A stretch of 64,000 nucleotides of DNA from Thermocaproicibacter melissae (lineage in GTDB: Bacteria > Bacillota > Clostridia > Oscillospirales > Acutalibacteraceae), in contig NZ_CP101827.1 in the NCBI RefSeq assembly GCF_024498295.1, positions 1,492,001-1,556,000 on the forward strand. The letters are read 5' to 3'. Below, piece by piece: positions 1-64,000 of this stretch. A program made the position numbers and the translations under genes. The notes beneath the pieces were generated by a model. That model did no database searches. It was not told the DNA's origin and worked only from the letters and a program-made list of their open reading frames with translations. Each line of letters opens with the position of its first letter. Position 1 is the stretch's first letter.

Positions 1-420
1 GCCGCTGAAAACCGCGATGGAGAGTGTAAGGCAGACGCTCAGCGCCACAGCCGCCGCAACCGGGAGGCCAAGCAGTTCCAGCCCGGCGGACATGCCGACG
101 AACTCCGTCAGAAGGGTGAGCTGGTTTTCCACGAACAGCGCCACAACCTGAAAGGCCATTAGGCCCGTTCCGTAGCGTTCCCGCAGAAGCTGGGTATAGC
201 CTTTCTCCGAGGCGACACCGAGGCGCATCGCCATTTCCTGCACAGTGTAGGTTACGGCAGTCAAGCACAAGGTGAGCGGAATGAACACGGCCCAGCCGAA
301 TTTCGCACCCGTCACGGTGTAGGAAATCAGGCCGCCCGCGTCGTTGTCTGCCATGGCTGCAAGCACGCCGGGGCCAAGGAGCAGAAAAAAAGAGAGAGGC
401 CGCCGCTTTTTTCTGCGCAT
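1..420 (-). CDS. Nramp-family metal ion transporter, N-terminal part
   Basis: The 140 visible residues are the N-terminal part of a polytopic membrane protein; the rest lies beyond the left edge. After a short basic start (MRRKKRRP) comes a first membrane segment with GPGVLAAMADNDAGG near residues 17-30, then further hydrophobic segments and the stretch ENQLTLLTEFVGMSAG. That order is typical of the Nramp (SLC11) family of proton-coupled divalent metal transporters of the inner membrane. The family's TM1 metal motif is normally DPGN; here the equivalent place reads DNDAGG, so the substrate may not be manganese or iron. The TM6 motif that would help decide is outside the window. The ATG at 420 is the only start near the membrane segment. 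The gene follows cysS on the same strand after 71 bp. Confidence 0.7.
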   Translation of the reverse strand, partial: MRRKKRRPLSFFLLLGPGVLAAMADNDAGGLISYTVTGAKFGWAVFIPLTLCLTAVTYTVQEMAMRLGVASEKGYTQLLRERYGTGLMAFQVVALFVENQLTLLTEFVGMSAGLELLGLPVAAAVALSVCLTLSIAVFSG

Positions 421-454
421 GAAAACACCCCCAAAGCAGTCTATGCCTTGGGGG
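421..454 (-). terminator. Candidate intrinsic terminator after cysS
   Basis: Read on the minus strand, CCCCCAA (454-448) and TTGGGGG (434-428) can pair across a short loop and are followed by TGTTTTC. It lies between the cysS stop and the transporter start, so it could end or attenuate cysS transcription. The T run is short, so the call is tentative. Confidence 0.4.
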
Positions 455-491
455 ATAATTTGTTCCGAAGATGAAATTTTGTAAAGCTACC

Positions 492-1898
492 TTATTCCAC
501 AATCTTCCACTTCACGCCGTTAGGTGTGTCTTCGACCACAACATGGCGGGCTTTCAGCTCATCGCGGATGCGGTCGGCTTCCGCCCAGTTCTTCTCCTTG
601 CGGGCCTTTGTGCGCGCCGCAATCAGTGCTTCAATCTCCTCGTCGGCAGATTTCTCCTGTTTTGCGTAGAGCAGGCCGAGTACACCGGCAAGGCTTTCAA
701 ACAAATCGAGCGCGAATGAGCAAAGCTCCTTGGAAGGGGCCTTTTCCGCATTCAGATTGGTGTTGATGTCCTTTGCCAAGTCAAACAGCGCCGCAAGCGC
801 ATCGGCGGTGTTGAGGTCGTCCTCCATCGCCTCAATGAACTGATTCTCGTATTCTTCGAATCTGCGGCGAATCTCCTTTTCGCCCTCTTTTTCGCCGGAC
901 GGCACATGTTCCATGAGGAAGCGGAGATTGTCGCGGCAGTTGTAAAGGCGCTCCAGCGAGGAACGGCACTGCTCCATGACATCCTCGCTGTAATTGATGG
1001 GCGTGCGGTAATGGGCGGAAACCATCAGGAAGCGAATCGGCTCGTAGCCGTATTTTGCCGCCACCTCACGCACCGTGAGGAAATTGCCGAGTGATTTTGA
1101 CATTTTCTTGTTGTTGATGTTGATGTAGCCGTTGTGCATCCAGTAGCGCGCAAATGGAACGCCGTTGCAGCACTCGCTTTGCGCAATCTCATTCTCGTGG
1201 TGGGGGAAGATTAAATCCTGACCGCCGCAGTGAATGTCAATCGTCTTGCCGAGGTAGCGTCGCGCCATGGCGGAGCACTCGATGTGCCAGCCCGGGCGGC
1301 CTTTACCCCACGGGGAATCCCAGCTGGGTTCGCCGGGCTTGGAAGCCTTCCAGAGTGCGAAATCGAGCGGGTCTTCCTTCTGCTCGCCTACGGCGATGCG
1401 CGCGCCGGACATCAGGTCGTCAAGCGGCTGATGGGAGAGCTTGCCGTATTCCTTGTCCTTCTTGGTACGGAAATAAACATCCCCGTTCGGTGCAGGGTAA
1501 GCATATCCCTTTTCCACAAGCGTGGAAACAATCGAAATAATCTCGTCTATGTTCTCCGTTGCCAGCGGATGGACGGTGGCGGGGCGCACGTTGAGGCCCT
1601 CTGCGTCTGTTTTGTATTCTTCAATATACCGGCGCGAAATCGTCAGATAATCGGAATTCTCCTCATTCGCGCGGCGGATGATTTTATCGTCGATATCGGT
1701 GAAGTTCTGTACAAATGTAACCTTCATGCCGCGGTACTCCAAGTAGCGGCGCAGTACGTCAAACACGCAGATAGGCCGCGCGTTGCCGATGTGAATGAAG
1801 TTATAAACCGTCGGTCCGCAGGCGTAAATATGTGCTTCGCCCGGCACGAGGGGAACGAATTCTTCTTTTTGGCGGGTCAGAGTATTGTAAATTTTCAT
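492..1898 (-). CDS. cysS: Cysteine--tRNA ligase
   Basis: CysS charges tRNA-Cys with cysteine in the cytoplasm. The protein is 468 residues, a normal length for the family. Visible class I synthetase marks are the zinc-binding CGPTVYN around residue 27, the HIGH-type signature HIGN at 36-39, WHIECSAM and HHENEIAQSE in the middle (zinc ligands and active site), and the KMSKS loop in KKMSKSLGNF. The open frame extends 35 codons further upstream into the cysE end, but the ATG at 1898 is preceded by AGGAGG at the right distance and begins with the typical MKIYNTLTR. The gene follows cysE by 34 bp and is very probably co-transcribed behind the same T-box leader, a known clostridial and bacillar arrangement that couples cysteine synthesis and charging. 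Confidence 0.97.
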   Translation of the reverse strand: MKIYNTLTRQKEEFVPLVPGEAHIYACGPTVYNFIHIGNARPICVFDVLRRYLEYRGMKVTFVQNFTDIDDKIIRRANEENSDYLTISRRYIEEYKTDAEGLNVRPATVHPLATENIDEIISIVSTLVEKGYAYPAPNGDVYFRTKKDKEYGKLSHQPLDDLMSGARIAVGEQKEDPLDFALWKASKPGEPSWDSPWGKGRPGWHIECSAMARRYLGKTIDIHCGGQDLIFPHHENEIAQSECCNGVPFARYWMHNGYININNKKMSKSLGNFLTVREVAAKYGYEPIRFLMVSAHYRTPINYSEDVMEQCRSSLERLYNCRDNLRFLMEHVPSGEKEGEKEIRRRFEEYENQFIEAMEDDLNTADALAALFDLAKDINTNLNAEKAPSKELCSFALDLFESLAGVLGLLYAKQEKSADEEIEALIAARTKARKEKNWAEADRIRDELKARHVVVEDTPNGVKWKIVE

Positions 1899-1932
1899 GT
1901 TTTTCTGCCTCCTGTTTTTTGAATCGGGATTT

Positions 1933-2589
1933 TCATTCTGCAGATTTCTTCTCCGCTTGGGCTGAAAGCGCGTCAAGCTTTTTCTGAAGGCGTTCGATTT
2001 CACAGCCCAAGTAGCAAAGCTGCTGCGAAACCGGGTCGCTGTAATGAATCTGGTCGAGGTTTGCAGGGCGAACGCCGCTCACGCGCACAACGCGCGCCGG
2101 AACACCCACCGCCGTGGCATTGTCCGGGACTTCGTTGAGCACCACGGCTCCCGCCGCAATGCGGGCATTGTCGCCGACGCGGAACGGTCCAAGGATCTTC
2201 GCGCCCGCGCCCACAAGCACATTGTTGCCGAGCGTGGGGTGGCGCTTGCCGTGGTCTTTGCCGGTGCCGCCGAGCGTTACGCCTTGGTAAAGCGTGCAGT
2301 AGTCACCGATTTCTGCCGTTTCGCCGATAACGACGCCCATGCCGTGGTCGATGAACAATCCCTTTCCGATTTTTGCACCGGGGTGAATCTCAATTCCTGT
2401 TTTATGCCGTGCACGCTGCGAAATATACCTAGCAATAAATTTATGCCCATGTTCGTAAAACCAATGCGCAATGCGGTAAGAACGCACCGCCTTAAACCCC
2501 GAGTACAGGAAAAAGACTTCCCATCTGGAACGTGCCGCAGGGTCACGTTCTATAATGGAATCCAGTTCCTGCTTCAGCTGGTCGAACAT
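1933..2589 (-). CDS. cysE: Serine O-acetyltransferase
   Basis: CysE transfers acetyl from acetyl-CoA to serine, giving O-acetylserine, the first committed step of cysteine synthesis. The 218-residue protein has the short helical N-terminal domain and a left-handed beta-helix C-terminal half built of hexapeptide repeats: HPGAKIGKGLFIDHG, VVIGETAEIG, VTLGGTGKDHGKRHPTLG and VGAGAKILGPFRVG. The histidines and acidic residue in IDHG and KRHPTLG match the family active site. The frame is open for 40 more codons, but these would run into the T-box terminator; the ATG at 2589 has TAGGAGG upstream and starts MFDQLKQEL as usual. It is the first gene of the cysE-cysS transcript. Confidence 0.95.
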   Translation of the reverse strand: MFDQLKQELDSIIERDPAARSRWEVFFLYSGFKAVRSYRIAHWFYEHGHKFIARYISQRARHKTGIEIHPGAKIGKGLFIDHGMGVVIGETAEIGDYCTLYQGVTLGGTGKDHGKRHPTLGNNVLVGAGAKILGPFRVGDNARIAAGAVVLNEVPDNATAVGVPARVVRVSGVRPANLDQIHYSDPVSQQLCYLGCEIERLQKKLDALSAQAEKKSAE

Positions 2590-2639
2590 ATCATCCCTCC
2601 TAAAGGTCTCTTGCCGGAACTTCAAGAACCTTATGAAAT

Positions 2640-2943
2640 TCCGGAACACAGAAAAAACGCCTCCGTCCCCTTTTTGGGGGACGGAGGCGGTAAAAGTCCG
2701 CGGTTCCACTCCGTTTTATCACTCATAACAGCCAATAACGAGGCCACCCGTGCGGAGATACTGCAAGTTCCCCCCGCCCGCTCGCGGATGCATTTCGCCG
2801 CCCGTCCGACAAAAAGCGCTTTCAGCCGATGACGCTTTTTCTCTGTTGCCTTCCATGGCGGTTACTTCTTCCGGTCAACACGTTTTCCTCATAACAGCAT
2901 ATTCGCGGCCCCTGCCGCCTGTTACCCGAAAATTCTTCTACCA
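2640..2943 (-). promoter_or_regulatory. T-box riboswitch leader of cysE-cysS (probably cysteine)
   Basis: On the minus strand the leader holds the T-box core GGAGTGGAACCGCG (2712-2699), which pairs with the acceptor end of uncharged tRNA. Directly after it comes a strong GC-rich terminator: a 13-bp stem formed by 2689-2677 and 2670-2658, followed by six T residues. Upstream are about 230 nt able to form the usual stem I-III region. Because the genes are cysE and cysS, the expected specifier is a cysteine codon; UGC triplets occur in the first stem region and again before the core, but I did not fold the RNA to decide which is the specifier. Uncharged tRNA-Cys should favour the antiterminator and switch the operon on. 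Confidence 0.9.
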
Positions 2944-2972
2944 AGTATAGTACAATTCCAAAATTCTGTAAA
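2944..2972 (-). promoter_or_regulatory. Sigma-A promoter of the cysE-cysS T-box transcript
   Basis: Minus-strand TTTACA (2972-2967), a 17-bp spacer and TATACT (2949-2944) form a near-consensus vegetative promoter just upstream of the T-box leader and just upstream of the convergent-free gap to pgsA. Confidence 0.75.
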
Positions 2973-2982
2973 CACCTGTCTC

Positions 2983-3555
2983 TTATTTTTCAGCGAGAAT
3001 CAGGTGCATATTCTGCTTCATATAAATTACTCCTGAAACAACCGTCAGCGCCGCTGCAATCCAAAGGAGCGCCGTGCCCACAATTTCAACCGGCAGAACG
3101 CTTCCCGTAAAGGCCATCAGTTCCTTTACGCTTCTGTAAGTAAGGATGAACAGAATCGCGGCCATTTGGCTCACGGTCTTCGCTTTTCCCCATTTGTTTG
3201 CGGGAATTACGATTCCGCCCGCATCCAAAGCAAGCAGGCGAATCGAGGTTACAAGCAGTTCACGCGCAATGATAATCAGCACGCACCAGACATCGGCAAG
3301 GTCAAGCTGCAGGAAACAGACAAGCGCCGTAATCACAAGGAGCTTGTCCGCTAACGGATCAAGGAATTTTCCGAAATTAGTCACGAGGTTCCGCTCGCGT
3401 GCAATCTTGCCGTCATAATGGTCGGTCAGCGAAGCCGCGAGGAAAACTACCAAGGCCCAAACGGTGTGATACGGCAAAAAGGAATACAGTACTAAGACCG
3501 CAAACACCGGCACCAAAACTACGCGCAACACCGTGAGTTTATTCGGAAGATTCAT
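2983..3555 (-). CDS. pgsA: CDP-diacylglycerol--glycerol-3-phosphate 3-phosphatidyltransferase
   Basis: PgsA makes phosphatidylglycerophosphate from CDP-diacylglycerol and glycerol-3-phosphate in the membrane, the committed step to phosphatidylglycerol and cardiolipin. The 190-residue protein is all membrane segments apart from the CDP-alcohol phosphotransferase signature, which reads D..DGKIAR then eight residues, G, three, D, three, D (in DHYDGKIARERN followed by GKFLDPLADK near residues 46-72). It opens with MNLPNKLTVLR, a standard start for the family. The ATG overlaps the rimO stop codon by four bases, so it is translationally coupled as the last gene of the recA-recX-rimO-pgsA operon. 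Confidence 0.93.
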   Translation of the reverse strand: MNLPNKLTVLRVVLVPVFAVLVLYSFLPYHTVWALVVFLAASLTDHYDGKIARERNLVTNFGKFLDPLADKLLVITALVCFLQLDLADVWCVLIIIARELLVTSIRLLALDAGGIVIPANKWGKAKTVSQMAAILFILTYRSVKELMAFTGSVLPVEIVGTALLWIAAALTVVSGVIYMKQNMHLILAEK

Positions 3556-4898
3556 TCCGTTTCCTCCTCTTCCGTAATTTCGCCGGTCAGGTCTCCGTCA
3601 ATGCAGTCGGTGATTTTTACCCGGACAAAATGGCCGGGCACCGGTTTTTTCCCGGTCGCACGGAAATAAATTTTCCCGTCGACGTCCGGCGCATCCATAT
3701 AGGACCGCCCAAACCAGCAATCAGCATAACGGTCAAATCCCTCTGTGAGGACGCGGAGTACACGACCTTTCATGTTTTCTCCCATATCCTGCATGAGGTT
3801 CATCTGAATTTCCATAATCATTCCCGCGCGGCGCTGCTTCTCGTCTTCCTCAATCTGGTTTGGAAGTTCTGCCGCCACCGTGCCTTCCTCCTGCGAGTAG
3901 GCAAAGCAGCCGAGGCGCTCAAAGCGCATTTCCCGCACGAAAGTGCAAAGCTCGTCAAATTGCTCCTCCGTTTCACCGGGGTACCCGGCAATCAGCGTTG
4001 TGCGAAGCACGAGGTTCGGCACCATCGCGCGCATCTTCTGAATCAGTGCGGTCAGTTCCGCACGGGTTCCCCTGCGGCGCATGGAGCGCAGAATCTCGTC
4101 ATTGCAGTGCTGAATCGGCAGGTCGATGTATTTCACAACTTTCTTCTCCTCCGCAATGGTCTGGAGAAGTTCGTCGGTCACCGTGTCCGGGTAAGCGTAA
4201 AGCACACGCAGCCACTCGACGCCGTCAATCTTCGCAAGACGGCGCAGAAGTTCCGCCAACATTGGCTTCCCGTAAAGATCCATGCCGTAGCGCGTGGTGT
4301 CCTGCGCAATCAGAATCAGTTCCTTCGCCCCGTTCTCCGCAAGACGGCGGGCTTCCGCTTCCACATCTTCCAGCGTACGCGAACGATATTTCCCGCGAAT
4401 CATCGGAATCGCGCAGTAAGAGCAGCGGTTGCTGCACCCTTCCGCGATTTTCAGGTAAGCAGACCAACTCGGCGTCAGGAGAAGGCGCTCGCCGCAGAGC
4501 GGGAGAAGCGTCTTTTCCGGAAACACCTCATTGGTTTTGCCTTCGAGCACCTCGCGCACGATCGAGACAATATCCCCGTTTGCGCCAATGCCCACAACGG
4601 CGTCTGCTTCCGGAATCTCTTTGCGGACCTCTTCTCGGTAGCGCTCCGCAAGGCAGCCTGTCACGACGATTGCCTTGATTCTTCCTTCTTTTTTGAGGCG
4701 CGCCAGCTCCAAAATTTCCTCGATGGCTTCCTCTTTCGCCGCGGTGATAAAGCCGCAGGTGTTGACAATCGCCACATCGGCAAGTGCCGCGTCGTCCTTT
4801 ATCTCATAGCCTGCACGTTGCAGGGCTCCAAGCATAATCTCGCCGTCCACCTGATTTTTGGCGCAACCGAGATTGACCAATCCTACTGAATTTGCCAT
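3552..4898 (-). CDS. rimO: Ribosomal protein uS12 methylthiotransferase
   Basis: RimO is a radical SAM enzyme that methylthiolates a conserved aspartate of ribosomal protein S12. The 448-residue protein has the three-domain layout: an N-terminal MTTase domain with cysteines in LGCAKNQVDGE (C12), VNTCGF and VTGCLAERY that bind one iron-sulfur cluster; a radical SAM core with CSNRCSYC near residue 155, carrying the CxxxCxxC that binds the second cluster; and a C-terminal TRAM domain. The N-terminal CAKNQVD wording separates RimO from MiaB (which has GCQMN). It abuts recX with no gap and overlaps pgsA by four bases, so it belongs to the recA operon. Confidence 0.95.
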   Translation of the reverse strand: MANSVGLVNLGCAKNQVDGEIMLGALQRAGYEIKDDAALADVAIVNTCGFITAAKEEAIEEILELARLKKEGRIKAIVVTGCLAERYREEVRKEIPEADAVVGIGANGDIVSIVREVLEGKTNEVFPEKTLLPLCGERLLLTPSWSAYLKIAEGCSNRCSYCAIPMIRGKYRSRTLEDVEAEARRLAENGAKELILIAQDTTRYGMDLYGKPMLAELLRRLAKIDGVEWLRVLYAYPDTVTDELLQTIAEEKKVVKYIDLPIQHCNDEILRSMRRRGTRAELTALIQKMRAMVPNLVLRTTLIAGYPGETEEQFDELCTFVREMRFERLGCFAYSQEEGTVAAELPNQIEEDEKQRRAGMIMEIQMNLMQDMGENMKGRVLRVLTEGFDRYADCWFGRSYMDAPDVDGKIYFRATGKKPVPGHFVRVKITDCIDGDLTGEITEEEETE

Positions 4899-5516
4899 TT
4901 ATTCATCCTCATTACTAGCTGTAAATTCATTCAGGACGCAGCGAATATCGTCCCATTGATACCCAAGGCGCTGTAGGGCAGCTACCGTTTTTCGGCGGCC
5001 CTTTTCATCACCGAGGTACCTTTCGTATTTTCTCTCGACCAACTCGCGGATTGCTTCCTGCGGGTCGGTCCGCGCTTCTTCCACGGCTTCCTGTGCAAGT
5101 TCAGGCGGGATTCCGCGGCGCATCAGTTCCATGCGCACACGCCCGGCAGCATAGTGTTTCCGTGCAAAAAGCTCCCTAGCGAGCGTGCGGGCATACTCCT
5201 CGTCGTTCACAAGGCCCAGTTCCGCCATGCGGGCAGCGACTTTCTCCGCAGCCTCCCGCGGAACCGTACGGCTCAGTTTCCGGGCAAGCTCCTTTTCGGA
5301 GTGCGCACGAAAACCGAGCAGATACATCGCCTTCTGTTCCGCGCGGCGGGCATCGCTTGCGGCAATCAAGTTTCGGAGCTGCTCGTCGTCGAGCTCGTCC
5401 CCCGGCTTTAAGCCGGACTTCAAATAGACCTCGGCGTCGAGGTCAACCGCTTTTTCACCGTCGATGTAAAGCGCCACAAGGCCCTTTCGCCGCGGCTCGA
5501 CGGCGGTGAGCATCAT
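4899..5516 (-). CDS. recX: Regulatory protein RecX
   Basis: RecX binds RecA filaments and tunes their activity. The 205-residue protein has an N-terminal segment of beta character ([14 protein letters not shown]) and the three-helix RecX repeats, recognisable in [15 protein letters not shown]-type text (here [18 protein letters not shown]), [17 protein letters not shown] and [16 protein letters not shown]. The first ATG overlaps the recA stop codon by four bases, so translation is coupled to recA; a second ATG follows directly. Position right after recA fits the role as its modulator. Confidence 0.92.
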
Positions 5517-6700
5517 GTGTCGTCAACCTCAATGTCAATATCCGCGCCGTAGCGGGAATCGTCCTCCACAACCGGCGCAGTCTCTTTCACGCTCACGGGT
5601 TTTACGCCGCTTGAGGCGGTTTTCGCAGTATTTCCGGGAACTTTGGTAAAGAGCTTAGAAGCGTTTTCATCCTTGCGGATTTCCGCCTCGATTTCGTCCC
5701 GGATTTCCGGATGCTCATCGAGGAAGGCCTTCGCATTCTCACGACCCTGCCCGAGACGGGTCTCCTTGTACGAGAACCATGAGCCACCCTTCTGGATGAT
5801 ATCAAGTGCCACACCGAGGTCAAGCACCTCGCCGGTGTGCGAAATCCCATGGCCATACATCATGTCAAACTCTGCGGTGCGGAACGGCGGAGCAATCTTA
5901 TTCTTCACGACACGCACACGTGTGCGGGCTCCAACTTGGTCGTTGCCGACCTTAATGGCCTCGCCCTTGCGCACGTCAAGGCGCACGGAGGCGTAGAACT
6001 TCAACGCGCGGCCGCCCGTTGTCACTTCGGGGCTGCCGTAGATTACGCCGATTTTTTCACGCAGCTGGTTGATGAAAATTGCCACGCAGTTGGATTTTGA
6101 GATGGCACCTGCCAGTTTGCGAAGTGCCTGCGACATCAGCCTCGCCTGCAGGCCGACGGCGTTGTCGCCCATTTCGCCCTCGATTTCCGCGCGCGGAACG
6201 AGCGCCGCCACGGAGTCGATGACGATGATATCGATTGCGCCCGAACGAACGAGCGCTTCGGTGATTTCCAATGCCTGTTCGCCGGTATCCGGCTGAGAAA
6301 CGAGGAGGGAATCCACATCTACCCCAAGGGCAGAGGCATAAACCGGGTCAAGGGCGTGCTCCACGTCGATGAACGCGGCATTGCCGCCGGTTTTCTGTGC
6401 TTCTGCCACGCAGTGCAGCGCCAGAGTCGTTTTGCCGGAGCTTTCCGGTCCGTATATTTCGACGATGCGTCCGCGGGGAAGTCCGCCGATTCCGAGCGCA
6501 AGGTCAAGTCCCAGGGAACCTGTGGAAATTGCCTCCACCTGCATGGCCTGGTTCTGCCCCAGACGCATGACAGCTCCCTTTCCGAACTGCTTTTCAATTC
6601 GCGCCAGTGCTGTTTCCAGCGCGATTTTCTTTTCATCGGCATTTGAAACTTCCGTAACCGTTTTGGTAAGCTTTTTGCTTGCCGCGCCTTTTTCCGACAT
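5513..6700 (-). CDS. recA: Recombinase RecA
   Basis: RecA coats single-stranded DNA, drives strand exchange in recombinational repair and triggers LexA self-cleavage. The 395-residue protein has Walker A GPESSGKT at residues 84-91, the Walker B region [10 protein letters not shown], the RecA signature [13 protein letters not shown] and the L2-type stretch with TTGGRALKF. Its N-terminus is about 20 residues longer than in Escherichia coli and its tail is acidic, as common in Clostridia. The ATG at 6700 has GGGAGGAAG upstream. It heads a four-gene operon with recX, rimO and pgsA; a consensus promoter and a degenerate SOS box precede it. Confidence 0.98.
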
Positions 6701-6724
6701 ATTGCTTCCTCCCGTCGCTACCCT

Positions 6725-6738
6725 CGAACAAAGTTTAG
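6725..6738. promoter_or_regulatory. Possible degenerate LexA (SOS) box at recA
   Basis: CGAACAAAGTTTAG matches the Gram-positive SOS consensus CGAACATATGTTCG at 10 of 14 places, with one good half-site (CGAAC). It sits just downstream of the recA -10 element, where a repressor would block transcription. The second half-site is poor, so this is tentative. Confidence 0.35.
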
Positions 6739-6741
6739 CTT

Positions 6742-6770
6742 ATTATATGTTATTTTCGCGTGAAAAGCAA
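6742..6770 (-). promoter_or_regulatory. Sigma-A promoter of recA
   Basis: Minus-strand TTGCTT (6770-6765), 17-bp spacer, TATAAT (6747-6742). It lies 42 bp upstream of the recA ATG and is a near-perfect vegetative promoter. Confidence 0.8.
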
Positions 6771-6848
6771 GGCGGCGTAACCCCCGCCGAATGGGCCTTT
6801 CCGCATTCTCACGATAAATTTACAACCTGCGGGCAGGCGAAAAAGGTT

Positions 6849-7697
6849 TCAGGCACGCCGCATGCCTGAAACCACCCGCTCGATTCCGTTAAGGTCGCGA
6901 AACACATGAATTTTCTCCAATGTCCCGGCGAACAGTTTTGCCACATCCTCGGCTTGTCCCTCACCGATTTCCACGGCAGCTACACCGCCCGGTTTGAGCT
7001 TCGGCAGCCAGATTTCCGCAATGGCGCGGTAAAACACGAGCCCGTCCTCTCCGCCGTCAAGGGCTTCGTGCGGCTCGCGCTGCACTTCACGCTGAAGCGT
7101 GGGAATTTCTTCCCGGCGCACATACGGCGGGTTGGAAACCACCGCGTCGAGTGCGGGAAACCCTTCCGTCGAGGCGGCGTCGAGCACATCCAGCAAAACG
7201 GCTTCCACACGGGAAAGGCCCGTTTTTTTAATGTTACGCCGCAGAAAACGCATGGCAGCCGGGAATTTCTCCACGGCCTTCACGCGCGCGTCGGGCAACA
7301 GCGATGCTAGGCCGAGCGCGACGGCTCCCGTTCCCGCGCACAAATCCGCAATCTGCGGGTTTTCTCTTTCCTTCAGCATCTCCGCTGCGGTTCGCACCAG
7401 CAGTTCCGTTTCCTCCCGGGGGACCAGAACACCCTCCCCCACTTCGAGCATCATGCCGAGGAACGGCCATTCGCCCAGAATATACTGCAGCGGCCTTCCG
7501 CCCGCCCGTTCGCGCGCAAGCGCAAGATACCGCTCCGCTTTCTCTGCATCCGCCTCGGCGTAGGACTGCAGAATCCGCTGCTGGCGGTCAAACCCGAATA
7601 CCTTTTCAAATAAACAGCCCGCGTCAAAATCCGGGGAATCGCAGCCCGCCTGCACGAGGAGGCGCTTCCCCTCGCGGTAAACCTCCCCGATATTCAT
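6849..7697 (-). CDS. prmC: Release factor N5-glutamine methyltransferase
   Basis: PrmC methylates the glutamine of the GGQ motif in peptide chain release factors. The 282-residue protein has an N-terminal helical substrate-binding part (with GGRPLQYILGEWPFLG), a Rossmann SAM-binding site (IADLCAGTGAVALGL, residues 117-130) and the catalytic NPPY at 189-192. Length and motif order fit the HemK/PrmC family. The start overlaps the upstream DUF1385 stop codon by four bases; it is the last gene of an operon that begins with the lipoprotein gene at 12260. Confidence 0.95.
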   Translation of the reverse strand: MNIGEVYREGKRLLVQAGCDSPDFDAGCLFEKVFGFDRQQRILQSYAEADAEKAERYLALARERAGGRPLQYILGEWPFLGMMLEVGEGVLVPREETELLVRTAAEMLKERENPQIADLCAGTGAVALGLASLLPDARVKAVEKFPAAMRFLRRNIKKTGLSRVEAVLLDVLDAASTEGFPALDAVVSNPPYVRREEIPTLQREVQREPHEALDGGEDGLVFYRAIAEIWLPKLKPGGVAAVEIGEGQAEDVAKLFAGTLEKIHVFRDLNGIERVVSGMRRA

Positions 7698-8662
7698 GCC
7701 GCGTCTTCCGGAACGACGGCGCGGTCGCTTCCGTCCTCGGGAATAACTTCCCGCATGGCGGCAATGGCAACCTCAATCATGCTGTCGTCCGGCTCCTTTG
7801 TGGTAATGCGCTGCATCCAAAGGCCGGGCGCGGAAATAATGTGCGTAAGCGTGTTGTCGTTCCTTCCGCAGTAACGAATCAATTCGTATCCGACGCCCAT
7901 CACAACGGGAATGCAGAGCAGCTTGGCAAACGTGCGAAGCAGTGGCGACGTGAACGGAATGAAAAAGCCGATGATAATGCCGATAAGGAGCATCAGCACG
8001 AGGAAGCTCGTGCCGCAGCGCGGGTGAAAGCGCTGGTGTTTGCGCACGTTTTCGACCGTAAGCTCCTCGTTGTTTTCATAGCAAAAGATGGTCTTATGCT
8101 CCGCTCCGTGATATTGGAACACGCGGCGCACATCGGGAATCGCGGCACATAGAGCAATGTATCCGAGGAAAATCGCAATGCGCATCAGGCCCTCGATGGG
8201 TGAACGCCAGCCCGAAATTGACGGGCCGGCAGCGTTCTGAATCAGGTTGAAAATCCATGTCGGCAGGACAAAGAACAGTGCAATCGCCAGCACAACTCCG
8301 AGGACAGCACCCACCGCGGAAAGGACACTCATGGTCTTATCGCCGAATTTTTCTTCAATCCAGCGGTCAAACTTTGATTCTTCTTCCTCTTCGCCCTCCG
8401 GAGTGCTTTTTTCCGTAGAAAGCGCAAGCGCCTTGTAGCCGATGGAAAGCGAATCGACAAACGCGGCGACGCCCCGTAAAACGGGAAGGCGCCACAGCTT
8501 ATTTTTTTGCTGAAGGCTATTGATGTTCATTTCCTCCACGGAAATGCTTCCGTCCGGCAAGCGCACGGCAATCTCCGTTTTTTTCGGGCCGCGCATCATG
8601 ATGCCTTCAACAAGCGCCTGCCCGCCGATTGACGTAATGTATTTTGTCTTCTCCCTGCTCAT
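7694..8662 (-). CDS. DUF1385 family membrane protein (YqhQ-like)
   Basis: This 322-residue protein belongs to the DUF1385/YqhQ family, found widely in Firmicutes beside prmC and of unknown biochemical function. The family opening SIGGQALVEGIMMRGP is present at residues 11-26. Several hydrophobic segments lie in the middle (around VLSAVGAVLGVVLAIALFF and after RRVFQYHGAEHKTIFCYE), the latter being a conserved motif with HGAEHK and a nearby HPRCGTSFL that could bind a metal. Start and stop overlap the neighbouring kinase and prmC by four bases each, so expression is coupled. Confidence 0.88.
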   Translation of the reverse strand: MSREKTKYITSIGGQALVEGIMMRGPKKTEIAVRLPDGSISVEEMNINSLQQKNKLWRLPVLRGVAAFVDSLSIGYKALALSTEKSTPEGEEEEESKFDRWIEEKFGDKTMSVLSAVGAVLGVVLAIALFFVLPTWIFNLIQNAAGPSISGWRSPIEGLMRIAIFLGYIALCAAIPDVRRVFQYHGAEHKTIFCYENNEELTVENVRKHQRFHPRCGTSFLVLMLLIGIIIGFFIPFTSPLLRTFAKLLCIPVVMGVGYELIRYCGRNDNTLTHIISAPGLWMQRITTKEPDDSMIEVAIAAMREVIPEDGSDRAVVPEDAA

Positions 8663-10137
8663 TCGGAGTTCCTTTCTTTCTGTTCAGCCTTTTCCTGCAC
8701 ATTGTCTTCCAGTTTTTTGAACGTCGGGATTCGGATGGTTACAACCGTTCCCACATTTTCGTGGCTGTCAATTTCCAAGCTGCCGGAATGCAGCGTCATA
8801 ATTTCATCTGCAAGGGCAAGGCCAATGCCGGAGCCTCGCACTGTCTGGTTTGCCTTGTAGAATTTCTTCTTCACATTCGGCAGATGTTCCGTCGGAATTC
8901 CGCAGCCGTCGTCAGCGATGGTCACGCGGATGAAGCCGTCCTCTTCCGCGGCGTCCACATTGATGGTGCCGCCCGACTGCGTGTATTTCAGGGCGTTGTC
9001 AAGCACGTTCACAAACACCTGCCGCAGACGGTTGATGTCGCCGAGCACGGGAGGCAGCATGGCGGGTTCGTCATACACAAGGAATTTTCCTTCGTTGCGC
9101 GCACGCTCGCTGAACATATAGACTGCGGCCCCAAGTTCGGCAAGAAGGTCGATGCGGTCCATCGTCAGCGTCATGCGGCCGCTCTGCATACGGGAAAAGT
9201 CAAGCAGTTCCTCCACAATGCCGGAAAGGCGTTCTGTCTCGCTTACAATGATACCCATACCGCGCTGAAAGGTAGCGGGGTCAGTCTCCCCGGACTGAAT
9301 TGTTTCCGCCCAGCCCTTGATGGCGGTCAACGGCGTACGCAGCTCATGCGAAACCGAGGAGATGAAATCGTTCTTCATTTTCTCGTTCTGCCCGAGTTCC
9401 TCCGCCATGTTGTTGATGGTGTCGCACAAATCGCCGAGCTCGTCGTTGGTTGTTTTCACAACGCGGGTCTTAAAATCGCCCTGCGCAATCAGCTTTGCCG
9501 TGGCACCGATCTGGCGAATCGGCGTGAGAATGGAACGGATGAAATAATGGCTGGAAACGAACACAAAGAGAAGCACAATGGCGCCCGAAAGCATCAGTGC
9601 GCCAACAATGGTGAAAATCTGCCGGTCGGCTTCCGTGAGCGACACCACATAACGGATGGCTCCTACGGGCGACCCGAGTTCATTGCGGATTACCCGCGTC
9701 ACCGCCATGACGCGTTCTCCGCTTTTGAGTGTTCCTGTCCATGAGCCGTAGTCATTCACGCTCTGCAGCGCTTCGCGATAATCGGGAATATCCTCGTTCT
9801 GGTCAGGCGTAAAGCCGATGGAAGTCGCAATAACTTTCCCGCTCGGGCTGATGACCATAAGTTCCATGCTCTCTTTGTTTGGGAAATTTTCAACATAACT
9901 GCGCGCAGCGGTGATAAACTCCAGCTCGGATTTCCTTCCGAAGCTGGAAAAAACATTGGTCAGTTCATCGGAACGGCCGTTGAGCGCAGACTGAATACCG
10001 TTGTAAACATAGCCTTGCACAGCGAAGGAAAGCGCGGCAACCAAAATAATGATAATCAGCAGCAGAATTCCCACGCTGTTCGTAATCCACCGGCGGGCAA
10101 TACTCGTTTTCGCCGCTCCGTTGTTCTTGGTTTCCAT
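8659..10137 (-). CDS. Membrane sensor histidine kinase
   Basis: A 492-residue sensor kinase of two-component type. Residues 21-43 form a first membrane segment, about 130 residues of extracellular PAS/Cache-like sensor follow, and a second membrane segment lies at about 175-197. Then come a HAMP linker, a HisKA domain with SHELRTP carrying the phospho-acceptor His264, and an HATPase with N-box VNVLDNALKYT, G1 box DDGCGIP and G2 box GSGIGLALA. It partners the response regulator encoded 49 bp upstream. The signal is unknown; the neighbouring lipoprotein may take part. The stop overlaps the DUF1385 start. Confidence 0.95.
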   Translation of the reverse strand: METKNNGAAKTSIARRWITNSVGILLLIIIILVAALSFAVQGYVYNGIQSALNGRSDELTNVFSSFGRKSELEFITAARSYVENFPNKESMELMVISPSGKVIATSIGFTPDQNEDIPDYREALQSVNDYGSWTGTLKSGERVMAVTRVIRNELGSPVGAIRYVVSLTEADRQIFTIVGALMLSGAIVLLFVFVSSHYFIRSILTPIRQIGATAKLIAQGDFKTRVVKTTNDELGDLCDTINNMAEELGQNEKMKNDFISSVSHELRTPLTAIKGWAETIQSGETDPATFQRGMGIIVSETERLSGIVEELLDFSRMQSGRMTLTMDRIDLLAELGAAVYMFSERARNEGKFLVYDEPAMLPPVLGDINRLRQVFVNVLDNALKYTQSGGTINVDAAEEDGFIRVTIADDGCGIPTEHLPNVKKKFYKANQTVRGSGIGLALADEIMTLHSGSLEIDSHENVGTVVTIRIPTFKKLEDNVQEKAEQKERNSE

Positions 10138-10186
10138 ACCGCGGTTTCCTCCTTTCTCTATGCTTCAAGCGCAGGCGTCGGAAAGC

Positions 10187-10891
10187 TCAGCTTTCCCACT
10201 TGTAGCCGAGTCCCCACACGGTGACGATGTGCTTTGGGCTGGACGGATCGTCCTCCACCTTCATGCGCAGGCGGCGGATATTCACATCTACGATTTTTTC
10301 TTCCCCGCAGTAGGATTCTCCCCACACATGGCGGAGAATATCGGTGCGGTCAAGCGCAGTTCCCGGGGAAGAGAAGAAATACTCCATAATCTGAAACTCC
10401 ACCTGCGTCAGTTCCACAGGCTGGCCGTTCTTAAGGAGCGTACGGTTGCGAAGATTCAACACAAAATCGCCGGAACGAATTTCCTCGCGGAAATTGTTTT
10501 GGGTGCGCATCTGTTCGAGCGCAACACGGCGGTAAACGGCGTCTACGCGCGCCACCAGCTCACTCGGGCTGAACGGCTTTGTCACATAGTCGTCGGCACC
10601 CATCATCAAGCCGCCGACTTTATCCATCTCTTGTGTTTTTGCTGTGAGCATGATAATGCCGATGGAGTTGCTGCGGCGCCGAAGCTCTTTGCATACGGCA
10701 AGGCCGTCGTTCTGGCCGGGCATCATAATGTCTAGCACCGCAATGTCGATTTTATCGCCCTCGCGGTCGTAGATTTCCAGTGCCTCGTCGCCGTTACTCG
10801 CCTCAAGCGTCTCATACCCTGCGCGCTTCAAATTGATGACAACAAATTCTCGGATGGTCTGTTCATCCTCTGCAACCAGGATTGTTTTCAA
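10187..10891 (-). CDS. OmpR-family response regulator
   Basis: A 234-residue response regulator. The receiver domain has the acidic pair in VAEDE, the phospho-acceptor Asp54 in AVLDIMMPG and the conserved lysine in YVTKPF; the C-terminal half is a winged-helix OmpR/PhoB DNA-binding domain with VEFQIMEYF and WGLGYKWE. I chose the TTG at 10891 because GGAGGGGG lies just five bases before it; the in-frame ATG at 10906 would put that Shine-Dalgarno inside the coding region and has none of its own. It is coded between the lipoprotein gene and the kinase and probably regulates this operon or envelope genes. Confidence 0.93.
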   Translation of the reverse strand: MKTILVAEDEQTIREFVVINLKRAGYETLEASNGDEALEIYDREGDKIDIAVLDIMMPGQNDGLAVCKELRRRSNSIGIIMLTAKTQEMDKVGGLMMGADDYVTKPFSPSELVARVDAVYRRVALEQMRTQNNFREEIRSGDFVLNLRNRTLLKNGQPVELTQVEFQIMEYFFSSPGTALDRTDILRHVWGESYCGEEKIVDVNIRRLRMKVEDDPSSPKHIVTVWGLGYKWES

Positions 10892-10910
10892 GTGTTCCCC
10901 CTCCATTTGC

Positions 10911-12260
10911 TCAATCTTGCCAAATCGGTTGAAATGCTTCCTCTACTTCTGCTTTCGTCAGGGAAAGCTCATCGTCCGGCTGAATGTTCCGCGCCGCATA
11001 AACCAAACTTCCCGTGGAATACAAGGAAAAATATCCGGACTTCTCGCCGATACTGCTCCATTCCTTTTTGGAGAATGCACGGATCCTTAGCAGCTCATTT
11101 CCAATCGTGCCTCCGGTCCCGTTTCCCGCAGCGTTCCACTTGTAAAACGAAAATGAACGCGTTGACGGATCAAGCTTCGTCGTCACCTTGCCGCGCCACA
11201 TATCCGGTATGGAAAACGAGTAGCCGTCTGTCTCGTTGATTACCATACTCATCACGCGCACGAACGTATTGTTCTCTGTGTCATACCGGTGCCAGGTTGT
11301 CATAAAATCCGCCCCATCCGTTGTTGAAGTGGTGTAGCCCGGCATCAGGGTAACAAACGGAATCTCTATGATTTTATCGTTGTTCACATCTCTGGAAACA
11401 ACGGAGGTATTGCGCGTGGTACTCTTTGCCGTCTTGGTGATTATGTCATAAAATGGGGCGACCAGCATCTTTTGTTTCTTGTCCCAGTAAATCACTTCTG
11501 TCTCCATGGTGTTTGAGGCTTTGATGCCATCCAGAACAACGCCGTTCTGGTTTTCATCGAGTAGGCCGGTCTTTACCGAAGCATAGCGCGTTACGCCGGA
11601 ATCCAACGGCGCAGTGCCGAGCACCTCTATGTTGCCGTCGGTAACACGGATAAGGCGCGCCACCGCAGGCTGTGCGCCGACCGTAACACAAGCGGTGAAA
11701 ATCTCGCAGCGCCCGTCGCCGACAAAATCCATAACCTCCATTTCGGAGTAGTTCTGGTTCAGTTTTAGCTCGTTCATTCTGCCGTTCTGATAATAGTAAA
11801 CAAAGATTGTGCTGTTGTTGTTAAGGCTGTTTCCCCAGCCGACAATTGTTTCGTCCCGTCCGTCGCCGTCCAAATCACCGAAGCAGACGCGTTCCACCTC
11901 AGAGGCCTGATTGTGGAAGCTGCCGACAATTTTCCATTCGCCTTCGGTTTTTTGCATGAACACAACGTTAATGACGGTAGGCTCGTCATCTTTCTGGTAA
12001 AACGCGACTGCCGCGTCGGAATCTGCCGCCCCCACAGGATGCTCGAGAATGGCAGAGCGGTTGTCTCCAGCCGCCGGGTACTTCAGGGTGTAATCGCCGC
12101 CCGCAGTTTTGTCCAGAAGATTTTGAATGTCCGCCTCATTGGCGCCGGTCGGTTTCGGGGCATGCATCAGCGCACCGGCATCGAGGCCGGCAAAAGAACA
12201 GCCGGAAAGCATCGTAGCCAAGGCAACGACAATTGCCAAAAGTGCTGCTTTTCGCTTCAT
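10911..12260 (-). CDS. Lipoprotein with FG-GAP/VCBS-like repeats
   Basis: A 449-residue exported lipoprotein: a basic start, hydrophobic core and lipobox LSGC place the lipidated cysteine at residue 21. The mature part contains calcium-site-like stretches such as FGDLDGDGRDETIVGWG and MDFVGDGRCEIF, spaced as in FG-GAP/VCBS beta-propeller repeats. It is the first gene of a run of five minus-strand genes with small gaps or overlaps, ahead of a response regulator and kinase. That position suggests a surface sensor or a target of the two-component system, but no function is established. Confidence 0.8.
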   Translation of the reverse strand: MKRKAALLAIVVALATMLSGCSFAGLDAGALMHAPKPTGANEADIQNLLDKTAGGDYTLKYPAAGDNRSAILEHPVGAADSDAAVAFYQKDDEPTVINVVFMQKTEGEWKIVGSFHNQASEVERVCFGDLDGDGRDETIVGWGNSLNNNSTIFVYYYQNGRMNELKLNQNYSEMEVMDFVGDGRCEIFTACVTVGAQPAVARLIRVTDGNIEVLGTAPLDSGVTRYASVKTGLLDENQNGVVLDGIKASNTMETEVIYWDKKQKMLVAPFYDIITKTAKSTTRNTSVVSRDVNNDKIIEIPFVTLMPGYTTSTTDGADFMTTWHRYDTENNTFVRVMSMVINETDGYSFSIPDMWRGKVTTKLDPSTRSFSFYKWNAAGNGTGGTIGNELLRIRAFSKKEWSSIGEKSGYFSLYSTGSLVYAARNIQPDDELSLTKAEVEEAFQPIWQD

Positions 12261-12368
12261 GTCAATCCTCTTCCTTTCCCCGCACCGGGCCTTTCTATAT
12301 ACACAGTCATTATAGCATTGTTAACTTCAAAAGAACAGTTTCAAATCTGTAACTCGCACGGGCAGCAA

Positions 12369-12408
12369 AAAAGGCCCGGCGGAAGGAAAACCTCCTTTCC
12401 GTCGGGTC
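12369..12408 (-). terminator. Intrinsic terminator after the M14 peptidase gene
   Basis: On the minus strand GACCCGACGGAAAGGA pairs with TCCTTCCGCCGGGCC across a short loop and is followed by six T residues. It lies 35 bp past the stop of the gene at 12443. Confidence 0.8.
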
Positions 12409-12442
12409 TTTATTGTTTCCTGTAAGGTATCTTCCAGTCTGC

Positions 12443-13723
12443 TCAAACGGTGGCGGCGTAGAGAAGCATTCCCTGATTCTCGGCATAAATCTGCGGAAAC
12501 TGGGAAATTGGCAGCGGATTCTTCCCTTCGCCGACTTCGATTGTATAGCCTGGGCGCCGGAAATCCTGAATGAACCAATCCTTGTAGCCTGCATAGGACG
12601 CAACGCCCGTCGCCTCATCCAGCGCATACCCGCTGATGCGCGACAGGCTCTCGCCGATTGTTCTTGCCTCGGCGGGCGCAAGGTTCTGGAAATTCCAATA
12701 GATGACGCGGCCCTGCGCATGGTAGGCCATCACAAGGCGCAGGTCGTGGCTTCTGGTAAAGGAAACCATTGCGCGCGTCTCGGGTTCGGAAACAGGGTAT
12801 GGCCCCGAATAGCGCGTCGGCCCCGGGCCGGTGATGCCAAGTTCCGCTTCTGCCTGCTTCGATTCCATCCACCCGGCGTTGTAGTTGTGGTTGAGGTCTA
12901 CGCCGCGGATATTTGCCTGCCAATCATTGGAGAAATTCATGCTTCCGCCGTTCCAGCGGATCAAACGGTCGCGGTACGGGTTAGAAGGAGAAAGGCCGTT
13001 GATAACAAGGTCGACGCCGTCCGGGTTGACCATGGGTATAATCCAAATGGTGCACTCATTCCACAGTTCGCGTACGTCATACCCTCCAAGCTGCCTCCGA
13101 AGGGCGTAGGCTTTCAGGTATTCCTCCGCAAATTTCATCAGCACCGGCGAAGTAATCCACTCCAGCGCATGGTGGGCGGCATTGTAAGAGACCTGACGCT
13201 CCCCGATACCAAGGCGCAGCACATAAAGCGTTCTCCCCAAGACGCTCGCGCCGATGGTGGCGACGCGCAGGAACGGATAGCGTCCTTTCAGTCCTTGAAC
13301 GTTCCGGCTGAGAATATCATAGGAATACGGGACATCCTGTGCAATAACATCGTATGAATAAGGGACGTTCAGCCGCATGCCGGGCATGAGATTTTCCGGA
13401 AGCACACCGGGGTTTGCCGCCTGCAGAAGCGCGGGGTCTGAGCCGAACCTGCTCGCAATGCTGTAGAAGGTATCGCCCCTCTGGACTGTATAGATGTCAT
13501 AGCCGAGCAGATATCTTCCGAGGATTCTCCATGTCATCGGCCCGATGATTCCGTCCGGTACCAGCCCAAATCTCCTCTGAAACTCCTGTACGGCTTTCTG
13601 CGTCTGCGTGCCGAACTTGCCGTCCACCGCACCGGGGTCAATGCCAATGCGTTTTAAAATGGACTGTACTTCCGCCACATCATTCCCTTCGGAACCGATT
13701 CTTAGTACTCTCAACTGCTCCAC
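12443..13723 (-). CDS. Peptidoglycan-binding, LysM and M14 carboxypeptidase protein
   Basis: A 426-residue three-domain cell-wall enzyme. Residues 1-70 form a PG_binding_1 domain (LRIGSEGNDVAEVQSIL, DGKFGTQTQKAVQEFQ); about 75-125 is a LysM (YTVQRGDTFYSIASRFG); the rest is an M14 zinc peptidase with the HxxE zinc pair in HHALEW, the third histidine in AYHAQG and the catalytic glutamate in YTIEVGEG. Similar proteins (YqgT type, gamma-D-glutamyl-diamino acid endopeptidase I) cut peptide stems, often in sporulation or spore germination. No signal peptide is visible, as in those relatives. It is a single gene with its own terminator. Confidence 0.88.
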   Translation of the reverse strand: MEQLRVLRIGSEGNDVAEVQSILKRIGIDPGAVDGKFGTQTQKAVQEFQRRFGLVPDGIIGPMTWRILGRYLLGYDIYTVQRGDTFYSIASRFGSDPALLQAANPGVLPENLMPGMRLNVPYSYDVIAQDVPYSYDILSRNVQGLKGRYPFLRVATIGASVLGRTLYVLRLGIGERQVSYNAAHHALEWITSPVLMKFAEEYLKAYALRRQLGGYDVRELWNECTIWIIPMVNPDGVDLVINGLSPSNPYRDRLIRWNGGSMNFSNDWQANIRGVDLNHNYNAGWMESKQAEAELGITGPGPTRYSGPYPVSEPETRAMVSFTRSHDLRLVMAYHAQGRVIYWNFQNLAPAEARTIGESLSRISGYALDEATGVASYAGYKDWFIQDFRRPGYTIEVGEGKNPLPISQFPQIYAENQGMLLYAATV

Positions 13724-13860
13724 CCCCGCCGAATTCCTTCACCCAAATCTGTATGATTTTCGTGCAGGGAATATGCCCCAGTGTTGACAAATATGCGCCA
13801 TTCGTTCCAAAATGGGAATGGCGAAATTTGTTGTTTTCCTGCTAAATTTGCCGAAAGCAT

Positions 13861-13887
13861 TAAGGATTATGGAAAATCTGCCGATAA
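13861..13887 (+). promoter_or_regulatory. Sigma-D (sigma-28) type promoter for motAB
   Basis: TAAG (13861-13864), exactly 15 bases, then GCCGATAA (13880-13887). This matches the flagellar/motility promoter consensus (TAAA, about 15 bases, GCCGATAW) and lies 190 bp ahead of motA. Confidence 0.7.
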
Positions 13888-13942
13888 ATTAAATGTGATT
13901 TATCGAAAAATGCTTTGACACGAATGAAAATTCGGCTGCGTC

Positions 13943-13972
13943 TTGATTTCTACATACTGTCCTCAGTATGAT
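13943..13972 (+). promoter_or_regulatory. Possible sigma-A promoter for motAB
   Basis: TTGATT, an 18-bp spacer and TATGAT lie 105 bp ahead of motA. It could give basal expression besides the sigma-D type promoter. The rest of the 350-bp gap holds nothing else I recognise. Confidence 0.4.
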
Positions 13973-14076
13973 AAAACTATTGCCTTAAAGTGATAAATTC
14001 TGACACAAGCCTCTCTTTTTCGTTTGATTTCGTGTCATTTCATGCGTTCAACTTGGCTGGGAGGGATTTTTTTCAA

Positions 14077-14889
14077 ATGGATATTTCAACAATAGTCGGT
14101 CTTCTTGTTTCCATCGGTGGCATCATTGCAGGTTATTTGTTAGATGGCGGTGAAGTCAATGCACTGATTCGACTTTCGCCGTTTCTCGTTGTTGTCGTCG
14201 GCACCATCGGTGTCGTTATCACATCCTTCGGTCTGGTCGATGTAGGAAATGCGGTAAAATCTCTGTTTGCGAGCTACAATCCCAAAAACAAGCCTGACCC
14301 TGAGGCCTTGATTAAAAAAATCTGCGACCTTGCCGACCTCTGCCGTTCACAAGGACTTCTTCAGCTGCAGTCCAGACTGAACGATTCTGACCTGAACCAT
14401 GAAAACTACCTTATGCTGAAAGAAGCCATGATTCTGGCAACCGATATTAAGAACACCGAAACCATGCAGGAAACACTCCAGGCAGATATTGCAAGCTACA
14501 CACAGAAAAAGCAGCTTGAAATCGACATTTTCGTCGAAGCGGGCGGCTATTCGCCAACCCTTGGCATCATCGGTACGGTCGTTGGCCTTGTGCAGGTGCT
14601 TTCGACCATAGATGTCAACGCTTCCACCGCAGCATTGACAACCGGCATCGCCTCTGCGTTCATTGCTACTTTGTACGGTATTTTCTTTGCTAATGTCGTT
14701 TACCTCCCGGCCGCCAACCACCTGAAAACCTGCCTGAAACGTCAGCTCGTCTTCCGCGATATGATTGTGGACGGTATGTGCATGCTGGCAAGCGGCGAAA
14801 GTTCGCGTAACATTGAAAACAAACTCGCACTGTATTACCACGCCTTCCCGAATTGTGAAGACAAGTATAAGGCAGGAATTGAAAACTGA
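14077..14889 (+). CDS. motA: Flagellar motor stator protein MotA
   Basis: MotA is the inner-membrane stator subunit that, with MotB, turns ion flow into flagellar torque. The 270-residue protein has membrane segments near residues 4-20 and 31-50, a large cytoplasmic loop, and the conserved C-terminal pair of segments beginning with AGGYSPTLGIIGTVVGLVQVL, the MotA/TolQ/ExbB core. The frame is open for 29 more codons upstream, but the ATG at 14077 has GGGAGGG before it and starts MDISTIVGLLVS, typical for MotA. The gene heads motAB behind a sigma-D type promoter. No other flagellar genes are in the window. Confidence 0.95.
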   Translation: MDISTIVGLLVSIGGIIAGYLLDGGEVNALIRLSPFLVVVVGTIGVVITSFGLVDVGNAVKSLFASYNPKNKPDPEALIKKICDLADLCRSQGLLQLQSRLNDSDLNHENYLMLKEAMILATDIKNTETMQETLQADIASYTQKKQLEIDIFVEAGGYSPTLGIIGTVVGLVQVLSTIDVNASTAALTTGIASAFIATLYGIFFANVVYLPAANHLKTCLKRQLVFRDMIVDGMCMLASGESSRNIENKLALYYHAFPNCEDKYKAGIEN

Positions 14890-14907
14890 CCGGAAGTGAT
14901 TGAAAGA

Positions 14908-15786
14908 ATGAAAAAGAAACATGCGCCGAAGGATGAACCTACCAATGGCAACAGGTGGTTTTTAACCTACTCCGATATGATCACCCTTCTGCTGGCACTT
15001 TTCATCATGATGTACTCCATCAGCAATGTTGATGCGGAAAAGTACAGGAAGTTAGCTGCGAATTTCCACACCGCCTTTGGCACAGGGACAGGGATGGGTA
15101 CCGGCAGCGGAACAGGCAGCGGAACTGGAAACGCATTTTACTACATTCCCGGCGTTACGACGACTTCTTCCACCAGCAGTACCGGATTCGGAGGCGTCGG
15201 AACCGCTGAGAACAACGCACTTACGGAAATTTACGTTATCCTGCAGAATTACATCAAAGCCAATGGCCTTGAAAATGAAATTGAAGTAAAAGACACCGGC
15301 GAGCTCGTCCAGATTCACCTAAAAGATGTCGTCCTTTTCAAACCAAACAGCGCAACCATGCTGGAAAGCAGCAAACCAATTATAAAAGAGATAAGCTCGG
15401 CGCTCGCAAAGGTCTACGACCGTGTTGACCACATCACAATCAGCGGACATACGGCGGATGTTGTCGTCGACCCGAAGAACAGCGACAAGCTTTCTTGGGA
15501 ACTTTCCACACAGCGCGCCGTTACGGTGCTGAACGAGCTGGTAAGCAACGGGCTTGACCAGCACAAGCTCTCGATTCAGGGGTATGCGCACTTTGACCCC
15601 ATTGCAACAAACAGCACCGAAGAAGGGCGTTCAAAGAACCGCCGTGTTGAAATCTCGATTTATAAAAACGCCGTTTTGGGTGTTGGCGCAACCGGCCGCG
15701 ACAAGGCAACGCTCGCTTCTTCTGAGCCGGAATCGTCCACGTCTTCCCAGTCTGCCTCCACCTCTGCGGCAGCGGCGGAGCATTAA
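14908..15786 (+). CDS. motB: Flagellar motor stator protein MotB
   Basis: MotB anchors the stator to peptidoglycan and carries the ion-binding aspartate. The 292-residue protein has one N-terminal membrane segment (YSDMITLLLALFIMMYS) with the critical Asp23, a flexible linker, and a C-terminal OmpA-like domain with FKPNSATML, ISGHTADV, LSTQRAVTVLNELV and RSKNRRVEI. The linker contains a run of Gly-Thr/Gly-Ser pairs near residues 57-75, and the tail is rich in Ser/Ala/Thr. I chose ATG 14908, 11 bases after GGAAG; a GTG at 14896 would have no spacing to that site. It follows motA by 18 bp. Confidence 0.93.
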   Translation: MKKKHAPKDEPTNGNRWFLTYSDMITLLLALFIMMYSISNVDAEKYRKLAANFHTAFGTGTGMGTGSGTGSGTGNAFYYIPGVTTTSSTSSTGFGGVGTAENNALTEIYVILQNYIKANGLENEIEVKDTGELVQIHLKDVVLFKPNSATMLESSKPIIKEISSALAKVYDRVDHITISGHTADVVVDPKNSDKLSWELSTQRAVTVLNELVSNGLDQHKLSIQGYAHFDPIATNSTEEGRSKNRRVEISIYKNAVLGVGATGRDKATLASSEPESSTSSQSASTSAAAAEH

Positions 15787-15805
15787 CCTTATAAAAAAGA
15801 AGGAA

Positions 15806-15831
15806 GCCTCGGCAATTGCCGAGGCTTTTTT
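15806..15831 (+). terminator. Intrinsic terminator after motB
   Basis: A perfect 10-bp stem (GCCTCGGCAA/TTGCCGAGGC) followed by six T residues, 19 bp after the motB stop. Confidence 0.93.
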
Positions 15832-16500
15832 GACGGAGCATTCGGTAAGCATCCACTGCGCCGAATATTCGGAAACAAGAAGAGGCTCCAGCGTTCGCCG
15901 GAGCCGCCCTAGTTTTATTGGTTTTCATCCTGCGGAAACTATTTTCGCAGAACCAAATAAATCGCAATTACGAAAACATTGGTATCACCATATCAAGCTG
16001 TAATCAAAGGAATCTTCCACGTTGGCAACCCCGTCTCTGCCGCTTTTTCTTGGCGGTTTTCCCGCTTTGCTTCAAACCGAAGCGCGGTTTAGCTTTGTGG
16101 GATGCTCATACTGAATTCCTCAGAATTGCTTTTCTCAAATTGGTGATCTGCAACGGATTTCACTGTCTCCTTTATTTCAAAATTCAGGAAATTACAGGAG
16201 CGTTCTGTTTTGGACTCATTCCTTTCCGTTCAGATGAGTGAAATCACAGTCCAACAGACCAGCTGCGAACTGTGATGATTCTTCAGTGCCCATTGGACTC
16301 ACTCCCTCCTGCGAAAAGTTGGATTCTCGCCGGTGCGTCACACCGCCCGCCCATACGGTTCAGGGGAGACCTTACCATCATCTTTGGGCTGGGCCCGCAC
16401 CCTCTTCTCAAATCGTCCCTTTTCTCTTTTCTGGCTTAAGTATAAACCAAATTTCCGGAAATGTCAATAGAATTTTTCATAAAAAAAGAAAAATCTAGTA
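15832..16500. other. Gene-poor 670-bp stretch, possibly a structured RNA or small gene
   Basis: No protein-coding frame of normal length fits here. The stretch is GC-moderate rather than AT-rich like many spacers and carries several local inverted repeats (for example GGCTCC..GGAGCC at about 15886-15904 and CAAACCGAAGCGCGGTTT near 16073). On the minus strand a motif GA(G/A)TGAGTCCAA occurs twice, near 16305 and 16220. It does not match the conserved cores I know for RNase P, tmRNA, SRP, cobalamin, lysine or glycine riboswitches. A structured noncoding RNA or a small-protein gene is possible; nothing more can be said by eye. Confidence 0.35.
16216..16293 (-). CDS. Possible 25-residue small protein
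   Basis: On the minus strand an ATG with AGGAGG 11 bases upstream opens a 25-codon frame (starts MGTEESSQFAAG, ends HLNGKE) within the unexplained stretch. The ribosome site is good and the composition looks protein-like, but the frame is too short to be sure and I recognise no family. It may equally be part of a structured RNA. Confidence 0.25.
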   Translation of the reverse strand: MGTEESSQFAAGLLDCDFTHLNGKE

Positions 16501-16525
16501 CAACTTATACATGACAAATTTCCTG

Positions 16526-16554
16526 TTGACTTTATCCTGTCGGCACGATACAAT
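16526..16554 (+). promoter_or_regulatory. Sigma-A promoter of the DUF1292 gene
   Basis: TTGACT, 17-bp spacer, TACAAT: a near-consensus promoter 50 bp ahead of the DUF1292 start. It may also feed the 6S RNA downstream. Confidence 0.75.
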
Positions 16555-16604
16555 AATACCGTTCCAAGTGTTACCCACACTAATGATTAAGGAGAATTAG
16601 CCCA

Positions 16605-16934
16605 ATGTATGATGATTTCGGAGCGGATCTGCTCACTCTGGTCGATGACGAGGGCAAAGAGCATGAATTTGAAATTCTCGATGTGATTGACAACGAGGAC
16701 GGGTGCTTCTATGCACTCCTTCCAACTTATGACGATCCGCAGAAGGAAGTCGAATCACGGGGCTCCTACTATATTTTTGAAGCAATCGAGGAAGACGGAG
16801 AGCAGCAGCTTGCCGAAGTGGAAGATGAAGAGCTGCTGGAGAAACTCGCCAAACAGTTTGAGGCTCGTTTTGAAGAATTTTTCGGCGACGACGAAGAAGA
16901 TGACGAAAGCAACGACGGCAGCGAGGAAAATTAA
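16605..16934 (+). CDS. DUF1292 family acidic protein
   Basis: A 109-residue, strongly acidic protein of the DUF1292 family, common in Firmicutes (YrzB-like) and of unknown function. Family wording is visible in LVDDEGKEHEFEILDV near the start and YYIFEAIEEDGEQQLAEVEDEEL in the middle; the last 20 residues are almost all Asp/Glu. It starts with an ATG behind AAGGAGAATTAG and has its own good promoter. It stands alone between the unexplained stretch and the 6S RNA. Confidence 0.85.
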   Translation: MYDDFGADLLTLVDDEGKEHEFEILDVIDNEDGCFYALLPTYDDPQKEVESRGSYYIFEAIEEDGEQQLAEVEDEELLEKLAKQFEARFEEFFGDDEEDDESNDGSEEN

Positions 16935-16945
16935 TCCGTTTTCTT

Positions 16946-17127
16946 CCTGCCTGGTGCGCGGACTAGTGTATCAATAACCCTACAAACTATCATCGGGAGC
17001 TTAGCTCCGGCGGTGGACCTCAGACCTCCCGGCTTTTGCCGGACGAAGGGAGTACGAAGCCGTTGGGCGGGCACCCACCTGCTTTGTCGTAGGCAGGTTA
17101 TTTGACACTTTACGGCCAGGCGGGGCT
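16946..17127 (+). ncRNA. ssrS: 6S RNA
   Basis: 6S RNA imitates an open promoter and binds the housekeeping RNA polymerase in slow growth. Three features show it. First, a long closing stem: GCCTGG (16949) pairs with CCAGGC (17116-17121), and GTGTATCAATAACC with GGTTATTTGACAC. Second, a central region with a 3' side hairpin CCTGC..GCAGG, where the transcription bubble mimic should be. Third, an apical arm with ACCTCCCGGC, a TTTT loop, GCCGG and GGGAG. The total length of about 180 nt is standard. A terminator follows at once. I call it from the overall shape and from wording I associate with clostridial 6S RNAs, not from a covariance search. Confidence 0.72.
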
Positions 17128-17141
17128 TATTTCAAACATCC

Positions 17142-17180
17142 AGCGCCTTCAAACCAAAAACGGTTTGAAGGTGCTTTTTT
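17142..17180 (+). terminator. Intrinsic terminator after 6S RNA
   Basis: A 14-bp stem (AGCGCCTTCAAACC/GGTTTGAAGGTGCT, one G.U pair) with an AAAAAC loop and a run of T residues. Confidence 0.92.
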
Positions 17181-17306
17181 ATGCGACAAACTGGGTTTTT
17201 GGCATGCTTTTCCGACCGGCTGCAAATCGTGCAGATTTTGCTCGAATATGGTAAGATATACGCAAGGCAGGCGGCTGGACTGATACCTGCCCGAGAGGAG
17301 AACAAA

Positions 17307-18059
17307 ATGAAACTGATTTCATGGAATGTAAACGGCCTTCGCGCCTGCATGAACAAAGGCTTCGCCGACTTTTTTAACGCAAGCGAAGCAGATATTTTCT
17401 GCATTCAGGAGACAAAGATGCACCCTGAACAGGCAGATATTTCTTTTGACGGATACCAATCTTTCTGGAACAGCGCCGAAAAGAAGGGCTATTCCGGAAC
17501 CGCTGTTTTTACACGCATAGAGCCTCTTTCCGTCCGTTATGACCTCGGCCCTGCGGAGTTTTCCGGAGAAGGCCGCGTTATCACGCTGGAATTCAATTCG
17601 TTCTTTCTGGTGAACGTCTATACGCCAAACTCCCAGAGAGAGCTGACACGCCTGCAATACCGTATGTCGTGGGACGATGCGTTCCGCGAATATGTAACTG
17701 CTTTGGACCATCGCAAGCCTGTGGTGATTTGCGGCGACATGAACGTCGCCCGCAGCGAAATTGACCTGAAAAACCCGAAGCAAAACGTAGGGAACGCCGG
17801 CTTTACCAACGAAGAACAGCAGAAAATCGAGCAGCTTCTGGATACCGGATTTGTCGACACCTTTCGCCTTCTCTATCCCGAAAAGACAGGTGCCTACACG
17901 TGGTGGTCCTACCTTTTTCATGCGCGTGCCCATAACGCCGGATGGCGCATCGACTATTTTCTCGTCTCCAACCGCCTTTCAGAGCACGTGCAGGACAGCC
18001 TGATTTTTTCCGACATCACCGGCAGCGATCACTGCCCCGTCGGACTGATTCTTGCGTAA
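17307..18059 (+). CDS. exoA: Exodeoxyribonuclease III / AP endonuclease
   Basis: ExoA (Xth type) cuts DNA at abasic sites and degrades 3' ends in base excision repair. The 250-residue protein has the AP endonuclease family 1 motifs in order: ISWNVNGLRAC near residue 4, IQETKM with the metal-binding glutamate near residue 35, NVYTPNS, CGDMNVA, and SDHCPVGL with the catalytic SDH at the end. The frame is open for 42 further codons upstream, but these cross the region right after the 6S terminator; the ATG at 17307 has GAGAGGAG before it. It is a single gene closed by its own terminator. Confidence 0.95.
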   Translation: MKLISWNVNGLRACMNKGFADFFNASEADIFCIQETKMHPEQADISFDGYQSFWNSAEKKGYSGTAVFTRIEPLSVRYDLGPAEFSGEGRVITLEFNSFFLVNVYTPNSQRELTRLQYRMSWDDAFREYVTALDHRKPVVICGDMNVARSEIDLKNPKQNVGNAGFTNEEQQKIEQLLDTGFVDTFRLLYPEKTGAYTWWSYLFHARAHNAGWRIDYFLVSNRLSEHVQDSLIFSDITGSDHCPVGLILA

Positions 18060-18077
18060 ATCCGAAAATAAAATTTC

Positions 18078-18106
18078 AACAGCTGGGTAGAACTACCCAG
18101 CTGTTT
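18078..18106 (+). terminator. Intrinsic terminator after exoA
   Basis: A perfect 13-bp stem (AACAGCTGGGTAG/CTACCCAGCTGTT) followed by TTTT. Confidence 0.9.
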
Positions 18107-18149
18107 TGCATTAAAATGTATCAAAATTTTCACGAAAACATTACATAAT

Positions 18150-18178
18150 TTGACAAGTTGACGCCCCTATGTTAACAT
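18150..18178 (+). promoter_or_regulatory. Possible promoter and operator of the GntR/xylan operon
   Basis: TTGACA (18150-18155), 17 bp, TAACAT (18173-18178). The -10 overlaps a perfect 10-bp palindrome ATGTTAACAT (18169-18178), a plausible site for the GntR protein coded 190 bp downstream. The rest of the 307-bp gap between exoA and the regulator holds no other signal that I recognise apart from the exoA terminator. Confidence 0.4.
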
Positions 18179-18366
18179 GTTAGTATAAAATCATCTCGGA
18201 TAACCCGCTCCGGCAGATTGCCTGCGGTGTGAATTGTCTCAGTATGATTCCATCTACTTTATAAGGAAACTCTGCAAAAGTTTCCACCAATTTTGCAGTA
18301 TGTAAATGGGTTTCGGGAAAAGCGCTCACGCCGACCCGAAAGCAACATGAAGGAGGCAGGTTCTTT

Positions 18367-19095
18367 ATGCGGGATGCCAAACTGAATGATGAGGTTTACC
18401 GCCGATTGAACAATGAAATCATGAATCTCACCCTGGAGCCGGGGCTCACGGTCAGTGTGCAGAAGCTGGCAAGCGCCTTTGGAGTCAGCCGCACTCCGGT
18501 TCGTGAAGCGGTCATCCGTCTGCAGAAAAAAGGGTTGGTTGACATTTACCCTCAGTCTGGAACCGTTATTTCACGCATTAGTCTTGAGCGCATCGCACAG
18601 GAGCGCTTTCTGCGCAGATCGCTGGAGCTGAGTGCCGTGGAACCGTTTCTGCAAAACTGCAACAGCGAAGTCCTGTCGCGCATGGAAGATCTGATTTCCG
18701 CCCTGCGCAACACCCGCGCCGATGATTACCGGAGCGCTTTTGCCGTTGACAACGAATTTCACCGGCTGATTTTTGAAACAGCCGGTCAGTTACTCAGCTG
18801 GGAGACAATCTGCGACGTGGTTTCTCACTACAACCGCTTCCGCATTCTTTCCACACGCTTGGAAGGAATCAGTCAAAACATTGTAGTGGAACATGAAGCA
18901 ATTCTGCAGGCGGCACAAAAGCACGACAAAGATGCCATGTGCGACGCATTGGAGCATCATCTCGGGAAAGTCAAGCAGGAAACGGAACAGCTTCTGAAAC
19001 TTTACCCAGATTACTTTGTTACGGAAGAAAATCTTGCCGATAATAACCGTACACTGGTGCGGATACCGCAGCGCTCAGTCAGTTTTGGCATATAA
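18367..19095 (+). CDS. GntR-family regulator (FadR/FCD subfamily)
   Basis: A 242-residue transcription factor. Residues 5-75 are a winged HTH of the GntR type (LNDEVYRRLNNEIMNLTLEPG, then LASAFGVSRTPVREAVIRLQ); the rest is an all-helical FCD ligand domain with EFHRLIFETAG and a metal-type histidine pattern further on (HEAILQAA, LEHHLGKV). FCD members usually sense sugar acids or other small carboxylates. AAGGAGGCAGG lies before the ATG. It is 32 bp ahead of the acetylesterase and alpha-glucuronidase genes and in the same direction, so it probably controls them, with glucuronate-type compounds as likely effectors. That effector is an inference from the neighbours. Confidence 0.88.
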   Translation: MRDAKLNDEVYRRLNNEIMNLTLEPGLTVSVQKLASAFGVSRTPVREAVIRLQKKGLVDIYPQSGTVISRISLERIAQERFLRRSLELSAVEPFLQNCNSEVLSRMEDLISALRNTRADDYRSAFAVDNEFHRLIFETAGQLLSWETICDVVSHYNRFRILSTRLEGISQNIVVEHEAILQAAQKHDKDAMCDALEHHLGKVKQETEQLLKLYPDYFVTEENLADNNRTLVRIPQRSVSFGI

Positions 19096-19127
19096 TCTTG
19101 CTGGAGCATCTTTTGGAGGAAAACGAT

Positions 19128-21023
19128 ATGGCAAACGATACATTCTCAGCCGGAAAGTTTCGCCTCCCGGCAATTATTTGTGACGGAATGGTTCTTCAAC
19201 GCGATTCCAACGCTGTGGTTTGGGGTTGGGATAAACCCGGCCAGAGTGTTCAGGTGCATTTCCGCGGTCATCTTTTCAGCGGGAAGGCAGATTCGCACGG
19301 TAAATGGTTCGTCTCGCTCGGAAAACAGGAAGCAGGCGGACCGTTCCCCATGAAAATTGAGGGAAGCGAAACGGTCTCATTTTCAGATGTTTACATAGGC
19401 GATGTCTGGCTCTGCTCCGGGCAGTCCAATATGGAGTTGCCGGTTTCCCGCGTGTGCCGCACATACCCCGAGGTCGCTCACGCAGAGAATCCCTACATTC
19501 GTGAATTTCATGTCCCCATCAATTTTGCGTACAATGGCCCCTGCGAAGATACCCTTCCATCGGAATGGAAACCTCTCAACCCGGAAAACGTGATGTCTTT
19601 TTCGGCAATTGGTCTTTTCTTCGCAGAGCGTCTATTTGAGGACTACCATGTACCGGTCGGCATCATCGCCATGGCCGTCGGCGGTGCCCATGTGGAAGCA
19701 TGGATGAGCCGCAAGGCCCTCGCCGATCGTCCTGCAAAGCTCCGTCTTGCCGACCTGTTCCAGGATGATTCTTTCCGTGAAGGCCTGATCCAAAGCGAAC
19801 TTGAGCGGGAACAAAACTGGCAGCAGGCGCTCGATGCAGCCGATCCCGGTCTACAGGAGCCGAATACGTGGTATTCGGAAACCTTCGACGATTCCGAGTG
19901 GCCCACGTTTGAACTGCCTCGGTATCTTTCGGACGGCGGACTTCCGGAGAAGAACGGTTCCTTCTGGTTCCGCAAGACGGTAGAAATTCCCGAAGAACTC
20001 GACGGAAAGCCCGCGGAACTTCTGCTCGGCCGCATCGTGGACGCAGACACGGCCTATGTGAACGGAATCAACGTAGGCACAACGGGGTACCAGTACCCGC
20101 CGCGCGTGTACAGCGTTCCGGAAGGTGTGCTGAAGGCCGGCAAAAACACGATTGCCGTGCGCCTTGTCAGTTTCCGCAACAAGGCCGGTTTTATCACCGA
20201 AAAGCCCTATGAGCTTCGCGTCGGCGGCCACACCTTCTCCCTTGCGGGAACATGGAAATGCCATATCGGAAAACTCAGCGAAATGCTACCGGAAAATGTT
20301 TTTTTGCATCAGATTCCCACTGGTTTGTTCAACGCCATGTTGTCGCCGATTTCTCCCTGCAGAGTGAAGGGGGTACTGTGGTATCAGGGCGAGTCGAACA
20401 CCGGGAACCCGGCTCCCTATGCCGAACTGTTCCGGCGGATGATTGCCTACTGGCGTGAAACGCTCGGCGACCCCGAACTGCCGTTCCTTTTCGTCCAGCT
20501 TCCAAACTATCTTGAGCGCGAAAACCCGAGCGCCAAAAACAGGTGGGCGGAACTCCGCGAAGCGCAAGCTGATGCGCTATCCGTGCCGAATACCGCCATG
20601 GCGGTTGCCATTGACGTCGGCGAATGGAACGATCTGCACCCTGTTTTCAAGCGCCCCGTAGCGGAACGGCTGGAGCTTGCCGCCCGCAAGGTCGCTTACG
20701 GTGAAAAAGACCTTGTTGCTTCCGGGCCGATTTTTGATTACATGGAATTCAATGGAAAGGCCGTTGTTCTTCATTTCAAAGAAATCGGTTCCGGACTTGT
20801 CTCCAGTGACGGAGAACCTCTCCGCGGCTTTGAGATGTCCGGTCCCGGCGGCGTCTATTTCCCGGCGCAGGCCCACATCGAAAACAACACGGTCGTGCTG
20901 ACCTGTCCCCAAATTAACGTGCCTGTGAACGTGCGCTACGCTTGGTGCGACAGTCCCGAAAAACTGAATTTCTATAACCGGGAAGGCCTTCCGGCCGCAC
21001 CGTTCCGCACGGAACGCGAATAA
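19128..21023 (+). CDS. Sialate O-acetylesterase-family (SASA) carbohydrate acetylesterase
   Basis: A 631-residue esterase of the SGNH/SASA group. The nucleophile serine is in LCSGQSNMEL (Ser100), the oxyanion block in GVLWYQGESN, and the C-terminal catalytic Asp-His in DLHPVFKRPVAERL. Between the catalytic halves, at about residues 235-355, lies a galactose-binding-like jelly-roll (WYSETFDDSEW, GSFWFRKTVEIPEE, GKNTIAVRLVS). Family members remove acetyl groups from sialic acids or from xylan. Next to an alpha-glucuronidase an acetylxylan role is the better guess. I chose ATG 19128 behind TTGGAGG; a TTG 30 bases earlier is in frame but lies before that site. There is no signal peptide, so it would act on imported oligosaccharides. 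Confidence 0.87.
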   Translation: MANDTFSAGKFRLPAIICDGMVLQRDSNAVVWGWDKPGQSVQVHFRGHLFSGKADSHGKWFVSLGKQEAGGPFPMKIEGSETVSFSDVYIGDVWLCSGQSNMELPVSRVCRTYPEVAHAENPYIREFHVPINFAYNGPCEDTLPSEWKPLNPENVMSFSAIGLFFAERLFEDYHVPVGIIAMAVGGAHVEAWMSRKALADRPAKLRLADLFQDDSFREGLIQSELEREQNWQQALDAADPGLQEPNTWYSETFDDSEWPTFELPRYLSDGGLPEKNGSFWFRKTVEIPEELDGKPAELLLGRIVDADTAYVNGINVGTTGYQYPPRVYSVPEGVLKAGKNTIAVRLVSFRNKAGFITEKPYELRVGGHTFSLAGTWKCHIGKLSEMLPENVFLHQIPTGLFNAMLSPISPCRVKGVLWYQGESNTGNPAPYAELFRRMIAYWRETLGDPELPFLFVQLPNYLERENPSAKNRWAELREAQADALSVPNTAMAVAIDVGEWNDLHPVFKRPVAERLELAARKVAYGEKDLVASGPIFDYMEFNGKAVVLHFKEIGSGLVSSDGEPLRGFEMSGPGGVYFPAQAHIENNTVVLTCPQINVPVNVRYAWCDSPEKLNFYNREGLPAAPFRTERE

Positions 21024-21050
21024 AAACAGAAAATTCTGGAGGTCTATGTA

Positions 21051-23090
21051 TTGAACATCGCAGAAATGTATTCTTCTCTTCCGCAATATCGCTGCTGGCT
21101 AAACTACGAACAGTTCCATGATACTGCCGACACAAGTCTTGAGCCTTACTGCCGCACGATTTTCGTGCCGAGTGGCTTTAAAGTTCTGCAATCCGCGGCT
21201 GCAGAGCTTTCTGCCGCCGTAAAAGGTGCATTTCGCTTTTCTCCGCGCATTACCGAGCGGGATGACGGCGCCTGCGGCATTGTACTTGCCGTTGACGAGG
21301 ATTCCTTCCCCGACGGTTGCGATGCCTTCCGCATCTCCCGCTCCGTCGACGAGACCCGCATCTACATCACCGGCGCCAATGAAAATTCCGTGCTTTACGG
21401 CGCGTTTGAGTTTATTTTTGCGCTCGGATGCGGCAAATCCGCCGATAAAATCGAGATGCTCAGTCATACGCCAAACCGCATCCGCATCATGCAGCAATGG
21501 GACAACGCATCCGGAGATATTGAACGCGGCTACGCCGGCAATTCCATTTTTTATAAAGACGGCAAAATCACTTCAGACTTTTCGCGAATCCGCGATTATG
21601 CCCGCCTGCTCGCTTCTGTGGGCATCAACTACATTTCGCTCAACAACGTAAACGTACACGAGACGGAAACAAAATTCATCACTCCGGAATATCTTCCGCA
21701 GATTGCTGCCATCGCTTCCGTGTTTTCCGAATACGGCATTCGCGTGATGCTGAGCATAAATTTCGCCGCGCCGATTGCGGTGGGCGGCCTTTCTACCGCC
21801 GACCCGCTGGAAGAGAGCGTGCAGAACTGGTGGCGTGAAACGGCAGACACTATTTGGTCGTATATTCCCGATTTCGGCGGTTTCGTCGTAAAAGCGGATT
21901 CCGAAGGCCGTCCGGGCCCCTACACCTACGGCCGCAACCACGTCGACGGTGCCAATATGCTGGCGGACGCAGTTGCGCCGCACGGCGGTATTGTACTCTG
22001 GCGCTGCTTTGTCTACAACTGCCGCATGGACTGGCGCGACCGCACCCGCGACCGCGCTCGCGCAGCTTATGACAACTTTATGCCGCTTGACGGAAAATTC
22101 CGCTCGAATGTGGTTTTGCAGATTAAAAACGGGCCAATGGACTTCCAGATTCGGGAGCCGGTCACGCCGTTGTTCGGCGGACTGGAAAAGACCAACCAGA
22201 TGATTGAGTTTCAGGTGACGCAGGAATACACCGGCCACCAAATTGATCTCTGCTACCTTGTCCCGATGTGGAAAGAAGCGCTTGATTTCGATACCTTCGC
22301 CCGTGGGAAAGGCTCCCGCGTTTCCGACATTGTCTCCGGCAAATTGTTTGGCAGCCCCCTCGGCGGTGCTGCGGGCGTTTCCAACATCGGCGACAGCCCC
22401 GCATGGACAGGAAATCCGCTCGCGCAGGCGAACCTATTCGGGTTCGGGCGCCTTGCCTGGGATCCCGCACGCACTTCGGAAGAGATCGCCCGAAGCTGGG
22501 CGGTTTTAACGTTCGGTCGGGACAGCAAGGTGGTTGAAACCGTTACCTCCATGCTCCTGCGCTCCCGCGACGTCTATGAGCATTACACCTGCCCGCTTGG
22601 CATCGGTTGGTTTGTAAACCCGCAGGTGCACTACGGCCCGAGTGTTGATGGCTACGAATATTCATGCTGGGGCACTTACCATTACGCAGACCTGCACGGC
22701 ATCGGCGTCGACCGCACCGCTGCTACCGGCACCGGCTACGCGGCTCAGTACCGTCAGCCGAACGCCGAGATGTATGAACACTTGGAAACCTGCCCGGAAG
22801 AACTTCTGCTGTTCTTCCACCATGTCCCGTATTCCTACCGGTTGAAATCCGGCCAGACTCTGCTTCAGTATATCTATGACTCGCATTTCCGCGGAGCCGA
22901 TGAGGCGGAGGAACTGAAAAAGGATTGGGAATCCCTTCGCGGCCGCATTGACCCGCAAATCTTCGATGAAGTGGAAAAACGGCTTACCCTGCAGGTTCAG
23001 GACGCCATCGAATGGCGCGATGTCGTGAACACCTATTTCTACCGCAAAACCGGTATTCCCGATGAAAAAGGCCGGAAGATTTACCCGTAA
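21051..23090 (+). CDS. aguA: Alpha-glucuronidase, GH67
   Basis: GH67 enzymes remove (4-O-methyl-)glucuronic acid from the non-reducing end of xylo-oligosaccharides. The 679-residue protein has the N-terminal GH67 domain, the catalytic barrel with GGFVVKADSEGRPGPYTYGR and a helical C-terminal domain. Glu285, Asp364 and Glu392 fall at the same numbers that I recall for the catalytic acid and bases of the Geobacillus stearothermophilus enzyme. No signal peptide is present, so it acts inside the cell after uptake of aldouronic acids; no transporter genes are in the window. The start is TTG 21051, eight bases after GGAGG. It follows the esterase by 27 bp and ends in a terminator. Confidence 0.96.
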   Translation: MNIAEMYSSLPQYRCWLNYEQFHDTADTSLEPYCRTIFVPSGFKVLQSAAAELSAAVKGAFRFSPRITERDDGACGIVLAVDEDSFPDGCDAFRISRSVDETRIYITGANENSVLYGAFEFIFALGCGKSADKIEMLSHTPNRIRIMQQWDNASGDIERGYAGNSIFYKDGKITSDFSRIRDYARLLASVGINYISLNNVNVHETETKFITPEYLPQIAAIASVFSEYGIRVMLSINFAAPIAVGGLSTADPLEESVQNWWRETADTIWSYIPDFGGFVVKADSEGRPGPYTYGRNHVDGANMLADAVAPHGGIVLWRCFVYNCRMDWRDRTRDRARAAYDNFMPLDGKFRSNVVLQIKNGPMDFQIREPVTPLFGGLEKTNQMIEFQVTQEYTGHQIDLCYLVPMWKEALDFDTFARGKGSRVSDIVSGKLFGSPLGGAAGVSNIGDSPAWTGNPLAQANLFGFGRLAWDPARTSEEIARSWAVLTFGRDSKVVETVTSMLLRSRDVYEHYTCPLGIGWFVNPQVHYGPSVDGYEYSCWGTYHYADLHGIGVDRTAATGTGYAAQYRQPNAEMYEHLETCPEELLLFFHHVPYSYRLKSGQTLLQYIYDSHFRGADEAEELKKDWESLRGRIDPQIFDEVEKRLTLQVQDAIEWRDVVNTYFYRKTGIPDEKGRKIYP

Positions 23091-23100
23091 AATATCAGAT

Positions 23101-23136
23101 GCCGGCAGGCTTCCCAATGAAGCCTGCCGGTTTTTT
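23101..23136 (+). terminator. Intrinsic terminator after aguA
   Basis: An 11-bp GC-rich stem (CCGGCAGGCTT/AAGCCTGCCGG) followed by six T residues. Confidence 0.94.
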
Positions 23137-23171
23137 CTTGCCGCTTGAAGTTTCGATTCCAAAAATTTCGT

Positions 23172-23200
23172 TTGAAAAATGGTTACAATTTTGTTACTAT
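23172..23200 (+). promoter_or_regulatory. Sigma-A promoter of the NlpC/P60 gene
   Basis: TTGAAA, 17-bp spacer, TACTAT. The 127-bp leader between it and the start codon can form a hairpin (AAAGCCGC..GCGGCTTT near 23216-23245), but I do not recognise a known riboswitch. Confidence 0.65.
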
Positions 23201-23327
23201 TGGATCATCCTCCGAAAGCCGCCCTTGATAAGAACGCGGCTTTACAGGAAACGAATACAGAAACACTCGGACGCCCGGCAGGAGGCCGGCTGTCTAATTA
23301 CGAAAGCAAGTAGGAGGAGTGAATCCT

Positions 23328-23978
23328 ATGAAAAGAACAAAACTTCTGGCAGTTCTTGCTGCCATCGTCATGCTCGCAAGCGCACCGACGGCTCTTGCTT
23401 CGGCAATCACCGCTTGGACCGGAACCGTGCGCGTCAGCACCTCGCTGAATGTCCGCACTGCCGGAAACGATGGTGCGCCCATCATCGGAAAGCTCTACAA
23501 CGGAGCGAAGGTCACGATTCTGGATACAGTCAACGGCTGGTACAAGATTTCCTACAACGGCAGAACCGCATGGATCTCCGGAAAATACGTCGTCACCGCT
23601 TCCAAGGCACAGACGGTCGTAGCTGCCGCAAAGAGTCAGCTCGGCGTAGCCTATCAGTACGGAGGGGCTACCCCCTACAAGGCGCTTGACTGCTCCGGCC
23701 TGACCATGTATGCCTACGGCCAAGCGGGCATCACCCTGCCGCACAACGCTGCCATGCAGTCCACCAAGGGCTGGGCGGTCAGCAAATCCGCGCTGCAGCC
23801 GGGCGACCTTGTCTTTTTTGCCACGGACAGTACGGGGAAGATTACGCACTGCGGCATCTACATCGGCAACGGCCAGTTCATCTCGGCACAGTCCGGTGCA
23901 GGCGTTGTGAAGGAAGCAAGCCTGAGCAACAGCTACTGGTCCCGCACTTACGTAACCGCAAGACGAATCATCGGCTAA
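23328..23978 (+). CDS. Secreted SH3b and NlpC/P60 cell-wall hydrolase
   Basis: A 216-residue exported peptidoglycan endopeptidase. Residues 1-28 are a signal peptide ending near ALASA; 30-90 form a bacterial SH3 domain (VSTSLNVRTAGN, NGWYKISYNGRTAWISG); the rest is an NlpC/P60 cysteine peptidase with Cys122 in LDCSGL and His174 in ITHCGIYIGNG. Such enzymes cut the D-Glu to diaminopimelate bond of peptide stems during wall growth or separation. I chose ATG 23328 after GTAGGAGGAG; an in-frame GTG nine bases earlier sits on the ribosome site. It is a single gene between its promoter and a terminator. Confidence 0.92.
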   Translation: MKRTKLLAVLAAIVMLASAPTALASAITAWTGTVRVSTSLNVRTAGNDGAPIIGKLYNGAKVTILDTVNGWYKISYNGRTAWISGKYVVTASKAQTVVAAAKSQLGVAYQYGGATPYKALDCSGLTMYAYGQAGITLPHNAAMQSTKGWAVSKSALQPGDLVFFATDSTGKITHCGIYIGNGQFISAQSGAGVVKEASLSNSYWSRTYVTARRIIG

Positions 23979-23990
23979 GAACATAGCCAA

Positions 23991-24024
23991 AAGCGCCCGA
24001 CATTAGTCGGGCGCTTCTTTTCTT
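23991..24024 (+). terminator. Intrinsic terminator after the NlpC/P60 gene
   Basis: An 11-bp stem (AAGCGCCCGAC/GTCGGGCGCTT) with an ATTA loop, followed by CTTTTCTT. Confidence 0.9.
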
Positions 24025-24037
24025 CAAGATAAACGCT

Positions 24038-24084
24038 GGGATCCCTCGGCCGCAGTTTTGCTGTGGCAAGGGATCCCCGTTTTG
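24038..24084. terminator. Hairpin between convergent genes
   Basis: GGGATCCCT..AGGGATCCC with an inner GCCGCAG..CTGTGGC stem makes one long hairpin followed by CGTTTTG. It lies between the convergent NlpC/P60 and C39 genes and may stop transcription from either side. Confidence 0.5.
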
Positions 24085-24117
24085 CCGTCTTTTAACTCTG
24101 AATATTCGGTGCGCCGG

Positions 24118-24963
24118 CTAGCGGATGATAACCGCCTGTTTTCCCAGCTCGCGGTATCTTTTCTCAAAGAGGGACATGGAGTACGTTACCTTCCCCTTCC
24201 AAGGGTCGTTCAGCATAACGGTACCCTTGGTTGAGTTATATCCCACCAGTACCGTACAATGTTCGTTCTCCATAAATTGCATTTTTTCACCGGTGTCCTT
24301 TGCCGTCCAAACGGCACCGACTTTGGGTTTAACCATTCCAATCGTCACCCAGCACATGACCGGGACGTTCTGAGAAACATACCAGTACAGTGTTTCCGGG
24401 TCACTGCCGGTAAGAAGCTGCGCGCGATATTGGCTCCCGGCACGAGAAAGATAGCTGTCCGCCGTCTTTACAATAACGGGGGCATAGCAGCCAAGACCAG
24501 ATTTTGAATACGGATTACCGATAAAAAAGTTATTGAGGCTGCACATGGAATTCGTCTTTGGCAGATAGTTGTCAACAATATCGCACTTGTCTGCGGAAAA
24601 CCCGAGATAATTCAGAACGATGGCCAGCGCCGTCGCCTCACAGCCCGTAGGAAGTTCCGGCTTTTGCAGGATGTTCTTCATTTCGATATAATATTTTCCG
24701 TCCGGGGCATCGTGATGCGTAGTAATCGCCTTCGGCTCCGATGATACTGGGGTACTTTCTTCCTTATTGGAAACGACTGTGGAAGATTTTGCTTTTGTTC
24801 TAGTTTTTGTTATGGGTTTCGATGAGGTAGAAGAATTTATTTTATAGTTAAAATTAGCGGATTGTATTGCGTTGTCCTTTGTCTTCAGCGCGAAAGCCAC
24901 ACTCACGGTCCCCATGACGGTCAACACGGTAAAGAGCACCGCAAGTTCTTTATTGCCTTTCAA
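24118..24963 (-). CDS. C39-like cysteine peptidase, membrane-anchored
   Basis: A 281-residue protein with an N-terminal hydrophobic segment (residues 8-26) serving as signal or anchor, a Ser/Thr/Lys-rich linker to about residue 80, and a C39_2-type papain-fold peptidase domain. The nucleophile is Cys108 in PTGCEATAL, the histidine is in NEHCTVLVGYN and the aspartate in NDPW. Function is unknown; exported C39-like enzymes are thought to act on surface proteins or peptides. The start is TTG 24963; GGAGG lies 13 bases before it, which is a little far. No other start precedes the hydrophobic segment. It diverges from the acetyltransferase gene. Confidence 0.8.
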   Translation of the reverse strand: MKGNKELAVLFTVLTVMGTVSVAFALKTKDNAIQSANFNYKINSSTSSKPITKTRTKAKSSTVVSNKEESTPVSSEPKAITTHHDAPDGKYYIEMKNILQKPELPTGCEATALAIVLNYLGFSADKCDIVDNYLPKTNSMCSLNNFFIGNPYSKSGLGCYAPVIVKTADSYLSRAGSQYRAQLLTGSDPETLYWYVSQNVPVMCWVTIGMVKPKVGAVWTAKDTGEKMQFMENEHCTVLVGYNSTKGTVMLNDPWKGKVTYSMSLFEKRYRELGKQAVIIR

Positions 24964-25132
24964 CGCTGTTTATGCGCCTCCTTTGTTTCGTTGTTTTGCC
25001 GCTTTTGTGTTATGATGTTAGTGTCCAAAAATTACCTTTCTGTTTCACTTGAATGAGAATTTGATGGGAATTTCTCCGTTTCTTTTATTTTACAAACTTA
25101 TATGTACCGTTAGAAGGGAAGGTATCCTTGCC

Positions 25133-25723
25133 ATGAAAAACGCAACAACCATAAGACTGGCCTCGGAAAAGGATGCGGAAGAGCTTCTGCAAATCTATGC
25201 ACCCTATGTCACCGATACGGCAATTACATTTGAGTATGAGGTGCCTTCTGTTGTGGAATTCGCGGAAAGAATACGCAATACCCTCAAAAAATACCCTTAT
25301 CTTGTGCTGCAAGAAAACGGCCGCATCGCAGGCTATACGTATGCCTCGCCGTTCCATCCACGGGCCGCCTACGGCTGGGCGGTGGAAACCTCCATCTATC
25401 TTCGGCGGGACTGCCGCGGCCGCGGTCTCGGGAAAAAGCTGTACTTAGCCCTTGAGGACACCCTCAAACGGCAGAACATTCTCAACCTAAACGCCTGTAT
25501 CGCCTACACTGCCGTACCCGACGAACACCTTGACAATACCAGCACCGCGTTCCACGAACATCTGGGGTATTCGAGAGTCGCCCGCTTTACCCAGTGCGGC
25601 TATAAATTCGGAACATGGTACGACATGATTTGGATGGAAAAGCTGATTGGGGAACATACAACACCGCCCGCTCCGGTTATTCCCATAACGGAAATCGAAG
25701 TGCCGGAGCTGCTGCTGCCGTAA
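25133..25723 (+). CDS. GNAT N-acetyltransferase, phosphinothricin acetyltransferase type
   Basis: A 196-residue GNAT enzyme whose best resemblance is to the Pat/Bar/YwnH group that acetylates phosphinothricin or methionine sulfoximine. Visible marks are IRLASEKDAEELLQIYAPYV near the start, FEYEVPSVVEF, the family block YASPFHPRAAYGWAVETSIYL and the acetyl-CoA loop CRGRGLGKKLY, then STAFHEHLGYSRV. About 25 C-terminal residues rich in proline are extra. The frame is open upstream for 28 codons, but the ATG at 25133 follows GAAGGGAAGG. The natural substrate cannot be told from the sequence. Confidence 0.85.
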   Translation: MKNATTIRLASEKDAEELLQIYAPYVTDTAITFEYEVPSVVEFAERIRNTLKKYPYLVLQENGRIAGYTYASPFHPRAAYGWAVETSIYLRRDCRGRGLGKKLYLALEDTLKRQNILNLNACIAYTAVPDEHLDNTSTAFHEHLGYSRVARFTQCGYKFGTWYDMIWMEKLIGEHTTPPAPVIPITEIEVPELLLP

Positions 25724-25741
25724 GAACTTCCGAGCAAAAAA

Positions 25742-25778
25742 CGTCGCCGGCTTTGGTCTCCCTGCCGGCGGCGTTTTC
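25742..25778 (+). terminator. Intrinsic terminator after the acetyltransferase gene
   Basis: A 10-bp GC stem (CGTCGCCGGC/GCCGGCGGCG) followed by TTTTCTT, ending at the stop of the convergent splB. Confidence 0.8.
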
Positions 25779-26777
25779 TTACGCAATATAGAGAATCGGC
25801 ATTTTCAGTTTGCTTTCAATCTGCTCCCGCAAAAACGCTTCCGCTTCCGCGCGGACTTCATTACGGTAGCAGTATTTTCCCCTGCCGCGCCCTGTCATCA
25901 GCGAACGGTCAAAGATGTTCGGCGCATTTGGGAACGCTTCGGTGTTGATGGCATTCTGCACGAAGCTGTATGTCATCAGGATGATTTCTAGAAATCCGCT
26001 TCGCTTGATTTCGTCGCAAAGGCTGTCGGCAAGCGTTTCAATCAGCTCCGCGTACATCTCCTTCCAGCCCTCGAGAAGAATCACGGGCGCAATCAGAAGC
26101 CCCACCGGATAACCGGCCTGCGCCATCTCGTTGGCGGCACGGATGCGCGCCTCCAGCGGAGAGGTCCCAATCTCCACCCTCCGGATGATTTCGGGCGGAT
26201 TCACACTCATGCGAAAAATCGTCTTGCCCCTGTGGTCAAGGTTCAGCAGCGGCTTCACCATGTCGAACTTCGTGGGAAATGTGATTTTTCCGCGCCCTTC
26301 CGCGGCGAAGCGTTCAATCGTCCAAGGCAGGTTCCCCGTGACTACGTTTTCGAGTACTAGGTCGCTGTTGCTGCCGATTTCAAAGGTCTGCGGCCTCGGC
26401 GCGGCGGCAGCCGTTTTCAGGAGTTTCTCCATCATCTGCTCGCGGTTGACGAACAGGCGCAGGTAAGAGCATTTATTGTAATTGCACACAAGATAGCAGT
26501 AAAGGCACATCGCTCGGCATCCCGACGACGTATACGGTACAAGCCAATCGGAAACCTTGTGGTTCTCCACATACTTGTGCGTTTTGCGGATTCCGAGAAC
26601 AAGGTGCTGTTTGAGTTTGCCGAACTCCCTGTTTTCCGATGAACTCAATTCCGGAATTCGGTTGTGGGATTCAATCGGAATCCATGGCAAATCCTCGTAC
26701 TTTTTCCGCAGTTCTTTTCCCAGCGGGTAATCGAGCGCTTGCGGTTCATAATAGACCGCGTCAAAATGAAGTTCCAT
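25779..26777 (-). CDS. splB: Spore photoproduct lyase
   Basis: SplB is a radical SAM enzyme that splits the thymine dimer (spore photoproduct) formed in spore DNA by UV light. The 332-residue protein has the cluster motif CxxxCxxC at Cys87, Cys91 and Cys94 (SSGCRAMCLYCYL), further cysteines at 98 and 103, and family wording such as EIGSNSDLVLEN, KFDMVKPLL and RMSVNPPEI. The frame is open 41 codons upstream, but the ATG at 26777 has GGGAGG before it and starts MELHFDAVYYEP. Presence implies a spore former. A perfect 12-bp dyad lies 74 bp upstream. Confidence 0.92.
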   Translation of the reverse strand: MELHFDAVYYEPQALDYPLGKELRKKYEDLPWIPIESHNRIPELSSSENREFGKLKQHLVLGIRKTHKYVENHKVSDWLVPYTSSGCRAMCLYCYLVCNYNKCSYLRLFVNREQMMEKLLKTAAAAPRPQTFEIGSNSDLVLENVVTGNLPWTIERFAAEGRGKITFPTKFDMVKPLLNLDHRGKTIFRMSVNPPEIIRRVEIGTSPLEARIRAANEMAQAGYPVGLLIAPVILLEGWKEMYAELIETLADSLCDEIKRSGFLEIILMTYSFVQNAINTEAFPNAPNIFDRSLMTGRGRGKYCYRNEVRAEAEAFLREQIESKLKMPILYIA

Positions 26778-26850
26778 ATTCAGCCTCCCGCTTCTATTCT
26801 GCCCGCTGTGATTCGCAAACAAAAGTGCTGAAATAAATTTTCCTGCGTAC

Positions 26851-26880
26851 TTTCCACAGATTCTGCGTAATCTGTGGAAA
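26851..26880. repeat. Perfect 12-bp inverted repeat upstream of splB
   Basis: TTTCCACAGATT and AATCTGTGGAAA flank six bases. It lies between splB and the terminator of the next gene. It has no T run, so it looks like an operator or protein site more than a terminator. Confidence 0.5.
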
Positions 26881-26898
26881 AGTCGGCCGCTCGTGCAC

Positions 26899-26930
26899 AA
26901 AAAACAGCCTTGAACCGAAGCTCAAGGCTG
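26899..26930 (-). terminator. Intrinsic terminator after the HTH-desulfoferrodoxin gene
   Basis: On the minus strand CAGCCTTGA pairs with TCAAGGCTG and is followed by six T residues. Confidence 0.85.
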
Positions 26931-26958
26931 CTTTCTTTTTTTGTGAGATTTTCAGTGT

Positions 26959-27540
26959 TCATTCGCTGACCCATAGACCGTGCCGGCTGCAACCGAAGTA
27001 GAACCTTCCTCCGTACAGCTTCGGGAAGCGCACCTCTCCGCCCTGCTCCGGGTAAAGGCGCACAAGGAGCATGCGGTCGCACGCGACATACGCCACAAAG
27101 TTGATGTAATGGTCTTTTTCCATCGCATGGGAAAAGGTGACGTAATAATCGTCCTCTACCGTTTCCACCTTCAAACGGTGTTCGGCGTCACTCGGCTTGG
27201 GAACGAGTGGAGCCAGCTTTCTGCCGCAGCAGGAAATCTCCGCGTTGCCTGTTGCCGTCAGGATATTTCCGCAGCTGGGGCACACATAAAACTTCAATCT
27301 TTTCATATTTCCTCCGTCCACGCGGTTGGGGCTCAGGTCCCCCTCCAGTATCTTCTCAATATTGACATTCAGCGCCTCAGAAAGCTCGTGAAGCAGCGAA
27401 ACGTCCGGGCACCCGAGGCCGCGCTCCCATTTTGAAATTGTCCTGTCGCTGATGTTCAGACGGTCCGCAAGCTGCTTCTGGGTAAGCCCTTGCTCTTTTC
27501 TCAGCCTGCAAATCAGCTCTCCTACTTTTGCGCAATCCAT
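26959..27540 (-). CDS. HTH-desulfoferrodoxin fusion (HTH-Dx-SOR superoxide reductase)
   Basis: A 193-residue fusion. Residues 1-65 are an XRE-type HTH (LICRLRKEQGLTQKQLADRL, ISDRTISKWERGLGCPD). Residues 84-107 are a desulforedoxin-type iron site with Cys87, Cys90, Cys104 and Cys105. The rest is a superoxide reductase domain: EH at 120-121, HAMEKDHYI giving His138 and His144, and CSRHGLW giving Cys184 and His187, which together supply the four histidines and one cysteine of the catalytic iron. Superoxide reductases turn superoxide into peroxide without making oxygen, as suits anaerobes. The HTH suggests the protein also, or instead, works as a redox-sensing regulator. The ATG at 27540 follows TAGGAGGGAG; 16 upstream codons are open but lack a ribosome site. 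Confidence 0.85.
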   Translation of the reverse strand: MDCAKVGELICRLRKEQGLTQKQLADRLNISDRTISKWERGLGCPDVSLLHELSEALNVNIEKILEGDLSPNRVDGGNMKRLKFYVCPSCGNILTATGNAEISCCGRKLAPLVPKPSDAEHRLKVETVEDDYYVTFSHAMEKDHYINFVAYVACDRMLLVRLYPEQGGEVRFPKLYGGRFYFGCSRHGLWVSE

Positions 27541-27782
27541 GCCGCTCCCTCCTACCGATTCAGTATAGCGCCCGTCGCCGATCAACACAACAAACGCTCC
27601 GTAGAGTTATGCATATTTGCCATAATTTTATGCATTTGTTTTCCTTCAGTGCCACCATAGACATTAAAAAATGAAATCGTGGGTGATATGTTATTCATTA
27701 TGCTGATTTCAGGGCGTTTTAGCCTATGATAAAATAAGGATACCGAAACGATGAAACAATATTTGCAGAGAGGATGAGCAAA

Positions 27783-28505
27783 ATGGAGAAAAAAGAGAAG
27801 AATACATTTTCAAGGTGCGCAGACTGCAAAAACTGTGCTTTGTGTACGGCAATGATTCCGCTGTTCTCCGCGCTCCCCGAAGATGTGCGCCAAGGGCTCA
27901 CCGAACGTTCCGTTCTGACAACCCGCGCGAAGGGAAGCTTTTTGTTCCGGGTGGGCGAAACAGTGGACTCCGTTTTGATTGTGCGCAAAGGAAGAATCAA
28001 GCTCTGCAAATATGATGCGGAAGGAAACGAATATATTCTCGATATTCTCCACGACGGCGACGCCATCTGGGAAAATCTTTTTCTGGAAAGCGCTGTATTT
28101 CCGTATTCCGCCGTATGCCTGACGAAGGTTGAGCTGTGCGAAATCCGGAAAAGCGACTTCATCCGGATTATCGCCGAGCAACCAAGCATTGCACTGAACC
28201 TGATTTCTCTGCTTTCGATGCGCCTGAGAGACGCAAACGAAAAAGCTCTTCTCCTCTCCATTCAGGATCCGAAGGTGCGCCTCGCCGGATTCCTTCTCGA
28301 CCGAGACATCCGCTGTGTGGGGCCGGAAATCCGGCTGAAGCTCGAAGACATCGCCGCAAGCATCGGCCTAAGGCCGGAGACGGTGAGCAGAAACCTGAGC
28401 AAATTTGAAAAAGAACACCTCATCACCCGGCTCGGCCAAGGCAAAATCATGGTCACGGACCGGAACGGCCTGAAAAAAGTTTACAACGCCGGGCAGAAAA
28501 TTTGA
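27783..28505 (+). CDS. Crp/Fnr-family regulator with N-terminal cysteine cluster
   Basis: A 240-residue regulator. Four cysteines at 12, 15, 18 and 21 (RCADCKNCALC) suggest an oxygen-labile iron-sulfur cluster. A cyclic-nucleotide-fold sensor domain follows (GSFLFRVGE, ILHDGDAIWENLFLES) and a C-terminal Crp-type HTH (LEDIAASIGLRPETVSRNLSKFE). I chose ATG 27783, with GAGAGG upstream; an ATG at 27774 sits directly on that site. The gene ends inside a perfect TTGAT-N4-ATCAA palindrome, the classical FNR site, and pflA and pflB follow. It very probably senses oxygen and activates the pfl genes in anaerobic growth. Confidence 0.88.
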   Translation: MEKKEKNTFSRCADCKNCALCTAMIPLFSALPEDVRQGLTERSVLTTRAKGSFLFRVGETVDSVLIVRKGRIKLCKYDAEGNEYILDILHDGDAIWENLFLESAVFPYSAVCLTKVELCEIRKSDFIRIIAEQPSIALNLISLLSMRLRDANEKALLLSIQDPKVRLAGFLLDRDIRCVGPEIRLKLEDIAASIGLRPETVSRNLSKFEKEHLITRLGQGKIMVTDRNGLKKVYNAGQKI

Positions 28506-28515
28506 TTATAATCAA
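28502..28515. promoter_or_regulatory. FNR-type site upstream of pflA
   Basis: TTGATTATAATCAA, a perfect palindrome identical to the FNR consensus TTGAT-N4-ATCAA. It overlaps the stop codon of the regulator gene and lies 53 bp ahead of the pflA start. Confidence 0.85.
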
Positions 28516-28568
28516 GGAACAGTACTCCGTTCGGTAGTATGCTAACAGTACCGAAAGGAGGAATCCGA

Positions 28569-29345
28569 ATGATTCGCGGAGCAATACATTCCACGGAATC
28601 CTTTGGCTCGGTAGACGGGCCGGGGATACGTTTCATTATTTTTCTAAAGGGCTGCAGAATGCGCTGCCGCTACTGCCATAATGCAGACACATGGGATCCT
28701 CGCTCAGAGGATATGCGCACGGCGGACGAGCTGCTGGACCAGGCGGAACGCTACCGCAGCTACTGGGGCAAAGAGGGCGGAATCACCGTCAGCGGAGGCG
28801 AACCGCTTCTGCAGATTGATTTTCTGCTCGACCTGTTCCGCAAAGCTAAGGAACGCGGCATCAGCACGGTTCTTGATACCGCCGGACAGCCTTTTACCAA
28901 AGAAGAGCCGTTTTTCTCAAAATTTCAGGAACTGATGCAGTACACCGATCTGCTCCTGATGGACATCAAGCAGATTGATCCGGAAGAACACCGCCGGCTT
29001 ACCGGCTGGTCAAACGAGAACATCCTTGAAATGTTCCGCTGGCTTTCCGACCATCAGAAGCCGATTTGGATTCGTTATGTCCTTGTCCCCGGCCTCACGG
29101 ACGGTGACGCACGCCTGCAGAGAACGCGGGACTTCATCGCAACGCTGAAGAACGTGAAGAAAATCGAGGTTCTTCCCTACCACTCCATGGGGGCGTACAA
29201 ATGGAAGGAGCTCGGCCTTTCCTACACGCTGGAGGATGTGAAGTCCCCCTCAGCCGAAAGCGTCGATCGAGCCGCGCGGATTCTCCGCGGCGAGCTTAAT
29301 CTGAAAAATCCGCAGGAAAAACAGAAAAATCCCTCTACTTTTTGA
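28569..29345 (+). CDS. pflA: Pyruvate formate-lyase activating enzyme
   Basis: PflA is the radical SAM enzyme that installs the glycyl radical on PflB. The 258-residue protein has the opening IHSTESFGSVDGPGIRF, the cluster cysteines Cys29, Cys33 and Cys36 in GCRMRCRYCHN, and the family blocks VSGGEPLLQ and LLMDIKQID. Ten further codons are open upstream, but ATG 28569 follows AAAGGAGG. The gene lies between two FNR-type sites and ahead of pflB; the more usual order is pflB then pflA. Confidence 0.96.
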   Translation: MIRGAIHSTESFGSVDGPGIRFIIFLKGCRMRCRYCHNADTWDPRSEDMRTADELLDQAERYRSYWGKEGGITVSGGEPLLQIDFLLDLFRKAKERGISTVLDTAGQPFTKEEPFFSKFQELMQYTDLLLMDIKQIDPEEHRRLTGWSNENILEMFRWLSDHQKPIWIRYVLVPGLTDGDARLQRTRDFIATLKNVKKIEVLPYHSMGAYKWKELGLSYTLEDVKSPSAESVDRAARILRGELNLKNPQEKQKNPSTF

Positions 29346-29355
29346 TTATAGTCAA
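29342..29355. promoter_or_regulatory. FNR-type site upstream of pflB
   Basis: TTGATTATAGTCAA, one base away from a perfect FNR palindrome. It overlaps the pflA stop codon in just the way the first site overlaps the regulator stop, and lies 62 bp ahead of pflB, so pflB probably has its own FNR-driven promoter. Confidence 0.8.
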
Positions 29356-29417
29356 AGAGTTAAAAGGGAAAATACGTTAAAATTTTCACATAAAAAGATT
29401 CTAGAAGGAGTAATGTC

Positions 29418-31655
29418 ATGAAACAGGAATGGAGAGGATTCAAAGGCTCCCATTGGACGGACGACGTCAACGTGAGAGACTTTATCCAGAATAACTACAC
29501 CCCGTATGACGGGGACCAGAGCTTTCTCGCCGGCCCGACCGAAGCGACCGATAAGCTTTGGGGCAAGGTTCAGGAACTTCAAAAGGAAGAGCGCGCAAAG
29601 AACGGCGTTCTGGATATGGAGACACGCGTTGTCTCCGGAATTACGGCCTACAAAGCCGCTTATATCGACAAGGACCTCGAGAAAATCGTCGGCCTGCAGA
29701 CCGACAAGCCGCTGAAAAGAGCCTTCATGCCGTTCGGCGGAATCCGGATGGCGGAGGAAGCCTGCACAACTTACGGCTATACCCCCGACCCCGAACTGCA
29801 CAAGATTTTCACCGAATATCACAAAACCCACAATCAGGCTGTTTTTGACGCCTATACCCCGGAAATGAAACTGGCGCGTCACAGCAAGATTATCACCGGT
29901 CTTCCGGATACTTACGGCCGCGGACGCATTGTCGGCGACTACCGCCGCGTTGCCCTTTACGGCATTGATTACCTGATTGAAAAGAAAAAGGAAGACTTCG
30001 ACAACTGCGGCTGCGGCATCATGACGGACGATGTCATCCGCCAGAGAGAAGAGCTCGCAGACCAGATTCGCGCGCTGGGACAGATGAAGGAAATGGCTGC
30101 GGATTACGGTTTTGATATTTCCAAGCCTGCATCCAATGCCAAAGAAGCTGTCCAGTGGCTGTATTTCGGCTACCTCGCGGCAATCAAGAGTCAGAACGGC
30201 GCCGCAATGAGCGTCGGCCGCGTTTCCACGTTCCTTGATATCTACATAGAACGTGACCTGAAGGAAGGCACCTTGACCGAAACCGAGGCTCAGGAGCTGA
30301 TTGACCAGTTCGTTCTGAAGCTCCGCATGGTTAAGTTTGCCCGTATTCCTTCCTACAACCAACTGTTCTCCGGAGACCCGGTCTGGGCAACTCTCGAAGT
30401 AGCAGGCCTCGGCATGGACGGCCGCCACATGGTGACGAAGAACGACTACCGCTTCCTGCACACGCTCGAAAACATGGGCCCTGCGCCGGAACCGAACCTC
30501 ACCGTTCTGTATTCTTCCCGCCTGCCGGAAACTTTCAAGAAATACGCGGCCTATATTTCCGTAAAGACCAGCTCCATCCAGTATGAAAACGACGACGTCA
30601 TGCGTCCGATCTGGGGCGACGACTACAGCATCTGCTGCTGCGTTTCCGCAACCCAGACCGGCAAGGAAATGCAGTTCTTCGGCGCCCGCGCAAACCTTGC
30701 AAAGTGCCTGCTCTACGCCATCAACGGCGGCGTCGACGAAAAGAACGGCATGCAGGTAGGCCCTGCCTACAAGCCCATCACCTCCGAAGTGCTTGACTAC
30801 GACGAGGTCATCGCCAAGTACGACGCCATGATGGATTGGCTCGCAGGGCTCTATGTCAACACGCTGAATCTCATTCAGTACATGCACGACAAGTACTACT
30901 ACGAAGCAGCGGAAATGGCGCTCATTGACACCGACGTGAGAAGAACCTTCGCAACCGGTATTGCAGGTTTCTCGCATGTAGTCGATTCGCTTTCCGCTAT
31001 CAAATACGCAAAGGTAACGCCTGTACGCAATGAAAACGGCATCGCTGTCGACTTCAAGATTGAGGGCGACTTCCCGCGCTACGGCAACGATGACGACCGT
31101 GCGGACGAAATTGCCGTGTGGCTCCTCAAGACCTTCATGAAGAAGCTCCGCAAGTTCCACACGTACCGCAATTCCGAACCCACCACGTCCATCCTCACCA
31201 TTACGTCCAACGTCGTGTACGGCAAGAACACCGGCGCGCTTCCGGACGGAAGAAAGGCTTGGACTCCTCTGTCACCGGGCGCGAACCCGTCCTACGGCGC
31301 AGAAAAGAACGGCCTGCTGGCATCGCTCAACTCGGTCGCCAAGCTGCCCTATGAGTATGCACTCGACGGTATTTCCAACACACAGACCATCAACCCGGGT
31401 GCTCTCGGCCACACCGAAGAGGAGCAAAGCGAAAACCTCGTTCATGTTCTCGACGGTTACTTTGACCGCGGAGCACATCACCTGAACGTCAACGTGTTCG
31501 GCATCGAAAAGCTTAAGGACGCTATGGAACACCCCGAAAAACCGGAATACGCAAACTTTACGATTCGTGTTTCCGGCTACGCGGTGAAGTTCATCGACCT
31601 GACGAGAGAGCAGCAGCTCGACGTTATCTCCAGAACCTGCCACGCACAGCTGTAA
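29418..31655 (+). CDS. pflB: Formate C-acetyltransferase (pyruvate formate-lyase)
   Basis: PflB splits pyruvate with CoA into acetyl-CoA and formate in anaerobic fermentation. The 745-residue protein is full length. The active-site cysteine pair is in [10 protein letters not shown] (Cys407 and Cys408, with an extra cysteine at 406), followed by [14 protein letters not shown]. The glycyl radical site is RVSGYAV with Gly720, near the C-terminus. AGAAGGAG precedes the ATG. It follows pflA by 72 bp, holding an FNR-type site, and ends in a strong terminator. Confidence 0.98.
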
Positions 31656-31675
31656 TCCAAACAAAAGAACCTTTA

Positions 31676-31709
31676 GGCGCAGTTTCCAACGAATCTGCGC
31701 CTTTTTTTT
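31676..31709 (+). terminator. Intrinsic terminator after pflB
   Basis: GGCGCAG and CTGCGCC form a stem with a 12-base loop, followed by eight T residues. Confidence 0.92.
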
Positions 31710-31819
31710 GCGTTTCCTCAAGTCATTTATTTCATTTTTTCCCGAATAGTGGCTTTTCTGTTTCGGCTGTGACAGAATATTCGGTACTAATAAATCCAAG
31801 ATAGTAAGGGGAGATTCGC

Positions 31820-31858
31820 ATGTCCATCTGCGCTGTCAATGCTCCGAGCAAGGTCTGA
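31820..31858 (+). CDS. Leader peptide of the MFS-CrcB gene (12 codons)
   Basis: AGGGGAG lies a few bases before an ATG that opens MSICAVNAPSKV and a TGA stop. The last codons (GAGCAAGGTC, 31846-31855) nearly repeat the bases around the ribosome site of the main gene (GAGCAAAGTC, 31939-31948), so the same complementary segment could pair with either. That is the usual design of leader peptides controlling antibiotic resistance genes. Translation is not proven. Confidence 0.55.
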   Translation: MSICAVNAPSKV

Positions 31859-31948
31859 ATCGGACGGGACTGCATGGAGCGGATGAAACACGTCCGTTCG
31901 ACTTTGCACTTTCAACCATATAAGATTGATTGAAAGAGGAGCAAAGTC
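31846..31948 (+). promoter_or_regulatory. Translational attenuator with two exclusive hairpins
   Basis: Hairpin A: the end of the leader ORF and following bases (GCAAGGTC, GAA, CGGACG within 31848-31866) pair with CGTCCGTTCGACTTTGC (31891-31907), with two bulged T residues. Hairpin B: GACTTTGC and CTTTCAA (31900-31915) pair with TTGAAAG and GCAAAGTC (31930-31948), which buries the AGGAG ribosome site before the ATG at 31949. Both use 31900-31907, so only one can form. A ribosome that finishes the leader would open A and let B shut the gene; one stalled early would leave A in place and expose the ribosome site. Confidence 0.65.
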
Positions 31949-33430
31949 ATGTTTCAAAACATTAAAACATTTGTCAGCGAACTTCACACCTTTCTGCTCT
32001 TATGGATTACCCAATCGTTCTCGCAGCTTGGCAGTTCAATGACCAATTTCGCTTTGGTCATCTGGTCATACCAGCAGCAGGGTTCCGCGCTCAGCACCTC
32101 GCTTCTGACCGTTTGTTCCTATGCACCGTATGTGTTGCTGAGCATCTTTGCCGGCGCCTTAACCGACCGGTGGGGCAAACGCATTACGATGCTGGTTAGC
32201 GACTGTCTTGCGGCGCTGTGTACCGTTTCGGTGCTGGTGCTGCTGATGACGGGCAACCTTCAAATTTGGCATCTGTATGTCGTCAACACCCTGAACGGGT
32301 TGATGAACACGGTTCAGCAGCCGGCCTCCGATGTAGCAATCAGCCTGTTGACTCCGCAAAAGTATTACCAGAAGGTCAGCGGGCTGCGCTCGCTTTCCAA
32401 CTCGCTCGTAACCATATTGACGCCTGTGTTTGCGACGGCACTGCTTTCGTTTACCAGCCTTCAGGCCGTCATTCTGTTCGACCTGACGACGTTTGCCGTT
32501 GCTTTTGTTTCGCTGCTGGTCTTTATCCGGATTCCGCCTGTTGTCAAAAAGGGGGAAACGGAACGGGAAACGGTGCTTCAATCTGCCAAAAGCGGCCTGC
32601 GCTACCTGAAAAGCAACCGCGGTATTCTCGACCTGATTCTGCTTTTGGCCGCCATTAACTTCACTGCTTCCATGTTTGAAGCCGCGCTGCCTGCAATGGT
32701 TCTTTCCCGCCCCGAAGGAGGCACGGTCGCCTTGGGCATGGTCAACACGGCAACCGGCGTGTCGACATTAGTGGGAAGTATTCTGGCAACCGCATTTCCC
32801 AAGCCGAAAAGCCGCGTCCGGGTAATTCTGAACTCTCTGCTGTTTTCCATGAGTACGGAGAATTTTTTCTTAGCCGTCAGCAGAAGTGCGCCGCTCTGGT
32901 GTCTCGGCACTGTGCTTGGTTGGCTTTTCATTCCGCTGATGGGAACCAACATGGATGTTCTGTTCCGCAGTAAAATCCCGAACAGTCATCCGTTGCGCAA
33001 ATATGTTTTTCTTGGGTGCGGTTGCTTTGTCGGCGCAATCGCAAGGTATCTTCTCAAAGGAATGGAGATACCTGGTTATCGCGAAAATATTCCCCTCATC
33101 ACGCTGTTGATTAATATTTCGGGCGCTTTTCTCATGGGATTTCTCCTCACCCTCTTCGGTGAGCTTCGGAATTTTGACACCGACCTCCGCCTTGGTCTCA
33201 CGACGGGTCTTCTCGGCGCCTACACCACTTTCTCCACCATGTGCAAGGAAACTTCAAGCCTTTTATTTGGCGGCGAATATTTTTCCGCCCTCTCCTACCT
33301 CACCGTGAGCACCGTTCTCGGCCTCGGAGCCGTCTCTTTCGGCACGGTTCTGGCCCGGGAACTTGCCGCACGGCTTCTTCAGAAACAGCAGAAAATGATT
33401 CCGGTTGAAGCGGAGGAGGAAGCGCATTGA
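31949..33430 (+). CDS. Truncated MFS exporter fused to CrcB fluoride channel
   Basis: A 493-residue membrane protein made of two unrelated families in one frame. Residues 1-345 resemble macrolide-efflux (Mef) type MFS exporters, with AGALTDRWGKR between TM2 and TM3 and the usual late loop up to DVLFRSKIP; the last two of twelve segments are missing. From about residue 349 (LRKYVFLGCGCFVGAIARYLL) to the end it is a complete CrcB/Fluc domain with LLINISGAFLMG and LLGAYTTFST. A deletion joining two genes is the simplest origin. Whether either half works is unclear; the channel half keeps its key residues. It is followed at once, with a one-codon overlap, by a second crcB. Confidence 0.85.
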   Translation: MFQNIKTFVSELHTFLLLWITQSFSQLGSSMTNFALVIWSYQQQGSALSTSLLTVCSYAPYVLLSIFAGALTDRWGKRITMLVSDCLAALCTVSVLVLLMTGNLQIWHLYVVNTLNGLMNTVQQPASDVAISLLTPQKYYQKVSGLRSLSNSLVTILTPVFATALLSFTSLQAVILFDLTTFAVAFVSLLVFIRIPPVVKKGETERETVLQSAKSGLRYLKSNRGILDLILLLAAINFTASMFEAALPAMVLSRPEGGTVALGMVNTATGVSTLVGSILATAFPKPKSRVRVILNSLLFSMSTENFFLAVSRSAPLWCLGTVLGWLFIPLMGTNMDVLFRSKIPNSHPLRKYVFLGCGCFVGAIARYLLKGMEIPGYRENIPLITLLINISGAFLMGFLLTLFGELRNFDTDLRLGLTTGLLGAYTTFSTMCKETSSLLFGGEYFSALSYLTVSTVLGLGAVSFGTVLARELAARLLQKQQKMIPVEAEEEAH

Positions 33431-33777
33431 ACTTTCTTCTTGTCGGATTCGGCGGAATTCTTGGAGGGTTCTGCCGGTTTCAGCTTGGAAAAGTAGTTTC
33501 TCGAAAATCGCACTCGTCGTTTCCGTTGGGCACCCTTCTCATCAACATTTCCGGCGCGTTTCTGCTCGGGCTTCTCTCCAGCCATCCCGTGAACAACCGC
33601 GTTTACCTGCTGCTCGGAGATGGTTTTCTCGGAGCCTACACCACGTTTTCCACGTTCATGTACGAAGGCTTCCATCTTTTTGAGGAAAACAAAAAACTCA
33701 ATGCGTTTGTCTATGTCCTCGGCTCGCTTGTCATCGGCGTAGTCGGATTTGTAGGAGGTTTCGCATTGCCTCTGTAA
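33427..33777 (+). CDS. crcB: Fluoride ion channel CrcB/Fluc
   Basis: A 116-residue, four-segment membrane protein that exports fluoride as an antiparallel dimer. Family marks are GFGGILGGFCRF near the start, GTLLINISGAFLLG, and GFLGAYTTFSTFMYEG, which carries the Phe-box and the central sodium-site region. The start is TTG 33427, overlapping the stop of the fused gene (TTGA), with GAGGAGGAAG upstream. Paired crcB genes often make heterodimers, so its partner may be the CrcB half of the preceding fusion. I see no fluoride riboswitch in front of the pair. Confidence 0.92.
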   Translation: MNFLLVGFGGILGGFCRFQLGKVVSRKSHSSFPLGTLLINISGAFLLGLLSSHPVNNRVYLLLGDGFLGAYTTFSTFMYEGFHLFEENKKLNAFVYVLGSLVIGVVGFVGGFALPL

Positions 33778-33845
33778 CTTTGCGCATGGTATAATGTTGA
33801 AAGGTATATTCCTTTCTAAGGATAATCTTTAGCGGTGGTGTGACG

Positions 33846-34784
33846 ATGAAAGCCGGACGCAACAAAACAATTGATATTACCGTGGAAGACGGCAGACAAT
33901 ATCTGGACAGATGCCTGAGAATTTCTCAGGACGTTACCGTCAGCGACATCACGGATAAAACAATCCTCGGGGATTCTTTCGAGGTGCTGTCTCATTTTCC
34001 GAAGCAGTTTGTGGACCTGCTGATTGTCGACCCGCCGTATAATATTGATAAGGATTTTCACGGAAACAAGTTCAAAAAGACAACCGACGAAGACTACGCG
34101 GCATTTACGGAAAAGTGGATTCAGGCGGTTCTCCCGACGCTCAAGGAGACTGCCTCCATTTACGTCTGCTGCGATTGGAAGTCCTCGCCGGTGATCGGAT
34201 TGACCTTGAAAAAATACTTCCATATCCAGAACCGCATCACATGGCAGCGCGAAAAAGGCCGCGGCGCGCTGAACAACTGGAAAAACGGCATGGAAGACAT
34301 CTGGTTCGCGACCATGTCGCGCTCCTATGTTTTCAACGTAGAAGATGTGAAGATGCGGCGCAGGGTAATCGCGCCGTACCGCGTAGACGGCAAGCCGAAG
34401 GATTGGGAAGAAACAGAAGAAGGCAATTTCCGAAATACATATCCGTCAAACTTCTGGGATGACATTTCCATTCCTTACTGGTCCATGCCGGAAAATACGG
34501 CACATCCGACGCAAAAGCCGGAGAAATTGCTGGCGAAGCTGATTTTAGCCAGCTCAAACCCCGGCGATATCGTGCTGGATCCGTTCCTCGGCTCCGGAAG
34601 CACGTCGGTGACGGCAAAAAAACTAAAGCGGCATTACGTCGGCATTGAGCAGAACGAACAATACTGTGTCTGGGCGGAAAAGCGGCTTGAAATGGCGGAA
34701 ACAGACTCCTCGATTCAGGGCTATGCTGACGGTGTATTCTGGGAGAGAAACACAAGCGGACTTCAAAAGAAAAAGAAGAAATGA
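33846..34784 (+). CDS. Site-specific DNA methyltransferase (beta class)
   Basis: A 312-residue DNA amino-methyltransferase. The catalytic DPPYNIDKDFHG near residue 63 comes before the SAM-binding part (HPTQKPEKLLAKLI and DPFLGSGSTSVTAKKL near 240-260), the beta-class order; DPPY points to N6-adenine. The region between, about 115-215, is the variable target recognition domain. The start is ATG 33846, six bases after an in-frame GTG. The next gene, 30 bp downstream, is a likely restriction endonuclease, so this is probably the protecting half of a type II restriction-modification pair. The recognition sequence cannot be read from the protein. Confidence 0.9.
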   Translation: MKAGRNKTIDITVEDGRQYLDRCLRISQDVTVSDITDKTILGDSFEVLSHFPKQFVDLLIVDPPYNIDKDFHGNKFKKTTDEDYAAFTEKWIQAVLPTLKETASIYVCCDWKSSPVIGLTLKKYFHIQNRITWQREKGRGALNNWKNGMEDIWFATMSRSYVFNVEDVKMRRRVIAPYRVDGKPKDWEETEEGNFRNTYPSNFWDDISIPYWSMPENTAHPTQKPEKLLAKLILASSNPGDIVLDPFLGSGSTSVTAKKLKRHYVGIEQNEQYCVWAEKRLEMAETDSSIQGYADGVFWERNTSGLQKKKKK

Positions 34785-34814
34785 CGTCGTTTTCTCTCAT
34801 TGAGGAGGAGTAAG

Positions 34815-35978
34815 GTGTATAACAAGTCGAAAATCGACCGGCTCATTTCGTTCATCACGGAACGAAACGGCATCGGCGACAAGGAATTGCTTGCCGACGC
34901 TGTTCAGCGGGAGTTCGGGCTAGAACAAGACCGCAAATTGTATTATTGCGATGACTTCGCCCTCCGTTTCAGCAAATCCGAAAAGAAACGAATGAGCAAT
35001 ACGGTTTTGGCACTCTCGGCGCTGCAAAAATATGACGACAGGCCGGTAATCGTATGCATCGTTTCAAAAGCCACGAATTATCTGATGCTTGCGAATACGA
35101 CGTTTTTGCAGAAGATAAGCCATTCTTCCCAGAACCTGCGGGTCGACAATATCCGAGGCAGCTTCAACGGCAGCGATATTCTGGAATTTGTAGACGGAAT
35201 CGAGAATTCGCCCGAAAATTTTCCCGAATTATTCGCCATGCACAGTTCTTTTACCTTTCAAGAGAATCTGGAGCGCTTGGTGGAAGCGACAAACGGCATC
35301 GCCGGCAGAGCCAGAAAATTCGTAATCGGCGATTTGGAAAAGAAACGGATTGCGGAGGCTCCGGAACGCGCCAAAGCATTTCTAGAGTCCGCGGAATACC
35401 GGGATTTGCAGGAGGATTTGAACCGGCGCGTCGCTTCCGTACAAAAAGAAATCGCACTTGCCGCCGGTATCGACAACGTCAACATCCGCGGCCGCATCAT
35501 TGAATATCTGATTACGGAGACTGACCCTTCCCTCAAAGACCAAATCATCAAGGCGCTCCAAGAGAATACTCCTCTCCCGCCCTTTCGGACGGAAGATAAA
35601 CTCGGCGATTACAAAAAAATCTATCCGAATTTCCACACGGAAACCGATATAAAAACCAAAGTGCGTTTTTTGGACGGAAATCCGAAGGCCTATAACATTG
35701 ATAAGTTGCTGGAATTCTTAGCAGCGGAGAAGTCGGTTTATCTAATTTATCTTCTCGGAATCAATCCCGACGGTTCCGTCACTGCCCGCCTGTGTTCTGT
35801 TTTTGATGCCCGCCTGCTCCGTGCGACGCATCTGATTCGTCACTGGTCCGGCAGAAACTCCCGCGGTGTCGCCCAATTTTACGGAACGGCATTGTCCGAC
35901 ATCCTTCAGGATAAAGAACCGCCTCGGCTGGATATGCAACAATCCAGAGAATACCTTGAGAAGCTAATGGAATCATAA
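34815..35978 (+). CDS. Probable type II restriction endonuclease
   Basis: A 387-residue protein without a family I can name with certainty. It is hydrophilic, and its position directly behind a lone beta-class methyltransferase is the main reason for the call. A possible PD-(D/E)xK-like element is ETDIKTKVRF near residue 275, followed by NPKAYNIDKLLEFLA, SVYLIYLLGI and a conserved-looking HWSGRNSRGVAQF. The start is GTG 34815 with GGAGGAG just before it; a TTG at 34800 lies in front of that site. An intrinsic terminator closes the pair. An alternative is another nuclease or an accessory protein. Confidence 0.6.
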   Translation: MYNKSKIDRLISFITERNGIGDKELLADAVQREFGLEQDRKLYYCDDFALRFSKSEKKRMSNTVLALSALQKYDDRPVIVCIVSKATNYLMLANTTFLQKISHSSQNLRVDNIRGSFNGSDILEFVDGIENSPENFPELFAMHSSFTFQENLERLVEATNGIAGRARKFVIGDLEKKRIAEAPERAKAFLESAEYRDLQEDLNRRVASVQKEIALAAGIDNVNIRGRIIEYLITETDPSLKDQIIKALQENTPLPPFRTEDKLGDYKKIYPNFHTETDIKTKVRFLDGNPKAYNIDKLLEFLAAEKSVYLIYLLGINPDGSVTARLCSVFDARLLRATHLIRHWSGRNSRGVAQFYGTALSDILQDKEPPRLDMQQSREYLEKLMES

Positions 35979-35983
35979 AAACA

Positions 35984-36015
35984 GCCCCCAGAGCATCCTG
36001 TTCTGGGGGCATTTT
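35984..36015 (+). terminator. Intrinsic terminator after the restriction-modification pair
   Basis: GCCCCCAGA and TCTGGGGGC form a 9-bp stem followed by ATTTTAT. Confidence 0.85.
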
Positions 36016-36082
36016 ATCGCTGTGGGAAGGTGAATACCGAGGCTGTACGGTTTTCAGATGATACGGAAAACTTCCTTGAAAT

Positions 36083-37003
36083 TTACTGAGCCTTTTTGAA
36101 CATCTTCAAAAGGCGCAGGTAGTGGTTCGATTCACGCAGAACGTGGTCGCCCAGCAGCGGAACAATAATCGACTTCACTTTGCAGCCAAGCAGTCCTCTT
36201 GTCCCTGCTGCGTTGAAATCCCGAATTCTCTTTGTCGCGTCCAAACTTCTATTTGTGACATCGTCCGCTGGCATGGTTTTGTCCATCGCCTGCAGAGCAT
36301 CTTTTGTAAGCTGGTCAAATTCTTTGCCGAAATCGTTTGCCGCGTTGAAGAGTTCATTTTCGGTCGGGTCAAGAAGGCCGCGAATAAACTTGGAGTGTTC
36401 TGCCATGATTCGGTTCCAGAAGGATTCCTGTTTATATGCTTCCTTCTCCAGATTCATATCTTCCATGCATTGCAATTTCTGCAGCAGTGAGACATAGAGC
36501 TTCGCTTCCCGCATAATATGGTCGATTAACAACGGATAATTCAGGGTAAACATCCGGCAGGACAAAACATTCGAAAGGATTTTCGCCTTAAACTCAATCA
36601 GGGAATTCGTCAATTTGATTGCTTCATTATTCAGGTCCTTCACCTTTTCCACAATCCTTGAACCGGCTTTTCTGTCGTCGCCGCACAATCCGAACTCAGC
36701 TTGTGTCAGTCTGGTCGGAATGCGGACACCGGTATAGAAAGACGACAGCTTCTCGGCCTGGAGGGTATATGGGGTCACAACCTCACCGGATTGCAGCACC
36801 TTCTCGCTCACAATGCCGTTGGAGAGGGTAATTGCCTTCTCCAGCAACGAATCAAATGCTTTGCGGAATGAATCCGCTTTTCTGGTGTAGTTTGCGTCTC
36901 TGGGCGTAAAGGCGACCTCCAGGAAAAAGGAGTGCTCCTTCATGATTCTTCCAAAAAACAAATGCAGTGCAAGCGACTGCTTAACAAATTCGCTTGATGT
37001 CAA
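36083..37003 (-). CDS. DUF2935 family protein (ferritin-like helical)
   Basis: A 306-residue all-helical protein of the DUF2935 family, made of two similar halves. Each half has a helix with F..RIMKEHS or NRIMAEHSKFIRGLL and a later helix with DHIMREAKLYVSLLQ or DHVLRESNHYLRLL; the repeated EH and DH..RE pairs resemble the metal-binding helices of ferritin-like proteins. Function is unknown. The start is TTG 37003 behind GCGAGGTG; the frame is open to 37117 without a better site. It lies next to the old end of the CRISPR array but reads away from it and has no evident link to it. Confidence 0.82.
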   Translation of the reverse strand: MTSSEFVKQSLALHLFFGRIMKEHSFFLEVAFTPRDANYTRKADSFRKAFDSLLEKAITLSNGIVSEKVLQSGEVVTPYTLQAEKLSSFYTGVRIPTRLTQAEFGLCGDDRKAGSRIVEKVKDLNNEAIKLTNSLIEFKAKILSNVLSCRMFTLNYPLLIDHIMREAKLYVSLLQKLQCMEDMNLEKEAYKQESFWNRIMAEHSKFIRGLLDPTENELFNAANDFGKEFDQLTKDALQAMDKTMPADDVTNRSLDATKRIRDFNAAGTRGLLGCKVKSIIVPLLGDHVLRESNHYLRLLKMFKKAQ

Positions 37004-37115
37004 TTCATCACACCTCGCTGATAAACTCAGGTAATCCATTATATGTAAAAGTAGCAGCGAAGTAGCCAAGCGAGAGGTGAAGGACGTTCTAACCACGGAA
37101 AGGCCTGCAATCGAC

Positions 37116-37160
37116 AAAACACCCCTGATGCAGCATCACAGGACTGCATCAGGGGGTTTT
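37116..37160. terminator. Terminator at the trailer end of the CRISPR array
   Basis: A perfect 12-bp stem (CCCCTGATGCAG/CTGCATCAGGGG) with an A/T tract on each side. On the minus strand it lies 13 bp past the last, degenerate repeat, so it could end crRNA precursor transcription. Confidence 0.7.
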
Positions 37161-37172
37161 GTAAGACTTTAC

Positions 37173-37272
37173 GGGAAAATCCACGCTCCCGCATGGGGAG
37201 CGACATGCAGCGCAAGGGCGTGCATCTTGTCAGTCTCAAGATTTCAATCCACGCTCCCGCATGGGGAGCGAC
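37173..37272 (-). CRISPR. Terminal (oldest) part of the type I-C array: two repeats, one spacer
   Basis: A full repeat (37241-37272) and a last repeat (37173-37204) enclose a 36-base spacer. In crRNA orientation the last repeat is changed in its final five or so bases (TTTTCCC instead of TTGAAAT), the usual sign of the leader-distal end. So this fragment is the true old end of the array whose main block starts at 40001; the two are separated by inserted DNA. Confidence 0.93.
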
Positions 37273-37411
37273 CCGACAAACCAGCTAGATATGCCCAGTT
37301 CAAAAGATCAGCTATCTCAATCAATAGTTTTTGTTGAGAATCAGAAACAGCACAACCATTGATCTTTTGATATTCTTGTTTCAGTTGTTCGATGGTGATA
37401 GGATACTTCAT
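37244..37411 (-). pseudogene. Small phage-like gene cut off by a CRISPR repeat
   Basis: An ATG with GGAGGGTGAT upstream opens MKYPITIEQLKQEYQKI and continues as a plausible soluble helical protein for 46 codons up to the repeat border at 37273; the last nine codons and the stop come from the repeat itself. The original 3' end is therefore missing. I recognise no named family; the AT-rich codon use and the neighbouring tape-measure fragment suggest a phage or mobile element origin. Confidence 0.5.
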
Positions 37412-37540
37412 AATAATCACCCTCCATAAAAAAGCAGCATTAATGTAAAATTTTTTGGTTCATATTAAATAATAGCATGACTTTTTCAAAGTTCAAGACC
37501 AATACAATACCAATAATGGTGCAGTAAATTTATATTTTTG

Positions 37541-37568
37541 TTGACAAATTGAACCATATATATACAAT
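37541..37568 (+). promoter_or_regulatory. Promoter of the embedded DUF3862-like gene
   Basis: TTGACA, 16-bp spacer, TACAAT, 20 bp ahead of the start codon and its AAAGGAGG site. The embedded gene thus carries its own promoter, opposing array transcription. Confidence 0.65.
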
Positions 37569-37588
37569 AAAGGAAAGGAGGAATTTCC

Positions 37589-38131
37589 ATGGATATAGGT
37601 TTTGTTCTTGGAATTTGTTCGTTTTTAGGATTTATTGCTTGCTTAATCTGGCTTATTGTTATGGTTGCTCAAAAGCGAAGCAAGAGATACAGTTTAATTG
37701 GAATTGGAGTATGCTTTGTTTTATTTATTGTCGCACTTTCCATTCCATCCAGTAAAGAGAGTGTTACAGTAAATACAAAAGCACAGTCAAGCAGTATTGC
37801 AATATCGAATAGAATGGCATCATCAAGCAGTACAGAATTTACAAATAATGACGATTATACAGCATACACAGAGCAGGAAGATTTGAGCAAAAACGAAGAA
37901 TATATTACGAAAGACGAATACGACAAAATAAAATCTGGAATGACATACGCACAAGTCGTAAAAATCGTGGGAAGCGAAGGAGAAGCATATTATGAGTCTG
38001 GAGATAAAGGAACGGATGATTATGTAGTTAATTATATGTGGCATGGGAAAGACGGATTCAGTACAGCATCTATTACTTGCACGGGAAAGAGCCAAAAGGT
38101 GATAGCAAAGTCACAGGGCGGCCTGAAATAA
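37589..38131 (+). CDS. Small membrane protein with DUF3862-like domain, inside the array
   Basis: A 180-residue protein. Two membrane segments lie at about residues 5-28 and 35-50, followed by a Ser-rich linker and a C-terminal domain with ITKDEYDKIKSGMTYAQVVK and IVGSEGEAYYESG, the pattern of DUF3862/SmpA-like small beta domains. Function is unknown. Such proteins occur on phages and chromosomes of Firmicutes; with a tape-measure fragment next to it, a phage-encoded surface or superinfection role is thinkable but unproven. The gene is complete and has a promoter, ribosome site and terminator. It lies in DNA between two CRISPR repeats, antisense to crRNA transcription. Confidence 0.75.
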   Translation: MDIGFVLGICSFLGFIACLIWLIVMVAQKRSKRYSLIGIGVCFVLFIVALSIPSSKESVTVNTKAQSSSIAISNRMASSSSTEFTNNDDYTAYTEQEDLSKNEEYITKDEYDKIKSGMTYAQVVKIVGSEGEAYYESGDKGTDDYVVNYMWHGKDGFSTASITCTGKSQKVIAKSQGGLK

Positions 38132-38133
38132 CA

Positions 38134-38170
38134 AAATGCGGGGTGAAATTGATCACTCCGCATTTGCTTT
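38134..38170. terminator. Hairpin between convergent embedded genes
   Basis: AAATGCGGGGTG pairs with CACTCCGCATTT (one mismatch) and is followed by GCTTTATTT, between the DUF3862-like gene and the tape-measure fragment. Confidence 0.6.
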
Positions 38171-38906
38171 ATTTGGCTAAATGGTATTGCCTTGCAATCT
38201 CAGTGTTTCCGCGCTCAGCAGACTCGGCAATAATGCGGTCATCGGTATAGAGAGCAATTCTCATGTTACGGATTGCTTCTTCAAGTCTATCTATTCGCGC
38301 AAGAATTTGCTCAGTATAATCTGTTCCGCTGTTATTGCTTTTAGAATTACGCAGAATTCCCTGTGCGATCTGTGAGAACACTTGGTCGTTTAGAGGAAGT
38401 GCAGCTTCGGGGCCTGCTTCACCTATACCGATAATAGATGGAGAATTGAACAAAGCACCTTTTGCGTGCCACGATACGCTTAGAGTTGGAATTCCGGGAA
38501 GGCCAAGCCAGCTCAGCGCATCTGCAGCCCAGCTAGGAGTTTCATATGTAATTGAGAAATGTGGCAGTTTAATTTTTGGCAGGCTGATCTGAGGCCATTG
38601 AATATTTTTGAATGGGGCTTTTAAGCTTTCAATGGCATCTTTCGCTAACTTATCCCACTTTTCCTTAGTGAACCACGGTTTCACGTTGTTATTCCACCAT
38701 TTTACTGGTCCCCAAGAATTCCAACCAGATTGAAATTCATTCCATTTTTGCTGAACGCCCTTTAGTGCTCCGCCAACCTTGTTCTGAATCTCATTCCAAT
38801 TGATGGCTACCGTTGAGACAAGACCTGCACCGCCAGCAATTATCATTCCGATTCCAAGAGGTAGCATAACCCCAGTACAAACAAGTAAAACGCCCAGAGC
38901 AAGCAA
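38169..38906 (-). pseudogene. Phage tail tape-measure protein, C-terminal fragment, inside the array
   Basis: About 245 codons of the C-terminal part of a phage tape-measure protein, the ruler that sets siphovirus tail length. The block IIGIGEAGPEAALPLNDQVF is the family hallmark; before it are a hydrophobic segment (LPLGIGMIIAGGAGLV) and Trp-rich helical repeats, and the end is a coiled-coil tail. Full-length relatives have several hundred to over a thousand residues, so most of the N-terminal part is missing. The reading frame runs straight into the CRISPR repeat at 38907, where the phage sequence stops. It is transcribed in the same direction as the array. Confidence 0.88.
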
Positions 38907-39004
38907 ATTTCAATCCACGCTCCCGCATGGGGAGCGACCTTATACATTGCAGACAATGCCTTTGTAGAAAGTATTTCAATCCACGCTCCCGCATGGGGAG
39001 CGAC
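38907..39004 (-). CRISPR. Isolated part of the type I-C array: two repeats, one spacer
   Basis: Two intact 32-base repeats (38907-38938 and 38973-39004), identical to those of the main array and in the same orientation, enclose a normal 34-base spacer. The unit stands between two long stretches of non-array DNA, 1,634 bp on one side and 996 bp on the other. Confidence 0.95.
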
Positions 39005-39075
39005 CGGAACGGGATTTCATCGGCTGGCTGCTGAAACAGCGCGGAATTATTGACGAGTTGAAACAGGACGATTGA
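39005..39075 (+). pseudogene. C-terminal gene remnant beginning at a CRISPR repeat
   Basis: Directly after the repeat a frame reads RDFIGWLLKQRGIIDELKQ and stops at 39073-39075. It has no start of its own and the base composition changes after the stop, so it looks like the 3' end of a phage-type gene whose front part is missing. The fragment is too short to name. Confidence 0.4.
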
Positions 39076-39112
39076 AAAATCAAAGTCAAGATATACTTGA
39101 TGAGAAAATATC

Positions 39113-39820
39113 TCAACTTAATGTATCAATTTTGTATTTTTGCCGGTAAAAGGCTTTTGCAAAACTCAATATGCACAGTATAAATGCAGCAAATATTCCT
39201 ACAAAGCCACAGACGAATCTCCACTCATGCCCAGAAAGCTGGAAACCGGTCACTATTCTGATCGGATTAAAAATATTCCACGAGTTGAATCGCAAAAATC
39301 GTCCTATATAAATTGCTATTCCACCCAAAATTGAGCATATAAAACGTAATAGTAGATTTTTACCTTTCCCATATTTATTTATGAGGATGTTTTCAAAAAT
39401 CATTTCTGAATTAATTCCATTCATAATTCCATATAAAATCCCTAAAACAATTATGACTCCTTTTGACCATAATAGAAGATTATCTGAATATATGATCTGA
39501 GGCTGTTCAACATAGGGAATACCTTTTACTACTTGAAAAAAAGCATCTCCTGTAAAATGAACAATATCTGTTGCCATATAAAACGTATTGGGCCAGAAAA
39601 TAATCCAAAGTAATGCCCATAATATCCAAAAACGCTTATGATTACTTAAAGAAGAAACAGTAAATTGTGAAAAAAGCACAGGTAAAAATGATAAAAAGGC
39701 ATTCCAAACTAACATAATAAAAAGGCCGCCATTATCTGATAAATACCATAGTACAAAATTGCATAGCGAATACAGTATAAAGAAAATTAAATGCGGCCTT
39801 GAATGCTGAACTTTTATCAT
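39113..39820 (-). CDS. DUF1361 family membrane protein, inside the array
   Basis: A 235-residue integral membrane protein with about seven hydrophobic segments. The family mark is FWPNTFYMATDIVHF near residue 78 (DUF1361 proteins carry LPNxxYxxTDLxH), followed later by GIAIYIGRFLRFNSWN. Function is unknown. The gene is complete, with GGAGAGG upstream of the ATG, and is clearly richer in A and T than its chromosomal surroundings, as are the other parts of the inserted DNA. It lies between CRISPR repeats and reads in the direction of array transcription. Confidence 0.8.
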   Translation of the reverse strand: MIKVQHSRPHLIFFILYSLCNFVLWYLSDNGGLFIMLVWNAFLSFLPVLFSQFTVSSLSNHKRFWILWALLWIIFWPNTFYMATDIVHFTGDAFFQVVKGIPYVEQPQIIYSDNLLLWSKGVIIVLGILYGIMNGINSEMIFENILINKYGKGKNLLLRFICSILGGIAIYIGRFLRFNSWNIFNPIRIVTGFQLSGHEWRFVCGFVGIFAAFILCILSFAKAFYRQKYKIDTLS

Positions 39821-40000
39821 ACCGACCTCTCCTTATTTGTTTCATTTTACTACTTAAAAAATATATAGTAAAGAGGTCAGAGGATCATAAATCCACTGAC
39901 CTCCTGAAATTATCGAAATAGACTACTTTAATCCAGTCTTGTCCGTTGGAACCAATTTATTTTTCACAATTCGTCTTAATTTCCCGGACTTGACTAATGA
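39821..40000. other. AT-rich tail of the second inserted segment
   Basis: Non-coding. It holds a hairpin (GAGGTCAG..CTGACCTC, about 39873-39903) upstream of the DUF1361 gene and then about 95 bases up to the first repeat of the main array with nothing that I recognise. Confidence 0.4.
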
Positions 40001-43000
40001 ATTTCAATCCACGCTCCCGCATGGGGAGCGACTCGGCATCGGCCCGCTTCCACAAAATTGACAATCAAATTTCAATCCACGCTCCCGCATGGGGAGCGAC
40101 CCTTCTTCCTCGGCGTCTTTTTCTCTGTTTTTTCTATTTCAATCCACGCTCCCGCATGGGGAGCGACCCGCCCGCTCTTTTAGCGGGCGGTTATCAGAGA
40201 GATTTCAATCCACGCTCCCGCATGGGGAGCGACTCCCAGTTCTTGACTTTCTTTTTAAGAGCATCAGTAATTTCAATCCACGCTCCCGCATGGGGAGCGA
40301 CATTTCGCGGCGGTCGTTATAGCCGATATGGGCCACAGAATTTCAATCCACGCTCCCGCATGGGGAGCGACGGTTGCATACATGCCATGCTTTCTTATTG
40401 AAGGCAATTTCAATCCACGCTCCCGCATGGGGAGCGACCCGGATTCCTGTTTGAAGATTCAACCCCAACAGTATTTCAATCCACGCTCCCGCATGGGGAG
40501 CGACTTGTCGCAATTGTCATTCATCTTTGGCAGACAAATATTTCAATCCACGCTCCCGCATGGGGAGCGACTTGTCGCAATTGTCATTCATCTTTGGCAG
40601 ACAAATATTTCAATCCACGCTCCCGCATGGGGAGCGACGCTCACCTGGATGGCATAGGCGGTTTCAGAGGGCTCATTTCAATCCACGCTCCCGCATGGGG
40701 AGCGACTTTTTTTGAGATAAAAAATTAGTAATTATTAAATTTCAATCCACGCTCCCGCATGGGGAGCGACCAAATATAATCCCCTTCCGCACTAGCAAGC
40801 ATTATATTTCAATCCACGCTCCCGCATGGGGAGCGACAGGATGAAACTGAATATACAGTAATGGTGGTAAGATTTCAATCCACGCTCCCGCATGGGGAGC
40901 GACGCTAAGAACACCCACATCATTTGTTCTGCTCACATTTCAATCCACGCTCCCGCATGGGGAGCGACTTAGCACCATCTTCGTACTGCTTTGCTACATC
41001 GAGATTTCAATCCACGCTCCCGCATGGGGAGCGACTATCCAATACCATCAGTGATTGGTTCCAATTGTATTTCAATCCACGCTCCCGCATGGGGAGCGAC
41101 GGGAACAAATCGAGCGGTTTGCCCGCAGGTCAGCATTTCAATCCACGCTCCCGCATGGGGAGCGACTCGTTATATTTAGTCCCAAATGTGCCGGTCAGCA
41201 TTTCAATCCACGCTCCCGCATGGGGAGCGACAAAACAGATTGAACTAATTTTTATGCCCAAAAGGGCTTTCAATCCACGCTCCCGCATGGGGAGCGACGT
41301 GCCGAATCGCGTTTTTGTCGCCCTCAAACTCAACTTTCAATCCACGCTCCCGCATGGGGAGCGACGCGGCACATAATAACGGGCGACTGACTGTCAGAAT
41401 TTCAATCCACGCTCCCGCATGGGGAGCGACCAAATATAATCCCCTTCCGCACTAGCAAGCATTATATTTCAATCCACGCTCCCGCATGGGGAGCGACAGG
41501 ATGAAACTGAATATACAGTAATGGTGGTAAGATTTCAATCCACGCTCCCGCATGGGGAGCGACGCTAAGAACACCCACATCATTTGTTCTGCTCACATTT
41601 CAATCCACGCTCCCGCATGGGGAGCGACTTAGCACCATCTTCGTACTGCTTTGCTACATCGAGATTTCAATCCACGCTCCCGCATGGGGAGCGACTATCC
41701 AATACCATCAGTGATTGGTTCCAATTGTATTTCAATCCACGCTCCCGCATGGGGAGCGACGGGAACAAATCGAGCGGTTTGCCCGCAGGTCAGCATTTCA
41801 ATCCACGCTCCCGCATGGGGAGCGACTCGTTATATTTAGTCCCAAATGTGCCGGTCAGCATTTCAATCCACGCTCCCGCATGGGGAGCGACAAAACAGAT
41901 TGAACTAATTTTTATGCCCAAAAGGGCTTTCAATCCACGCTCCCGCATGGGGAGCGACGTGCCGAATCGCGTTTTTGTCGCCCTCAAACTCAACTTTCAA
42001 TCCACGCTCCCGCATGGGGAGCGACGCGGCACATAATAACGGGCGACTGACTGTCAGAATTTCAATCCACGCTCCCGCATGGGGAGCGACCAAATATAAT
42101 CCCCTTCCGCACTAGCAAGCATTATATTTCAATCCACGCTCCCGCATGGGGAGCGACAGGATGAAACTGAATATACAGTAATGGTGGTAAGATTTCAATC
42201 CACGCTCCCGCATGGGGAGCGACGCTAAGAACACCCACATCATTTGTTCTGCTCACATTTCAATCCACGCTCCCGCATGGGGAGCGACTTAGCACCATCT
42301 TCGTACTGCTTTGCTACATCGAGATTTCAATCCACGCTCCCGCATGGGGAGCGACTATCCAATACCATCAGTGATTGGTTCCAATTGTATTTCAATCCAC
42401 GCTCCCGCATGGGGAGCGACGCGGCACATAATAACGGGCGACTGACTGTCAGAATTTCAATCCACGCTCCCGCATGGGGAGCGACCTGTATTATATATAA
42501 TTTTCCGGCGGGGGGCGCGGATTTCAATCCACGCTCCCGCATGGGGAGCGACTGGAATTGTTTGTAATTTCTCTACTTCGTTTTCTGTATTTCAATCCAC
42601 GCTCCCGCATGGGGAGCGACGTTTCACATGAGCTGCGGACACACCCAAGAAATTATTTCAATCCACGCTCCCGCATGGGGAGCGACCTCATTCCGACGGT
42701 CATGTGACAGTCAATCGAACATTTCAATCCACGCTCCCGCATGGGGAGCGACATGCCTTCTCCCTATCGCTCATTTCTGCCAGGGTAATTTCAATCCACG
42801 CTCCCGCATGGGGAGCGACCCGGTTGTTATCCTGGCAGAAAGAAGGATTTGTATATTTCAATCCACGCTCCCGCATGGGGAGCGACCGTGAATTCAACCA
42901 CGGGAGGAAGCTGGCGTGATATTTCAATCCACGCTCCCGCATGGGGAGCGACCTCCGCTCCTGGGGAGGTTCATGCGCTTTGTATAAATTTCAATCCACG

Positions 43001-44545
43001 CTCCCGCATGGGGAGCGACGAAAGAATCGCTGTGTGATGATTTTAAATCTGTACTATTTCAATCCACGCTCCCGCATGGGGAGCGACGAAGGTGGATGCC
43101 TACCTGTGTCAGTCATAGATATTTCAATCCACGCTCCCGCATGGGGAGCGACCTCATTCCGACGGTCATGTGACAGTCAATCGAACATTTCAATCCACGC
43201 TCCCGCATGGGGAGCGACGCATGCAACACGAATTTAGCCAATGAGATAGGCGATTTCAATCCACGCTCCCGCATGGGGAGCGACGACAAGACATTGAGAT
43301 ATTACGTAAGTGTTCAGAAATTTCAATCCACGCTCCCGCATGGGGAGCGACACTAACGCAACGTTAACCAATGCAGACTTAATGATTTCAATCCACGCTC
43401 CCGCATGGGGAGCGACCCCCTTTAGGTCCTCCACCAGCCCCAAACATCATATTTCAATCCACGCTCCCGCATGGGGAGCGACCAGGAGTACTCCACCAAC
43501 CACACATATTCCAAAAGATTTCAATCCACGCTCCCGCATGGGGAGCGACCAACCCCATTTCTAACAAAAGCGGGATGAACCTTATTTCAATCCACGCTCC
43601 CGCATGGGGAGCGACATTGTTCCCCAGCCGTCTGTTTTGACCGCATCCAAATTTCAATCCACGCTCCCGCATGGGGAGCGACCCTGACCGTTTCATCCTG
43701 CATGGCACAACCGCAGATTTCAATCCACGCTCCCGCATGGGGAGCGACCACGGCAGACGGAAAAGGGAATCCAATCGATACCATTTCAATCCACGCTCCC
43801 GCATGGGGAGCGACGAATCAGCTTAGCGACCAGCGTAGTTTCAGCCGTATTTCAATCCACGCTCCCGCATGGGGAGCGACATGATTTCGACGTTTCTACG
43901 GCGTTTGCGAATAGATTTCAATCCACGCTCCCGCATGGGGAGCGACCCGGATTGTCCCGTTGACGCCCTTCAGCGCGGACGATTTCAATCCACGCTCCCG
44001 CATGGGGAGCGACAGTAGGCAATCGATATTCAAAATCTTTCCGCCAATTTCAATCCACGCTCCCGCATGGGGAGCGACCGGAATAATAGCCGGCTCATTT
44101 TAATATTATTGCCAATTTCAATCCACGCTCCCGCATGGGGAGCGACTTACTCGCACGTAAAGCAGCTGACATCCCGGAAATTTCAATCCACGCTCCCGCA
44201 TGGGGAGCGACGCGAAAAGCTGACAATTAAGTGAGGCGATAAAAATATTTCAATCCACGCTCCCGCATGGGGAGCGACGTCTTTGGTCATCCCAATCCCA
44301 CGTAGAGCTTCACATTTCAATCCACGCTCCCGCATGGGGAGCGACCCGGGAAGGGCTTTGGCTTGGTAGACGCGAAATTTATTTCAATCCACGCTCCCGC
44401 ATGGGGAGCGACGCTTTCCGTGGCACATTACGCGGACAGTATTCAAATTTCAATCCACGCTCCCGCATGGGGAGCGACTTGCGCAGCAGCCCTGCAAATC
44501 CGGGCTGGACAGTATTTCAATCCACGCTCCCGCATGGGGAGCGAC
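40001..44545 (-). CRISPR. Type I-C CRISPR array, main block (69 repeats, 68 spacers)
   Basis: I counted 69 copies of a 32-base repeat. On the plus strand it begins ATTTCAATCCACGC and ends ATGGGGAGCGAC; in crRNA sense it is the type I-C repeat GTCGCTCCCC..TTGAAAT, whose inner CGCTCCC/GGGAGCG stem is the Cas5 processing hairpin. Spacers are mostly 33-36 bases (range 32-38). Only two repeat types deviate, by A to C in the last crRNA base (at 41267, 41334 and copies). Array growth is at the 44545 end, beside the leader and cas2. Many spacers are duplicated; by my count about 50 of the 68 are distinct. Confidence 0.98.
40771..42453 (-). repeat. Tandem duplication of a ten-unit spacer block
   Basis: The 660-bp block 40771-41430 (ten spacers with their repeats) is repeated exactly at 41431-42090, including the deviant repeats. 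A third copy from 42091 has the first five spacers and then jumps straight to the tenth (42421-42453), so four spacer-repeat units have been lost from it. This pattern is expected from unequal crossing-over between repeats, not from spacer acquisition. Confidence 0.96.
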
Positions 44546-44722
44546 AGCAAAAAACTCCAAATATGATATATTATTTATTTTGAAATTATGTAAAAATGCT
44601 AAATAAGGACAAACTCGGATGGATATATCGGCTGAAATTTTCATCAATCTTGCATAATTAGAATTAATATTTGGTGCGAAGGAGGTAGAAGAACAATGTG
44701 TGCTTCTGGTTCGCACCCAATG
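44546..44722 (-). promoter_or_regulatory. CRISPR leader
   Basis: The 177 bases between cas2 and the first (newest) repeat. On the minus strand they are AT-rich and end in TTTGGAGTTTTTTGCT against the repeat. A promoter-like TTGTCC, 16 bp, CATAAT lies about 60 bases before the array. At the cas2 side an inverted repeat (GGTGCGAA at 44673 and TTCGCACC at 44710) with an SD-like GGAGG inside is the kind of element often seen at the end of type I-C cas2 genes. New spacers should be inserted at 44545. Confidence 0.75.
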
Positions 44723-45013
44723 TCATACAATTAATGGGTCCTCTACGTTAAAAGTTGGTTTTGCTCCAAAATGCTCAATTTTTGTTCTATAATGATCACC
44801 AAGATAGTAAAAACGTAGGCTGTCCTTTTCAGGATTAATCACCTGCTCAAGCTTATGTTTAACTGTGCAACACAGAGCAGGATCCATAACACACTCAAAA
44901 ACTGAATTCTGTACACGCTGGCCATAGTTGACACAGATTTTTGCTACTTTTCTAAGTCGTTTCTTGCCAGCTTCCGTCTCCGTATTCACATCATACGTAA
45001 TCAGAACCAACAT
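44723..45013 (-). CDS. cas2: CRISPR-associated endonuclease Cas2
   Basis: Cas2 is the dimer that bridges two Cas1 dimers in the spacer integration complex. The 96-residue protein begins MLVLITYDVNTET with the conserved aspartate after the first strand, then KRLRKVAKICVNYGQRVQNSVFEC, the typical type I-C Cas2 text, and ends with the ferredoxin-like fold intact. I chose ATG 45013; a TTG one codon earlier is also in frame. It is the last gene of the cas operon, nine bases after cas1 and next to the leader. Confidence 0.96.
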   Translation of the reverse strand: MLVLITYDVNTETEAGKKRLRKVAKICVNYGQRVQNSVFECVMDPALCCTVKHKLEQVINPEKDSLRFYYLGDHYRTKIEHFGAKPTFNVEDPLIV

Positions 45014-45022
45014 CAATATCGC

Positions 45023-46054
45023 CTACTTCCATAAAAAAGGTGGGTAAGCGTCTAGGTCTCCCCTCAGATATCTCGCCAGCAAAAGTGCTTGTGAATAAGG
45101 AACAAGCCCCCATTCAATTTTTTCGTTGAGCATAGGATGTGTAATAAATTCTTGCTTCCTCCCTTGCCAAGCAATTAATATCTTTTTCCGAGTGTCATCG
45201 GCAATCAATACTGCTCCATTCTCTTTCTGAACAAATCCATCGCTACTGACCTGACGAGTATTAATGAGAGTCAGGACAAATCGGTCTGCAAAAATTGGGC
45301 GAAATTCTTCCATCATATCTAACGCAAGAGACATGCGCCCTGGACGGTCCCGGTGAAGGAACCCAACATATGGATCAAGTCCTACGGTCTCGAGCGCAGC
45401 AGCAGTGTCGTGGGCTAGCAGTGTATAAACAAACGACAAAAGAGCATTTACATTATCCATAGGTGGACGTCGGTTCCGGGTACGAAAGAAAAATTGTTCT
45501 TTTTGTTGCAGGATCAAATCGTCTAAAACAGAGAAATAACATGTGGCGGCTTCTCCTTCGATGCCTCGTAGCTCATCAAGTGTTTTCGTAGCTGAAATCT
45601 GTTTAAGTGATTCAGCTATCAGGCTGGATACATGCTTTAGCTTCTCTGTGTTCAACCGTAGGGCATAATCGCGTGCTGCCCTCTCGATAACCCACCGAGA
45701 ATTAAACAACTTTCCCGTAATCATTCCCTTCGCAATGGCTAAACTTTTTTCTTCACTGTCTGAGACTCGGTACTGTTCTTTCCGCAATAATACATTTCCC
45801 TGTTTCATGCCGCAGACCCGTGCAAGAAACCGTCCGTGCATCGTAAGAAAACTCAGAGCTACGCCGCGCTCGGCACAGGCACCCATCAAAGCCGGACTGG
45901 CGCCTGTGTATCCGAACGCTACAATTCCGTCGAGATTATGCAGTGGAATTCTCCGCAGTTCATTTCCGCCTTTTTGGATGACTATATTTTCACCGTCCAA
46001 TGACAGGTACGCATCTGGAGTTGTCACATATAGTGTGTTTCCGAGAATTCTCAT
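45023..46054 (-). CDS. cas1: CRISPR-associated endonuclease Cas1 (type I-C)
   Basis: Cas1 is the integrase that inserts new spacers. The 343-residue protein has an N-terminal beta domain (MRILGNTLYVTTPDAYLSLDG) and a helical catalytic domain with the metal ligands in RGIEGEAAT (glutamate), GFLHRDRPGRMSLALDMMEEFRP (histidine, then aspartate/glutamate). The start ATG overlaps the cas4 stop codon (ATGA), so translation is coupled. The frame is open for 23 more codons within cas4 but there is no ribosome site for them. Confidence 0.97.
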   Translation of the reverse strand: MRILGNTLYVTTPDAYLSLDGENIVIQKGGNELRRIPLHNLDGIVAFGYTGASPALMGACAERGVALSFLTMHGRFLARVCGMKQGNVLLRKEQYRVSDSEEKSLAIAKGMITGKLFNSRWVIERAARDYALRLNTEKLKHVSSLIAESLKQISATKTLDELRGIEGEAATCYFSVLDDLILQQKEQFFFRTRNRRPPMDNVNALLSFVYTLLAHDTAAALETVGLDPYVGFLHRDRPGRMSLALDMMEEFRPIFADRFVLTLINTRQVSSDGFVQKENGAVLIADDTRKKILIAWQGRKQEFITHPMLNEKIEWGLVPYSQALLLARYLRGDLDAYPPFLWK

Positions 46055-46725
46055 AGGGTTTCCCCCAGTCGCTTTTGAACATATTCCGCCGCAGAACTTA
46101 CCCGGTAAAGTCTTGGCAGGCACAAATCTTTAAGCGAGCAGGCGTTGCAACTTTTACTTGGTTTTACGCGCGGAGTATATTTGCGTTTGTAAAGTTCATG
46201 CATTTCCGTCAGCAGTTGTGTTACTCTTTTTCGAAGGGGATCGCCCAACACGACCGCAGTTCGCCGTGCTGTTTCACCATAATAGATGTATGCTTTTTCG
46301 ATACGGTCGCACAGCAGCATTTCTTCCAGACACATTGCCTGGCAACAAAGTTGCAAGTTGTCGGCGTCATTTTCTTTCGGCCGACCCCGCTTGTATTCAA
46401 CCGGGACGGGAAGCCATTTGCCTTCCCGTCCGGCAAGTTCTATTCCTTTAGGCGACGCATGGAATTCTACAACATCACAAACTCCGCTTACTCCCAGCTT
46501 GCGCGAAAAAACTGCCATCCCGCGTGAAATAATTCGATCCACACGTTTCTCCGTAAAGAATGGATCATGTGCGTTGTCGTGAAGAATATGTCCTTCCACA
46601 GTGCGAAGATTTTCATCCCATTGCATTTCGATGTATGCCAACGCCCACTGACGGCGGCAGAAAGCAAAATGCTGGAGGCCTGAGAGATTCAGATAATCCT
46701 CTTCCTTATATTCCATTGTAAACAT
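46051..46725 (-). CDS. cas4: CRISPR-associated exonuclease Cas4
   Basis: Cas4 trims and PAM-selects prespacers for Cas1-Cas2 in type I-C. The 224-residue protein has a RecB-type nuclease core with the QHFAFCRRQWAL opening (first cluster cysteine near residue 23), the aspartate of GVCDVVEF and the VPVEYKRGRPKE lysine motif, then QLCCQAMCLEEM, and ends with CNACSLKDLCLPRLY, giving the three C-terminal iron-sulfur cysteines. It overlaps the cas7 end by 20 bases. Another ATG three codons later is possible. Confidence 0.96.
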   Translation of the reverse strand: MFTMEYKEEDYLNLSGLQHFAFCRRQWALAYIEMQWDENLRTVEGHILHDNAHDPFFTEKRVDRIISRGMAVFSRKLGVSGVCDVVEFHASPKGIELAGREGKWLPVPVEYKRGRPKENDADNLQLCCQAMCLEEMLLCDRIEKAYIYYGETARRTAVVLGDPLRKRVTQLLTEMHELYKRKYTPRVKPSKSCNACSLKDLCLPRLYRVSSAAEYVQKRLGETL

Positions 46726-47566
46726 CGGGCGTCAACCCGTCCAGAGAATCTACGGTGATATCATAGTAATCATCCAGCCTAAACGGAAGGCCTCCGCTGG
46801 GGATTCGCTTGCCTTCTTTCGGCTTAACATGTAGGGTGCGGTGAACCTTAGCTGATGAATACTGACCGGATTTGCAGTTATGTTTCCACCAATAAACCCG
46901 GCAGACTTCCATGCTTCCATCGGGTCTTGCGGAAGAGCAGTCATTTTCAAACAGCGTAATTAATGCCTTATGGATGTATTCCGCATCTTCTTCGGCGAAG
47001 CCGGTCTTTTCCGCGAGCTGGCAGTTAATGCTGCCGTAAAACACATAAACGCCAAACGGAACGGTGTGCTTCATGCCCATGGTGTCAGGGGATTTTTTAT
47101 CTCCTGTTACGCTGTTGACACTCTTCGTAATCTTGATGCTCGAAATATCGATCGGCTGAACGCTGAACGCGGGATGAATCGAAACCGGCCCCCGTACTCC
47201 AACCGAAACGTCCTCCCCTCTGAAGGCGAACACCTGGCCGAAGCTTCTCACGTCAATCCATGTTTTGCACGCAATCTGTGCAAACTTTTCCGGGTCTTTT
47301 TCCTTTTTTAATTCCTCAATCGAGTCGGCGCGCTCCCGCAGGCTTTTAAAAGAATCCGTGCGCTTATCATCGGACTGGACAAAGACTGGCAGGCCCATGT
47401 CGAGCAGGCGGTTACGGATTTTCCGCTTGATGCAGACATCTGAAATTTCTCCGTAGCCGTCATAGGTTTCGCGAGGACGGTTTCCGTTCAGAGGGTCACC
47501 GTTGGGGTTTGCGTTTTTTACGGAAAGAACCACCGCAAAATCAATTTTGTTCGCAAGAATACTCAT
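46706..47566 (-). CDS. cas7: Cascade backbone protein Cas7 (Csd2, type I-C)
   Basis: Cas7 subunits line up along the crRNA and form the backbone of Cascade. The 286-residue protein begins [28 protein letters not shown], the family opening, followed by GYGEISDVCIKRKIRNRL and the central VGVRGPVSIHPAFSVQPI region, with the late DNDCSS-type block (FENDCSSARPDG). The RAMP (RRM-like) fold of the family is expected. It overlaps the cas8c stop by four bases and the cas4 start by 20. Confidence 0.97.
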   Translation of the reverse strand: MSILANKIDFAVVLSVKNANPNGDPLNGNRPRETYDGYGEISDVCIKRKIRNRLLDMGLPVFVQSDDKRTDSFKSLRERADSIEELKKEKDPEKFAQIACKTWIDVRSFGQVFAFRGEDVSVGVRGPVSIHPAFSVQPIDISSIKITKSVNSVTGDKKSPDTMGMKHTVPFGVYVFYGSINCQLAEKTGFAEEDAEYIHKALITLFENDCSSARPDGSMEVCRVYWWKHNCKSGQYSSAKVHRTLHVKPKEGKRIPSGGLPFRLDDYYDITVDSLDGLTPDVYNGI

Positions 47567-49509
47567 TGTTTTTCCTCTCCTTCGCTATTCATCATGGTTT
47601 TTTCTCGGTTGGCTTCATACTCTTCATGGAATTTCTGCATCTGGCAGGCATAGCCCAAAAGATAGAGCTCATTCAGCGGTTCATTGGTGAAATCCTCTTT
47701 GGCGATTTTTGAAATGACCTCATTCAATTCCTCGCGATAACGAGCCCCTCTTTTGCCAAGCCTCTGCAGATACGGTGAAAGCGACTCATATAATGTTTTC
47801 CACATCCTTGCGGGGTGCTGGCTGAAAGCCATTTGCATCCGTTCCGCATTGGTGCTTCGCTTTTCGCCCTGCAAGTTGAGCGCATAGCTTTCCAGCTGCT
47901 GCGCATAGGCAAGCGCCCGCCCAAAAAGATAATTCCGGTCGGTTTCTTCGGTATCTAACGCCATTTTCCATCTCTCCTTGTACTCATCTGTTTTCAATAT
48001 TCCTAAATTTTCCCTGTCGTTGTGATATTTCCGAATCAGCGCGCATGCAACGGCAAGCGTTTTTCCATTGTCATTTTTGTCAAGCCCCGCCGGATTCGAT
48101 GCGCGCCTTGCTGCGTTAAGCATGATGTCCTGCGGCAAGGCCGCCCGATCGACAATGCACGGCAAAAGACGCTGCACGGTACTTTTTTTCAGCTTGTCGT
48201 TTATTTGTCTTCCGTAAGCCGCTTCTGCTATGGTCTCCGGCGACGGTGCGCCGATAAACGGAATCGGTTTTGCATTTTTTCCAAATGCCTTTTTCGGGAA
48301 TTCTTCAAAGCGCCACCGGCAAGTTTCATGCCAGAACCGGATTCGGTCCACAAGGTCCTTCTCCGGCATTTCGCGGTAGTAAAACACCGAAAGCCGTCCG
48401 GGCGTAGCAGAATCCAGTCCGAGGATGCAGGCTTCTTCGCCGCCTTTCAGCTTACCGCCGTACCCCGCGATGGCGTTGCGGAATCTTTGGGCAAAATCTT
48501 CGCCTGTCGTAATAACGGGATTATCCGGTTCAAGGTCGAACAAAACATCCAGCGAATTTTCGCAGAGGTCCGGCGTCTTTGCGCCGTCTGTCCGCCATGA
48601 AAGAATCACTTGATCCCCGTTAAAATACGCCTGCCGCTGGATAAGCCATTTCAGCGCATTGTGTGCCTTCTCGTTTGTTTCCCTTCCGATGGAGTAGGCC
48701 TGCGACGGCGTTTCAAATCTGCCCCGGTAGGTGAATCCGGATGTATCGTTTGCGGAAATCAGCTTTGCCCCGTCGCCGGGACGCCGGATATACTTGGGGC
48801 TAAGCTCGGAAACCGGCATTTTTTTGCCGAGTATATAGCAGAAGTCCGTTTCCGTGGACAAGCTGTTTTGGTAATCGATGTAACTCTGCCAGACCGATGG
48901 GTCCTCCCAAATGCGGCTGTGAAGATCTTCCGAACCATCTGCCGGAACCACCTGAAACCGAACAAATGCATTAGCTTGGTCGCCCGCAACCGCTTTGAAA
49001 ATCGGCGGTGTATCATCGCCGCCCTTCCATTTTTCCGGCATATTGCCCGATTCATCGACATACAGAACGCCGGCGGCGATGAGGTCATGCATCAGGCAGC
49101 CTTTTTTCAGGTATTTCAGCACAGCTTTCACCTTCGGGTGGGCATAAGGTGAACTGCACCATTCGGAAAGCTGAGCAATATATTCCGGGTAACGCTCTTC
49201 CTTCAATTTTCGGTATTGTATATAGTCACCGGAAAGATAAGTCAGATTGTCGAACAAAGGGTGCGCAACAGGCTTGCTTGTCCGTGCCGCCGATTTTTCC
49301 GTGCAGGGAATCAGCGTCGTGCGCTCCCGCTTGTCCTCCAAAACTCGAGCCGTGCGAAAGCAGCCTTCCGTGTCGATCGTCGCTTCAATCTGAGCCTGCT
49401 GCGTCATGTGGTAAATCGGCATCAGAGGCGTTTGATTTTCATCCTCCACAACACCGACGAGGCTCTTGCAGTTTTCGTAGGTATCATACAGTTTTTGCAT
49501 CCATCCCAT
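47563..49509 (-). CDS. cas8c: Cascade large subunit Cas8c (Csd1)
   Basis: Cas8c recognises the PAM and helps open target DNA in type I-C Cascade. The 648-residue protein matches Csd1 in length and wording: [15 protein letters not shown] at the start, the [20 protein letters not shown] stretch, [37 protein letters not shown], and [19 protein letters not shown]. In type I-C an internal start in the 3' part of this gene is known to make the small subunit Cas11c; candidate methionines are present in the last 140 codons (for example [13 protein letters not shown]), but I did not settle which is used. It overlaps cas5 by 26 bases. Confidence 0.95.
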
Positions 49510-50224
49510 TGTATCCGGCCTCCTCTGCTAGAAAATCACAACAGGTCAGATTTTTACCCTCAGAAAATTGTTTCGGTTTCTGCTTTTTCACCGTGCGGAT
49601 AACCGGACACTCCTCCGGCCGGCAAAACTCAATGACGCCGTTTCGCATTTTCGGGTACCAGAACCGAGCCTGCAAAAGATTCTTGCCGTTTTCGTCCGGA
49701 TAAGTGAACCCGTGGAACATCAAACCGAAAGAAAGCTCCGGCAGGTCGTCGAATGCACCCTTTCCGCTTCCGAATTCACACGGCTCTACGTATGCCTGGC
49801 ATTCTCGCGTTCCGAGAAAAACGTCGCGTCTGCCGCCGCATTCAATCATGCGCTTGGCAATAAAATAGTGCTTGTTCTCGTTGCGGTCATTCGCGAGGTC
49901 CGGCCGGTTTTCATTCCATTCGAAATGTGCCTTCACTTGGTAGGCGACATCGGTCAGATAGGTATAGATGGAAAGCGTATTGCCTCCCCCGTAATTGATT
50001 GGCCGGATGCCTTCGGAGCGGCTTGTGATGGGCTTTAAGACACGTACCGCATCGATGTACCACATCAATGTAGGCTTCCAATAGATGGATTCCGTCACCC
50101 CCTTGAGTGCCTGATAAGTCGGCACCTGATAGCTGCACTTTTCACCGCCTGCCCGCGTGATGGGATCGCTGAAAAGCGCCATTCTCCCATAGACAAGAAA
50201 ACTTACGCTGTTGCTGTATTTCAC
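49484..50224 (-). CDS. cas5: Cas5c/Cas5d crRNA-processing nuclease
   Basis: In type I-C, which has no Cas6, Cas5 cuts the repeat hairpin and stays on the 5' handle. The 246-residue protein begins [21 protein letters not shown], then [22 protein letters not shown], the conserved segment that carries the catalytic tyrosine in Bacillus relatives, and [12 protein letters not shown], holding the Lys-His pair of the active site. It overlaps the cas8c start by 26 bases and follows cas3 by 21 bases. Confidence 0.94.
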
Positions 50225-50245
50225 ACCGATTCTCCTTTCCGCTGC

Positions 50246-52702
50246 TTAAACAATCAGTGAATCCATTTCTTCGCGTTGCATCTGCACTCCTAAATCCATG
50301 CTGTAAAATTCCTTTCGAAGCACCATGACGCCGACATCCTCGATGATGTCAATGGCACGAAATTCTTCGAGTTGACTTCTTTCATAGGGAAATAAATTGA
50401 CAGAATAACGCTGCGCCTGCCTGAGAAGCTTCGGAAGAACAGACAAATCCGGTTTTGCGTAGAGTTGCTGAATCAAGTCCTCTCCTGCCCCGTAAGGCAC
50501 GATGACATCGGTGCCGCTGTTGTCAATTGCCTGAAAAATCCTTCCTGCCGTCGCATACGCCTGATGAATTGGGTGTGCCGGAAGGCTGACTCTGTGCTCC
50601 CTAGTGAACTTCTTTGCCAGAGAGTTAACCGACAGAAGGTCGAACAAGCTTGTCGGTGCGAAAAGAGCCGGGTCGTCTTTTTCCGTTACGGGGTAATTCA
50701 ACTGTGCCCTCTGCAAATCAAAATAGTAATGATAGTATCGTCTTACCGCCTCCGGCGAAAGCAGCTCCTCATGAAACTGTGCGGAGTTCCCGCGGAAATC
50801 CTGAAGGACTTGGTCGGCAGCTTCCTGCGCCCTTTGGATATCCTGCAAACGGGAAAGATTTTCTTCCGCACATCGCACCAGGAACACATCGCGGCAGGTT
50901 GATTCCCCGTGGCGGTTGCAGCGCCCGGCCGCTTGAGCGGCGCTGTCAAGCCCGGCAAAAGAACGCACCACACACTGGAACGACAAATCCACTCCCGCTT
51001 CAATCAACTGCGTGCTGACACAAATCATCCGATTCGCCCGGGGTCTTCCGTCCGCAAGCCTGCTCTGAATTTCTCGAATCAAATCCATGCGGTGCTGGGC
51101 GCATTGGCTGGTAGTCAGGCAAAAAATCGGAATACGCTCTTCCGGAGGCTGTTGATTCATGCGTTCCGTCAGTGAGCGATACACTGCTTTCGCCGCAGCT
51201 TTTGTGTTGAAAACCATAAGGAGATTATCACAAAGCGCCAGCCGCTCCAGCGCAAAGTCCGCCAGCTGCTCCGCAGACAGCGGGCCGTCAGATGTTTTGT
51301 CGACGGTTCGGGTGCGGCGGAAGGCAGCAAAGGTTTCCTCCAGCCGGCTTGTCATCTGCGAGGGCTCACCGAACAAAAGCGGCACCGGAATTTCCTCCGA
51401 TTCCGGCTGTGTGGCTGTGCACAGCACTACGGAGCAGTTGCAGGCATAAGCGAGGAAGTTCAAAGCGGCATTGAGCATGTCCGTGCATTTGACCGGGAAC
51501 GCCTGAAATTCATCCAAAATAATCACAGAGTTTGCCAAGCTGTGCATCCTGCGGGCACAGGCGGAACGGCCGTCAAACAGTGTGTTGAGAAACTGCACCG
51601 CTGTTGTCAAAATCATCGGTGTGTTCCACCGCTCCGTAAGCAGCCGATACCGCGCCGCTACCTTCGCATCATCCGTGTCAACTACTACGTCGCTATGATG
51701 CTCGAGCAGTATCGTATCGTCGTGAATTTTCAGCGCCTTGCGAATTTCTTCGGCGTTTTGATCCAAAATGCTTTTATAAGGAGCGATATAAAAAATGCGC
51801 TCTTTGCCGTTCTGTTTTGCACAGTTTAGGGCATAGCGCAAAGAAGCCATTGTTTTCCCGGAGCCGGTAGGCACAGAAAGGCGGAAAATACCCGTAGCAT
51901 GACGGCTGAAAGCATAGCATTGATCGGAAATTTCGCGGCGTTTCCGATTGATTGGGGTATCTAGGGGAAAATTCTTCAAATGTTCTTCCAGATTTGCGGC
52001 AAGCCTACTCCAAAGCTCCGGCAAATTCGGTTCCGGTTCCGCTTTTTGCTGTGCTTCAAACAGGAATGTGTCATAGCGGTCAGCATCAATTAAGCAGCTA
52101 AACAAATATCTCTGAATGAGGCCAAGCATAAAGTAAAAAGTCTGATTCCTTGTCGCAGGCGGGATTTCTCCGCAGATATTGCGTATTTTTGTACAGAAAT
52201 TTGCTGTTTCCTTCTGTGCTTCTTGGAACAGCAAGGTCAGGCTCTCCCGAGGAATATCCCGAAAAAAGCCCTCCAACGCTTCTTCGTAATGAACTTCTTT
52301 TTCCGGCCAAGCACGGCGGTGAAGATTATCCGAAGCATCCACTCCGGTCACATCCGGCAGCCCGCTGTGGTGTGCACAGATCGCCGTCGCTAAAAATTCA
52401 GCCGTCAGTTTTTCAATCGCACTGTTACTTTCCCCCATCTGCAAACTGTATCTTGCGCCGCAGAATGAATGAGGGATTTTTCCACGCAGGGACTCGTTGC
52501 TTGTCTCTAAATACTGTTGAAACGCATTGGTCGCTTTTCCGCTGTCATGCAGCAGTCCAACAAGCCTTCCGAGCTTTGCCATCCCGATTTTTTCGCAGTA
52601 TTTTTCGCAAAGCCGCGCTGTTTTTTCGCTGTGCTCTGCCAATGTTTGTTCCCGGCGAGTAACGGGGTCAATATGCGCTAATATGACGGAGGAATTCATC
52701 AT
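50246..52702 (-). CDS. cas3: CRISPR-associated helicase/nuclease Cas3 (type I-C)
   Basis: Cas3 is recruited to Cascade-bound DNA, unwinds it and degrades it. The 818-residue protein has an N-terminal HD nuclease (AEHSEKTARL, LVGLLHDSGKA, ICAHHSGLPD) and a superfamily 2 helicase with Walker A SVPTGSGKTMASL, motif II ILDEFQAF in place of DEAH, the TATQP motif III, and late motifs STQLIEAGVDL and QAAGRCNRHG. The start ATG follows AAAAGGAGAG. It is the first gene of the cas operon, behind a consensus promoter. Confidence 0.97.
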   Translation of the reverse strand: MMNSSVILAHIDPVTRREQTLAEHSEKTARLCEKYCEKIGMAKLGRLVGLLHDSGKATNAFQQYLETSNESLRGKIPHSFCGARYSLQMGESNSAIEKLTAEFLATAICAHHSGLPDVTGVDASDNLHRRAWPEKEVHYEEALEGFFRDIPRESLTLLFQEAQKETANFCTKIRNICGEIPPATRNQTFYFMLGLIQRYLFSCLIDADRYDTFLFEAQQKAEPEPNLPELWSRLAANLEEHLKNFPLDTPINRKRREISDQCYAFSRHATGIFRLSVPTGSGKTMASLRYALNCAKQNGKERIFYIAPYKSILDQNAEEIRKALKIHDDTILLEHHSDVVVDTDDAKVAARYRLLTERWNTPMILTTAVQFLNTLFDGRSACARRMHSLANSVIILDEFQAFPVKCTDMLNAALNFLAYACNCSVVLCTATQPESEEIPVPLLFGEPSQMTSRLEETFAAFRRTRTVDKTSDGPLSAEQLADFALERLALCDNLLMVFNTKAAAKAVYRSLTERMNQQPPEERIPIFCLTTSQCAQHRMDLIREIQSRLADGRPRANRMICVSTQLIEAGVDLSFQCVVRSFAGLDSAAQAAGRCNRHGESTCRDVFLVRCAEENLSRLQDIQRAQEAADQVLQDFRGNSAQFHEELLSPEAVRRYYHYYFDLQRAQLNYPVTEKDDPALFAPTSLFDLLSVNSLAKKFTREHRVSLPAHPIHQAYATAGRIFQAIDNSGTDVIVPYGAGEDLIQQLYAKPDLSVLPKLLRQAQRYSVNLFPYERSQLEEFRAIDIIEDVGVMVLRKEFYSMDLGVQMQREEMDSLIV

Positions 52703-52797
52703 TTTCTCTCCTTTTCCATGTCAGCAAATGTACCCGCAGTTAAGCTAATTCTTCCAAAATAAATCGAATTATTCAAATAAAATTAATCTTTTTTCAC

Positions 52798-52826
52798 AGT
52801 ATATACTTCTAATTTGCAATATTCAA
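52798..52826 (-). promoter_or_regulatory. Promoter of the cas operon
   Basis: Minus-strand TTGAAT (52826-52821), 17-bp spacer, TATACT (52803-52798), about 95 bp ahead of the cas3 start. The leader in between is AT-rich and shows no other signal. Confidence 0.75.
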
Positions 52827-52902
52827 GCAGTATTCCCAGCAAGTCTTTTCAAAGTACCAAAAAGTGGTCTCTTTCGGCAATCCTGTGACTAAATAAGCAG
52901 TT

Positions 52903-52947
52903 AAAAAAGCCATATTATCCGCCTAATCACCGGATAATATGACTTTT
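52903..52947. terminator. Bidirectional terminator upstream of the cas promoter
   Basis: CATATTATCCG and CGGATAATATG form a perfect 11-bp stem, with AAAAAAGC on one side and ACTTTTG on the other. On the minus strand the T run follows the stem, so it isolates the cas operon from upstream reading. Confidence 0.8.
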
Positions 52948-53092
52948 GCTGTTTTTATACGGAGCTTTCCTCGAGCGGCGAAGAAAGAGGTTTCATTCGC
53001 TGCCGAGTTTTTCTTTTACAATAGGCAATAAGTCTATGCCGTCTTTTGTGTCCCGAGAAATAGTCAACAAATCAGCCAATAGGAATTTCATT

Positions 53093-53133
53093 GAAAAAAC
53101 AATCAGCAGACCAGAAAATCCGGTCTGCTGATT
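53093..53133 (-). terminator. Intrinsic terminator after blaR1-like gene
   Basis: A perfect 12-bp stem (AATCAGCAGACC/GGTCTGCTGATT) followed on the minus strand by GTTTTTTC, directly after the stop codon. The 145 bases between this and the next terminator hold only a 32-codon frame that may be a gene remnant. Confidence 0.88.
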
Positions 53134-53135
53134 CT

Positions 53136-54506
53136 TCATTTCTTCGTGCTCACAAAGATTTCCTGATAAAGCGCAGTAAACTTCTCCACCGTGGAAGAAC
53201 TCTCCCAGACATCTTTTGCCATCTTTTTGTTTGCCCAATCCCTCGTTCGCTTAATAATCAAATCTTGCTTGCCGTCATTGATCACAAACCTCACGGAGTC
53301 TGCATTTTTGATTAACGCAAACATCAAAATGGCGTTCTGGTCGAAAACGGTTTGGTTCTCGTCCTTTGAAAAAGAGGCCCTGACCGCGGGCGTTGTCTTG
53401 TAAACAATGTTAAGAGAATACGGAGCCTTGCTCGTATACAGTTCAATTCCCGTGTGTGTTAGCGATTTCGGCATCTGCAGTCGATACGAGATATTGGCGA
53501 CCTTGCTGTTGTCGCCGACATATTGGGTGCGGTATCGATAGATGTCTTGGACAGCATTGCTTACGGCGGTACTGCTTTTGCCGGCCGCATTGATTCTCGG
53601 ATTGGCCACAAGCCCAACCCCGATACCGATAACAGCAACTACGGCAATCACTACACTCCAAAAAGCGGGCTTTTTATAATTCAGCACATTTTTTATGCGG
53701 GCTCGAACATTTCCCTCGCCGAAAGCAAGGGCGCTGCCGCTGATCATGCGCTTTTCTGTCGCCAGCGATAAAAGCGACATCGAATAAGCTTTTTTAATTT
53801 CTCCGCCCATTTCTTTCAGCACGCGCTCATCGCAGGAAAGCTCCATATCCGTGCTCATCAGAACAAACGCAATCCACACCAGCGGGTTAAACCAATGGAT
53901 ACTCAGAATCAAATACGCAAGGAGCTTTACAACGTGGTCGAACCTGCGAATGTGTGTCTGCTCATGCCGAATGATATAGCTCTTTTCTTCCGTCGAAAGC
54001 CCTGAGGGTATCATAATTTTCGGCCTGAATAAGCCAAGCACGAACGGCGTTTTCAGATTGTTGGCTTCATATAGATTACTCTCGATACAACGCGCATTCT
54101 TGAGGTTCTTTTTTAGTATCAGCGTCGAAACAACACTGTAAATCAGCATAGCTGCAATTCCGACAAGCCAGATATAGGAACCGATTTGTGCGCAGACTTG
54201 GGACGGATTCACGCTTGCCGCGGCAGTCGTCGCTTGCAGCGAGTGTGCCGCGCTGATTCCGCCGCCAATCCTCGTTGTCTGTTGACCCGCAATATTCTGC
54301 GAAACCGGCGAGACAGCTCTTGGAACCAGGCTCAGAACACTTTCAAAGGAAACGGGGCACAAAAGTCTGAAAGCCGCCGCACTCCAGAGGGCATACGAAA
54401 TGACTTTCGGCGTCTTTTTCAGCGGCAGCCGAACGAGAATAATAAAAAGAATCACATAGCTCGCGGTCAGGCTCATGTTTAAAACTGTCAGAAATTGATC
54501 TGCCAC
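53136..54506 (-). CDS. BlaR1-like M56 membrane peptidase sensor with DUF4825-like tail
   Basis: A 456-residue membrane protein of the BlaR1/MecR1 type. Four N-terminal membrane segments surround the M56 zinc peptidase with HEQTH (near residue 190) and the third ligand in DMELSCDERVL. After a further membrane segment (SVVIAVVAVIGIGVG) the outer C-terminal part is only about 150 residues and is not a penicillin-binding domain; it resembles DUF4825. So the inducer need not be a beta-lactam. BlaR1-type proteins cleave, or trigger loss of, the partner repressor when the outer domain is stimulated. The start lies two bases after the blaI stop, so both are one operon. Confidence 0.88.
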   Translation of the reverse strand: MADQFLTVLNMSLTASYVILFIILVRLPLKKTPKVISYALWSAAAFRLLCPVSFESVLSLVPRAVSPVSQNIAGQQTTRIGGGISAAHSLQATTAAASVNPSQVCAQIGSYIWLVGIAAMLIYSVVSTLILKKNLKNARCIESNLYEANNLKTPFVLGLFRPKIMIPSGLSTEEKSYIIRHEQTHIRRFDHVVKLLAYLILSIHWFNPLVWIAFVLMSTDMELSCDERVLKEMGGEIKKAYSMSLLSLATEKRMISGSALAFGEGNVRARIKNVLNYKKPAFWSVVIAVVAVIGIGVGLVANPRINAAGKSSTAVSNAVQDIYRYRTQYVGDNSKVANISYRLQMPKSLTHTGIELYTSKAPYSLNIVYKTTPAVRASFSKDENQTVFDQNAILMFALIKNADSVRFVINDGKQDLIIKRTRDWANKKMAKDVWESSSTVEKFTALYQEIFVSTKK

Positions 54507-54508
54507 GC

Positions 54509-54871
54509 TTATTCCTCCTTGTGTTCGTCAATCAGTTTCTTGAGTTCCTCGGCCTGACGAGCGCTGATTTTCTTGCCGCCGATGAAGGCTGCAAGGAATT
54601 TGGGGAGTGACCCGTTAAAGGTATCTTCCACGAAACGTCTGCTTTGTCTGGCATAAAACTCGTCTTTTTTGATTAAAGAGGATACAACCGCGTTTTCATT
54701 TTGAAAAATGCCTTTGTCGCACAATTTCTTAAGAACCGTATATGTGGTGGACTTTTTCCAGTGCATTTCTTTCTCACATAGCTTTACCAGTTCACCAGAC
54801 CCAATCGGTTCATGCTGCCAGATTAAGTCGGCAAATTTTGCTTCGCTTCGAGCAAGCCTGTAGTCATTCAT
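54509..54871 (-). CDS. BlaI/MecI-family repressor
   Basis: A 120-residue winged-helix repressor of the BlaI/MecI/CopY family. It reads RLARSEAKFADLIWQHEPIGSGELVKL, then KKSTTYTVLKKLCDKGIF, the DNA-contacting helix and wing, and a C-terminal dimer helix with a cleavable-type stretch before it. AGGAGGC precedes the ATG. It is coded with the M56 sensor, and two perfect inverted repeats overlap its promoter, so autorepression is very likely. No beta-lactamase gene follows; the regulated target may be the operon itself or lie elsewhere. Confidence 0.93.
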   Translation of the reverse strand: MNDYRLARSEAKFADLIWQHEPIGSGELVKLCEKEMHWKKSTTYTVLKKLCDKGIFQNENAVVSSLIKKDEFYARQSRRFVEDTFNGSLPKFLAAFIGGKKISARQAEELKKLIDEHKEE

Positions 54872-54887
54872 CGATTTTGCCTCCTAG

Positions 54888-54904
54888 GTCTATATATTAT
54901 AGAC
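54888..54904. promoter_or_regulatory. BlaI-type operator 1
   Basis: GTCTATA, three bases, TATAGAC: a perfect 7-3-7 inverted repeat just upstream of the ribosome site. Confidence 0.8.
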
Positions 54905-54914
54905 TCTTGCTATT

Positions 54915-54943
54915 AGTCTATTCTTAATAGACCAAAATGTCAA
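54915..54943 (-). promoter_or_regulatory. Promoter of the blaI-blaR1-like operon
   Basis: Minus-strand TTGACA (54943-54938), 17 bp, TAGACT (54920-54915). Its -10 lies inside the second operator dyad. Confidence 0.7.
54916..54932. promoter_or_regulatory. BlaI-type operator 2
   Basis: GTCTATT, three bases, AATAGAC: a second perfect 7-3-7 dyad, centred 28 bp from the first, overlapping the promoter. Confidence 0.8.
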
Positions 54944-55088
54944 TGGTTTCCCAAGATTTTTTCTCGCGAATCTGCTCCGATGTCTGGTTCTTCAAGGTTG
55001 AATCAACGGGCATCCTGCGCATGAAGATAAAATCAAAGAGCCCTGTAAAGCTTGCGGCATCGTTTTATTTCGGAATTTGTTCTGAACA

Positions 55089-55120
55089 TAAAAAAAGCTC
55101 ACTAACAATCGAGTGAGCTT
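55089..55120 (-). terminator. Intrinsic terminator after the membrane protein gene at 55150
   Basis: On the minus strand AAGCTCACT pairs with AGTGAGCTT and is followed by a run of T residues, 30 bp past the stop. Confidence 0.85.
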
Positions 55121-55149
55121 ATAGAGTACACAGAAGAACATATTTCCTT

Positions 55150-55695
55150 TTATGTACGAAGTGTTTCTGTTTCTTTGTTGTTTATAGCTTGTTCGCATTT
55201 GCTTTTTTCTTTGGGTTTTTCCTGATTTACATAGAATTTTTCCAATTCCAAATCATAGTTTATCAGAGAATTGAAAATATCTGCCGTGCGATCCTCTTCT
55301 TTGGAAGGAAAGAGGTTTTCTGCAACGACTTTTGGCAGCACAATAAAAGAAGCTACAATTCCGCCTACTGCTGTGATTACCGTTGCGATGTCTGAATACG
55401 TGATATCCGGTTTTTGTGTGATGTTGATAAAGGCGATGATGCAAGTTGAAACCATTGCCAAAAGAAAAATCATAATAAACGTGAAGAAGATTATCTTCAT
55501 CACTTTTGTCACTTTGGCTCTGCTGACATAATTCTCTACATACTTGTTCAGGAAATTACTGTATTGCGTGTTTCTGTCCTTAACGGAATCGAGCGCATGT
55601 TCCCTATAATAGTTATCGCTTTTTATTTTAACCGGCTTATTTTTTATTGTGGCATTTCTTAAAAATTCCAAAGTCTGAGTAAACTGACTTTTCAT
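55150..55695 (-). CDS. Unknown two-segment membrane protein, partner of ImmA/IrrE gene
   Basis: A 181-residue protein that I do not recognise. The N-terminal 65 residues are basic and hydrophilic; two membrane segments follow (IIFFTFIMIFLLAMVSTCIIAF and IATVITAVGGIVASFIVLP), and the last 50 residues are charged with PSKEEDRTADIFNSLINYD. The AT content is high and codon use differs from the housekeeping genes around. It follows an ImmA/IrrE peptidase gene by 12 bases, so the two are one unit; such pairs occur on mobile elements and in stress or defence settings, but no role can be assigned. Confidence 0.7.
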   Translation of the reverse strand: MKSQFTQTLEFLRNATIKNKPVKIKSDNYYREHALDSVKDRNTQYSNFLNKYVENYVSRAKVTKVMKIIFFTFIMIFLLAMVSTCIIAFINITQKPDITYSDIATVITAVGGIVASFIVLPKVVAENLFPSKEEDRTADIFNSLINYDLELEKFYVNQEKPKEKSKCEQAINNKETETLRT

Positions 55696-55707
55696 AGCGC
55701 CATCTTC

Positions 55708-56415
55708 TTAAATAATGTGTAATTTTTTCAGCCGTATTGCCGCTGCCGACTGGGATACATCGAACTCATTGGCAATATAATTAATCAACTCAGAATCTGG
55801 CTGCTCTCCAATCTTAGTTTTCTTAAAATTGCCTACCTCACGGATTATTTCATCCTCCGGCATTAAAAGAGTCGAAGCAAAATTGTTCGCGTATCTTTCT
55901 TCCAAACTGTAATTTCCGGCATCTCTGTGAGCAAAGCAGTGCGAAGGTTTATTCTGAATAAAATAGTGGCCTAATTCGTGTGCAATCGTAAAGCGTTTTC
56001 TTGTGGATGAATGTTTGGAATTTACGACAATAATCTGTTTCGCGTCAAACCCTTCGATATTTTTATCATCGGCCATAATAAGTCCGGAAACACTGTCGTC
56101 CATCGGCATTTCATAGACGGAAAATCCGTAGAAATTTGCAATCGACACAATTGCAATCGGCGCAACATTTAAGTCCGTCTCTTTTAGTACTTTCTCAACC
56201 ATATTTTTGATTTCTTCGTCGTTTACCTGATGCATATTGTCGGTATGCGCCCCCTCATTTGCGTTAGCATTGGTTAAATTATATACTGGAAAATTACTTT
56301 TTGTTAATGAGTAATTTTCATGATTTTTCAATGCGTTTTTATGAATAATATACCAATTTTTGGAATTTTGCAATAGCACACGCAAAAAATTATATGCTCT
56401 TTCCAACACATTCAT
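55708..56415 (-). CDS. ImmA/IrrE-family metallopeptidase
   Basis: A 235-residue zinc peptidase. The HELGH motif is in FTIAHELGHYFIQN, with the third ligand glutamate in YSLEERYANNFASTLLMP; YEMPMDDSVSGLIM is the usual upstream strand. About 60 extra N-terminal residues of no clear fold precede the domain; a start at a later methionine (MHQVNDEEIKNM) is possible. Relatives cleave repressors on integrative elements (ImmA of ICEBs1) or act in stress responses (IrrE). The usual HTH partner is missing here; instead a small membrane protein follows. The region is AT-rich. Confidence 0.85.
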   Translation of the reverse strand: MNVLERAYNFLRVLLQNSKNWYIIHKNALKNHENYSLTKSNFPVYNLTNANANEGAHTDNMHQVNDEEIKNMVEKVLKETDLNVAPIAIVSIANFYGFSVYEMPMDDSVSGLIMADDKNIEGFDAKQIIVVNSKHSSTRKRFTIAHELGHYFIQNKPSHCFAHRDAGNYSLEERYANNFASTLLMPEDEIIREVGNFKKTKIGEQPDSELINYIANEFDVSQSAAAIRLKKLHII

Positions 56416-57520
56416 TCACCTTCTATATCCGAATATCATTCCCATCTTATTCCTTTTTTATTATACCCGTGTTTGTCCTATAATAAGCAGTTTATATTTT
56501 CTATACAAATTAATCGGATGATAATTATAAAATTTTATTTATGTTGCAGAAAAGAAGAAAATCACGAAAAGCAGCCAAGCTATATGGCTCGGCTGCTTGC
56601 GAGGTGGACAAGCAGGACTTGACCTGCACGAAACTGCACAAAACATATTTGCGAGGGACAAAACGACTTGGGGTCTCTCTATACAGTAATTAATATTTGC
56701 ACAAAAAAAGATAATGTTCCGTGTGCTAGCAAGGCTTTGAGGATATGGTGGTTCTGCTTTATACGAAATCATATTGGGATCCCATAATTTTTGTTATATC
56801 AATTTTAAAATCAAAAACTTCATCTTTGTTTATTATTTCGTCATTATATCTTTTATAATAGAACCATTTTCTTTTATCGTTCCAAATTTTAAAGAGCTGC
56901 ACCATTTCCTATATTCTTAATACAAAGAAAAACACCCCAAAACAACGACAATAACACGACGATGTCTTCGAGCGACTCTTAATATTTTCTGGAAGAACCT
57001 TATGAATCTATTTTTGCTATATTCCTTTACAAATGCTTCCTTACGCATTTTAACAAATCACCCGTTGTTCATATAATATTACCATATCAATCCAATTTCA
57101 ATAAAATAGTGCAGCCGCAGAGTTCTTTCTCTATTATTATTACCTCTTATTTCACAGTCCCAAAATAAACAACAAAAACCGGTGTCCACGAACTTTTGGT
57201 TGCACCTAGTTTCGCAACAGCGGTTTTCTGCAAGAATTTCAATGAAAAGCTTATGGTTCAAAAAAGAGTTGACTCCAATGACTCAAAGAAAAAATACCAC
57301 AGGCACTAAAGATTCTTGACGGAAGCGCAATAGAAGCGCAATTTTACCAAGGTAAATTTGCTCATGAACAATCAAGCGGCGGAACCCGGAAAATCCGGAT
57401 TCCGCCGCTTTGTACTTTAATTATCAATTGGAAACTGTCACCACTATATCTATAGTGGTCAAATAAGTGGTCAAAAGCCTGCGGTTGATTCAATAAGCCG
57501 CATGAATACTGGACATTTTA
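56416..57520. other. AT-rich gene-poor stretch beside tRNA-Leu, possible element remnant
   Basis: About 1.1 kb with no convincing gene. It holds a hairpin (AGCAGCC..GGCTGCT, 56570-56597), a short sequence resembling the T-arm of the nearby tRNA-Leu (56611-56630), a 48-codon minus-strand frame at 56759-56905 (MVQLFKIWNDKRK..) that could be a decayed gene, and a strong hairpin (GCGGCGGAA..TTCCGCCGC, about 57376-57411) near the tRNA. The composition contrasts with the GC-richer neighbours. A decayed mobile element next to tRNA-Leu would explain it, but no integrase is seen. Confidence 0.4.
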
Positions 57521-57603
57521 TGGTGCGGGTGACAGGACTTGAACCTGCACGGTTGCCCACAAGAACCTAAATCTTGCGTGTCTGCCAATTCCACCACACC
57601 CGC
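57521..57603 (-). tRNA. tRNA-Leu (anticodon UAG)
   Basis: On the minus strand an 83-nt tRNA with the acceptor GCGGGTG paired to CACCCGC, a D-arm with TGGCAGAC, the anticodon stem CAAGA/TCTTG enclosing TTTAGGT (anticodon TAG), a long variable arm (class II, as for leucine), the T-arm GCAGGTTCAAGTCCTGT and an encoded ACCA end. Read CUA and related leucine codons. Confidence 0.95.
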
Positions 57604-57670
57604 ATAAAAGCGGCGGGATTTCCGCCACTTACCGGTCTATTATACAGGAAAAAACTCAATTGCGCAACCG

Positions 57671-58939
57671 TTAAATGCGAAGGATTCCCTGCTCCAGCAT
57701 AGACTGCGCAGCGAGCATCGCGCCAAGGCGGCCGCTCGGATAGTTGAGTCCTCCCTGCATCCACGCGGCATAAGGCTCGCGGAGCGGTGCGTCCGCGGAA
57801 AGTTCAATGGAAGCGCCAAGCGTAAACGCGCCTGCCGCCATGATGATTTTGCAGTCGTAACCCGGCATATCCCACGGCTCAGGAGTTACGAAAGAATCCA
57901 CCGGGGCGCCCTTTTGTACGCCGCGGCAGAACGCAATGAGCGATTCCTCGTCGCCAAGCTCCACGGTCTGGATGATGTCTGCTCTCGGCTCGTCATACCG
58001 CGGCGTTACCTCGTAGCCGAACAAATGGAACAGTGCCGCCGTAAATACCGCCGTCTTTAAGGCTTCGCCGGTCGTAACCGGCGCATGGAACGCACCCATG
58101 AAAAGCTCGCGGTTGTTGCCGAGCGTTGCGCCTATTTCGCGGCCGGTTCCCGGCGTTGTCAGGCGATAAGCACAGCTTTCCACAAGGTCCTTGCGCCCTG
58201 CGATATATCCGCCCGTGGGCGCAATGCCGCCGCCCGGGTTTTTAATCAGCGAACCTGCCATCAGGTCGGCACCGTGCGAAACAGGCTCGTCCCTCTGGAC
58301 GAACTCGCCGTAGCAGTTGTCCACCATCACAATGCAGTCGGACGCCTTACTCTTGACAATGGAAGCGATTTTTTCAATCTCCTCCACGAAAAGCGAAGGA
58401 CGAAGGGCATAGCCGCGTGAACGCTGAATATATACCATGCGCAGGCCGGGCTTCACGCGCCGCGCGATTTCCTCATAATCCGGATGTCCCTCCGGCGTGA
58501 GGTCCACCTGCTCGTAGTGTATCCCAAATTCCTTCAGCGAACCGTTGCCGTTCCCCGTAATGCCGATGACCGAACGGAGCGTGTCATACGGCATGCCCGT
58601 GACGCAGAGCATCGTATCCCCCGGGCGCAGCACGCCGAACAGGGCGACCGTCAGCGCGTGCGTACCGCTGACGAAATTATGGCGCACAAGTGCATCTTCC
58701 GCGCCGAGCGCATCGGCAAAAACGCGATCGAGCGTATCGCGCCCGCGGTCGTCGTAGCCGTATCCCGTAGATGCCGCGAAATGACTCTCGCTCACGCCGT
58801 TTTTCACAAAGGCCGCAAGCATTTTCTGCTCGTTCCAGTCCACCGTTTCTTCAATTCTTTTGAAATACGGTCGGGCAAGTTCTTCTGCTTTTTTTGCCGT
58901 CTCTTCGATGCGCGCATCAATCTTAAAATATGGATACAA
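57671..58939 (-). CDS. PLP-dependent methionine gamma-lyase family protein (aluminium resistance/YnbB type)
   Basis: A 422-residue pyridoxal-phosphate enzyme of the PF06838 group, often annotated as methionine gamma-lyase family or aluminium resistance protein; the true substrate is unknown. Visible marks are STGYGYDDRGRDTLDRVFA near residue 57, the phosphate-cup region FVSGTHALTVAL, the aspartate in VMVDNCYGEF and the Schiff-base lysine in GSLIKNPGGGIAPTGGY. The start is TTG 58939 with AAGGAG nine bases upstream. It precedes tRNA-Leu and follows the acetyltransferase gene by about 120 bp on the same strand. Confidence 0.9.
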   Translation of the reverse strand: MYPYFKIDARIEETAKKAEELARPYFKRIEETVDWNEQKMLAAFVKNGVSESHFAASTGYGYDDRGRDTLDRVFADALGAEDALVRHNFVSGTHALTVALFGVLRPGDTMLCVTGMPYDTLRSVIGITGNGNGSLKEFGIHYEQVDLTPEGHPDYEEIARRVKPGLRMVYIQRSRGYALRPSLFVEEIEKIASIVKSKASDCIVMVDNCYGEFVQRDEPVSHGADLMAGSLIKNPGGGIAPTGGYIAGRKDLVESCAYRLTTPGTGREIGATLGNNRELFMGAFHAPVTTGEALKTAVFTAALFHLFGYEVTPRYDEPRADIIQTVELGDEESLIAFCRGVQKGAPVDSFVTPEPWDMPGYDCKIIMAAGAFTLGASIELSADAPLREPYAAWMQGGLNYPSGRLGAMLAAQSMLEQGILRI

Positions 58940-59059
58940 AACGTCTTACTCCTTTTTCCTGTATCAAAGCGCCAATGGGGATTTTTACTCCCTGTTTGTA
59001 GATTACCTCAAAGCGTTTATCTCTCACGCCTTAACGCCTCCCGGTCCCGATTCCGGAAT

Positions 59060-59803
59060 TTAAGTATTCTGAAAATCGACTTCGACCCAGCGTCCATAAG
59101 ATTCAAAGCCGAGTGAGCGGTAGAATTCCTCGTTTTCGCCTTCCGCCCGGAAAATGTAGATGTTCTCGCGTTTCAGCCTGCCCGCAAGTGCGTTCACAGC
59201 CGTTCTGCCATAGCCATGGCGGCGAAGCCCCGGCACACACGCAACTGCGGAAATCACCGCTGCGCGCTCCGTCATAGCGGTGCAGACAGCGCAGGAGACA
59301 AGCCGCGCGCCTTGGTAAACGCCGGCGGAAAGAGCTGCGCCGTGCCTTGTACGGTAGGAAAGGTCCATGTAAAACGGCTCAAACTCGGGCACACGGAAGG
59401 TATTGGTTTCCGATTGTTTGAGGACCGAGTAAATTTCCCGCGGGCTTGGGTCGAATCGAACATCGGCGTAGGCTTCTTCCTTGTGGTTTTGTGCATGCAA
59501 TACCATGATTTCGCCCCAAGCGGACGGGGCAAGCCCCAAGTGCTTTGCCGTTTCCTCAGAGCAGGAAAATTTTTTGACGTCGAGCGTACGAAGAAAAGCG
59601 AGAACCTCTTCCGCATCCATCCCGTCTTTTTCCTCAATGAGCGCAATGTCATCAATTTTTGCCAGTACCGTTCCGCCGTCCTGAACCCAGAACTGCTCAA
59701 ACGGTCCACTTTGTCCGTAAGTTGCCGCCGCCGAAGCGATTCTGCAGCCAAACGGTGTCTCCGGAGATACGTCCGGTGCGTTGTCAGTTAAAATTTTCAG
59801 CAT
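59060..59803 (-). CDS. GNAT-family N-acetyltransferase
   Basis: A 247-residue protein with a C-terminal GNAT domain. The N-terminal 110 residues (IALIEEKDGMDAEEVLAFL and so on) form the extra domain seen in some two-lobed GNAT proteins. The acetyl-CoA site is in VACVPGLRRHGYGRTAVNAL near residue 205, followed by IYIFRAEGENEEFYRSLGFE. Substrate unknown. It follows the M42 peptidase gene by eight bases, so it is the last gene of the murD-M42-M42 run. Confidence 0.82.
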   Translation of the reverse strand: MLKILTDNAPDVSPETPFGCRIASAAATYGQSGPFEQFWVQDGGTVLAKIDDIALIEEKDGMDAEEVLAFLRTLDVKKFSCSEETAKHLGLAPSAWGEIMVLHAQNHKEEAYADVRFDPSPREIYSVLKQSETNTFRVPEFEPFYMDLSYRTRHGAALSAGVYQGARLVSCAVCTAMTERAAVISAVACVPGLRRHGYGRTAVNALAGRLKRENIYIFRAEGENEEFYRSLGFESYGRWVEVDFQNT

Positions 59804-59811
59804 TAGTCGTT

Positions 59812-60843
59812 TTATTCCGGCCTTTCTTCTTCGATCAATTCTGCAAGTGTTTCAATAAGCTTTAGTGCAGCAAAATAGTCCTCTTGGCTGATAATACCCA
59901 CTGCGGAGTGCAGATAGCGGCAAGGCAGCGAAACAGCAGCCGTTCTCACGCCGCCGCGCGACGGATGAATCGCTCCGGCGTCGTTTCCTCCGGTAGCCGC
60001 CTGCTTTGCCTGACATTTCACGCCCGCTTTCTCCGCCGCTCGAAACGCCAAACGGTAATATTCACGGTCATAAACGGTGCGGCGGTCCATAAACGAAACG
60101 GCAGGGCCGCTGCCCAAACGGCACACCTGCTTCGCTTCTTCCACCCCGGGCACATCCGCCGCCGTGGTGGCCTCCACCACAATGGCAGCGTCCGGCTCAA
60201 CGGAATAAGCGGCTGTCTTTGCCCCGTTCAGGCCGACTTCCTCTTGAACCACAAACGCAAACACGGTGTCGTATTTTGGCTCGCAGCGCATCAGCTCAAT
60301 CAGGATTGCACAGCCCGCGCGGTCGTCGAGCGCGCGCCCCATGATGGTACCATTTTCCGCCTGAAAGACAGAGTCGAACGTCGCCGTATCGCCCGGCAGC
60401 ACAGCCGCCTGCGCCTCTTCGCGCGTCAAAGCTCCGATGTCGATGTAAAGTTCCTCAAGCGGAACACTTTTTTCGCGCTCGTCTTTCTTCAGGACATGAA
60501 TGGGCTTCAGGCCCACAACGCCGTGCACGTTTTTCCCGATGGTCACCGATTTTCCGGGGAGCACGCGGCGGTCGATTCCGCCGACGGTGCTGAATTTCAG
60601 AAGGCCGTCGTCCGTGATATGCGTCACGATCAGGCCCACCTCGTCCATGTGCGCGCTGATCATCAGCTTTTTCGGCGCACGATTTTTCCCTTTTCGGAAG
60701 GCGATGATGTTTCCCAGCGGGGTGACCTCGATTTTCTCCGCGTAGGGGCGGATTTCCTCGAGAATGATTTCTCGCACCTCGTCCTCATGTCCCGAAACGC
60801 CGCGCGCCTCGCTCAGCTTTTTCAGCAGTTCCCAGTCCGCCAT
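59812..60843 (-). CDS. M42-family aminopeptidase (second of two)
   Basis: A 343-residue glutamyl aminopeptidase/endoglucanase M family enzyme that trims peptides in the cytoplasm as large dodecameric shells. Metal-site motifs are in order: ISAHMDEVGLIVTHI near residue 64, RALDDRAGCAILIELM near 175, FVVQEEVGLNGAKTA with the catalytic glutamates near 207, AIVVEATTAADVPG, and the final histidine in GAIHPSRGGVRTAAVSLPCRY. The ATG at 60843 follows GGGAGGTGGAG and abuts the stop of the preceding M42 gene (TGATG). Two adjacent paralogues may form mixed shells. Confidence 0.93.
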   Translation of the reverse strand: MADWELLKKLSEARGVSGHEDEVREIILEEIRPYAEKIEVTPLGNIIAFRKGKNRAPKKLMISAHMDEVGLIVTHITDDGLLKFSTVGGIDRRVLPGKSVTIGKNVHGVVGLKPIHVLKKDEREKSVPLEELYIDIGALTREEAQAAVLPGDTATFDSVFQAENGTIMGRALDDRAGCAILIELMRCEPKYDTVFAFVVQEEVGLNGAKTAAYSVEPDAAIVVEATTAADVPGVEEAKQVCRLGSGPAVSFMDRRTVYDREYYRLAFRAAEKAGVKCQAKQAATGGNDAGAIHPSRGGVRTAAVSLPCRYLHSAVGIISQEDYFAALKLIETLAELIEEERPE

Positions 60844-61862
60844 CACTCCACCTCCCGCACATACGCCGCAATCAGTCTTGCGGTTGCTTCGATGTCGCGC
60901 AGGTCGATGATTTCGGCCGGAGTGTGCATATTGCGCTCCGGCACCGAAATGAGTGCGGTGGGCACGCCGGTTTTTGTCACGGCAATCGCGTCGCTGTTCG
61001 TTCCGGTTTCTCCGCCCATCACATCGCGCTTATACGGAATTTTCTCCCGCTCCGCAATCGCCACAAGGCGTTCGCTCATGGTTCTGTCCAGCACGGGGGC
61101 AAAGCCGATCATCGGCCCGCCGCCGAGCTTTCCGCACTGCTCCGGCCGCACGCCGGGCTGCATGGCAAACCCGACGTCCACGGCAATTGCCTGCGTGGGG
61201 TCGGCAAGGTAGGCGCCTGTCACGGCTCCCTGACCGCCGACTTCCTCCCTTGTGCTGCATAGGAAAGTTACGCGGCAGCGCAGCGGCTCATCCGCGAGCA
61301 TCTGCGCACAGCGCACCATGACGGCGATGCTGGCGCGGTTATCGAGCCCCGGTGCGCTCACGCGCCCGCCGAGCAGTTCCTTCGGCTCGGTGCGGAACAC
61401 AATGCGGTCGCCGGGATGGACGAGGCTTTTCACGGTTTCCGCGTCGCATCCGAGGTCGACCGTCATTTCCGCAATTTCAGGGATTTCTTCCTCTTTTCCG
61501 CCCGTCAGGTGAGGCGGCATACAGCAGACAACCCCGCAGAGCGGCTTTTTCCCAAGAACCGTTACCGCGGTTCCGGGCATGACACGCCGGTCGGTTCCGC
61601 CGCAGCGGTCCACATGGAGGAATCCCTTGTCATCGATTCTCGTTACGATGAGTCCAATCTGATCGAGGTGTGCATCAATCAGAAGGTGCGTTTTTGCGTC
61701 CTTGCTGCCGATTTCCGCCGTCAGGTTGCCGAGCGCATCGGTACCGGTCTTGGCATACGGCGCGAATTCGCGCTGCACCACGGCACGGACTTCCGATTCG
61801 TCGCCCGGCGTTCCTGCTGCGCCGCACAGGCGGAACAGCATTTCCTTTAAATTCTGAAGCAT
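60843..61862 (-). CDS. M42-family aminopeptidase (first of two)
   Basis: A 339-residue paralogue of the next gene, with the same metal-site order: IDAHLDQIGLIVTRI near residue 62, APGLDNRASIAVMVRC, LCSTREEVGGQGAVTGA, AIAVDVGFAMQPG and the late ETGTNSDAIAVTKTGVPTALISVPERNMHTPAE. The two proteins differ clearly, so the duplication is old. It follows murD by 11 bases and overlaps the start region of the second M42 gene by one base. Confidence 0.93.
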   Translation of the reverse strand: MLQNLKEMLFRLCGAAGTPGDESEVRAVVQREFAPYAKTGTDALGNLTAEIGSKDAKTHLLIDAHLDQIGLIVTRIDDKGFLHVDRCGGTDRRVMPGTAVTVLGKKPLCGVVCCMPPHLTGGKEEEIPEIAEMTVDLGCDAETVKSLVHPGDRIVFRTEPKELLGGRVSAPGLDNRASIAVMVRCAQMLADEPLRCRVTFLCSTREEVGGQGAVTGAYLADPTQAIAVDVGFAMQPGVRPEQCGKLGGGPMIGFAPVLDRTMSERLVAIAEREKIPYKRDVMGGETGTNSDAIAVTKTGVPTALISVPERNMHTPAEIIDLRDIEATARLIAAYVREVE

Positions 61863-61873
61863 GACTGTGGTCG

Positions 61874-63262
61874 TTACTCCAATCCGTTGACAATCTCGCG
61901 GAAACGTTCGCCGCGTGTCTCAAAATTCGGGAACATATCAAAACTTGCGCAAGCGGGCGAAAGCATAACAATATCGCCCTTCACGGCTTCGGCGCGGCAG
62001 ATTTTCACCGCCTCTTCGAGCGAGGACGCGTGAAAAATCTTCGGGTTTCCTTCGCGGTAGCCGGGTGCCGCCTTGACCGCAGCTTCGATTTTCGGCGCCG
62101 TTGCTCCGATGAGGACGAGCGTCTTTACTTTATTGACGATGGCTGGTCCCAGCGGGTCGAACGGGATGTTCTTGTCGTAGCCGCCCGCAATCAGCAAAAT
62201 CTTCTGGTCGAACAGCGAAAGCGCGCCGTTGATGGTGCGGCTCGGCGTCGTGCCGATGGAATCGTTATAATAGGAAACGCCGTCAAGTTCGCGCACAAAT
62301 TCGTTGCGGTGCGCCACGCCCGGGAACGAGCGGGCAACTTCCGCGATTTCTTCCGGCCCCGCAAGGCCCCAGACGGCGCACGCCGCCGCCAGATAATTTT
62401 CAATGTTGTGCAGGCCGGGAATACGGATGTCCGCTTTGTTCATGATTCGGGTCGTGCCCTCGGGCAGAGAAAGGAAGATTTCGCCGGATTCGTCCATCCA
62501 CGCGCCGTATTTCACCGGGTGGCGGCGGCTGAACATCAGGCACTGGCCGCGCACATCTTCCGCAAACGAAGCGGTGATCTCGTTGTCGGCGTTGAGCACG
62601 GCGCGCCCGAAAGCGTTCTGGTGCAATATGATGTTCTTCTTTGCACCGATATATTCTTCCATATCCTTATGAACATCGAGATGATTCGGAGAGACATTCG
62701 TCACAACCGCGATATCCGGACTTTTGCGCATGGAAATCAGCTGAAAGCTCGAAAGCTCCGCCACCACAACGTCTTCCGGCTTGATTTCGTCGATGCGCGG
62801 CAGAAGCGGCGTTCCGATGTTCCCGCCGACATGCACCTTCCTGCCCGCGGCCTCAAGCATTTTTGAGATGATGGTGGTCGTTGTCGTCTTGCCGTCGCTG
62901 CCTGTTACAGCGATGATGCGGCAGGGGCAAAGGTCAAAAAATACCTCCATTTCGGAAGTAACTGCAGCCCCGCGTGCGCGGGCCTCTTCCAGCTGCGGCA
63001 GATGATATTTCATACCGGGGGTGCGGAAAATAATCTCTTCGCAAAGGCCGTCAAGGTAGCCTTCTCCGGTCACAAGGCGAACGCCCAGCGCTTTCAGCTC
63101 CTTTGCAATGTCGCCGAGCTGTTCCTCCGTGCGGCGGTCGCGCCCTGTTACAATTGCTCCGTGCTTCGCAAAAAGCCGCACGAGCGGCAGGTTGCTGCCT
63201 CCGAGCCCGCAGAACGCCACCGTTTTCCCTTTGACCGATTTGTAAAATTCATCCGCTGTCAT
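61874..63262 (-). CDS. murD: UDP-N-acetylmuramoylalanine--D-glutamate ligase
   Basis: MurD adds D-glutamate to UDP-MurNAc-L-Ala in the cytoplasmic phase of peptidoglycan synthesis. The 462-residue protein has the N-terminal UDP-binding Rossmann domain (VAFCGLGGSNLP), the ATP site AVTGSDGKTTTTTI near residue 125, the Mur ligase metal region VVAELSSFQL and VTNVSPNHLDVH, then HRNEFVRELDGVSYYNDSIGTTP and a C-terminal domain with ILIAGGYDKN and LSPACASFDMFPNFETRG. I chose ATG 63262, 11 bases after GGGGGA; a TTG ten codons earlier has no ribosome site. It heads the run with the M42 genes. Confidence 0.95.
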   Translation of the reverse strand: MTADEFYKSVKGKTVAFCGLGGSNLPLVRLFAKHGAIVTGRDRRTEEQLGDIAKELKALGVRLVTGEGYLDGLCEEIIFRTPGMKYHLPQLEEARARGAAVTSEMEVFFDLCPCRIIAVTGSDGKTTTTTIISKMLEAAGRKVHVGGNIGTPLLPRIDEIKPEDVVVAELSSFQLISMRKSPDIAVVTNVSPNHLDVHKDMEEYIGAKKNIILHQNAFGRAVLNADNEITASFAEDVRGQCLMFSRRHPVKYGAWMDESGEIFLSLPEGTTRIMNKADIRIPGLHNIENYLAAACAVWGLAGPEEIAEVARSFPGVAHRNEFVRELDGVSYYNDSIGTTPSRTINGALSLFDQKILLIAGGYDKNIPFDPLGPAIVNKVKTLVLIGATAPKIEAAVKAAPGYREGNPKIFHASSLEEAVKICRAEAVKGDIVMLSPACASFDMFPNFETRGERFREIVNGLE

Positions 63263-63464
63263 TAAGCCGAATTCCCCCTGTTTGATTTTCAAGACTCAGA
63301 CCTTATTATACTTTTTCTGCTGGCAAATAGCAAGCTGAGCTTTTCGCCGAAAGAAGGTGAAAAACGTCCACAAACGGTTTTTTGCCCAACTGTATCCGCT
63401 CCAGCACACCGTAGAATAAGCCCCCACTACCATAGTTCTGACGGTGAATATTCCCCAAATAAGC

Positions 63465-63497
63465 AAAATCGGGAGGGGCATCAATGCCCTTCCCGAT
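63465..63497 (-). terminator. Intrinsic terminator after the EAL-domain gene
   Basis: On the minus strand ATCGGGAAGGGCAT and ATGCCCCTCCCGAT pair around a TG loop and are followed by TTTTG, 20 bp past the stop. Confidence 0.85.
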
Positions 63498-63517
63498 TCA
63501 TCTTCAACAGAAAACTT

Positions 63518-64000
63518 TCAGACGACTTTCCGCCCGAAATAATCGCCGACTTGGCTGACCGGCATCGGACGCGCGTAGCGGAACCCCTGAATTTTGTCGC
63601 ATTTGCATTCACGGACGAAATCATCTTGTTCCTTCGTTTCAACGCCCTCGGCAATAACCGAAAGGTTGATGTCCTTAAACATCTTTGTCAGTTCGCGAAT
63701 CATGATGTTGCATTTGTGGTTCTCCATAGATTCCCAGATGAGGCTCTTGTCGATTTTCACCACGTCGAACGGCATATCGGTCACGTGGGTAATGTTCGAG
63801 TACCCGGTGCCGAAATCGTCCAGTGCAAACTGAACTCCCTGTTCCTTCATCTCGTGCAGTTTCCCGCTGATCAGTTCATAGTCGCTCACAAGCGTGGATT
63901 CGGTCACCTCAAACAAAATGCGGTTCGGTGAAATGCCGTTGCGGCGGATAATATCCATCAAACGCGAAACCACATTTTTCTGCATGAGCTGCACTACGGA
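63518..64000 (-). CDS. EAL-domain protein (cyclic-di-GMP phosphodiesterase), C-terminal part
   Basis: The visible 160 residues are the C-terminal half of an EAL domain, which hydrolyses cyclic di-GMP; the front of the gene lies beyond the right edge. Conserved catalytic and metal motifs are present: EVTES, ALDDFGTGYSNI with the DDFGTG metal/substrate loop, VKIDKSLI with the conserved lysine, and IAEGVETKEQ with the final glutamate. The end QGFRYARPMP is a variant of the usual QGYxxxxP. With motAB in the window, a role in the motile-to-sessile switch is plausible, but the sensor domain is not visible. Confidence 0.9.
   Translation of the reverse strand, partial: SVVQLMQKNVVSRLMDIIRRNGISPNRILFEVTESTLVSDYELISGKLHEMKEQGVQFALDDFGTGYSNITHVTDMPFDVVKIDKSLIWESMENHKCNIMIRELTKMFKDINLSVIAEGVETKEQDDFVRECKCDKIQGFRYARPMPVSQVGDYFGRKVV

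Follow-up and report, generated by a model that had tools for sequence, protein, structure and literature searches.

Gene-sized foreign DNA between intact repeats at the trailer end of a type I-C CRISPR array in Thermocaproicibacter melissae

The window analysed here, a 64,000-nt stretch of the Thermocaproicibacter melissae genome, contains a CRISPR array whose 73 repeats all have the same orientation and are absent from the rest of the genome (Table 1). The array belongs to subtype I-C, as indicated by the adjoining cas3, cas5c, cas8c, cas7c, cas4, cas1 and cas2 genes and by the repeat, GTCGC...ATTGAAAT. Because the cas genes lie on its right, the leader is placed on the right and the trailer on the left, and the array is read from right to left. 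Ordinary spacers measure 32–38 nt with a 32-nt repeat, in agreement with the first-pass annotation of this DNA. Counting from the trailer, the second and fourth gaps between repeats hold inserts of non-array DNA, referred to below as insert 1 and insert 2, while the first, the third and the other 68 gaps are ordinary. The array visibly recombines, as seen in a 660-bp block of ten repeat–spacer units that occurs three times in tandem at 40738–42357, the third copy being partial. Duplication also affects single spacers at 40505 and 42687. Beside the trailer, at 33840–35978, an N6-adenine methyltransferase-like gene (motif DPPYNI) is followed by a 392-aa ORF, and the two possibly form a restriction–modification pair.

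Table 1. Features of the array and its inserts, and of oversize gaps in related arrays. Positions refer to the window unless prefixed with a locus name.
Feature	Position	Strand	Remarks
Type I-C CRISPR array	37173..44545	-	73 repeats, 32 nt each, reverse complement ATTTCAATCCACGCTCCCGCATGGGGAGCGAC
Degenerate repeat, trailer-most	37173..37204	-
Intact repeat, left border of insert 1	37241..37272	-
Insert 1, phage-like DNA replacing a spacer	37273..38906		1,634 bp; single copy in genome
Small ORF, 3' end cut by repeat	37273..37411	-	start near 37411
Complete 180-aa gene	37589..38131	+	membrane anchor and BLIP/BamE/DUF3862-like domain
Phage tape-measure protein, cut at repeat	38169..38906	-	C-terminal 245 aa
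Intact repeat, right border of insert 1	38907..38938	-
Ordinary spacer separating the inserts	38939..38972	-	34 nt
Intact repeat, left border of insert 2	38973..39004	-
Insert 2, collinear with a mobile element	39005..40000		996 bp
Complete 235-aa membrane gene	39113..39820	-	DUF1361 (PF07099)
Terminal 33 nt of insert 2, candidate former spacer S2	39968..40000	-	missing from own-genome copy
Intact repeat, right border of insert 2	40001..40032	-
cas3-cas5c-cas8c-cas7-cas4-cas1-cas2	44723..52702	-	leader side; from cas3 (52702) to cas2 (44723)
Oversize gap in related array	L074:407-1066		594 bp between last two repeats; one complete 179-aa gene
Oversize gap in related array	L065:11381-12768		1,322 bp before outlying repeat; genes including a repressor-like one
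Oversize gap in related array	L084:1116-2942		1,763 bp before degenerate terminal repeat; phage ArpU/DUF1492-like gene

Insert 1 lies exactly between two perfect consensus copies of the repeat, as the first-pass annotation had stated. Its left border cuts the 3' end of a small ORF, and its right border cuts a phage tape-measure gene; both truncations had been read from the DNA earlier, and the second is now backed by matches of the 245-aa fragment to PHROG tape-measure families and, in two related genomes, to the C-termini of longer phage ORFs. The 3' end of the tape-measure gene is convergent with the 180-aa gene that lies within the insert. The description of the latter as a complete DUF3862-like gene with a promoter stands for its completeness and for a promoter-like site (11/12) at 37541, and a terminator-like hairpin follows at 38134–38165, but in a profile search DUF3862 falls under its cut-off and BLIP scores just over its own. 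The search of phage and prophage databases that had been proposed for insert 1 identified no collinear phage: beyond short tape-measure stretches, no DNA donor was found among phages, in IMG/VR, in the organism's own genome or in 300 genomes of the family. The base-exact borders of insert 1 are therefore established on the array side only.

Insert 2, which the earlier reading had overlooked, contains the end of a DUF6076 gene, the complete DUF1361 membrane gene and the end of a DUF6973 gene, and its donors can be traced. Positions 1–963 occur elsewhere in the same genome at 99.9% identity, with one mismatch (G000:C1:1863114-1864076; L006:9115-10077), positions 1–890 are present in Caproicibacter fermentans EA1, and positions 22–996 match a 3.6-kb uncultured Clostridia contig (CALLZZ010000459.1; L020) at 99.5%. 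The own-genome copy runs on to the left of the first base of the insert (...AAAATGG/CGGAACGG, where the slash marks the border) and the Clostridia contig runs on to the right of its last base (...CTAATGA/CTTAACAG), in neither case with a repeat. Because the donors continue past both ends and are free of repeats there, insert 2 represents one unbroken segment of an element, trimmed at the repeats with single-base precision. Judging from its genes, this element is one that carries DUF6076 and DUF6973 genes; a phage derivation, which holds for insert 1, is not demonstrated for insert 2. Homology to the own-genome copy stops precisely at the start of the terminal 33 nt, so that the part of insert 2 beside the leader-side repeat has no chromosomal match there.

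These donors bear on two ways in which non-array DNA could come to lie between repeats. One is a transposon or IS insertion, or the presence of three small separate arrays with their own leaders, either of which would give this arrangement. We reject both, and as a class they merit almost no weight: no transposase was found in the inserts, the donors show no boundary of an element where the inserts end, and the insert starts are unlike the leader that follows 44545. The other is that a phage or element bearing a single repeat integrated by repeat–repeat recombination and was then mostly lost, a route in line with the repeat-mediated integration that has been suggested for single repeat units of viruses (PMC8616872). 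This is very improbable overall and is rejected for insert 2, where the border is free of a repeat in both donors and the insert follows its donor collinearly instead of combining two sequences that meet at a single repeat.

Using the array as query, we retrieved about forty I-C-like arrays of the same bacterial family and screened them for oversize gaps. Three of them contain 0.6–1.8 kb of non-array DNA between repeats, in each case at the trailer end. Donors were sought for the L074, L084 and L065 inserts and none was found, so their exact borders are only putative, and the L065 and L084 structures could instead be outlying solitary repeats. Counting all five inserts in the four arrays, the joint chance of such a trailer bias is ~5e-7 under random placement, a bias that rests mainly on the window's array when L065 and L084 are left out. 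Its simplest reading is selection against interrupting the transcription of array parts further from the leader. The earlier suggestion of an array carrying gene-sized inserts is strengthened by the second insert with its donors and by these similar cases; the observation is confirmed and was, if anything, understated, with two oversize "spacers" lying one ordinary spacer apart.

Arrays and duplicated elements are difficult to assemble, and reads from the two might have been misjoined. We consider such an artefact most unlikely. Insert 1 sits inside a 1.94 Mb contig of an assembly that has only two contigs and is 99.97% complete, and it has no second copy from which it could be misjoined. Moreover, the two inserts are independent, each has base-exact repeat borders, and similar structures occur in independent genomes.

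Our preferred explanation, to which we assign a probability of about 0.5, is that each insert is a stretch of element DNA that took the place of part of the array through homologous recombination between two old spacers. The ancestral array would have held spacers S1 and S2, identically oriented and derived from sites ~1.0 or 1.6 kb apart in a single element. On re-entry of the element, crossovers in S1 and S2 would have exchanged the repeat or repeats between them for the element's intervening DNA, and the product, repeat–S1–element DNA–S2–repeat, would have borders exactly at the repeat ends. Since swaps of this kind would interrupt transcription of the array, they would persist only at the trailer end, with few spacers downstream. 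Insert 2 has the collinearity expected of a double crossover, with the element continuing beyond both of its ends (L006 on the left, L020 on the right). Repair after Cas3 attack, which the first-pass annotation had also listed among its otherwise sensible mechanisms, would not by itself set both borders exactly at repeat ends.

Recombination between spacers and their targets has been described for phages and CRISPR loci of staphylococci (Varble et al. 2019, cited in PMC8616872). As that work is represented in the citing paper, it resembles the process proposed here in that homologous recombination takes place between array and phage at spacer-length identity, but it moves CRISPR DNA into phage particles, whereas here element DNA has become fixed in the array.

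The spacers and PAMs provide a check on the recombination explanation. Searching with a contiguous stretch of the array as query, we found matches to five ordinary spacers, on both strands, within a single 1.9-kb stretch of a related genome (L052 8618-10529; G247:C1 853.6-855.5 kb). All five protospacers (5/5) have RAA on the plus strand of the window, that is, TTY on the crRNA-like strand; matches on both strands with a TTY PAM are as expected of primed adaptation. Among them are pairs of spacers that share an orientation and keep the order of their targets, for example those at 43749 and 44346, whose targets are 1.9 kb apart; the array thus demonstrably contains the kind of spacer pair that the recombination explanation requires. 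If both inserts had arisen purely by recombination between two normal spacers, almost all of the ends would be predicted to have a PAM, unless the elements involved had escaped through PAM mutations. None of the three testable insert ends has TTY at 32–38 nt: on the trailer side the inner TTY lies at 29/30 nt in insert 1 and at 39 nt in insert 2, and at the leader-side PAM position beyond the right end of insert 2 the donor L020 reads AAG. The two inserts depart from ordinary spacers both in length and, for insert 2, in the leader-side PAM of the donor. In the related arrays, an inner-end TTC is found at 33 nt in L065 and at 38 nt in L084, with none in L074. The first-pass annotation had looked for TTC alone at the left end of insert 1 and had taken its absence as an objection to spacer recombination; the motif has to be widened to TTY, and the objection survives this better definition. 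The missing PAM weakens the recombination explanation but does not refute it.

Other evidence on S1 and S2 comes from comparison with the donors and with other arrays. Mismatches to the donor are mildly over-represented in the final 33 nt of insert 2 (p = 0.01), and two of three donor breakpoints fall inside the terminal ~35 nt, a pattern expected of escape deletions; we regard both as weak hints of former spacers that recombined. Loss of the terminal 33 nt from the own-genome copy as an escape from self-targeting is disfavoured by the AAG PAM and remains a hint. Neither S1 nor S2 occurs as an ordinary spacer among ~2,000 spacers of related arrays and in ten genomes of the genus, a sample that does not cover other strains of the species, and spacers of the related arrays match the inserts at chance level relative to reversed controls. 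Recombination between old spacers keeps its lead because of the same-order spacer pairs, the tandem 660-bp block, the published spacer–target recombination and the mild mismatch excess at the terminal 33 nt.

The PAM result, together with the absence of S1 and S2 from the other arrays searched, leaves some room for a different origin, in which the I-C Cas1–Cas2 would have joined the ends of kilobase DNA to both sides of one repeat in the manner of a casposase. Gap repair would then copy the repeat, so that the repeat becomes the target-site duplication and the insert a giant spacer. Casposon integration by Cas1 yields an insert of kilobase size with the target directly duplicated on its two sides, and the structure here is alike in both respects; unlike in a casposon, the insert encodes no casposase, and the resident cas1–cas2 would have to act. 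Such a capture would account for perfect repeats on both sides with base-exact borders, requires neither prior spacers nor an inner-end PAM and so fits the missing TTY, and the cas1, cas2 and cas4 genes appear intact from their sequences. However, we did not find kilobase capture by Cas1–Cas2 in the literature consulted, and the donor shows AAG instead of TTY at the PAM-side end of insert 2. New spacers normally enter arrays at the leader, and inserts at the old end would imply that capture happened twice while the array was young. We therefore view long capture as a tentative and rather unlikely origin of the inserts, and it is doubtful that the resident type I-C Cas1–Cas2 occasionally acts like a casposase, inserting kilobase DNA with the repeat as target-site duplication. 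Recombination between two old spacers remains the reading that we prefer.

The structure itself is of a known though rare kind, given the published precedent of CRISPR locus F in Sulfolobus solfataricus, where an 899-bp fragment of a pNOB8-like plasmid lies between two repeats (PMC4390879, section 4.5). In both loci ~1 kb of mobile-element DNA separates two repeats in an array that is otherwise regular, and here, too, a mobile-element fragment is flanked by two intact repeats. Locus F is a single, archaeal and leaderless case that "partially matches" its plasmid, whereas the array described here is a bacterial type I-C array with intact-looking cas genes, two inserts, complete genes and base-exact collinear donors. 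What is new is therefore the bacterial setting, the presence of two inserts in one array, the complete genes, the base-resolved borders and the recurrent trailer-end pattern.

Arrays are usually regarded as closed ledgers of 30–40 nt records. The trailer-end inserts found here and in a few related arrays suggest that arrays sometimes exchange whole genes with the parasites that they record. If old spacers serve as homology arms, an array would in addition give its target elements a place where their genes can land, and statistics of array length, terminal spacers and "gaps" would call for reinterpretation. If instead the integrase is responsible, a casposase-like activity would survive in present-day systems, and arrays could capture whole genes, beyond 35-nt spacers. 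With either reading, the mechanism can be put to the test in a laboratory I-C strain, since the borders are fixed and the donor is known.
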